NCBI GenBank assembly: GCA_021161425.1
Contig: JAGHAQ010000033.1
Span: 1 to 35,693, forward strand
DNA: 35,693 bases
Reading direction: 5' to 3'
Source of the DNA: Candidatus Tharpella sp.
GTDB lineage: Bacteria > Desulfobacterota > Anaeroferrophillalia > Anaeroferrophillales > Tharpellaceae
Made by a program: the position numbers and the translations under genes. Below the pieces are notes generated by a model. It had not been told where the DNA came from and ran no database searches. It saw nothing but the letters and a program-made list of their open reading frames with translations. Positions 1 to 35,693 of the stretch are shown in pieces; position 1 is the first letter of the stretch; each line of letters begins with the position of its first letter.

Positions 1-1122
1 GCCGGCTGCCACTTAAAGATGTACGAAATCAACGGTGAAACCCGCAAACTCAAACGCCGAGGATTTGATGAGATGGTCGAGTCCTGTTCCGACTGCCATG
101 GTCCCGAATATGACGATATGGCCAGACACTGGAAGGAAGTGCTTGATCAGGAACTGGCCAAAACCGCCAAGACCTTGCGTGAGACCAATCAATTACTAAG
201 CAACAGGAAGTCACCCGAGGGCTCGCGACTTTATGAAATTGCGCAAAGTAATTTCATTTTCGCCAAAAACAGTCACGGCATCCACAATATCGATTTCGCC
301 CTGAGCCTTCTGGCTGACTGTCGGGAACGCTGTGAAAAAGCCAAAACGATTGTCGACCCGGCTTACAAAGCCGCCAGCATAACTTCACCTTCGGGCTGCA
401 CCGACCTCTGCCACAACTGTGTCGAATGCATCGAAACCAAACCTGTACCATTTGGTGAAGTTGTATTCCCGCATGATGTTCATGTCGTCGACGAAGGCCT
501 TGAATGCCTTGAATGCCACAGTCCACGCGACCAACATGGCCAGACAATCCTTAAAAACTGTAAAGATTGTCACCATGGTTACGGCATGGGCGCGGTCGAG
601 TGTGCCGACTGCCATATCGCCACTTTCAACCTTTACAAAGGCCAGAACGCCTGCGATGAAACCAGCTGCGATGTGCGTGGCACAGCCAACTCAATGGCCG
701 CAGATGTCGGTTGCAAGGATTGTCATACCCAAGTCGAAGAGGGACAAGTAATGACCGATACGGTCCTCAAACAGGCCTGCATCGAATGCCACGATGACGA
801 TCCGGCTTACGGTAAAATGGTCGATGAATGGCGCCAGAAGCTTGAATCATTGAATATTAAAAACCTCCAAACCCAGCTCGCCCAGGTTCAGAAATCGGTT
901 CTCTTGGCGATTCGGAATGGCGCTTACACCTACGACACCCAGGATTTGATTAACAATGCCGATAAAAACCTTAAGTTGCTTGTCAACGGCAACCCGATCC
1001 ACAACCTTGAGTTCGCAAAGGATCTGGCGGCTAAAGTCAGAAATTTAACCGAGAAAGCCCGCAAACAGTTACAACAGCACAGCACCATCAAAACCCTGAG
1101 CAACAAGACGTACAAGTTTTGA
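1..1122 (+). CDS. Multiheme cytochrome c, 5'-truncated by the window edge
   Basis: The reading frame is open from base 1 and its first residues read A-G-C-H, the tail of a CxxCH heme motif whose first Cys lies outside the window, so the gene begins upstream and the Met at 19 is not the start. Six complete CxxCH motifs follow (CSDCH, CLECH, CKDCH, CADCH, CKDCH, CIECH), giving at least seven c hemes in 373 visible residues. A cluster of extra Cys without CH (around residues 130-140) may hold another, atypical site. The N- and C-terminal parts resemble each other: a CxxCH, then a long helical stretch, then an I-H-N-[IL]-[DE]-F-A motif, suggesting internal duplication. Periplasmic electron transfer is inferred from the heme motifs. 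No signal peptide can be seen because the start is missing. The stop is followed 35 bases later by a strong terminator. Confidence 0.9.
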   Translation, partial: AGCHLKMYEINGETRKLKRRGFDEMVESCSDCHGPEYDDMARHWKEVLDQELAKTAKTLRETNQLLSNRKSPEGSRLYEIAQSNFIFAKNSHGIHNIDFALSLLADCRERCEKAKTIVDPAYKAASITSPSGCTDLCHNCVECIETKPVPFGEVVFPHDVHVVDEGLECLECHSPRDQHGQTILKNCKDCHHGYGMGAVECADCHIATFNLYKGQNACDETSCDVRGTANSMAADVGCKDCHTQVEEGQVMTDTVLKQACIECHDDDPAYGKMVDEWRQKLESLNIKNLQTQLAQVQKSVLLAIRNGAYTYDTQDLINNADKNLKLLVNGNPIHNLEFAKDLAAKVRNLTEKARKQLQQHSTIKTLSNKTYKF

Positions 1123-1156
1123 TGGACTGAAATAATAGTAACCTTACCAGAAGACC

Positions 1157-1197
1157 AAAAGAGGGGGTGCGACATATTGTCACACCCCCTCTTTTTT
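1157..1197 (+). terminator. Rho-independent terminator of the truncated cytochrome gene
   Basis: A 13-bp stem (AAAAGAGGGGGTG paired with CACCCCCTCTTTT) is extended inward by GACA/TGTC past one unpaired base on each side, around a TAT loop, and ends in a run of six T. It lies 35 bases after the cytochrome stop codon. The A-run on the left side would also let it work on the minus strand. Confidence 0.9.
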
Positions 1198-1361
1198 GAT
1201 GAATGGATTTTTCAGCCCGCCCCGCCTGTGCCAACGAAAACCAGATGAAACCCGACCTAATATTTAAGGTTAATATTTTAATTGCTTTAATCAAAAAAAA
1301 TAGCTACTCTTAAATATTGTGCAACAATTTTCAAGCAGCCCAAAAAGATCAAGGAAAGGTG

Positions 1362-1853
1362 ATGACGAAAGACAAAAAAAATCCGCTATTAAGCGGAGTT
1401 ATGGCCGGATATCTAATCCTCCTGGCTCACTTGCTGCTCATCATAATTCTAGCAACAGCTGTGGTTTTCATCCAGGCCCTGGCAGAGTATATAGAGTATG
1501 TTATGGCTGGAGGACTGCTATTGATTATCGGGTCGGCGGTTTTTTTCTACCGAATATTAAAACAAAACGGCAAAGAGATTATCAACACCCTGAAAAACCC
1601 GGCCTTTCAGGGTCAAAACATTGAAATCAGCCTGTTCGGCGGACTCGCCTCAGTCTCAATTAACAGCCCGGAAAATGGTCATCATCTGATACTTGATAAT
1701 CAGTCCCCCACCATTCAGGCTCTGCCCATTCCCCATTCACCAACGCCCCAAAATAAACTTTTACGCCTAGCCGATCTCTACGACCGCGACCTGATCAGCA
1801 AAGATGAGTTCCAGCAACTCAAAGAGGCGTTTTTAACATCTCAGAAAAGTTGA
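1362..1853 (+). CDS. Small two-helix membrane protein with C-terminal SHOCT domain
   Basis: Encodes 163 residues starting at an ATG preceded by AAGGAAAGG. A longer in-frame TTG start at 1317 has no ribosome site, so I reject it. Two hydrophobic helices (about residues 8-37 and 43-63) are followed by a soluble part. The last 27 residues (LRLADLYDRDLISKDEFQQL) match the SHOCT short C-terminal domain, an oligomerisation or tethering module usually found at the ends of membrane or PH-like proteins. The function is otherwise unknown. The stop codon TGA overlaps by two bases the start of a palindromic repeat element, so that element has inserted right at the gene end. The gene is isolated between a terminator and the convergent cytochrome gene. 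Confidence 0.75.
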   Translation: MTKDKKNPLLSGVMAGYLILLAHLLLIIILATAVVFIQALAEYIEYVMAGGLLLIIGSAVFFYRILKQNGKEIINTLKNPAFQGQNIEISLFGGLASVSINSPENGHHLILDNQSPTIQALPIPHSPTPQNKLLRLADLYDRDLISKDEFQQLKEAFLTSQKS

Positions 1854-1975
1854 TGGCTTCGTAAAAACTCCACCTTCTTCGTTGCAGTGCAACCTTCGTC
1901 ACTGCGGCGTACTGTTTGCACGCCTCATTCCTCAGGTTTTGTGCGCCTCGAATCTGAAGTTTTTAATTTGCCATC
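1852..1975. repeat. Palindromic dispersed-repeat-like element (REP/MITE type)
   Basis: The ends are imperfect inverted copies: the left end reads GATGGCTTCGTAAAAACT and the right end, reverse-complemented, reads GATGGCAAATTAAAAACTT. The interior holds smaller inverted pieces (GCAGTGCAAC, GCGGCGTAC, TTTGCACGCCTC, TGTGCGCCTC). Elements with termini of the GATGGCTTCGTAAAAA kind are, from memory, abundant in genomes of former Deltaproteobacteria, but there is only one copy here and I could not search for others. It is non-coding and may also act as the transcription end for the convergent genes on both sides. Confidence 0.55.
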
Positions 1976-2031
1976 ATCCATTCTTGAGTCTTCACATTAG
2001 CTCAAAGTAGCCCACCTCTAAGCTAACCGAC

Positions 2032-3510
2032 TTAATCTTTACAATCTACACACCCACAAACATTGTGAAAATAAGTCTCTCGATTGAATTCCGGGCTTCT
2101 CTCCTCGATATGACAATCCAGACATATCTTAACTCCAGACGGCTCTTTGACCGTCTTCAGCTGACCTTTTGCCGCGACATGCAGACGACCGGGACCATGG
2201 CAGGATTCACACTGAACGTTGGCATAATGACCAGCCTGGCTAACATCAAAAAAGCCCCCCTTCTCTCTATAACCTACAGTATGACACCTGACACAATCTT
2301 CGTCGAAATGCTTCTCATGCTCGACCAACGAGTGATAAGCCCGGGCATGGGGGGTCTTTAACCAGCGTTGATAGTGGCCAGGATGACATTGAGCGCAGGC
2401 TTTGGCAAAAACATAACTGTTCTCCTGCTTGTTTGCCAGTTCACCCATGGCTATCGATGAAGTCGCGCTAACCTGTTGTAAAACACTCAATTCAGCCTCG
2501 ACATTGGCCTTTTGCAAGCGACTCAATTCATTCTCTACTGCCTCAACCATGGAACCAATCTCGGGATGATCAGGAATAGTTTTTAAAAGAGGAAAAAAGT
2601 GATTTAAAAGAAAGAGCTTTTCACCAACCGTTTTACCCTTCATGCGGGTCGCTAACGGTAACGATTCAACCCCGGTCGTATCGAGAAAGCTGACATCAAG
2701 CCGCCCAACCCTTTTCCCGCCGCGTTCGACGTGGGCAATATAAGTCTCCTTAACCAGAATCGGCAAGGATATACGGCTCTTCTTACTGATACCGACAATC
2801 AGATCGATCGGAATACCGTGCTGGGCTAAGCGCCGACAAGAACTAATTTTCAGATTAGTCAGCAGAACCACATAATCAACCCCTTCTTTTTTGAGGTGGG
2901 CCGTGATCTCTTCAGCTTTCTCCATGGGATTTACGATCTTGAATTTATCATGACCGGGAATTTTTTTAAGTTTGAGTTTGTCATCGCAAAGTCCCAGGAT
3001 TCCAACCTTGATCCCATTAACTGACTTGATTATTGATGGCGTAAAGATATATTTATCATGTTTATCGAGAATATTTCCGGAAAGAAAAGGAAAGTTGGCT
3101 GATTTCTCTTTTTTGAGCAGGTAATCTACCCCAAGGGAAAGATCATAAGCCCCGATATTTATCGCATCACAACCCATCTTATTGTAGGATGAAATAATCA
3201 GATCAGCCCGTAATTCACCGGCAACAACCTTTTTAGGCCTCAAGGCTTGCCGCCGAAACAAAAGGTTGCCACCATTAAGAACCAGGTAAGGAGTTCCTTC
3301 CTTACTTAATTCGTCGAGAAAAGTTGCACGCTTGGCCAGACCGCCACGCGGTTTTTTATGTCAACCACAAGGAATTATAGCACCCCTTTCATCCGACGAG
3401 TAGACAATCGAAAAACCTTTGCCCTCGACAGCGGAAAAAGCGGCAGAGACAACTAATTTTCCCGATAAGGCATACACCAGGAGAACTAAACTAATGATAA
3501 TTTTTTTCAT
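2032..3510 (-). CDS. Predicted selenoprotein: metallophosphatase-fold / tetraheme cytochrome c554-like fusion
   Basis: Read from ATG 3510 to 2032 with the TGA at 3361-3363 decoded as selenocysteine, the product is 492 residues. Residues 1-24 form a Sec signal peptide. Residues 32-300 follow the UshA-like metallophosphatase order: YSSD, then PCG-Sec followed by HKKPRGGLAKRAT, then LNGGN, NIGAYD and LIVGIS. From about residue 370 come four CxxCH motifs (CAQCH, CVRCH, CESCH, CLDCH), as in cytochrome c554, and a C-terminal CGCVDCKD. Family members I recall have PCGC at this place, so Sec replaces the second Cys. Starting at the internal ATG 3261 would leave a 409-residue heme protein with no export signal, which argues that the upstream part belongs to it. 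The putative metal ligands look lost. AAGGA lies 10 bases before the ATG. A frameshift-free nonsense mutation is the alternative. Confidence 0.78.
3329..3350 (-). promoter_or_regulatory. Bacterial SECIS hairpin downstream of the UGA
   Basis: In the mRNA sense the element reads CGCGTGGC, loop GGTCTG, GCCAAGCG. It pairs as 4 bp, one G-A mismatch, then 3 bp. The loop begins 19 bases after the UGA and opens with GG. Published rules for bacterial SECIS elements ask for a loop 16-37 bases after UGA with a G in its first two positions. The loop GGUCU is also that of the E. coli fdhF SECIS recognised by SelB. It lies inside the coding region, as bacterial SECIS elements do. Confidence 0.72.
3361..3363 (-). 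other. In-frame UGA, predicted selenocysteine codon 50
   Basis: On the minus strand the codon order is CCT TGT GGT TGA CAT AAA AAA CCG, encoding P-C-G-Sec-H-K-K-P. It is the only stop in the frame from 3510 to 2034. Both sides are convincingly coding: a signal peptide before it and the continuation of a conserved-looking GGLAKRAT stretch after it. Confidence 0.75.
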
Positions 3511-3698
3511 CAGACACTCATCCTTACTCTATGAAGCAGAACACGATACGGATGCAGCCGCTAAAACCCGGGGAACTGGTTGGGCCAATCGGACTCAATC
3601 CCTCTCCCCTGATACGACCGCTTTCAAATAACAAAATAACAAATTACACATTTCTTGCCGTGGCATGGAGGTGCCCGCCGTCTTGCTGACAAAAGTAT

Positions 3699-3733
3699 CC
3701 CCCCCAACACCAAAGTTCGTGGTGTTGGGGGGG
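3699..3733 (-). terminator. Strong hairpin after the CbcL-like gene
   Basis: A perfect 14-bp stem (CCCCCCCAACACCA / TGGTGTTGGGGGGG) has a 7-base loop and lies about 48 bases past the stop codon of the gene ending at 3781. On the minus strand it is followed only by ATACTTTT, a weak U tract. The 3511-3698 part of this intergenic stretch is the leader of the selenoprotein gene; I see no further gene in it. Confidence 0.6.
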
Positions 3734-3780
3734 TAATAAGTAATGAACCTTCAGCAAGAATCAGGTTGAACAACCCCCGA

Positions 3781-5700
3781 TCAATGTGAGGAGAAGAACA
3801 ATCCGACAAAGATAAAGACCAGCATAACCATTCCAAGCGCTATAAACACTAAACCAATTCCACTTGAAAACAGGTTCGTAATGATGTCAGGGCCTTCAGT
3901 TTTGAACTTATCAAGCCGGCCTTCTTTTTCAAGCCTATCATAGTGTAGCGGTTTTTCTTCAAGAAATTTGTATTTCTGAAACTTGCCGGTGAAGATAACC
4001 GTATCCATCGGAAACTTTGACGGTATAAAGTGCGTGTTGAAAAAGTGGACGGTAAAAATGAATCCGGCCGCCAACATGGCTTCGTCGGAGTGAATGATAA
4101 TCGCTATATTGAAAATCCATCCGGGAAGAATGCGGGCCGTCACATCCGGCGCCCAAAGGATTATTCCTGATAATCCGATTGCAAACATACCCCAGAAAAC
4201 CGCGATAAAGTCAAATTTTTCCCAATATGTCCACCTGTCAAACTTAGGCATGGGTCCCATGCCGACAAACCATCTTCCCATTCCTGTAAAGTCATGCCAG
4301 TCCTTTATACGGGGGCACAGTGAATCGGGACCGAAAAGCCTTTTCCAGAAGGTCTCTCCATTCTTTTTATCGAACAGAAAACGGATACAAAGGAGAAAGG
4401 CGATTAAAAACAGTACAATCAGGATGGCGGCCATAAAGCGGTGGATGAATCCGGCCGCGCTGGCACCACCAAGAAATCCGACTACGGCCTGAGCCCACGG
4501 GGCACCACTGAATTTCAGCGGGAGTCCGCTCAGAACGAGGCCAAAAAATGAGACTATCAGAATAAAATGCATGAACCTTTGGGATACCGGAAACCTGGTA
4601 TAATACTCACCCGGATTTTCAATTTTCGCAATATGGGGATCAATGATGTATCCCTTAGACCGCAAGCGCTGATTCGCCCAGTAGGTTTTACGCCACCAGA
4701 GTAGGGTGTGGACCCAGAAAAAGACAAAGACCGCCACAAGAAGCGTGGTCATAGTCACAACTGTCCAGAAGAGAACAGGGTTTTCCTTTCTGTCATGAAA
4801 GTCAGCGTGGGCTTTGTAAGTGACAAAGTTAGCATTGGCCTTGGGATGGCACTTGCCACAGTTTTTCACCAGGTTATCGGGATGAATAGCAGATTTAGGA
4901 TCTGATTGAGGAAGAATGTTGTGATAAGTATGACAGTCTGCGCAACCGGCGACGTGGGTTGCATAACCGAGTTTCTGAATTTTACCATGATAGGTATGCT
5001 CATAGGTGTCAACCACTGTCGTTGAAAGATTGTTGCGTTTCATCATCTCCTTGTCACCATGACAACGGATACAAGTCACATTATAAAAAATCCTGGCTTC
5101 TTCGGGATAGCGATCGAGGTCAGTATGCAAACGACGGGTATTGTGCAACCCGTGGCAGTCAGAGCAAACCGCGGAATCGGTATTCCCCCTGAGAGCCGCA
5201 GCATCATGCCCACTCGCGACGTAGTCATCATTCTCATGGCATACCGTGCACTTCTCAATGATCTTGGTTTTGTCGCGGTTCCAGATCCCGGCAGTATGAA
5301 TGTCAGTGTGACATGCACTACAATCCATATCCTGGTGTAGTTTATGGTAGCTGGTTTCGTACTCTGCCGCGATTCTTTCGTGGCAGATAGAACAATCAAC
5401 AGCCCTGGGCCGGTGAATGCCTTCGGCATGTTTTTCGATATCGATTATATCCACATGGCAGGAAGTACAGGAGTTTGATCCGTGACTGGAATCAGCAAAT
5501 TCTTCTGCGGAAAAGGAATCATGGCATTCCAGGCACTGATTTTCGTCGTAAATTTCTTCATGTTTTACATCAAGGGTCACGGTTTTTGAAAATACGGTTG
5601 TCGGGCCGAAAACCAGTGCTGAAAAAAAGATGAACAAACATGCTGACCAGAAAACATTTTTCCGGGAAATCGGGGGCAGAACCTGGAAATCGAGTTGCAT
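3781..5700 (-). CDS. CbcL-like nine-heme cytochrome c / diheme cytochrome b fusion (copy 1)
   Basis: Encodes 639 residues; the ATG is preceded by GGAG at 8 bases. An N-terminal hydrophobic segment (about residues 14-38) acts as signal or anchor. Nine CxxCH motifs follow between residues 56 and 285 (CLECH, CTSCH, CSICH, CSACH, CTVCH, CSDCH, CIRCH, CADCH, CGKCH). After residue 305 come several membrane helices with conserved His (HTLLWW, FMHFIL, FIHRFM, IIHSDE, FTVHFF), which fit b-heme ligands of the Ni/Fe-hydrogenase cytochrome b type. This nine-c-heme plus cytochrome b layout is that of CbcL of Geobacter sulfurreducens, an inner-membrane menaquinol oxidase needed for low-potential acceptors. 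Electron flow from quinol to periplasm is inferred from that family. A second copy lies at 12639-14522 on the other strand. Confidence 0.9.
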
Positions 5701-5926
5701 TTATCTTCTCCGTTTAACAAATAAAATTCAGTTTAAAACACTAATACTTCTTTATGAGAAGTATACCACAACAATTCCACAAATCAAATTGCGGTCAAAC
5801 GGTGCAAGCTTTTCGTAAAGAGCAGAACCAAATCCAGCCATGTTCTTACTTAGGCTATGACCTTTAACCCCCATTCGTAATCTGTGCGTACTACAACAAA
5901 AAACTTAAAGTTGCAATACCTTTTTT

Positions 5927-5996
5927 GGGGTATTATTACATATACAAAATAAAGCTGTTGGATTACGAGGAAAGAAGGTGTAATTGAACACAAAAT
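5927..5996. repeat. Left arm of 70-bp inverted repeat flanking a cytochrome cassette
   Basis: Aligned without gaps to the reverse complement of 8626-8695, this arm matches at 64 of 70 positions by eye. It starts with GGGGTATTATTACATATAC after a T run and ends with CACAAAAT. The sequence similarity stops on both sides of these limits. The two arms enclose the cytochrome b gene, the heptaheme cytochrome gene and the 57-residue membrane peptide gene. Confidence 0.85.
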
Positions 5997-6240
5997 AGAG
6001 GCAAAACTATCTTGGCGCCGCGAGATGGCTAAGCCGGCAAAAGAACGGGTAGAGGGAATGCAAGGAATATGCCACTCGTTGGCTGTGTGGTTGTGAACCT
6101 ACAACAACGAACAGCCTCTAATATGGCGCTGGGAGGTATACCTTTTAAGTATAAATCAAGGGAAGTGACTTAACAAGGAAAGTGGCTTAACGTCAAAACA
6201 AAATCTGCGCTCCAGCCCCCTACTAATAGGGTACCTAGCT
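5997..6240 (+). other. Structured non-coding stretch, possible group II intron remnant or RNA
   Basis: No open frame of note is present. Short hairpins can be drawn, including GTTGT-GAACCT-ACAAC and GCCTC closing with GAGGT. The general style (purine-rich, many small stems, cgaacagcctct and gggaggtat elements) reminded me of the 5' domain of bacterial group II introns, but I see no domain V and no maturase nearby. Assignment is weak. Confidence 0.2.
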
Positions 6241-6270
6241 ATGGAGAATATTTTTATAAGACTATATTTC

Positions 6271-6312
6271 ATTTATGAGAGGTATAGTGAGGACTCTATA
6301 CCTCTCATAAAT
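6271..6312. terminator. 17-bp perfect palindrome after the cytochrome b gene
   Basis: Arms ATTTATGAGAGGTATAG and CTATACCTCTCATAAAT pair perfectly around an 8-base loop. It lies 7 bases past the stop of the cytochrome b gene on the minus strand, so it probably ends that operon transcript, although there is no clear U run. Confidence 0.55.
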
Positions 6313-6318
6313 ACCACA

Positions 6319-6981
6319 TCAGTGGCTATCGGTTGAACCCCCGTGCCCTTCAACCTCCTCTTCCCAACCTGTCCACATTGTCACTATATGGGCCATCGGC
6401 GAATGTCCCAAGGTTGACAGATACATATGGGTAAAGAGAAATGCACACAGTGAGCTCCCCACCAGAAAGTGCAAACTAACCAAAATCTTCAGTCCGCCCA
6501 TCTCGACAATGTATTGCCGCACGGGATCGACGTTGATTAATAATATCCCGGTAACACAGACCAGTGGCATCAAGCCAACCATGACTGCCAGATAAGCTGA
6601 CTTTTGCATCGCATTAAATTTACTATCCGGGGTTGGATGATGCGGATTTTCTCCCCTACCTAAAAAGAAATTAAAGAAGTAATATACAACCTGTTTAATT
6701 ACTCCATTTTTAAGGTCATCCATAGTCGGAACATAAAGTTTGGCCAGAGTCCGGGTCACAAAGGTGTAATAGATAAACCAGATAAAAAGTGAAACCGTAA
6801 CAACATAACCTGCTGTATTGTGCAGAAGGATCACCGACTTATAGCTTCCCAGCAGGGTAATATATTCAGGAAAGCGGATCTGAGCTCCTGAAAGACATAG
6901 CGTTATGATACCTAAAGCATTTATCCAATGCCAGATGCGAATGGGAGTTGTGTTTAGATAGACCATATTTTTCTTTTCCAT
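6319..6981 (-). CDS. Cytochrome b561/thiosulfate-reductase-type cytochrome b subunit
   Basis: Encodes 220 residues with AGGAG five bases before the ATG. Four membrane helices can be seen (about residues 16-34, 48-73, 128-149, 163-187). His residues are placed as b-heme ligands: R-I-W-H-W near the start, L-L-H-N-T-A-G-Y in helix 2, S-L-H-F and F-T-H-M-Y in helix 4 and after. The family (PhsC-like, cytochrome b/b6 domain) carries electrons between the quinone pool and a periplasmic partner. Here the partner must be the heptaheme cytochrome encoded just upstream, 8 bases away, since no molybdenum or hydrogenase catalytic subunit is present. The C-terminus is acidic and His-containing (EEEVEGHGGSTDSH). 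Confidence 0.85.
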   Translation of the reverse strand: MEKKNMVYLNTTPIRIWHWINALGIITLCLSGAQIRFPEYITLLGSYKSVILLHNTAGYVVTVSLFIWFIYYTFVTRTLAKLYVPTMDDLKNGVIKQVVYYFFNFFLGRGENPHHPTPDSKFNAMQKSAYLAVMVGLMPLVCVTGILLINVDPVRQYIVEMGGLKILVSLHFLVGSSLCAFLFTHMYLSTLGHSPMAHIVTMWTGWEEEVEGHGGSTDSH

Positions 6982-6989
6982 GACTACTC

Positions 6990-8036
6990 CTATTTTCCGA
7001 GTCTATTTTTGCGGGTCAAAAATCTCAAGAAACCATGTCCAAACGGCAGAGCCAGTCCTCCACATATAATCAACAGGCCGATTATATTCAGTAAAAAACT
7101 CCTGGTTGCACCAATGAGATAAAAATCGGGTGAGTTATTCAATATTGACAGAACAGCCCCCTCTTCTACTTCAATTCTTTTAAAAGTGCCAATCTCGGTT
7201 GGCAGAGCAACCACACTTTTCTTCATCGATTCCGGACCTGAACAGTGACAGAAACAACAATCCCAACGATTATCAAAGGTTGTCAAGGTGTGCGAAGCAC
7301 ACTCAGAAGAAAGCCTCCCCTGTAAACGAAAAGACTTATATTTTGGATTCTTATTAAAGACCTTCATTTCAGCCAGAGAGATAAAATCATCGCCATCCAA
7401 ATCGACCAGAGACTGAACATTTTTACCCATGGCCAACTTTTCAAGTTCATTATATTCGACAAATTCAACGTCGGCAAGCCTTGCCACATTAGTATTTTTA
7501 ACTATATACCAAACAACCATCTGACACTCGGAGTCAGTATGACATGAAATACAGGGGAGCATTGCAAGGTGTAACTTAGTTTGCGGCAACCACTCATTAT
7601 GAGCCTTGTATACATCTTCGGCATCATGGCAACCTGCACATTGATCATTCATATCAGCACAGCAGACATCAGCAAAGCCAAAGGCCTTGTGAGGGTTATG
7701 ACAATCTCCACATTCTGCATTATCAGAATGAGTCCCAGCCTGATACTCTTCCATGATATCTTCGTGACAATCCACGCAGCCCACCAGTGATGGAATCAAT
7801 CCGTCATCCGGGTGTTCATCGGAAACTCCTTCGTGACAACCTGTACAACCTAACTCAGCATGATCCGTTATACCGTACGAAACCTGATCTATAAATAAAT
7901 TAGCTGCGACAGAATCTTCATCGCCGTGACAACCTAGGCAATCATCATCATCCATACTATACCCGGAAACCGGCACCGCAAAGAGCATAACGATGATACA
8001 TAGCTGCAGAAAACGTGATTTTTTAGTGCTTGGCAT
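6990..8036 (-). CDS. Heptaheme membrane-anchored cytochrome c with EF-hand
   Basis: Encodes 348 residues; AAGGAG lies 6 bases before the ATG. A signal peptide ends near residue 26. Seven CxxCH motifs are visible: CLGCH, CTGCH, CVDCH, CGDCH, CAGCH, CISCH in the first half and CCFCH near residue 262. Between the sixth and seventh is a textbook EF-hand calcium loop (D-L-D-G-D-D-F-I-S-L-A-E, bases 7403-7368). A hydrophobic helix near residues 310-332 followed by basic residues anchors the C-terminus in the inner membrane. It is probably the electron-accepting partner of the cytochrome b encoded downstream. The substrate or acceptor is unknown. Confidence 0.85.
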   Translation of the reverse strand: MPSTKKSRFLQLCIIVMLFAVPVSGYSMDDDDCLGCHGDEDSVAANLFIDQVSYGITDHAELGCTGCHEGVSDEHPDDGLIPSLVGCVDCHEDIMEEYQAGTHSDNAECGDCHNPHKAFGFADVCCADMNDQCAGCHDAEDVYKAHNEWLPQTKLHLAMLPCISCHTDSECQMVVWYIVKNTNVARLADVEFVEYNELEKLAMGKNVQSLVDLDGDDFISLAEMKVFNKNPKYKSFRLQGRLSSECASHTLTTFDNRWDCCFCHCSGPESMKKSVVALPTEIGTFKRIEVEEGAVLSILNNSPDFYLIGATRSFLLNIIGLLIICGGLALPFGHGFLRFLTRKNRLGK

Positions 8037-8040
8037 ATTT

Positions 8041-8222
8041 TTCTCCTTTAACTAGAGACTTATATTCTTATTCTCTTTTCCAACGATCATAGTCTGCGAA
8101 AACCAGTCAACGCAGCCACCCCGAGCAAAGCCACTATAAATAGATGCTCCATCTAACCAGGGAATAACGAAGACCACGCAACCTCCTAAACATGTAGTTA
8201 TAAATAATCTGCTCGACTTACT
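8041..8222 (-). other. Spacer with a possible 42-codon reading frame
   Basis: Between the 57-residue peptide gene and the heptaheme cytochrome gene, the minus strand has a good AGGAGG four bases before a GTG (VVFVIPWLDG...), open for 42 codons, and in another frame a 21-codon ATG frame (MEHLFIVALLGVAALTGFRR) that looks like a single membrane helix. Neither has enough signal to be called a gene. Confidence 0.2.
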
Positions 8223-8396
8223 TTAATTTTGCATCCCCTTCAGGATCTGAAGTACGATGATCAGGCCACAGATTCCCAAAAATACCCAGGTTAAAAAAAG
8301 GCTGTGATCTTCCCTGACAGCTGTTTCCGCCATGACAGAAGTGGCTGTACTTAAAAAAGTTATGGTCAATACGCTAATAAAAGTTTTTATTTTCAT
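8223..8396 (-). CDS. 57-residue single-span membrane peptide of the cytochrome operon
   Basis: Starts at ATG 8396 with GAGGAG 6 bases upstream and ends with TAA at 8223. The product begins MKIKTFISVLTITFLSTATS, a signal peptide that could be cut after V-M-A, followed by a short polar stretch and one membrane helix (LFLTWVFLGICGLIIVLQIL), ending KGMQN. It has no heme motif. It is the first gene of the cytochrome operon and lies inside the flanking inverted repeats. It may be an assembly factor or small subunit; I do not recognise a family. Confidence 0.65.
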   Translation of the reverse strand: MKIKTFISVLTITFLSTATSVMAETAVREDHSLFLTWVFLGICGLIIVLQILKGMQN

Positions 8397-8467
8397 GCTT
8401 TGCTCCTCAAAATATTTTAGAGTTTCACTGCCTTACAACATCAATTTACCACAAAAAAAATACTCCT

Positions 8468-8608
8468 TTACTTGTTCAGCCGAAGGGGCTCGGCATCGTA
8501 GAATATAAACAACTGTTACGCACCCTCGACCACCGTACAAATCTCGTCGCGATCTTCCACGTCAACCAGACTGAGAACGTGATAGAAAATTTTCTCCGGC
8601 AAGTGCGC
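8468..8608 (-). pseudogene. Possible degraded reading frame, unidentified
   Basis: One minus-strand frame reads protein-like over 46 codons with a single internal TAA (EKIFYHVLSLVDVEDRDEI, then after the stop QLFIFYDAEPLRLNK). The preceding frame (SALAGEN) could join it by a one-base shift. The composition looks like real protein rather than random sequence, but I cannot name a family. Confidence 0.22.
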
Positions 8609-8625
8609 TCAACAGGATAATTATA

Positions 8626-8695
8626 ATTTTGTGCCCAATTACACTTTCTTTCCTCGTAATGCAACAGTTTTATTTTGTATATGTAATACTACCCC
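8626..8695. repeat. Right arm of 70-bp inverted repeat flanking the cytochrome cassette
   Basis: This is the inverted partner of 5927-5996, with six mismatches in 70. On the minus strand this arm reads toward the cytochrome operon, about 230 bases before its first gene, so it could also carry its promoter; an AT-rich stretch (TATTACATATACAAAATAAA) is conserved in both arms. Confidence 0.85.
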
Positions 8696-8956
8696 GAAAA
8701 ATTCAAAAGCGGCGTCCCGAACTTGGCCCAACATCCAGAGCCTGTTGAAATCATTGGATCTTCAGCTTTCACAGGAATAATGCCCTTGTAAAATACAACT
8801 TGACCTTCGGCCTAAACACAGTGACGAGATACCGGAATTACAGTCCTCATTCTCATATTTGACAAAACTTCAGTTGTTGATTAAAAGCAAGCTACGGTTC
8901 CAACATTTGATTATCCCCCCATAAACAGCAAACTATATGTACCTAAGGAGCAGAAC

Positions 8957-10240
8957 ATGACCCAGATAACTTCCCAGAAACTTTTTGCTCGTGCCCGTGA
9001 AGTAATTCCCGGTGGCGTCAACAGTCCGGTTCGCGCCTATGGCTCAGTTAATCTCGACCCACCCTTCATTATTCGTGGGCGAGGAAGCAAGATTTATGAC
9101 GTCGACGGCAACGAATACATCGATTACGTTGGTTCCTGGGGCCCGCTGATTCTGGGTCACGCTCATCCGGCTATCGTCTACGCAGTCCGCGAAAGAGTTG
9201 CCCGAGGGGCTAGTTTCGGGGCTCCGACCATCCTTGAAATCGAGATGGCTGAAGAGCTCTGCGAAGCGTTGCCAAGTCTGGAGATGGTACGAATGGTCAA
9301 TTCAGGCACCGAAGCCACCATGAGCGCTATCCGCCTGGCCCGGGGCTTTACCGGCCGGAAGAAAATAATAAAATTCGCTGGCGGTTACCACGGCCATGTC
9401 GATGCCCTTCTCATTGAGGCCGGATCCGGGGCCTTAACCCTTGGCGTTCCCGATAGTGCCGGAATCCCGGCCGAATTTACCAGCAATACCCTTTCAGCGG
9501 TTTACAACGATCTGGACTCAGTCGACGAATTACTGATGATCTGCGGCAATGAAATTGCCGCAATCATAGTCGAACCGGTTGCCGGTAACATGGGAACCAT
9601 TCCCCCTCAACCCGGTTTTCTGGAAGGTTTGCGGGAACGCTGCATAAAGACCGGCATTGTTCTCATTTTTGATGAGGTCATGACCGGTTTTCGGGTCGCT
9701 TACGGCGGTGCCCAGACCCTCTACAACATAAAGCCTGACCTCACCTGTCTCGGAAAGATTATCGGCGGCGGCCTGCCGGTTGGAGCCTTTGGCGGTCGCC
9801 GTGATATTATGGAGCATTTAGCCCCATTAGGGGAAGTCTATCAAGCCGGGACCCTCTCGGGCAACCCGCTGGCCATGGCGGCCGGGCTCGCGACTTTGCG
9901 AACCTTGAAAAAAGAGAACCCCTATCCCGAACTTGAAAAGAGTTCAGCCTATCTTGGCGATGGAATTAACACTCTCCTGACTGAACATGGCATACCCCAC
10001 TACTGCACCCGTGTCGGTTCGATGCTCTGCACCTATTTTACCGCCGCTTCGGTCTATAATTATGAGACGGCCCAGACCTCGGACTGTGAACGTTTCGCAA
10101 GATTTTTTGCCAGCATGTTAAAACGCCATATCTATCTGGCACCGTCACAATTTGAGGCTGGATTCGTATCGACCGTACATAGCCAGGACGACCTCGATCT
10201 GACCCTTGAAGCGGTCAAGACGAGCCTTGCCGAGATTTGA
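8957..10240 (+). CDS. hemL: Glutamate-1-semialdehyde 2,1-aminomutase
   Basis: The 427-residue cytosolic PLP enzyme converts glutamate-1-semialdehyde to 5-aminolevulinate in the C5 tetrapyrrole pathway. The sequence shows the family signatures in order: [11 protein letters not shown] at the N-terminus, [34 protein letters not shown] (cofactor-binding Asp) and [16 protein letters not shown] with the PLP Lys. Length is typical. AAGGAG lies 6 bases before the ATG. It is followed on the same strand by the Fo-ATPase genes after 129 bases, so it may share their transcript. Heme demand of the surrounding cytochromes makes the location sensible, although the link is inference. Confidence 0.97.
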
Positions 10241-10369
10241 ACTTGACTTCACTTTAAAGGCCATGCTAGTGGAGCGCACAGTTTAGTTATGAGTGCTCTT
10301 TAACAATGGAGATGCGTCGCCGACCCCTCTAAAGTGGCCGATAATCGCAAAAGAGAGTGAGGAAGACGG

Positions 10370-10627
10370 GTGCCAGTGAAACCTGAACCCAAATTCAAAG
10401 AGATCTTTAACCAAGTCAGCCGCTATAGTACGGTAGGTCTTGAATTGGGGTTTTCGGTAGCCATCGGAGTGGTTGCCGGATACTACCTGGATCGCTGGTT
10501 GGGAACCTCACCATGGTTGACAATCTTTCTTCTGTTATGCGGGGTTGCAGCCGGCTTCAAACGCCTCTATCTGGCTTTGAAAAGTCTCGAACGGGAGCAG
10601 GAAAAAGAGGATGCCGAAGGACAATAG
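10370..10627 (+). CDS. atpZ: AtpZ/AtpI-family protein of ATP synthase operon
   Basis: Encodes 85 residues from a GTG start preceded by GAGGAAG (a second GTG two codons on is possible). Two hydrophobic helices (about residues 24-44 and 48-68) are separated by Y-L-D-R-W-L-G-T-S-P-W, the hallmark of the AtpZ/AtpI F0F1-ATPase-associated family, with an acidic/basic tail. Members sit in the membrane and are thought to help assemble the c-ring or carry magnesium/calcium. First gene of the atpZ-atpI-atpB-atpE group, 12 bases before the next gene. Confidence 0.85.
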   Translation: MPVKPEPKFKEIFNQVSRYSTVGLELGFSVAIGVVAGYYLDRWLGTSPWLTIFLLLCGVAAGFKRLYLALKSLEREQEKEDAEGQ

Positions 10628-10639
10628 GCAACTGACAAG

Positions 10640-11050
10640 ATGAAAGACAGAAGACTGTTGCGTATCAAAATTTTCATCCTCGTAATAACCGTAACCCTCA
10701 CCCTAATCGCCCTGTTGCTTGATATCGAGCAGATTGACTTTGTGGGAGTAGCCATCGGCGGACTCCTGGCCTTTGTCTATTTCCTGCTGCTCACTATTTT
10801 TCTCGTCAAAGCTTTCTCGGGAATCGGTAATCAGGCAATTGATCTCAAGGTGGCTGGAAAACTGGGCCTTAAGCTGTTACTCATCACCTTAGGGCCGGCA
10901 ATTTTAACAATCGCCGTAATCCTGACCAAGCTCTGTCAGCCCATTGGTTTTCTGATCGGCTTTTCCGCCCTCTTCGGCAGCATTGCCTTTGAGACCATGG
11001 CGGATTTGGTCTTCAGTAAGCCCAGAGATGAAATCAAGTCCGAAAACTAA
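10640..11050 (+). CDS. atpI: ATP synthase subunit I
   Basis: Encodes 136 residues with four predicted membrane helices (about residues 9-27, 33-56, 69-93, 97-117), matching the AtpI (ATP synthase I chain) family. These proteins assist c-ring assembly and are not part of the finished enzyme. The ribosome site is weak; the gene is probably translated together with the preceding atpZ. After its stop a small AT-rich hairpin (TTTTTCAGA / TCTGAAAAA, 11055-11083) precedes atpB. Confidence 0.82.
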   Translation: MKDRRLLRIKIFILVITVTLTLIALLLDIEQIDFVGVAIGGLLAFVYFLLLTIFLVKAFSGIGNQAIDLKVAGKLGLKLLLITLGPAILTIAVILTKLCQPIGFLIGFSALFGSIAFETMADLVFSKPRDEIKSEN

Positions 11051-11135
11051 GATTTTTTTCAGATTTCTCCAGTGTCTGAAAAACACCATAAATAAAAAAT
11101 ATTAACCACCAGCATTTAATAGTAGAGGAAAGATC

Positions 11136-11843
11136 ATGCATCACGATCCAGCGATCACCTGGGTAGGTTTAATCCCCGGCCTCAACACCCTGCCCGAACA
11201 TGTTGCCAATGCCATTCTTGTCGCACTGATCATCGTCATCATGGTTCTGGTTGGAACCAGAAAGATCCGCAACGGCAATCTGGAAGATCTGATCATCCCG
11301 AAAGCCGGATTCACTCTCCAGAATTTTTTAGAAACGATAGTCGAAGCAATCCTTAAACTGATTACCGACAGCCTTGGCAGCCATGTCGCAAGAAATTTTC
11401 TCATGGTTATCGGAGGTGGTGTATTTTTTATTCTGTTTTCTAACCTTGCCGGCTTGGTTCCCGGGTTCAACCCGCCCACCGGCAACCTCAATACCACAGT
11501 TGCCTGCGCCCTGACAGTCTTCTGCATGACCCACTATTTCGGCTGGAAAGAGCATGGCGTCAAATACCTGAAACAGTTTGTCGGCCCTTTTCCCTGGCTC
11601 GCACCTTTGATGCTTCCGATTGAGATTATCGGCCATCTGGCGCGGCCCATGTCACTCTCCCTGCGTCTTTTCGGCAATATCATGGGAGACCATCTGGTGT
11701 TCGCCATCTTCGTCATGTTGGCCCCCATTCTGGTCCCGGTACCGATCGCTTTCCTGGGCTTGTTCGTGGCGATCGTTCAAACCTTTGTTTTCACTCTGCT
11801 CTCGCTGGCCTATTTCCAGGGGGCGATCTCACACGACCACTAA
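11136..11843 (+). CDS. atpB: F0F1 ATP synthase subunit a
   Basis: The 235-residue integral membrane stator subunit forms the ion half-channels next to the c-ring. The key Arg is R177 in S-L-R-L-F-G-N, and E163 and H167 (PIEIIGHLARP) are at the usual channel positions. The C-terminal helix carries the family Q-T-F-V-F-T-L-L pattern. Five to six helices fit the family. AGAGGAAAG precedes the ATG. As in Geobacter-type genomes, the F1 and b/delta genes are not next to it, so they must be elsewhere. Confidence 0.95.
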   Translation: MHHDPAITWVGLIPGLNTLPEHVANAILVALIIVIMVLVGTRKIRNGNLEDLIIPKAGFTLQNFLETIVEAILKLITDSLGSHVARNFLMVIGGGVFFILFSNLAGLVPGFNPPTGNLNTTVACALTVFCMTHYFGWKEHGVKYLKQFVGPFPWLAPLMLPIEIIGHLARPMSLSLRLFGNIMGDHLVFAIFVMLAPILVPVPIAFLGLFVAIVQTFVFTLLSLAYFQGAISHDH

Positions 11844-11869
11844 GCCCAGAAGAAACCCCATTCACCGTC

Positions 11870-11907
11870 AAACCTTGGTATCACAACAAATAGAGATACC
11901 AGGTTTT
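11870..11907 (+). promoter_or_regulatory. Intercistronic hairpin between atpB and atpE
   Basis: AAACC(T)TGGTATC pairs with GATACCAGGTTTT with a single bulged T, around a 12-base loop and followed by TTTTAATAAAT. It resembles a leaky terminator or an RNA-processing/stabilising hairpin just upstream of atpE, whose product is needed in many copies. Confidence 0.45.
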
Positions 11908-11943
11908 AATAAATAACCTGAAAAATAAGAAGGAGGTGACAAC

Positions 11944-12276
11944 GTGAAAAGAGTAACCCAGATCGTTACCGCGATCGCAACCTTGTGTGTAGCCAGCGCC
12001 GCACTGGCGAGTGAAGCAGCCGAAACAGTAGCTGCAGCCGCCAGCAGTTATGATGTAACCAACTTAGCTTATGGTGCCGGTTTCGCCATCGGCGTAGCTG
12101 CTTTCGGTGGAGCTATCGGTCAGTCCTTGGGACTTAAATCTGCCCTTGACAGCATTGGTCGTAATCCCAGTGCCGCCAGCAAGATTACCACTCCGATGAT
12201 TATTGGTCTGGCCATGATTGAGTCTCTGGTCATCTACGCCCTGGTTATCGCCCTGATGTTGGTTCTCAAGATTTAG
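11944..12276 (+). CDS. atpE: F0F1 ATP synthase subunit c (proteolipid)
   Basis: The 110-residue c subunit starts at GTG with a near-perfect AAGGAGGTGA ribosome site, fitting high expression. Residues 1-22 (ending ALA) form a cleavable signal peptide, present in only some c subunits. Helix 1 has the G-rich G-A-G-F-A-I-G pattern and Q60; the polar loop has R73-N74-P75; helix 2 carries the ion-binding E93 with S94 and Y98. Q60, E93, S94 and Y98 match the Na+-binding set of Ilyobacter c subunits, but the Thr after Glu-Ser is Leu95, so H+ or Na+ cannot be decided. A terminator follows. Confidence 0.95.
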   Translation: MKRVTQIVTAIATLCVASAALASEAAETVAAAASSYDVTNLAYGAGFAIGVAAFGGAIGQSLGLKSALDSIGRNPSAASKITTPMIIGLAMIESLVIYALVIALMLVLKI

Positions 12277-12638
12277 TATGGATCTCTTTGTCTGTTTCTT
12301 CAGCAGACCCTAAAAAGTTTAGTTAAGTAAAGTAGGCAGGCACCGGACGGTGCCTGCCTTAATTTGACGTATCAATGCATACAGTGCTCTAAATAACATA
12401 CAGAAAATTACATATCTAGATACACTGCCGTTGAATTCCAACTCTGAGCTCAGCGATTAGTTACGTATTGTAAAATACACGGTCGGCTGGCCTTTGCCTT
12501 CGATCCGTGTTTCTTATAGACACAACCCATATCTTCCTTTTTCAAAAAGATTCACTACACCAGATCTAAAACCGATTAAATAATCCCTTAAGAACAATTA
12601 CCCAACTATCAGCTGTAGATCAAGGATCGCTAAAATTT
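12277..12638. other. Intergenic region between atpE and CbcL-like copy 2
   Basis: It contains the atpE terminator and then 270 AT-rich bases without a gene. A weak hairpin (ACACGG ... CCGTGT, about 12476-12516) lies in what should be the leader of the next gene. I searched by eye for the conserved cores of c-di-GMP riboswitches, common before Geobacter cytochromes, and saw none. Confidence 0.5.
12334..12366 (+). terminator. Rho-independent terminator of the atp operon
   Basis: A perfect 10-bp GC-rich stem GGCAGGCACC / GGTGCCTGCC with a four-base loop is followed by TTAATTT, 58 bases past the atpE stop. Confidence 0.85.
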
Positions 12639-14522
12639 ATGAAAGCTCATAAAGAATCCTTCCGCTTACCCCTTTTGTTACTGCTGATTGTCACATTCAT
12701 TCTCGGAACTGGAATCAGTAAAAAGTCGTTGGCCAAACAGGCCGATCCTGAAAATATCTGCTTGGAATGTATTTCGGTCGACCAATGTCTTGAATGCCAT
12801 GATGAAATAGATTCCGGGACCTTTGCGGCATCCGTCCATGGAGCCAACGCCTGCACCAGTTGCCACCGTGATATCTGGGATCTGGAGAAACATGCCGAAT
12901 GTGAAGTTCCCATGCAGCCGGTCAACTGCGGTTTCTGCCATCGGAATGCCGCTAAACAGCATGCCCAATCGGTTCATATTGATAACGATGTCTGCTGTAC
13001 GGATTGTCACGCCAACATCCATGACTTGGCCTCTTTCATGGATGACAAAGGCAAATCAGTCCAGATGTGTAGCGGCTGTCACGATAACGCCGACTACATG
13101 CTGAGCATCCACGGCCAGAGCCTGATGACCGGCAATCCCGATGCTCCCTCCTGCGCCGACTGCCATGGATTACACAATATTATCGAACTTAAAGTTAATG
13201 ATAAAAATTCGGCAAGTGCCCTGAGAGCCCATAAATTCAGTATCTCCAGTTGCAAGCAGTGCCATGACAATAAAGAGATGATGGTACGCAACAACTTAAG
13301 CATCCACTCCTTTACATCATACCGCCAGGAGTTCCACGGCAGGGTTGAACATTTAGGTCGTACAAGTGCGGTTGCCGGTTGTGCCGACTGTCACACCGCC
13401 CACAAACAGCTACCTATCAATAATCCAGAATCATCCATCTCAACTGAAGGCCTGATTACAACTTGTGGCCAATGTCATAATCAGGTAAGCGCAAATTTCG
13501 TCAAATACGCCCCTCATGCCACCCATCACGACCGCCAGAACTATCCGGTTCTGTACTGGACCTTTATAGCGATGGCTGCCCCCCTATGCGGTACCTTTGT
13601 CATCTTCTTACTCCACACCCTGTTGTGGCTGATTCGTAACTACATTGAAAAGAGCAAGCTCCGCCGTCAGGGTATCTTCTACGACACCTACAACCCCAAG
13701 GTTTTCTATCGGCGTTTCACCTTACTGGAAAAGGTCCTCCACTTCATCCTGATGGTCAGCTTCCTGGGTCTGGTTTTCTCCGGCCTGCCCTTGAAATTTA
13801 TCGATGCCCCCCTTGGAGCGATTGGTCTCTCGCAAATCCTGGGTGGTCCGCAGATGGCCGGTCCGATCCATCGCGGGTGCGCGGTTCTCACCTTCGTCTA
13901 TTTAATTATCACGATTGCCTGGAACATCTATTTTCTGTTCATTAAACCAACCGGTGAAAATTTCTTCGAAAAACTTTTCGGACCCGATTCACTCTTTCCC
14001 CGCATCAAAGACGGACGGGATTTTGTCGATATGTGCAAGTGGTTTTTGGGTGCCGGAAAAGGACCTAAATTCGACCGTTGGACCTATTGGGAAAAATTTG
14101 ACTTCCTCGTCGTCTTATGGAGCATGTTTGCCATCGGTTTTTCCGGCCTGATGCTCTGGATACCTGAATTTTTTGCCCAATTCATGCCCGGCTGGGCTTT
14201 CAACGTGGCCATCATCGTCCACTCCGACATAGCCCTGCTGGCCGCGGCCTTTATCTTTACAATCCATTTCTTCAACGCCCACATCCGACCGGAGAAATTC
14301 CCCATGGATCAGGTCATCTTCACCGGGGTCACCAGCGGTTATGAGATGGAAAGAGAGCGTCCAGCCCAATTTGAGCGCCTCAGGGAAAAGGGCCTGCTCG
14401 ACAAATACAAAGCCCGCTACCCCGGCGTTCTTGCCGGAGCCATCGGTCAAATAATCGGCATTACCGGCGTCTCTATCGGCGTCCTTTGTCTTTTTTTGAT
14501 CATCTGGGGTTTCTTCAGATAA
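12639..14522 (+). CDS. CbcL-like nine-heme cytochrome c / diheme cytochrome b fusion (copy 2)
   Basis: Encodes 627 residues. An N-terminal hydrophobic segment (residues 10-32) is followed by nine CxxCH motifs (CLECH, CTSCH, CGFCH, CTDCH, CSGCH, CADCH, CKQCH, CADCH, CGQCH) and a C-terminal multi-helix cytochrome b domain from about residue 300. Long stretches of the b part match copy 1 (for example [35 protein letters not shown]), so the two are paralogues with the same architecture as Geobacter CbcL. Likely role: menaquinol oxidation and transfer to periplasmic hemes at a particular potential. The ribosome site AAGGA is 12 bases away, which is long. It sits alone between two terminators. Confidence 0.9.
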   Translation: MKAHKESFRLPLLLLLIVTFILGTGISKKSLAKQADPENICLECISVDQCLECHDEIDSGTFAASVHGANACTSCHRDIWDLEKHAECEVPMQPVNCGFCHRNAAKQHAQSVHIDNDVCCTDCHANIHDLASFMDDKGKSVQMCSGCHDNADYMLSIHGQSLMTGNPDAPSCADCHGLHNIIELKVNDKNSASALRAHKFSISSCKQCHDNKEMMVRNNLSIHSFTSYRQEFHGRVEHLGRTSAVAGCADCHTAHKQLPINNPESSISTEGLITTCGQCHNQVSANFVKYAPHATHHDRQNYPVLYWTFIAMAAPLCGTFVIFLLHTLLWLIRNYIEKSKLRRQGIFYDTYNPKVFYRRFTLLEKVLHFILMVSFLGLVFSGLPLKFIDAPLGAIGLSQILGGPQMAGPIHRGCAVLTFVYLIITIAWNIYFLFIKPTGENFFEKLFGPDSLFPRIKDGRDFVDMCKWFLGAGKGPKFDRWTYWEKFDFLVVLWSMFAIGFSGLMLWIPEFFAQFMPGWAFNVAIIVHSDIALLAAAFIFTIHFFNAHIRPEKFPMDQVIFTGVTSGYEMERERPAQFERLREKGLLDKYKARYPGVLAGAIGQIIGITGVSIGVLCLFLIIWGFFR

Positions 14523-14542
14523 ACCGTCAGAACTACCGATTC

Positions 14543-14591
14543 AACAACAAAAAACCCTGTGGCGAAGTTCGCTACAGGGTTTTTTGTTGTT
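14543..14591. terminator. Bidirectional terminator
   Basis: AACAACAAAAAACCCTGT pairs with ACAGGGTTTTTTGTTGTT, extended inward by GCGAA/TTCGC past one mismatch. The A-run and T-run on opposite sides allow termination of the cytochrome gene on the plus strand and of anything arriving on the minus strand. Confidence 0.88.
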
Positions 14592-14656
14592 AGTACAGGG
14601 ATTTCAGTTCAACCCACACCACAAATTCTGGAGTAACTTCCAAGTAATAACTTTTT

Positions 14657-14730
14657 TTAGCCACAGACCCACACTGACAACCCCGGACAAAAACCCTTGT
14701 CAGTGTGGGTCCGCGTGGGTCTGTGGCTAA
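14657..14730. repeat. Palindromic repeat with duplicated arm
   Basis: The left arm (TTAGCCACAGACCCACAC then TGACAA) can pair with two tandem versions on the right: TTGTCAGTGTGGGT and GTGGGTCTGTGGCTAA, separated by CCGC. Elements with GTGTGGGTCTGTGGC-type arms are, as I recall, dispersed in many proteobacterial genomes as REP/MITE-like units. Only this copy is in the window. Confidence 0.6.
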
Positions 14731-14857
14731 TCCCGATAAATTGCCATATTGTTACTTTTAGATATGTGACTGCGATGGCGGTCTGAGGGCGCTATTCAGA
14801 CACATTCAGAACGTTGGCCGACCTGGGGGGGGGGACTCTTGCAAGGTAGTAAAAAGG

Positions 14858-16183
14858 CTACTTGATGGAGGCATTACAAGCTGAACTGAAGGTTTCATGA
14901 TTGAGAAAGTCAAAATATTCCTGAACTCGAAGTTTGAATTCGGGGATAGAGGAGCCCGGCAACGGGGCTGAGGGTATACGTTCGATCTTTAAGGGGTTGA
15001 TGGGCCGGCCGTTCTTGAAAACCCGATAGTCAAGATGCGGACCGGTAGCCAGCCCAGTCGCTCCAACGTAACCTATAACCTGACCTTGGCTAACTTTTTT
15101 ACCGACCCTAATACCGCGACCAAAACGACTGAGATGGATATAGGTCGTCTGGTATTGGTTGGCATGGCGCAGACGCACTTTATTGCCATTGCTCTTGTCG
15201 TAACTGCGCTGGGTTACCACCCCATTGGCCACGGCCTTTATCGGCGTCCCGACGGGTGCGGCATAATCGATAGCCCGGTGCGGCCGCCAGACGTTCAAAA
15301 CCGGATGAAGACGGCGATTGCTGTAACCTGAAGAGATACGACTATAGGAGAGAGGAGCTTTAAGAAAAGCTTTTTTCAGGCTACACCCCTCAGTATCATA
15401 ATAGGCTACCTGCTCTTTCTCTGTAAAGTAGACGGCCCGATAACTCTCCCCCTTATTAAGAAATTCAGCCGCCAACAAACGACCGTAACCGGCGGAAACC
15501 CCATCTCGATAACGTTTTTCAATGAGCACACGAAATGAATCCCCCTGCCGCAGATCACGCATAAAATCGATATCCCAGGCGAAAATATCGGCCAGGTGAA
15601 AAGCCAGTTCGGGCCCCTCACCAAGCCGGGAAACGGTTAAGAAAAGTGAGCTCTCAATCGTCCCGCTGATCGCGGTTCGTTCTACCTGGTAGACAATCGC
15701 CTCTTTGCTGACAGCAAACTGATCATCTTCGAAACTGATGAGCAGTTGATCATCAGCATCAATTTCATACGTAAAGCATTTAAAGCTACCATCCTCAAGG
15801 AGTAGGCAGTAAGGACGTCCGGCACAGATATCACGTACCGAAAAGATTTTTTCACACTCTTTCGCCAAACGGTAGATATCCCGGGCACTGAAATAATTAC
15901 CGAGTAAAGAACTTAAGGTATCACCCCTCTTTATGATACCGGGAATCTCCTCTTTGATGACCGGCTCATCTTCTACTGCCGAACTCTTCTCCAGGCCCCC
16001 AAGTGACGTTTGCGAAAGTGAGGTTGAAGTGTCGGGTATTGATGCGGAGGGCTGATCTACAGGAAAATAGTGATGAAAAAGTAAACTGGCACCAGCCATC
16101 ATGCAAAAAATCAACAGGAACCTCAAACGCCTCTGTTTTTTCCGGTACCAACATCTCAACCAATTACTCTTGGGCAATACCAT
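14858..16183 (-). CDS. M23 family murein endopeptidase with OapA/LysM-like domain (MepM-like)
   Basis: Encodes 441 residues. A basic N-terminus and one membrane helix (about residues 20-37) anchor it in the inner membrane. Residues 80-150 fit the OapA/LysM-like cell-wall-binding part seen in MepM (YebA). The M23 LytM domain occupies about residues 275-395, with H302 and D306 of the H-x-x-x-D zinc motif, H350, and G-P-H383-L-D385. The last position is normally His (H-x-H) and is Asp here. Such enzymes cut peptidoglycan cross-links in the periplasm; activity with an Asp ligand is uncertain. It stands 118 bases after trpB2 on the same strand. Confidence 0.85.
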   Translation of the reverse strand: MVLPKSNWLRCWYRKKQRRLRFLLIFCMMAGASLLFHHYFPVDQPSASIPDTSTSLSQTSLGGLEKSSAVEDEPVIKEEIPGIIKRGDTLSSLLGNYFSARDIYRLAKECEKIFSVRDICAGRPYCLLLEDGSFKCFTYEIDADDQLLISFEDDQFAVSKEAIVYQVERTAISGTIESSLFLTVSRLGEGPELAFHLADIFAWDIDFMRDLRQGDSFRVLIEKRYRDGVSAGYGRLLAAEFLNKGESYRAVYFTEKEQVAYYDTEGCSLKKAFLKAPLSYSRISSGYSNRRLHPVLNVWRPHRAIDYAAPVGTPIKAVANGVVTQRSYDKSNGNKVRLRHANQYQTTYIHLSRFGRGIRVGKKVSQGQVIGYVGATGLATGPHLDYRVFKNGRPINPLKIERIPSAPLPGSSIPEFKLRVQEYFDFLNHETFSSACNASIK

Positions 16184-16301
16184 TGCGAAACCTAACCAGA
16201 CCTACCGGGAACCAAAAAGGCACCTTTAATTAAATTCGAGAACGCCGCAAACCTTGCTGCAACTTAACTCCTGGATTATGGGTACCTGAATAATTTCACA
16301 C

Positions 16302-17696
16302 TCACCACTTACCGGTACGTTTTTCAACGGCTTCAGGGAGCCCCTCAAGGGATGATACAATCGATTTTTCGAACTCCTCTTCGGGAATCTCATAGTCCTG
16401 TAAACGCCCATTAAGATATGCGTCATAACCGGCGAGATCGAGCAGCCCATGACCACTGTAACCAAAGAGTATAACCTTCTCTTTGCCCTCTTCTTTGGCC
16501 TGTTTCGCCTGGCGAATAGTCGCCGCGATAGCGTGGCTGGTTTCCGGCGCGCAGATTGTTCCCTCAGTACGAGCCCACTGTATGGCGGCCGCATAGCACT
16601 CCATCTGGGGAATACTTTCCGGCTGTAAAAGTCCTTCCACTGTAGCCTGACTGACCAGCGGTGCCATACCGTGATAGCGCAGGCCCCCGGCATGCAGCGG
16701 CGGGGCGACAAAGTTATGTCCCAAAGTATACATCGGCAAAAGCGGCGTCATCCCCGAGGTATCACCGAAATCGTAAGCAAAAGGTGCTTTGGTCAGACTC
16801 GGACAGGATTGCGGCTCAACCGGAATAAAGGTAATCTCAGCACCATTAATTTTATCATTGACAAAAGGAAAGGCAAGACCGGCAAAATTACTGCCGCCAC
16901 CGGCACAGCCAATCACGATATCGGGTTTTTTGACCCCGGCCAGGGCCAGCTGCTTCTTGGCCTCAAGACCAATAATTGTCTGGTGCAAAAGGACATGATT
17001 AAGGACGCTGCCGAGAGAGTATTTGGTATCTCCACTCTTATCACTGACGGCCGCCTCAACCGCTTCACTGATCGCCATTCCCAAACTGCCCGGGGTATCA
17101 GGAAATTGTTTGAGAAAACCTCTACCCGCTTCAGTCTCGTTACTGGGGCTGGGGATACAGGTGCCGCCCCAGGTCTCCATCAGGATCTTGCGATAGGGTT
17201 TTTGATCAAAACTGATCCGCACCATGAAAACTTTACACTCCAAGCCAACCAGCGCACATGCATAACAAAGTGCACTGCCCCACTGCCCGGCCCCGGTTTC
17301 GGTGGTCAGGCGCTTGGTTCCAAACTGCTTGTTATACCAAGCCTGAGCCAGAGCCGAATTAGGTTTATGACTACCGGCCGGTGAGGTGCTCTCATCCTTA
17401 TAATAGATCCGAGCCGGGGTTCCCAGGGCTTTTTCGAGTTTTATCGCCCGTTTTAAGGGGGCGGGACGATAGCTGTTCAACAACGCCAGCAACGGTTCCG
17501 GTATATCGACCCAACGATCCTGACACATCTCCTGTTCAATCAGGTTCATAGGAAAGATAGGTGCCATCATCTCCGGAGTCACAAGAGTTCCGTCCGGGGT
17601 CTTTAACGGCTCCATCGGTGATGGCAAGTCAGCCGCCAGATTATACCACTGCCGAGGAATCTCATCATCCCGCAAAACAAATTTCTGTTCAATCAT
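16302..17696 (-). CDS. trpB2: Tryptophan synthase beta-like protein, TrpB2 type
   Basis: The 464-residue PLP enzyme is of the TrpB2 clade, which is longer than TrpB1 (about 400). The start is the ATG at 17696 with GGAGGT 4 bases before it; the in-frame ATG at 17708 lies within the ribosome site. Visible signatures: K-D-E-S-T-S-P-A-G-S-H-K111 with the PLP Lys, TETGAGQWGSA, CAGGGSNFAG for the phosphate, and GYSGHGLLD at the end. TrpB2 condenses indole or O-phosphoserine with serine to tryptophan, often as an indole-salvage enzyme. No trpA lies beside it, which fits this role. Cytosolic. Confidence 0.92.
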   Translation of the reverse strand: MIEQKFVLRDDEIPRQWYNLAADLPSPMEPLKTPDGTLVTPEMMAPIFPMNLIEQEMCQDRWVDIPEPLLALLNSYRPAPLKRAIKLEKALGTPARIYYKDESTSPAGSHKPNSALAQAWYNKQFGTKRLTTETGAGQWGSALCYACALVGLECKVFMVRISFDQKPYRKILMETWGGTCIPSPSNETEAGRGFLKQFPDTPGSLGMAISEAVEAAVSDKSGDTKYSLGSVLNHVLLHQTIIGLEAKKQLALAGVKKPDIVIGCAGGGSNFAGLAFPFVNDKINGAEITFIPVEPQSCPSLTKAPFAYDFGDTSGMTPLLPMYTLGHNFVAPPLHAGGLRYHGMAPLVSQATVEGLLQPESIPQMECYAAAIQWARTEGTICAPETSHAIAATIRQAKQAKEEGKEKVILFGYSGHGLLDLAGYDAYLNGRLQDYEIPEEEFEKSIVSSLEGLPEAVEKRTGKW

Positions 17697-17892
17697 TTTT
17701 ACCTCCACCTTATTTCCGGCTCGGCCGGGTTAGTTAATCAATTTTCAATGGTTTTAGAAACCTAATGATATGCGTCCTCATCGGTCTCCGGCTCCAACAT
17801 TGACCATAGGTATATTGGGTTGTCTTCGCACCTTGAGCGATAGCAAACAAGTGCCCTTGGGGTAGAACGTCTTGAAAAAATTTATCGTCTTT

Positions 17893-19719
17893 TCAATGAG
17901 GCGGGACAAAAAAATTGCGGGCGAGTTTGATCTCGCTAATATATTTCTGTACACCATCGGCCAAGCCTTCGGCAATTTTCTGTCGATAGGCCGCTGTGGC
18001 CAGGCGCTTGGCTTCCATCTTGTTTGAAATAAAAGAGACCTCAACCAGAATACTGGGCATCTGGGCTCCGATCAAGACATAAAATGGCGCCTGTTTGACA
18101 CCCAGATCATTGACATTTTCGTATGACTTCCTCAATCTTTTTACCAGTGACTGCTGCACGCAACCGGCCAAGCGACTCGACTCCTTGATTTTGGAGTTCT
18201 GCATGAGGTCGTTGAGAATCGACTGCAATTGGCCGATATTCTTGGTCGAGGTCGCATTTTCCAAAGCCGCCAGTTCCATCGCCTCTTTGTCGGTTGAAAG
18301 ATTAAGAAAATAGGTTTCAACTCCATGTACCCGACGGTTACGACTGGCATTAGCATGAATCGAGATGAAAAGATCCGCTTTTTTGGTATTGGCAACCACG
18401 GTTCTCTCCTCCAGGGGAAGAAATCGATCTCTATCTCTCGTGGTTACAACCCGACATTTAAGTTGATCCTGCAAAACCACCTTCAACCTTTGCGTAATGT
18501 CAAGAACAACATCCTTCTCTTTGCTCCCTCCCGCCGACAGAGCCCCCGGATCTTTACCACCATGGCCGGCATCAATTACAATAGTCCCGACCCCAAGCCC
18601 TAGCTGCTGTGCCAGACTCGGAATCCCGGGTTTTTCTACTTTTCTTGACGGGTCGGGCTTGCCCCTCTTCTTTCTGGCCTTTTTATAGTCGCCCCCGATT
18701 ACATCAATAACAATTCGGGGAGGATGACTCAAAGCAAAGATTTTGTAATGATCAATGTCGGCAACATGAACAACGGCTCGCACCGTACGTGTGTTGAATT
18801 GGGAAACCTTAACCCGTTGCAGGATACCATCATTAATCGGCACCTCCTTAGTAATTTCCGGAATCATGGCATCTGCCAGGTTCAGATAGATCGATTTGGT
18901 TTTTTTACTGTTATGTCTGTCTTTGAGGATACCCTTGGTAAATTCTGTCTCCCGGTCAAGGTCGATGACAACCCGGGTATAGGTTGGCGATGACCAATAA
19001 CGCAGATCAAGAACCCGGGAAAGCCCTTTCAGATTGAGCTTTTTGACTTTTACAACTCGGTCAACCGGTTTACGGCTGCCGCCTTGCCGATATTGCTCCT
19101 TGGTTACCTTAGTTTTTTTTCTCGGAATCCGGTTTTGATTGACCCTCTTTTGGGTTTTAGGAGGGCTTAAATCCTGAAGACTGGCCCGAGTTCTTTCCCG
19201 CATATCAGATTCAGGAAAATCCTGTAGCAGAAGCTGCCATTGTTCCCGGGCTTTTTTCTCATCATTTAATTTGAGGGATATCGCTCCAAGATTGTAGAGA
19301 GCATCATCAGCCAGACGACTCTGGGCATAACCCTTAAGCAGCATTTTATAGCGTCTTGCCGCCTGTTGCAGATCGGATGACCAATCGGAGTAGTTATAGA
19401 GCGAGGTGTAAAGGCCGGCAGCCAGATAAAGTGCGTCATCCGCCCTTTTGCTGCGTGGATAGTTTCGGGCCAAGCCATCAAAATCCTTAATCAAAGCTTC
19501 CCATTGACGGCGCTGGCCCCACCCCTTAGGGTTTGCCATAAAACGATTATAACGCGCTTTTACCTCATTGTAGCTCTTCTCAACCGGCAGTTCGTCAACA
19601 GCACCGAAAAGAACACCGGCACTGGCAAATCCCGACATTAAGACAATGATAAAAACAATCAGTAATTTTTTTGAGCCGATGCGGTAAACAAGCAAAGGAT
19701 TAAAGTCCATTAACACCAT
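17893..19719 (-). CDS. N-acetylmuramoyl-L-alanine amidase with TPR-like and AMIN domains (AmiC-like)
   Basis: Encodes 608 residues. A membrane segment or signal (about residues 17-41) leads to TPR-like helical repeats (residues 60-180, with ALYLAAGLY and ALYNLGAIS), a basic linker, an AMIN septal-targeting domain (about 230-340: RVLDLRYWSSPTYTRVVIDL ... PPRIVIDV) and the amidase_3 catalytic domain (about 375-600). Zinc ligands are seen in V-I-D-A-G-H-G-G, K-E-K-D (Glu), S-I-H-A-N, and the catalytic Glu in I-L-V-E-V-S-F. The enzyme cleaves the lactyl-peptide bond during cell separation. Starts at 19719, 19716 and 19710 are all possible. It follows the nuo operon terminator by about 90 bases. 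Confidence 0.93.
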   Translation of the reverse strand: MVLMDFNPLLVYRIGSKKLLIVFIIVLMSGFASAGVLFGAVDELPVEKSYNEVKARYNRFMANPKGWGQRRQWEALIKDFDGLARNYPRSKRADDALYLAAGLYTSLYNYSDWSSDLQQAARRYKMLLKGYAQSRLADDALYNLGAISLKLNDEKKAREQWQLLLQDFPESDMRERTRASLQDLSPPKTQKRVNQNRIPRKKTKVTKEQYRQGGSRKPVDRVVKVKKLNLKGLSRVLDLRYWSSPTYTRVVIDLDRETEFTKGILKDRHNSKKTKSIYLNLADAMIPEITKEVPINDGILQRVKVSQFNTRTVRAVVHVADIDHYKIFALSHPPRIVIDVIGGDYKKARKKRGKPDPSRKVEKPGIPSLAQQLGLGVGTIVIDAGHGGKDPGALSAGGSKEKDVVLDITQRLKVVLQDQLKCRVVTTRDRDRFLPLEERTVVANTKKADLFISIHANASRNRRVHGVETYFLNLSTDKEAMELAALENATSTKNIGQLQSILNDLMQNSKIKESSRLAGCVQQSLVKRLRKSYENVNDLGVKQAPFYVLIGAQMPSILVEVSFISNKMEAKRLATAAYRQKIAEGLADGVQKYISEIKLARNFFVPPH

Positions 19720-19810
19720 TTATATTGAGAATCTGAGAGAGCTGAGTCCTACAGCAGACCCCTTTAGCACAAAACCGGAACCGTTTTCAACCATTCTTGA
19801 GCAAAATGCA

Positions 19811-19840
19811 TAAAAAAAGGGCAGTTAGAACTGCCCTTTT
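19811..19840 (-). terminator. Rho-independent terminator of the nuo operon
   Basis: On the minus strand AAAAGGGCAGTT, short loop, AACTGCCCTTTTTTT is a classic stem plus U-run, 30 bases after the nuoN stop. Confidence 0.9.
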
Positions 19841-19869
19841 AGACCCATAATTTTTATCAGAGTGGCCCT

Positions 19870-21291
19870 TTACAAAAGTGCTGCCACGGCCTGGTCAGCC
19901 AGATTCATCAAACCCTGCGGCATGATACCAACAATAATAATTGCAAGAATCAAGAAAGCGCCAAAGACTTTGGCTCCGAAACCCAGCTGCAGAGCCTGAA
20001 CTTCCCCTTCTTCCCCCTGACAATAGACCGCCCGCGCCATCTTCAAATAGTAAAATGCCGAAACTGAGGCATTGACCATGGCGATCACGACCAAACCATA
20101 AAAACCTTTTTCCAAGGCGGCGGTAAAGATAACAAATTTACCGGTAAAACCGACCGTCGGCGGGATACCGGCCATCCCGAAAGCCCCGACAGCCAGGGTA
20201 AAGGCCAGTACCGGTGAACGCCGATACAGACCTTTGAGACCCGCAAATGTGATATTCTCACCCCGCGGAGCAATATAATAGATGACCATGAAGCAGGCCA
20301 GATTCATCAGGACGTAACCGGCAATATAGTAGATCACCGCCGCCATTCCCAATTGATTTCCACATAAAAGACCAACCATCATATAGCCGGCATGAGCGAT
20401 ACTCGAGTAGGCCAATAAGCGTTTGATATCATCCTGAACTAAAGCCGCAAGATTACCGAAGGTCATGGAGAGAACCGCGATAACCACGAGAACCCAGGTA
20501 AACTCGGTTATTCCAGTTCCAGTCATACTGACCAAGCGTATCAACAGAGCGACAGCACCGATTTTCGGCAGGGTCGCAATAAAGGTGGTAGTCTCATTGG
20601 AAGCCCCCTGATAGATATCCGGGGTCCAGGCATGCATCGGAAACATCGCCAGTTTATAGAAAAAACTGCATAGCATTAAGACCATGCCGATTACGGCCAT
20701 CGGCTGATCCATCATTTTCGGCAACTGGATACTGATTTCATTAAGATAGGTAGTATGGGTCAGACCGAAAATATAGCTTAATCCAAACAGTGAGATTCCG
20801 GTTGCCACAGCTCCAAACAACACATATTTGATACCCGCCTCAACCTCACTGCGGCGGCCTTCGCCGCGCCTAAAGGAGATCACGACATAGAGGGCATAGG
20901 AGGAAATTTCGAGGCAGACAAGAATGGTCAACAGTTCAACCGCACTGCTCATCATGACCAGGCCTAAGGCGCTCAATGTGAGGAAGAGATAGAACTCATT
21001 CTGCATCTCCTCTTCAATGCCACTCAGACCGCGACACATAAAGAAAACCAGAAAAAGTCCGCCGCATAAAAGAAATTTTATTAATTGAGAAAGGCCGTCA
21101 ACCTGATATGCCCCTACAAAAAGGGTGCCTGTAGCACAGAAACTGAGTACTGTCGCGACCAGAGCCAGAAAAGCGCCGACCAGAGTCATACTGGTTAAGG
21201 CTGTACCCTGTATCTTTTTCAATGATGCGGCGAAAAGAACCAGCACCATGACAATCAGAACAAGTTCAGGAAGAATGAGCATTACTTGCAT
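19870..21291 (-). CDS. nuoN: NADH-quinone oxidoreductase subunit N
   Basis: Encodes 473 residues from ATG 21291 (GCAGGT upstream; a TTG at 21306 is in frame but less likely). About 14 membrane helices, antiporter-like. Shows the TM5 Glu (LTILVCLEISSYALY), the TM7 Lys (FFYKLAMFPMHAWTPDIYQGA), and the TM8 Lys region (TLPKIGAVALLIR). NuoN is one of the proton-pumping subunits of complex I. Last gene of the operon, 76 bases after nuoM, followed by the terminator. Confidence 0.95.
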   Translation of the reverse strand: MQVMLILPELVLIVMVLVLFAASLKKIQGTALTSMTLVGAFLALVATVLSFCATGTLFVGAYQVDGLSQLIKFLLCGGLFLVFFMCRGLSGIEEEMQNEFYLFLTLSALGLVMMSSAVELLTILVCLEISSYALYVVISFRRGEGRRSEVEAGIKYVLFGAVATGISLFGLSYIFGLTHTTYLNEISIQLPKMMDQPMAVIGMVLMLCSFFYKLAMFPMHAWTPDIYQGASNETTTFIATLPKIGAVALLIRLVSMTGTGITEFTWVLVVIAVLSMTFGNLAALVQDDIKRLLAYSSIAHAGYMMVGLLCGNQLGMAAVIYYIAGYVLMNLACFMVIYYIAPRGENITFAGLKGLYRRSPVLAFTLAVGAFGMAGIPPTVGFTGKFVIFTAALEKGFYGLVVIAMVNASVSAFYYLKMARAVYCQGEEGEVQALQLGFGAKVFGAFLILAIIIVGIMPQGLMNLADQAVAALL

Positions 21292-21366
21292 TTTATTTAC
21301 CTGCAATTAAATATCAACAACGATATTGATAATAGATATAACCGTTATTTTGAGCACCAAGCAAAC

Positions 21367-22977
21367 CTAAAAGATCATAATTTGTTTGAACCAGCTGCCC
21401 AACTCAAGCAGGGCATGATGACCGGCATGGGGATCAACCGGCACAGTCGCTCCACCAGCTGAGAGCTGCTGGAGCAGATGGACCACACTGGCATCCATGA
21501 TCTTCAAGAGCGGAGTCGGATAGAGGCCGATCCAGAAAACAAAAAAAGTGAGCACCACAACCATCGAAATTTCACGGAAATTAAGATCGGTCAGGGCGTG
21601 ACCATGATTTCCTTCCTCAGCTTCGTCATGATGGTGACCATGACCATCGGAATTGTGCCAGACCATGCGTTGCAGCAATCTCAACATATAAGCGGCGGCC
21701 AGAATCGCCCCGGGGATCGCCAAGAAACCAACCAGAGTACTCTTTTTGAATGCCCCGAGCAGAACCAGAAACTCCCCGACAAAACTGTTGGTTCCGGGAA
21801 AAGCCAGAGATGAAAGACAAAAGATACCAAGAAAAGTGACATATATAGGAATCATCATCCCCAGCGCCGAGTTGTCGGCAATCTCACGGCTATGAGTTCT
21901 CTCATAGATCATTCCAACCATAATAAAGAGACCACCGGTGGTAATTCCGTGGTTGATCATCTGCAGGATGGCGCCTTTTAAGCCCTGATCATTGAGCAGA
22001 AAAATACCCAGGGTGACAAAACCCATGTGACCGACACTGGAGTAGGCAATCAGTTTTTTAATATCGGTCTGCCCCAAAGCCAGGTAACCACCAAAGATAA
22101 TCGAGATCAACGATAAGGCGATCAGGTAGGGCATGCAGTAAAGGGTTGCGGCCGGGGCCATCGGCAGGCAGAATCGCAGAAAACCATAGCCCCCCATTTT
22201 CAAGAGGATACTGGCCAAAATGACACTACCGGCAGTCGGCGCCTCAACATGGGCGGCCGGAAGCCAGGTATGAAACGGATACATCGGAACCTTAATCGCA
22301 AAAGCTAAGGCACAAGCCAGAAAAATCCACATTTGATAGGCGAAAGAGTACTCCTGATCCATCAAGGCCGGAATAAAGAAGGTTCCTGTTTTAATATAGA
22401 GGGCAACGATCGCCACCAGCAGAAAGACACTGCCGCAGAGGGTATAAAGAAAAAACTTGACCGAGGCGTAATCCTTGCGGGCTCCGCCCCAGACCGCGAT
22501 CAACAGAAACATGGGAATCAGCATCGCTTCCCAGAAGATATAGAAGAGCACCGTGTTAAGGCTGATGAAGACGCCGATCATGGCGGTCTCCATAATTAAT
22601 ACAACAAATATAAATTCCCCTAAGCGCTTGGCTATATAACGCCAGGAGCAGAGGATACAAAAAGGCATGATAAAGGTCGTAAGCAAAGCCAAAAGCACAC
22701 TGATACCATCAACCCCAACCACATAGTTGAGTTTGAGCAAAGAAAACCAGGGTCTTAATTCAGCAAACTGATATTTGGCCGTATGCAGGTCGAAACAGGT
22801 GTAGAGCGGAAGCGAGAGAACAAAGGTCACCAGGGTCACCAGCAAGCCGAAAACCTTGAGGCGCAGTTCATCCTTGATCAAGAGGCTGATCAAGGCTCCA
22901 ACCAGTGGAACCAGCATAATCACCGAAAGAACCGGATAGCTCAGCGTGTTGAGGATCAGATATTTTTCCATGTGCAT
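21367..22977 (-). CDS. nuoM: NADH-quinone oxidoreductase subunit M
   Basis: The 536-residue antiporter-like subunit has the NuoM signatures: FIFWEAMLIPMFLLIAVWGG with the TM5 Glu, FAIKVPMYPFHTWLPAAHVE with the TM7 Lys, ILLKMGGYGFLRF with the TM8 Lys, and AYSSVGHMGFVTLG. A His-rich loop (HNSDGHGHHHDEAEEGNHGH) near residues 435-460 is an addition that may bind metal. Start at 22977, or at the Met two codons later. It lies between the larger NuoL/MrpD-like gene and nuoN, in the usual L-M-N order. Confidence 0.96.
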   Translation of the reverse strand: MHMEKYLILNTLSYPVLSVIMLVPLVGALISLLIKDELRLKVFGLLVTLVTFVLSLPLYTCFDLHTAKYQFAELRPWFSLLKLNYVVGVDGISVLLALLTTFIMPFCILCSWRYIAKRLGEFIFVVLIMETAMIGVFISLNTVLFYIFWEAMLIPMFLLIAVWGGARKDYASVKFFLYTLCGSVFLLVAIVALYIKTGTFFIPALMDQEYSFAYQMWIFLACALAFAIKVPMYPFHTWLPAAHVEAPTAGSVILASILLKMGGYGFLRFCLPMAPAATLYCMPYLIALSLISIIFGGYLALGQTDIKKLIAYSSVGHMGFVTLGIFLLNDQGLKGAILQMINHGITTGGLFIMVGMIYERTHSREIADNSALGMMIPIYVTFLGIFCLSSLAFPGTNSFVGEFLVLLGAFKKSTLVGFLAIPGAILAAAYMLRLLQRMVWHNSDGHGHHHDEAEEGNHGHALTDLNFREISMVVVLTFFVFWIGLYPTPLLKIMDASVVHLLQQLSAGGATVPVDPHAGHHALLELGSWFKQIMIF

Positions 22978-23068
22978 AATCGAATTCTCTAGACTAGAAA
23001 ATCATTAAATATCTAGGTAAAACCGGCGACTTCCAGATTCGGAGTTTGTCGTCGAAATTTTAAAACCT

Positions 23069-24835
23069 TTACAGAAAAATGACGACCAGCAGAACAATCA
23101 TCAGAGCGGCGACTGCACCACCGACATACTGCTGAATCTTACCGGTCTGCAGGGTCCGCATCTTATCACCGCCTTGAACCACGCCTTTAGCGGAACCATC
23201 AACGGCCCAGTCGATACCCTCCCAGTCAAACCAGGAGAGAGCTTTGGCCACGGCCTTGGTAAAACGCAAACCAACGGTTTGATAAACTTCACCAACCCAA
23301 TCATTGGCGATACTGATCGGTTTACAGGCAACCCACATAAAAACCAGTGCCCCTTTACGGTAAAACCAGTCGACATCAAGATTGCTCTTGGGCTCGGGGT
23401 GCAGATATTTGACCATCAGGTAGAACCCAAGACCAGTAAAGCCCAAAATTTGCAGGGTTTCAGAGAGATGATAGGCGGTATAGGGGTGGTAGTGCACCGG
23501 GAAAGGGAGCATCCTATACAGGTATTCAGGATAGATCCCCAGAAAGATACACATGAATGAGGCAAAGATCATCGCCAGATTCATATTCCAGGGGGCCTCT
23601 TTAGCTTTAACCCCGGAGTCCTTGCCGAACCAGATGAAGTAAGGCAGCTTAATGCCAACCGAAAGAAAGGTTCCGACGGCGGCCAAGCTCAACATAATCA
23701 TGATAAAAATGCGATGGTCGGCGCCGGCTGCGGCAATAATCATCGACTTACTGATAAAACCGCTGGTCAGCGGAAAACCGGAGATCGCAATCCCACCAAT
23801 TACAGTAAAGGTCAAAGCCCATGGCATTCTTTTATAGAGACCACCAAGCTCGTTGAGTTTTGACTTACCAGTCATCTCGAGGACAGCGCCGACTCCCATG
23901 AAAAGCAGGGCTTTGTAGAGAATATGAGCATACGCGTGAGCACAGGCCCCATTGACGGCCATGGCGGTACCGATACCGATACCGCAGACCATGTAACCGA
24001 CCTGGCTGACAATATGGTAGGCCAGAATCCGGCGCGCGTCATTTTCAATGACGGCGTAACCGACTCCGTAAAGGGTCATGATGGCTCCCATAATGGCCAG
24101 CATTTCAAATCCGGGGAAGGCGCGGGCCAGAACATAGACCGCCGTTTTGGTCGTAAAGGCACACATGAAAACCGCCCCAGTCACAGTCGCTTCGGGATAG
24201 GCATCGGGGAGCCAGGCGTGAATCGGTGGAACTGCAGCGTTGAGCATAAAGCCAATCATAATCAGATAGTCAGCCGTGGTCGCACCGTTCACAGCAATCT
24301 GCGTAAAACTTAAATCGTGGCAATTCTGATAACGAAGAAATATACCGGCTAAAAGAATCAGGCCACCAGCTGTATGCACCAGCAGATAACGGTAACCGGC
24401 TTCGATCGAACGTTTACGTTTGCGATACCAGATCAAAAAGGTTGAGGCAAAAGCCATCAACTCCCAGAAGATAAAGATTGTCAGGTAATCCCCGGCTAAA
24501 GTCGTCCCCAGAGAACCGGCGACATAGAGAAAAGCCGCAATATGGTGGCCGGTCTCTTTGACATGCAGACAGTAGATCGCCCCGATTAAGGCCATCAGGG
24601 TAAAGACATGGAGAAAGACATAGGTCAATTTATCAACCCTACCGAAGACCAGCTCAAAACCCATGAAGTTGCAAATGCCAAAACTTTCTGGAAGGTTATG
24701 AATCTGCCAAAAAGCCAACAAGGGCACTGCCAGCAAAATAACCTTCTGCATTTTGAAGCGGGTAAAAATCGGCAGTAACAACGCTCCCAGAATAAAATAG
24801 GAGGCCGGATGAAGAAAAATCGTACTACTCATCAT
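23069..24835 (-). CDS. NuoL-position MrpD-like proton-translocating subunit with NuoL-type C-terminal helix
   Basis: Encodes 588 residues from ATG 24835; the ATGATGAGTAG there overlaps the stop of the 89-residue gene, showing translational coupling, and GAGGA precedes it. The N-terminal 430 residues resemble MrpD-type antiporter proteins (FIFWELMAFAS, PPIHAWLPDAYPEA, FTTKTAVYVLARA). The C-terminal 150 residues run like the lateral-helix end of NuoL (DWAVDGSAKGV, LQTGKIQQYV, then a final membrane helix). The Lys expected before the PxHxWLP motif in TM7 is Asn (MLNAAVPPIHAWLP), so its ion path may differ. Role in complex I is inferred from operon position. Confidence 0.85.
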   Translation of the reverse strand: MMSSTIFLHPASYFILGALLLPIFTRFKMQKVILLAVPLLAFWQIHNLPESFGICNFMGFELVFGRVDKLTYVFLHVFTLMALIGAIYCLHVKETGHHIAAFLYVAGSLGTTLAGDYLTIFIFWELMAFASTFLIWYRKRKRSIEAGYRYLLVHTAGGLILLAGIFLRYQNCHDLSFTQIAVNGATTADYLIMIGFMLNAAVPPIHAWLPDAYPEATVTGAVFMCAFTTKTAVYVLARAFPGFEMLAIMGAIMTLYGVGYAVIENDARRILAYHIVSQVGYMVCGIGIGTAMAVNGACAHAYAHILYKALLFMGVGAVLEMTGKSKLNELGGLYKRMPWALTFTVIGGIAISGFPLTSGFISKSMIIAAAGADHRIFIMIMLSLAAVGTFLSVGIKLPYFIWFGKDSGVKAKEAPWNMNLAMIFASFMCIFLGIYPEYLYRMLPFPVHYHPYTAYHLSETLQILGFTGLGFYLMVKYLHPEPKSNLDVDWFYRKGALVFMWVACKPISIANDWVGEVYQTVGLRFTKAVAKALSWFDWEGIDWAVDGSAKGVVQGGDKMRTLQTGKIQQYVGGAVAALMIVLLVVIFL

Positions 24836-25094
24836 TATCTGAATCCTCGCTATCGTAGAAATCTTCACGCTGGGCGAGCCAGACATGGGAGAGTCCCTTG
24901 CAGAAAACGATCATTCCCAGACAGCCCAAGATCGTAAAAAGGGCCCAAAAACCGATAACCGAATCACCCCAGAAATGGGGGTGATGTCTTACAACCAGGA
25001 AATCGAAGAGTAAAGTCCCCAGAAGACAGCTAAAGAATACCCACTTTAAGACTTTCGCATGAGCCTGCAGATAACTTAAAATTTGCGCCATCAT
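24825..25094 (-). CDS. Small two-helix membrane protein inside complex I operon
   Basis: Encodes 89 residues. Its ATG overlaps the stop of the preceding MrpD-like gene (ATGA) and its own stop overlaps the next start, so it is translated in the operon. Two helices (about residues 17-35 and 45-65) are separated by R-H-H-P-H-F-W-G, and the tail is acidic (DFYDSEDSDNDE). It matches no standard Nuo subunit I know. It could be an accessory subunit that spaces the two antiporter-like proteins. Family unrecognised. Confidence 0.75.
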   Translation of the reverse strand: MMAQILSYLQAHAKVLKWVFFSCLLGTLLFDFLVVRHHPHFWGDSVIGFWALFTILGCLGMIVFCKGLSHVWLAQREDFYDSEDSDNDE

Positions 25095-26584
25095 GCTCCC
25101 ACCATTACTTTAATAATCTTAAGAAAGAGATCGGGGTAGATACCGAGAATAATTGAGATGATACTGGTCATCAGGAGCGGAACCACCATAAACATAATCA
25201 GGGGCTTATTCTCCAACGAACCGCTTAAGCCTTGATCGGCCGGTGCCACTTTGCCGAAGAAGGCTTTGAGAAAGATGGGTACGAAATATCCCGCATTAAG
25301 TAAACTACTGGCCAACAATACCACCAACAGGCCGATACTACCTATATCCATAGCCCCTAGTGCGAGAAACCACTTGGTCACAAAACCAGCGGAGCCCGGC
25401 ACCCCAATCATACTTAAGGAAGCCAGACCAAAAGCGATCATGGTAATCGGCATCCGGTAACCAAGCCCCCCAAACTCCTTGATATCCTTTTTACCACAAG
25501 CGACAAAAATCGCTCCAGCACAGAAAAATAGCGTTATCTTGGAAAAAGCATGGTTGGCAATATGGATAAGGCCACCGGTTATACTGTTCGGCGTCAGCAT
25601 GGCAACACCGAGAATGATATATGAAAGCTGACTGATAGTTGAGTAAGCCAGCCGGGCCTTGAGGTTACTTTTACTCAAGGCAATAATTGAGGCCGTAATA
25701 ATTGTGAAGGAGACAAAGTAGGCTGTAAAGATCCCCAAATTAAGATCCTGGAGAAGTTGGACACCGAAAACCGAAAGCATCACTCGGCAGGTCGAAAAGA
25801 CCCCGACCTTAACAACCACCACCGCATGCAAAAGAGCACTGACCGGGGTTGGCGCGACCATGGCCGCAGGCAGCCAGTTATGGAAGGGCATAATCGCGGC
25901 CTTAGCAAAACCAAACAGGCAAAGCAGGTAAGAGACCACAACTAGCAGTTTATTGGCACCTTCGGGAAAGATCCCGTTGACAACTCCGGTATAGCAGAAA
26001 TCGAGGGTTCCACACTGGACATAGATGATCACCATCGCCGGTAGCAAAAAGGCCTTTGAGGTGAACATCAGGTAGACAATATATTTGCGCGCTCCTTCGT
26101 AACCTTCTGAATCCTGATGATGGGCGACCAGAGGATAGGTGAAGATTGAAACGATCTCATAAAAGAGATAGAGGGTAAAGAGGTTGCCGGCAAAAGCGGC
26201 TCCCATGGCGGCCCCGACCGAGACCGCGTAGCAGACATAAAAGCGGGTTTGGGCATGTTCATCAAGACCCCGCATATAACCGATACAATAGAACCCGGCC
26301 AGAATCCAGAGAAAGGAGGCCGTACCGGCAAACATAATCCCCAAGCCATCCAGATGAAACTTGATATTGACCCCGGGATAGAGGGTTGCCAATGTGAATT
26401 CGTAAGCACCGCCGGCCAAGATATGGGGGAGGAGGCTAAGAACCGACAAGAAAGTCAGCAGGGCCCCAATAATTGACCAAGCCTCCCTTAAGTTCGGCTT
26501 TTTACCGGAGAACATGACCAGGAGAGCGGTCAACATCGGCAGAGCGGAGGTAAGCAGGATTTTACTGGTAATAATCGTATCCAT
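25091..26584 (-). CDS. MrpD/NuoL-like antiporter subunit, extra pump of complex I
   Basis: The 497-residue protein with about 14 helices is of the proton-conducting transporter family, closest by eye to Mrp antiporter subunit D or HyfB-like sequences. Key residues are present: TM5 Glu (TLYLFYEIVS), TM7 Lys (FGFAKAAIMPFHNWLPAAMVAPTPVSA), TM8 Lys (VVVVKVGVF), TM12 Lys (AGFVTKWFLA). GAGGTAT precedes the ATG, 24 bases after nuoK. It stands where nuoL normally begins, but the next-but-one gene carries the NuoL-type tail, so this operon has four antiporter-type subunits rather than three. Confidence 0.88.
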   Translation of the reverse strand: MDTIITSKILLTSALPMLTALLVMFSGKKPNLREAWSIIGALLTFLSVLSLLPHILAGGAYEFTLATLYPGVNIKFHLDGLGIMFAGTASFLWILAGFYCIGYMRGLDEHAQTRFYVCYAVSVGAAMGAAFAGNLFTLYLFYEIVSIFTYPLVAHHQDSEGYEGARKYIVYLMFTSKAFLLPAMVIIYVQCGTLDFCYTGVVNGIFPEGANKLLVVVSYLLCLFGFAKAAIMPFHNWLPAAMVAPTPVSALLHAVVVVKVGVFSTCRVMLSVFGVQLLQDLNLGIFTAYFVSFTIITASIIALSKSNLKARLAYSTISQLSYIILGVAMLTPNSITGGLIHIANHAFSKITLFFCAGAIFVACGKKDIKEFGGLGYRMPITMIAFGLASLSMIGVPGSAGFVTKWFLALGAMDIGSIGLLVVLLASSLLNAGYFVPIFLKAFFGKVAPADQGLSGSLENKPLIMFMVVPLLMTSIISIILGIYPDLFLKIIKVMVGA

Positions 26585-26608
26585 ATCTGTTAAATACCTC
26601 TATCCCCG

Positions 26609-26923
26609 CTATCCGCGCAGATCGCTGATCTGTTCGGGATCGGATGTCTGATATTTCCGGTAGACGGCAAAGATTAGACTTACGGCAATCGCTGCCTCAG
26701 CGGCAGCTAAGCCCATAATAAAGAGCGTAAAAATCTGCCCAATCACCGGATCGGGAGCCAGAAAACGGTTAAATGCCATAAAATTAAGCCCCGCCCCGTT
26801 AAGAATCAATTCGATCGAGATCAGCATGCCGATCATACTACGATGTTGCATCATGCCATAAAGCCCCAAACACAACATGAACACGGCGATAATCAGGTAG
26901 GTATTGAGATTACAACTAATCAC
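26609..26923 (-). CDS. nuoK: NADH-quinone oxidoreductase subunit K
   Basis: Encodes 104 residues, GTG start directly after the nuoJ stop (TAAGTG). Three helices; it carries the conserved Glu residues of this subunit in helix 2 (ISIELILNGAGLNF) and helix 3 (GLAAAEAAIAVSLI), part of the central charge axis of complex I. NuoK is related to MrpC. Confidence 0.96.
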   Translation of the reverse strand: MISCNLNTYLIIAVFMLCLGLYGMMQHRSMIGMLISIELILNGAGLNFMAFNRFLAPDPVIGQIFTLFIMGLAAAEAAIAVSLIFAVYRKYQTSDPEQISDLRG

Positions 26924-27448
26924 TTACTTAAGCCCCCTGCGCTTGCCGTTCCAAGTAATCGCCACAGCTCCAATCATGGCGATCATGAGAACGACTGAAA
27001 TAAGTTCAAATGCCAAGCCATAACGAGTCATCAAGACCTCACCGAGGGCAGCCAGACTGTAATCACCGCCACCCGCTCCTTGAGCCTGAACCCACTGGGT
27101 CCGGGAAAGCCCGAGCTGAAGAACGCCTAAAGTCAAGAGCGAAGTCACCAGAGCCAAAATCGTATTTTTCGGCCCGATGGCATAGGCGGCCAACTGTTTC
27201 GGCGTGTAACCAACCATGATCCCGAAAACAATCATAATACAGACCGCTCCGACATAGATTAAAATCTGCATCAAAGCGAGAAATGGACTGTTCAGATAAA
27301 GATAGAGCCCGGCCGTACCAAACATCGCCATCGCCAGTCCCATTACCGCTTTCATCAGGATCTGTGAACTGACCGCAACCAGAGCCCCGAAGACAATCAG
27401 AATGATGAAGAGGTAGAAAAAAATCTCGGTTAAGATTCCGTAAGCCAT
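26924..27448 (-). CDS. nuoJ: NADH-quinone oxidoreductase subunit J
   Basis: Encodes 174 residues, five helices, with the NuoJ helix 3 pattern around QILIYVGAVCIMIVFGIMVG. Starts at 27448, sharing a base with the nuoI stop. Membrane-arm subunit linking the quinone site to the pumps. Length is typical. Confidence 0.95.
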   Translation of the reverse strand: MAYGILTEIFFYLFIILIVFGALVAVSSQILMKAVMGLAMAMFGTAGLYLYLNSPFLALMQILIYVGAVCIMIVFGIMVGYTPKQLAAYAIGPKNTILALVTSLLTLGVLQLGLSRTQWVQAQGAGGGDYSLAALGEVLMTRYGLAFELISVVLMIAMIGAVAITWNGKRRGLK

Positions 27449-27927
27449 CAGTTGCCTCCGGCGGCCGCAGCAAGGGGTTGTTGATGCCGACGCTCGAGCC
27501 GCTCAATGAGATCATAATGAAACTCTTCGCGGGTAAAGCCTGCGATATTGTAGTCTTGCGAATAATCGAGAGCCCCTTTAGGACAAGTTTCGACACAGCT
27601 GCCACAGAGACTGCATTTGGTAAAGTCCAGCGAGAAGACCGTCAAAGACTTACGCTTCTCGCCCTCTTTTTTTTCACCCTCGACGACCAGACAGTTGGAG
27701 GGACAGGCCTTGGCACACATCCCGCAAACAATACAATCACAACCACCGGTTTCAGGGTTAAAAACAAGCTCGACATGGCCGCGATAATTAGGTGTAATAT
27801 CACACTCCTCACGCGGGTACTGGACCGTTACGATAGGCTGAAACAGCGCCTTTATGGTCACTTTCAGACCGATCAGCAGACTCTTTCCGCCAAACCAGAG
27901 CTCACCGAAATATCCTCGATTATTCAT
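27448..27927 (-). CDS. nuoI: NADH-quinone oxidoreductase subunit I (2x[4Fe-4S] ferredoxin-type)
   Basis: Encodes 159 residues with two [4Fe-4S] motifs: C-I-V-C-G-M-C-A-K-A-C-P and C-S-L-C-G-S-C-V-E-T-C-P, the N6a and N6b clusters. Its ATG overlaps the nuoH stop by four bases. With NuoEFG absent, this subunit is the likely docking place for an external electron donor such as ferredoxin; that is inference. Confidence 0.96.
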   Translation of the reverse strand: MNNRGYFGELWFGGKSLLIGLKVTIKALFQPIVTVQYPREECDITPNYRGHVELVFNPETGGCDCIVCGMCAKACPSNCLVVEGEKKEGEKRKSLTVFSLDFTKCSLCGSCVETCPKGALDYSQDYNIAGFTREEFHYDLIERLERRHQQPLAAAAGGN

Positions 27928-28892
27928 ATCAATTTAACCAATACTGCTGTGATGAGAAGATTAGCCAGAGAAAAGGGGATTAAATATTTCCAGCAAAAAG
28001 TCATCAATTGATCGAAACGTACTCTCGGAAAAGTCCAACGTATCCAGATCATGACAAAAAGCAGGCCATAGACCTTGAGCATAAACCAGAAGATACCAGT
28101 GTAGTCGCCCAATGGCAGAGGAATACCTTTCCAACCGCCTAAGAAAAGGACGGTGGCGATAGAGCAGACGGTAAACATATTGGCATATTCAGCGAGAAAG
28201 AAAAAGCTGAACCCCATACCACTGTACTCGGTGTGGAAACCGGCGGTGAGCTCACTTTCCGCTTCCGGCATATCAAAGGGGGCGCGGTTGGTCTCAGCCA
28301 GACCGGAGATAAAATAGATGATAAAAGCCAGCGGTTGAATCAGAATAAACCAATAATATTTCTGGGCCGCGATAATCCCCTGCAGGCTGAAGGTATTGGT
28401 GATCAGGATGATCGACAAGATCGAGAGCAGCAACGGGATCTCATAAGAGACCGCCTGGGCCACCGAACGAAAAGTACCAAAAAGCGAATATTTATTATTA
28501 GACGCCCAGCCGGCTACGAGAATCGCAATAACATTTATTGAAGTCATGGCGAGAATGAATATCAGACTGATATCCATCGAGGCAATCTGCAGCTTTTGGG
28601 CAAAAGGAATGACGACAAAGGGCAGAACACAAGGGGCAAAAGAGAGTATCGGAGCCAGCCGAAAGAGAAATTTGTTCGAGGCTTCCGGCACCACCAGCTG
28701 TTTACCAATCAGTTTGAAACCGTCGATAAGCAACTGCAGAACACCGTGAGGTCCGACCTCCATAAGTCCCGGCCGCCGCTGGATATGGGCTGAGACCTTA
28801 CGTTCCATATAACCAAGAATCATGGCATTGAGAAAAACAAAGGCCACCACTAACACTGCGGCGATGATCATTCGTAACAACTCAGGGGGCAT
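27924..28892 (-). CDS. nuoH: NADH-quinone oxidoreductase subunit H
   Basis: The 322-residue membrane subunit forms part of the quinone chamber. Signatures: GYMERKVSAHIQRRPGLMEV (first loop), LLIDGFKLIGK, and GLAETNRAPFDMPEAESEL with the conserved acidic residues, then GFHTEYSGM. Eight helices expected. It lies between nuoD and nuoI, as in most operons lacking nuoEFG. Confidence 0.97.
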   Translation of the reverse strand: MPPELLRMIIAAVLVVAFVFLNAMILGYMERKVSAHIQRRPGLMEVGPHGVLQLLIDGFKLIGKQLVVPEASNKFLFRLAPILSFAPCVLPFVVIPFAQKLQIASMDISLIFILAMTSINVIAILVAGWASNNKYSLFGTFRSVAQAVSYEIPLLLSILSIILITNTFSLQGIIAAQKYYWFILIQPLAFIIYFISGLAETNRAPFDMPEAESELTAGFHTEYSGMGFSFFFLAEYANMFTVCSIATVLFLGGWKGIPLPLGDYTGIFWFMLKVYGLLFVMIWIRWTFPRVRFDQLMTFCWKYLIPFSLANLLITAVLVKLI

Positions 28893-28950
28893 ATCGCTAC
28901 TCCACTAAAAAGAATACCGGCACTAGCTACTGTTTTTTAATTTTTCAGAT

Positions 28951-30105
28951 CTATCTATCAATTTCGGGGATAACCAAGTCCATACTGCCCATGGCCGCAA
29001 CCAGGTCAGATAACAACATGCCCTGACAAAGTTCCGGCAACACACTCAGGTTCGAATAGGACGGTACCCGAATTTTGAGACGATAAGGAATATCGCCACC
29101 GCCACTAACCAGATAATAGGTCAACTCACCCCGAGCTGCCTCGACTGCAAAGCTGCAGTCTCCGGTCGGCATTTTCAATTTTTTCGGGACTTTGCCAAGG
29201 AAAGGCCCATCGGGCAACTGATCAAGGGCCTGCTCAATAATCCGCAAGCTCTGCTCAATCTCCTCCAAACGTACCATATAGCGATCATATGAATCACCGT
29301 TTTGACCGACGGGGATCTCGAAATCGAAGTTTGGATAAACTGAATAGGGCTCGTTTTTGCGCACATCATAAGCAATTCCGGAACCCCTTAAAACCGGCCC
29401 GGTAACCCCGTAACGCCGGGCCATATCCGGGCTGATAATGCCAATCCCCTCGGTCCGCTTAATAAAAATAATGTTGCCGGTCACCAGATCATTGTAGATA
29501 TCGAAACGCTCCCGCTGGCGCTTGATAAAAGCCCGGGTTTTTTCGATAAAATTGTCGTCGATATCCTTACAGACCCCACCGACCCTGAAATAACAGTAGG
29601 TCAAACGGGAACCGGTAACATCTTCAAGGATATCAAGCACCTGTTCACGATCATCAAAGGTATAGAGAATCGGAGTGAAGGCACCCATATCAAGCAGCAT
29701 TGCGCCAATCCAGAGATGGTGACTGACAATGCGGTTGAGTTCCGAGGTAATAACCCGAATATATTCGGCCCGGGCTGGAACCTCAATCCCGCAGAGACGC
29801 TCATAGAGGCCAACATAACCGTGATTGTATTGCAGGGCCGCGGCATAATCCATGCGCCCGGTATTGGGCATGAAGGCCCTCCAGTTTTTAAGCTCGCCCA
29901 TCTTCTCCTGCATGCGGTGACCATAGCCTAAAACCGGTTGGGCCTCGACGACGTACTCACCATCCATCTCCAAGAGAACCCGTAAAACTCCGTGCGTACT
30001 CGGATGTTGCGGCCCCATATTGAGATAGTAGTGATTATCGCTGGGAATATCGATTGCCGGCTCAAGATCGGCATGCAAAGTATTATTTTCAGCTAAATTT
30101 CCCAT
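28951..30105 (-). CDS. nuoD: NADH-quinone oxidoreductase subunit D
   Basis: Encodes 384 residues, related to the large subunit of NiFe hydrogenases but without the nickel ligands. Shows N-M-G-P-Q-H-P-S-T-H-G-V-L-R with the quinone-site His, Y-F-R-V-G-G-V, and a C-terminus ending D-L-V-I-P-E-I-D-R. Its start codon shares one base with the nuoC stop (TGATG). NuoC and NuoD are separate, not fused as in E. coli. Confidence 0.97.
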   Translation of the reverse strand: MGNLAENNTLHADLEPAIDIPSDNHYYLNMGPQHPSTHGVLRVLLEMDGEYVVEAQPVLGYGHRMQEKMGELKNWRAFMPNTGRMDYAAALQYNHGYVGLYERLCGIEVPARAEYIRVITSELNRIVSHHLWIGAMLLDMGAFTPILYTFDDREQVLDILEDVTGSRLTYCYFRVGGVCKDIDDNFIEKTRAFIKRQRERFDIYNDLVTGNIIFIKRTEGIGIISPDMARRYGVTGPVLRGSGIAYDVRKNEPYSVYPNFDFEIPVGQNGDSYDRYMVRLEEIEQSLRIIEQALDQLPDGPFLGKVPKKLKMPTGDCSFAVEAARGELTYYLVSGGGDIPYRLKIRVPSYSNLSVLPELCQGMLLSDLVAAMGSMDLVIPEIDR

Positions 30106-30617
30106 CAGCCCTGTTCCGCCTTCTCTGCTTCAGGTTTTTCCTCTACCGGGGCCGCCCAGCGTACCTCACTCGTCTCCTTGAGATCCTCGTCTTTCTTAAG
30201 CAAGGGTTTCAAATCGACATCCTCTTCGGCCAAGATCAGGGGTTTAAGGTAGGGATGATCGGTGAAAACAACACCGTAAAAATCTCTGGTTTCGCGCTCA
30301 TGCCAATTGGCCCCTTGATAGATATCGGAGATCGTCGGCATCGAATTATCGGCTTTGACGGCCGCCCGAACAACTAAACGGCAGGCCCGTTCAAAACTGG
30401 CGAACTGGTAAACAATCTCGATCGCCGGTTTGACATGGAGGCCGCCGACAAAAACCAGAAACATCTCTTGAGCAAGCATACATTCGGCTAAGGAGCGCAG
30501 TTTGTCAGCCTCCAGGTCAATCTCGAAATGATAGCCGCGCTGTTGGTAGTCACAGGCATCAACCTGAATCGACAACTCCTGCAAAGCGCTGATAAGTTTC
30601 TCAGTAGCTGGGTGCAT
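30105..30617 (-). CDS. nuoC: NADH-quinone oxidoreductase subunit C
   Basis: Encodes 170 residues with the family signature [20 protein letters not shown] near residues 105-125, followed by a charged tail ([12 protein letters not shown]). Peripheral-arm subunit pairing with NuoD. The start overlaps nuoB by 17 bases. Confidence 0.95.
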
Positions 30618-31200
30618 CGGATATCTTCCTCTGGGGGAACGGATGGCGAACCCCGCTAATCTTCTCCTGAAGTTTCAAAATCCCCTCAAGCAGACCTTCG
30701 GGACGCGGCGGGCAGCCGGGTACATAGACATCAACCGGAATCAACTTATCGACCCCTTCGATCACATTATAGTTCTCTTCGACGGCAAAGGGGCCACCGG
30801 ATATCGCACAATTTCCCATGGCGATCACCCATTTAGGTGAGGGCATCTGATCGTAGAGGGTCATCACCGCCGAGGCCATCTTTTTATTGACGGTACCGGC
30901 GACAATCATCAGATCACTCTGACGCGGTGAGGGCCGAAAGACTTCCGAACCAAAACGAGAGATATCAAATCGGGCCATACCCAGACTCATCATCTCGATA
31001 GCGCAACAGGCCAGACCAAAGGTCATAGGCCAGAGTGAGTTGGCCCGACACAGATTAAAGATATCATCGGCCAGTTTGTGCTTAAACAGCGGACCCGGAT
31101 CACGAACTACAAAATCACCCGGCGCCCCTCTCTCAAGCCGAGCCTGGAGCTCGGCCGAGTATGAGTGAACGTTTAGCTTACCTCTCTCTTGATCGCCCAC
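30601..31200 (-). CDS. nuoB: NADH-quinone oxidoreductase subunit B
   Basis: Encodes 199 residues from a GTG start with AAAGGAG 7 bases upstream, overlapping nuoA by 28 bases. Ligands of cluster N2 are visible: [18 protein letters not shown] and [10 protein letters not shown]2 passes electrons to quinone. The N-terminus is somewhat longer than usual. Confidence 0.97.
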
Positions 31201-31565
31201 GTAAAAACTCCTTTAACCCACACATATGCGACCGCCAAGGTCAAAATTCCAACAAAAATAAAAAGCTCCAGCACCCCCTGCAGTCCGGATACACGATCGT
31301 AGGCGGCGGCAACCGGGAAGAGATAGAGAATATCAACATCAAAGGCGAGAAAAATCAGGGCATAGAGATAGTAGGCCGCCCCGAAACGGATGTCCCAGGC
31401 TGAGCCAAAAGGGTCCATGCCGCACTCGTAGGTGAGCAAGGTCTTCTTATGAATGGTTCGGGGACGAAAAATGTTGGAGATAACAAAAGGCGCAACGCCG
31501 GCGATAATACCACCAGCCAGCATCACGATAATATAGACAAAATCAAGAACATGCGGAGCAGGCAT
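31173..31565 (-). CDS. nuoA: NADH-quinone oxidoreductase subunit A
   Basis: Encodes 130 residues with three helices. The conserved loop [16 protein letters not shown] and the segment [13 protein letters not shown] identify the family. I start at ATG 31565 (AGGGGGG upstream) because the open frame before it, to 31673, has a polar, unrelated composition. First gene of the operon. Confidence 0.95.
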
Positions 31566-31690
31566 TTTAACAAACCCCCCTGGAGCCAAGCTGAGATGAG
31601 CCCGTTTGCATAAGTACGAATCTGAAAACGAGCACTGTGCTACCCTCACGCGAGGCCATTTTAAAACAACCAAAGTGAAAAAGCGGGTGA

Positions 31691-31719
31691 GACATAAACC
31701 ATTAAAAATGCAAAGTCAA
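31691..31719 (-). promoter_or_regulatory. Putative sigma-70-type promoter of the nuo operon
   Basis: On the minus strand, TTGACT, 17 bases, TATGTC. The -35 box matches five of six and the -10 box about three of six. It lies 126 bases before the nuoA start and downstream of the preceding terminator. Confidence 0.35.
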
Positions 31720-31867
31720 GATTTTTTTACAACCTCCTAGGTTGAAAAATAATTAGCAATTTCACTTAATTATAAACAATAACCGATATTTAGCAAATAC
31801 TGAATACTGCATACAAAATATCAACCTTCAGTAAAACACTGTTAAAAAACAATGAGCTATCGGGCAT

Positions 31868-31907
31868 AAAAAAGGGCCAGCAGCTTTCACCCTGCCGACC
31901 CTTTTTA
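31868..31907 (-). terminator. Terminator after the nfn/sud gene pair
   Basis: On the minus strand AAAAAGGGTCGGCAG, loop, CTGCTGGCCCTTTTTT forms a stem with G-U pairs and a U-run, 15 bases after the stop at 31922. It separates this pair from the nuo transcript. Confidence 0.75.
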
Positions 31908-31921
31908 TCCAATTGAACAGT

Positions 31922-33358
31922 TTATTCGCCATTCAAATATTCATGTATCGCCGCCGCCGCTATTTTCCCGGCACCCATAGCCTGAATTACAGTTGCTGCC
32001 CCGGTGACGATGTCACCACCGGCATAGACCCCCGGCATATTCGTCGCTCCGGTTTCCGGATCGGCATCGATATTGCCCCAACGGTTGGTCTTCAGGTCCG
32101 GTGTCGTTGACGGCACCAGTGGATTAGGACCGTTGCCGATGGCCACGACTACAGTATCAACATCAACAACAAATTCGGAACCTTCAATCGGTACCGGGCG
32201 TCGGCGACCCGACTCGTCGGGCTCGCCAAGCTCCATCTTGATGCACTCAACCCCGGTCAGCCAGCCTTTTTCATCACCGATCAGGCGCTCGGGATTAGCC
32301 AACAGCAGGAATTCAACCCCTTCTTCACCGGCATGATGGATCTCTTCATCACGCGCCGGCATTTCATCCATCGAACGACGATAGATAATATAAGATTTTT
32401 CAGCCCCTAGACGCAAAGCCGTCCGCGATGAATCCATGGCGACATTGCCACCACCAAAGGTCGCAACCCGCTTGCCAACGACAATCGGCGTATCATATTC
32501 GGGAAAGAGATAAGCTTTCATCAGGTTTGAACGGGTCAGGTACTCATTGGCTGAATAGACACCATTAAGATTTTCACCTTCAATTTTCATAAAGACCGGC
32601 AGGCCGGCCCCGGTGCCGATAAAACAGGCGTCAAAACGCTCTAAAAGCTCATCGACGGTCTCAATCCGGCCGACAACATAGCTCTCAACAACTTCGACAC
32701 CTAAAGCTTTAAGATAATCGACCTCGGCCTGGACAATTGCTTTGGGCAGACGAAATTCCGGGATACCATAAACCAAAACCCCACCGGTTTTGTGCAGGGC
32801 TTCAAAAATCGTCACCTGATGACCAAGTTTAATAAGATCGCCGGCGGCCGTCAATCCGGCCGGACCGCCGCCGATAACCGCAACCTTCTTGCCGGTTGCC
32901 GGCTTAATTTCGGGAAGTTCAATCTTGCCCTGGGCCCGCTCATAGTCGGCGGCAAAACGCTCGAGCCGACCAATCGCCACCGGGTCACCCTTTTTATTGA
33001 GAACACATTTTATTTCACACTGGCTCTCCTGGGGACAAACCCGGCCGCAAATCGCCGGCAGGGCATTAGTCTCTTTAAGTTTATGGGCTGCTTTGAGGAA
33101 ATCACCATCGGCTATCAGACCGATAAATTCGGGAATCTTGACGTTTACCGGGCAACCTTCGACACATTTAGGCTTCTTGCAGCGCAGGCAACGACTCGCT
33201 TCCAACATTGCGGTTTCATTAGAGTAGCCCAATGGGACTTCGTCAAAGTTGTGCGCCCTGACCTTGGCTTCCTGTTCCGGCATCGGATGCCGGGGCAGTT
33301 TCTTTGCCTTATTTACTTTTTCCTTTTTTTCCTTTTTTTCCTTTTTTTCCTCAGTCAT
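31922..33358 (-). CDS. NfnB/SudA-type (GltD-like) NADPH-dependent FAD/iron-sulfur oxidoreductase
   Basis: Encodes 478 residues. After a Lys/Glu repeat tail come [4Fe-4S] ligands (C-L-R-C-K-K-P-K-C-V-E-G-C-P and C-G-R-V-C-P-Q-E-S-Q-C-E-I-K-C), a first dinucleotide fold for FAD (V-I-G-G-G-P-A-G-L-T-A), a second for NAD(P)H (F-G-G-G-N-V-A-M-D-S-S-R with YRRSMDEMPA) and the closing AGGDIVTGAATV. With its partner at 33358-34236 it forms either the NfnAB transhydrogenase (ferredoxin, NADH and NADP+ bifurcation) or the related sulfide dehydrogenase. The two cannot be separated by sequence inspection alone. Start and partner stop share a base (TAATG). Confidence 0.88.
   Translation of the reverse strand: MTEEKKEKKEKKEKVNKAKKLPRHPMPEQEAKVRAHNFDEVPLGYSNETAMLEASRCLRCKKPKCVEGCPVNVKIPEFIGLIADGDFLKAAHKLKETNALPAICGRVCPQESQCEIKCVLNKKGDPVAIGRLERFAADYERAQGKIELPEIKPATGKKVAVIGGGPAGLTAAGDLIKLGHQVTIFEALHKTGGVLVYGIPEFRLPKAIVQAEVDYLKALGVEVVESYVVGRIETVDELLERFDACFIGTGAGLPVFMKIEGENLNGVYSANEYLTRSNLMKAYLFPEYDTPIVVGKRVATFGGGNVAMDSSRTALRLGAEKSYIIYRRSMDEMPARDEEIHHAGEEGVEFLLLANPERLIGDEKGWLTGVECIKMELGEPDESGRRRPVPIEGSEFVVDVDTVVVAIGNGPNPLVPSTTPDLKTNRWGNIDADPETGATNMPGVYAGGDIVTGAATVIQAMGAGKIAAAAIHEYLNGE
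33317..33349 (-). repeat. In-frame 9-base tandem repeat (Glu-Lys-Lys)
   Basis: Codons 4-14 of the NfnB/SudA gene consist of three copies of GAAAAAAAG plus GAAAAA, encoding repeats of E-K-K. Unit gain or loss keeps the frame; slippage inside the A runs would not. Confidence 0.85.
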
Positions 33359-34236
33359 TACTCATCACCTCCGCATTCGCTGCAGCAACCACAATCATCA
33401 CCGCGCTGGTAGCGTTCGACCGCCACTTTTTCCTGTTTCAGATAGATGCTCTGTCTTTTCAGCAGCTCATCAAAATCAACTTTATGGCCGTCAAATTCAG
33501 GCCCGTCCACACAGACAAATTTAGTTTCGCCGCCAACCGTTATCCGGCAAGCACCGCACATGCCCGTCGCATCGACCATAATCGTCGGCAAACTGACCAA
33601 GGTCTTGATCCCGAATGGTTCAGAGGTTTTGCAGACAAACTTCATCATGATCGGCGGTCCGATACCGATTACCAAGCCAATTTCGCCACTTTCCCGATTT
33701 TTCTCCAAAAGCTCCTGTTCAACCTTGGTTACAAGGCCGTGAGTTCCATACGAGCCATCATCGGTGCAAACATAGAGTTCATCACTCAAATCCCGCATCT
33801 TATCTTCCCAAAAGATAAGATCCTTGGTCCGTGCCCCTATGATCGTGATAATTTTGTTGCCATGCGCTTTTAAAGCCTTGACAATATTATGGGTCGGCGC
33901 AATCCCGATACCACCGGCGACGCAAAGGACAGTACCAAAATCACCCATATGCGTAGGCTGGCCAAGCGGCCCGATGAAATCGGCCAGGCAATCGCCCACT
34001 TCAAACTTGCCAAGCTTCATCGTACTCTTGCCAACCTCCTGGAAAATTATGGTCACCAAACCCTTTTCCGGATCGGTGTCGGCGACCGTCAACGGAACCC
34101 TTTCACCAGTCTCATCAAGACGGAAAACAACAAACTGGCCGCCCTTTGCCTTTCTGGCGATGCGCGGCGCTTCAATCTGCATCATTTTGACGCTCGGGTT
34201 CTGCGAGAACTCCTCTTTCGCGACAATCCTGTTCAC
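33358..34236 (-). CDS. NfnA/SudB-type ferredoxin-NADP+ reductase subunit
   Basis: Encodes 292 residues from GTG 34236 (AAGGAG upstream). The N-terminal half is an FAD-binding FNR-like barrel and NAD(P) domain (V-A-G-G-I-G-I-A-P near residue 107). The C-terminal part has a [2Fe-2S] site D-x5-CGACRITV-x6-C, followed by DGPEFDGHKVDFDELLKRQ, the family hallmark. An unusual extra tail, D-D-C-G-C-C-S-E-C-G-G-D-E, adds four Cys that could hold another cluster or metal. Forms the heterodimer with the next gene. Confidence 0.88.
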   Translation of the reverse strand: MNRIVAKEEFSQNPSVKMMQIEAPRIARKAKGGQFVVFRLDETGERVPLTVADTDPEKGLVTIIFQEVGKSTMKLGKFEVGDCLADFIGPLGQPTHMGDFGTVLCVAGGIGIAPTHNIVKALKAHGNKIITIIGARTKDLIFWEDKMRDLSDELYVCTDDGSYGTHGLVTKVEQELLEKNRESGEIGLVIGIGPPIMMKFVCKTSEPFGIKTLVSLPTIMVDATGMCGACRITVGGETKFVCVDGPEFDGHKVDFDELLKRQSIYLKQEKVAVERYQRGDDCGCCSECGGDE

Positions 34237-34316
34237 GATCTACTCCTTAAAAGTTAGGTTACAACTTTTCTGCAAAAACCATAAATTAACAGCCCAAACC
34301 AAAATTATTCGAGCTC

Positions 34317-34355
34317 AAGCTGTTGCTGTTTTTTTCACAAAGCCGGCAACAGCTT
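34317..34355 (-). promoter_or_regulatory. Leader hairpins upstream of the nfn/sud pair
   Basis: AAGCTGTTGC (34317-34326) pairs perfectly with GCAACAGCTT (34346-34355). An overlapping alternative stem, CAAAGC with GCTTTG, uses part of the same sequence. The two exclude each other, a layout seen in attenuators. It lies between the promoter and the GTG. Confidence 0.35.
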
Positions 34356-34381
34356 TGCTAAAAAAAACACAAGAATGCGCC

Positions 34382-34410
34382 ATTTAATATATACAGTATA
34401 CAAATGTCAA
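34382..34410 (-). promoter_or_regulatory. Putative sigma-70-type promoter of the nfn/sud pair
   Basis: On the minus strand a perfect TTGACA, 17 bases, then TTAAAT (four of six). It leaves a leader of about 140 bases before the GTG at 34236. The spacer contains a TATACTGTATA near-palindrome that might be an operator. Confidence 0.5.
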
Positions 34411-34531
34411 GCCCTTTATCGAACTCAAACCAACCGGGATAAAAACCTATCTTGCAATAATTGCAAAATCGGCCCCAGTTAATCCAGCCAGATCAGCTGG
34501 AGAAAGCTCGATATCCAACCCTAAAAAGAAA

Positions 34532-35314
34532 TCAGCGGCAGGGAAAAGCGGACAAAGTAATAAAATTCAAGGTTGCGTGAACCGTAAAGAGGGGAAAAAA
34601 GAGGGCCATAAAAAAAATATTAACCACCGGAATCATGCTGATCAGGGCTGGCAACCAGCCAAGACGCAGGGCTCGCAACCACTCAGTCTTGATCCAGCTC
34701 AACTTATGCCCCAGGCTCCAGCGCTGGCGGGAAGCCGGATAGTCGATAAACATCAAGGCGGAATAGAAGATGTAGAGAAGAACAACCAGCCCCTGCCCGA
34801 CAACGGGGATTAAGTTAAGCAAAAGTGCCGCAACTGTAACTAAAAGACCAAAAGCGCCAATTTTACAGCCCTCAACCAGATCCTTGACGATACCTACCCA
34901 AGTAAAGCCCTCATCATCTGCAAAAGCTTCACCAAGATACCTTTTTTCCGCCGAAATACTTAAAAAGGCATAGCCGGGGGCGGTCAGACTGTAGGAAACC
35001 AGAAACGCTAAATAGAAAGCTATAACCCGCGAAAGCACGAGAAACACCAACCTCAACACCCACCACCCTTTTACCAGAAACCAACCGGTAATACCCGCAA
35101 TTTCAGGAACCTGCTGAAAAAAATGGCCGGTCAGACCGTCCACGAAATGCACCGAAACCAGATAACCCAACCAAGTCAGCAGAGCAGTACACAACATGAG
35201 AAACAAGCTCAAAACCAGAAGGTTCATATGCCTTAAAATGAAACGCAGAGAAAACGTTAAGGGCAGCCATTTCACCTTGGATACCGCATCATTTTCTGAT
35301 ATCTGTACAGACAT
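34532..35314 (-). CDS. EI24/CysZ-like membrane protein
   Basis: Encodes 260 residues with about five or six helices arranged as in the EI24 domain family, which includes the sulfate transporter CysZ. Typical are the long polar start, F-I-L-R-H-M-N entering helix 1, S-Y-S-L-T-A-P-G-Y, and N-L-I-P-V-V-G-Q-G in the second helical pair. Sulfate uptake would fit an anaerobe but no cys or sat gene is nearby, so the substrate is open. The RBS is weak (AAGGGCGGG). Confidence 0.72.
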   Translation of the reverse strand: MSVQISENDAVSKVKWLPLTFSLRFILRHMNLLVLSLFLMLCTALLTWLGYLVSVHFVDGLTGHFFQQVPEIAGITGWFLVKGWWVLRLVFLVLSRVIAFYLAFLVSYSLTAPGYAFLSISAEKRYLGEAFADDEGFTWVGIVKDLVEGCKIGAFGLLVTVAALLLNLIPVVGQGLVVLLYIFYSALMFIDYPASRQRWSLGHKLSWIKTEWLRALRLGWLPALISMIPVVNIFFMALFFPLFTVHATLNFITLSAFPCR

Positions 35315-35693
35315 AACCCGCCCTTATTAAATATTGCTTCAAAACCTGCTCCCCACTCTTCTTCCCAAAACCACTTCCGAGTAGCGGTCGACTATAGCGT
35401 CACTCTTTAAAAGTTGCAACACCAATCTCAACCGCATAAAATTTATACTCTTTTCATACATTCGTCCTATTGATTTTTCCAGAATATCGTGTTTATTGAG
35501 TAGTGTATGTTGCACCACGTGCACGCCACAACCTCGAAAGACAGGGCCGGGTAGCCCACACCTAAGCAACTAAAATCAAGGAGGAAAAAATGGGGAAAGG
35601 ATTTAAAAGCAACTAGTTTTCAATATTTTTATTATGGTTATAATTAGTTATTTTAAGTTATTATTAGTTATTATTATTGACTACAACTCTTTA
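35315..35693. other. Right-end region, mostly non-coding
   Basis: A minus-strand frame (35339-35569, 76 codons) upstream of the EI24 gene has no convincing start signal and unusual composition; I do not call it. On the plus strand there is an eight-codon frame with a strong ribosome site (35590-35616). The last 60 bases are very AT-rich with repeated TTAGTTATT units. Confidence 0.4.
35590..35616 (+). other. Eight-codon micro-ORF with strong ribosome site
   Basis: AAGGAGG lies 5 bases before ATG; the frame reads MGKGFKSN and stops at TAG. It could be a leader peptide of a gene beyond the window edge or a chance match. The window ends 77 bases later. Confidence 0.25.

Follow-up and report, generated by a model that had tools for sequence, protein, structure and literature searches.

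A predicted UshA-like PCGU selenoprotein with a tetraheme cytochrome domain in Candidatus Tharpella sp.: family membership, decay of the metal site and a conserved multiheme neighbourhood

On a contig of Candidatus Tharpella sp. (JAGHAQ010000033.1, assembly GCA_021161425.1), analysed over 35,693 nucleotides and hereafter called the window, one gene is interrupted by a TGA codon in its own reading frame. This raises the question of whether the codon is read as selenocysteine (Sec) and, if so, what kind of protein is made from the two parts that it joins. Translation of the minus strand between 2032 and 3510 with TGA as U reproduces the single open frame of 492 residues that the initial annotation had described, in which codon 50 is the sole TGA, in the context IIPCGUHKKPRGGLAKR. 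The product has a hydrophobic, signal-like N-terminus and contains four CXXCH motifs. Under translation table 11 the same region shrinks to an ORF of 409 residues (2032-3261) that starts at TTG; standard annotation thus drops the signal peptide together with the redox motif, as had been anticipated, and is corrected by the present reading. The features discussed below are collected in Table 1.

Table 1. Coordinates of the gene, its predicted elements and its conserved neighbours within the window.
Feature	Position	Strand	Details
UshA-like selenoprotein (predicted) / tetraheme cytochrome gene	2032..3510	-	492 codons + stop, TGA read through; NF041198 375.9 bits
In-frame TGA, predicted Sec codon 50 of PCGU	3361..3363	-	Column in relatives 66 UGA : 17 Cys
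SECIS-like hairpin CGCGUGGC[GGUCUG]GCCAAGCG	3329..3350	-	Loop 18 nt past UGA; stem with one G-A mismatch
N-terminal hydrophobic signal-like segment, residues 1-29	3424..3510	-	From sequence; N-terminus of low confidence in the model
5'-nucleotidase/UshA-fold domain, metal-ligand positions mostly degraded	2671..3435	-	Profile matches, alignment, model, Foldseek
Helical linker + tetraheme cytochrome c554-type domain (CAQCH, CVRCH, CESCH, CLDCH)	2083..2613	-	PF13435 E 1.1e-13; second half of NF041198, profile 349-517
Contig-truncated multiheme cytochrome, conserved neighbour	1..1122	+	Complete homologues: 16 CXXCH, NrfH-like N-terminus
Multiheme c / cytochrome b561 fusion, conserved neighbour	3781..5700	-	Directly upstream, same strand; 9-heme

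The identity of the gene is set by its match to the NCBIfam model NF041198 (UshA_like_PCGU, 'UshA-like (seleno)protein'), which the product reaches with 375.9 bits against a curated cut-off of 275; a six-frame search with the two halves joined gives 368.1 bits. The 519 positions of this model comprise a nucleotidase-like part (profile 17-272) and a cytochrome part (349-517). The fusion therefore already lies inside a described family. The gene shares with NF041198 the whole-length match, the PCGU motif (PCGU or PCGC in the family) and both domains, differs from it in lineage-specific sequence, and has no feature that excludes membership. Two neighbouring families are more distant. NF049981 (UshA_like_Sel_2, CxxU) likewise has a Sec motif and an N-terminal domain of the UshA type, but its model of 262 positions matches the N-terminal part only and yields 34.3 bits where 140 are required. 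The multiheme cytochrome selenoprotein ExtKL (NF040886) shares Sec and a c554-type multiheme domain, but the product scores 10 bits with this model, whose cut-off is 250. UshA-like CxU selenoproteins have been tabulated since 2008, then as the COG0737 UshA-like CxU family (PMC2398784), again in 2022 (PMC9312934) and in 2026 under the name NF041198 (PMC13188914). The proposal of a new selenoprotein is therefore not supported; ExtKL, with its Cytochrome_C554 Pfam domain, is also found in published selenoproteome tables. The gene adds one member to a known family of uncharacterised function and is not a new kind.

Evidence for the decoding of the TGA comes first from relatives, for which 80 loci in named genomes were retrieved by searching with an alignment that begins after the Sec codon. 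In related genomes the gene likewise contains a single TGA. The column following CG is mostly UGA, with TGC or TGT in Gammaproteobacteria, Nitrospinia, Nitrospirota, a few Acidobacteria and others, so that the PCGC described for relatives was indeed recovered. In a tree of 83 rows, which as samples are not independent, the codon-50 column itself holds UGA in 66 rows and Cys in 17, and at least four to five Sec/Cys changes are needed; the replacement of an in-frame UGA by Cys in homologues is the pattern of a bacterial selenoprotein. The pattern behind the larger counts demanded CG followed by Sec or Cys and leaves exceptions such as L084 uncounted, and the column is unreadable in a few other loci. 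In L084 (115 onward) PSGR replaces PCGU, with both motif residues gone, which could represent an inactive form.

The nearest relative in the tree shows 74% identity, and the named Candidatus Tharpella aukensis (L072) is close as well, with 76% over 285 residues. One locus labelled as a Thermoplasmata archaeon (L066, QMSR01000145.1) holds this same bacterial gene, with 70% identity and the same neighbours, a probable binning error. Tandem, slightly overlapping pairs of NF041198-family genes occur in L091 (4472-5744 and 5733-7269), L106 and L111 (5979-7221 and about 7200-8734); in L091 and L111 one copy has PCGU and the other CGC, possibly a Sec/Cys heteromeric pair.

A second line of evidence is the RNA that would follow the UGA. 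The DNA 3' of the TGA reads CATAAAAAACCGCGTGGCGGTCTGGCCAAGCGT, where a stem formed by CGCGUGGC and GCCAAGCG presents the loop GGUCUG, whose first base is the 19th after the UGA, in agreement with the hairpin proposed initially. A GGU-loop hairpin of this quality follows only one of the 1393 TGA trinucleotides on both strands of the window, and when the same peptide is recoded with synonymous codons, an equally good one arises in only about 1% of cases. GGTCT stands 17-19 nt after TGA at three sites in the window, of which only that at 3361-3363 is inside a long open frame; the two other sites were checked and have no long open frame around them. Folded alone, the 42-nt stretch is not unusually stable (z = -0.39), so the evidence lies in loop, spacing and conservation and not in raw stability. 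No Rfam family calls the hairpin, as a scan of the window returned nothing at the gathering score.

Conservation of this GGU-type hairpin just 3' of the UGA is visible at several levels. The loop is placed at exactly 18 nt in 66 of 74 distinct UGA rows, and UGA rows form 5.5 of the 8 stem pairs as against 2.9 in Cys rows (p 7e-6, indicative only because the rows are related). In an alignment of 23 rows, standard pairs fill 80% of the cells, compared with 73% after shuffling and 19-46% when the pairing is slid, and pair 18-31 undergoes a double change from U-A to G-C in five rows. The RNAalifold consensus fold keeps just 3 pairs, and in many UGA members from other phyla the loop is not GGUCU.

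The machinery for Sec insertion was searched for in the genome itself, a 63%-complete MAG. A partial selA at a contig edge (467.5 bits) and a tRNA-Sec (69.7 bits, anticodon TCA, UCA in the RNA) were recovered; selB and selD were not found. The best selD match is weak (30 bits), and the best selB match (C73) was rejected, as its sequence looks like EF-Tu and not SelB. Among the 14 genomes searched, comprising this one and 13 relatives, selD exceeds the cut-off in 11 and selB in 10. The full-length selD genes of relatives themselves contain a TGA, and the same-genus selD of L039 and L040 is such a UGA-containing gene. Taken together, the conserved UGA/Cys column, the conserved SECIS-like hairpin, the tRNA-Sec and selA strongly support, at the level of sequence, the decoding of UGA50 as selenocysteine. 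That the gene is an NF041198 member whose UGA is read in this way can be held with high confidence.

What such a protein might do depends on its two domains. An AlphaFold2 model (pLDDT 85, pTM 0.83) finds its best Foldseek matches for the N-terminal domain among 5'-nucleotidases (E about 1e-21), and the C-terminal domain, with its four CXXCH motifs, matches PF13435 with 52.4 bits against a cut-off of 20.8; the initial description, in which a metallophosphatase (5'-nucleotidase) fold is joined to a tetraheme domain of the c554 type, is thereby upheld. The fold of the first domain is common to UshA and other 5'-nucleotidases (1USH, 2Z1A) and to SoxB, from which the product departs in its degraded metal-ligand motifs and in carrying a tetraheme cytochrome in place of their C-terminal domain. 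The second domain resembles the Nitrosomonas cytochrome c554 (1BVB, PF13435), here as a fused domain. The product would be exported and would have four c-hemes attached.

The neighbourhood of the gene points to further electron carriers. A 16-heme cytochrome and a c/b561 fusion lie beside it in nearly all loci of its own clade that have enough flank, and these conserved 16-heme and 9-heme/b561 neighbours suggest a quinone-linked periplasmic chain. The window contains two paralogous multiheme-c/b561 fusion genes, at 12639-14522 and 3781-5700; in L065, the closest relative, the gene next to that of the selenoprotein is nearer to the copy at 12639 (77% vs 48%). The terminal electron acceptor of the Tharpella clade was left unresolved in earlier work (PMC9213671).

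As the most likely reading, we infer a periplasmic redox enzyme in which Cys48-Gly-Sec50 would form the reactive centre, wired through the protein's own hemes to the quinone pool. The pair would trade electrons with a substrate, perhaps a sulfur, selenium or disulfide-type compound, and the electrons would pass to or from the tetraheme domain and, beyond it, the quinone-linked 16-heme and c/b561 cytochromes encoded alongside; we lean towards this mechanism. CxU motifs typically belong to redox chemistry of the thiol type, which would suit a selenoprotein that acts chiefly in carrying or repair, such as thiol-disulfide or peroxide handling, and not in respiration. Outside the Desulfobacterota-type clade, most loci have no other multiheme gene within the flanks seen, a distribution that fits such a role and from which it follows that the family does not depend on the module. 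The regular adjacency of both cytochromes in the own clade argues against a carrier or repair function, which we regard as rather unlikely.

Alternatively, the Sec reading may be right and the protein may have remained a metallo-dependent phosphoesterase or SoxB-like hydrolase, with the hemes as accessories. The fold itself would agree with this, as would the weak matches of SoxB profiles to family members (79.5 bits in L107, 47.5 bits for this product) and the Asp or His retained at individual ligand positions in some distant members. In the UshA family, the two metals are held by the motifs D-x-H, GD, GNHE, SH and GHxH. Aligned to 2Z1A, the product has D-x-R for D-x-H, GN for GD, GAYD for GNHE, TN for SH and GISKK for GGHSH, so that of the ligand set only the first Asp is retained. 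Among 33 diverse members, Asn is not one of the commonest residues at the Asn column of GNHE, and the His column of D-x-H is His in only 5. The cytochrome, moreover, occupies the place of the usual C-terminal 5'-nucleotidase domain, for which there is no Pfam match. These observations make a hydrolase improbable: because most metal-ligand positions are lost, the fold would no longer work as a metallophosphatase. While the ligand columns vary freely across the 33 members, Cys48 and Sec/Cys50 (PCGU being residues 47-50) are invariant, which suggests that the chemistry probably no longer centres on the metals but on a heme-coupled Cys-Sec pair.

There is hardly any likelihood that the TGA truly ends translation, stems from a sequencing error or marks a pseudogene lesion, with two unrelated ORFs in one frame, as the shortened ORF of standard calling would have it, since the same UGA recurs in its PCGU context across dozens of independent genomes, Cys takes its place in others and one curated model holds both halves.

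Altogether, the selenoprotein itself is no discovery; what is added here is that the metal ligands of the family are largely lost and that one clade has a conserved multiheme/quinone module, and these two observations give a concrete, testable hypothesis of function. We tentatively consider that the family could constitute a class of redox enzymes in its own right, serving respiration or detoxification, in which a disabled metallophosphatase pocket would house a Cys-Sec pair wired to the tetraheme domain. In Tharpella-like bacteria, the enzyme could then join the 16-heme and c/b561 cytochromes in an electron-accepting or sulfur-transforming module, which, if true, would be an overlooked one.
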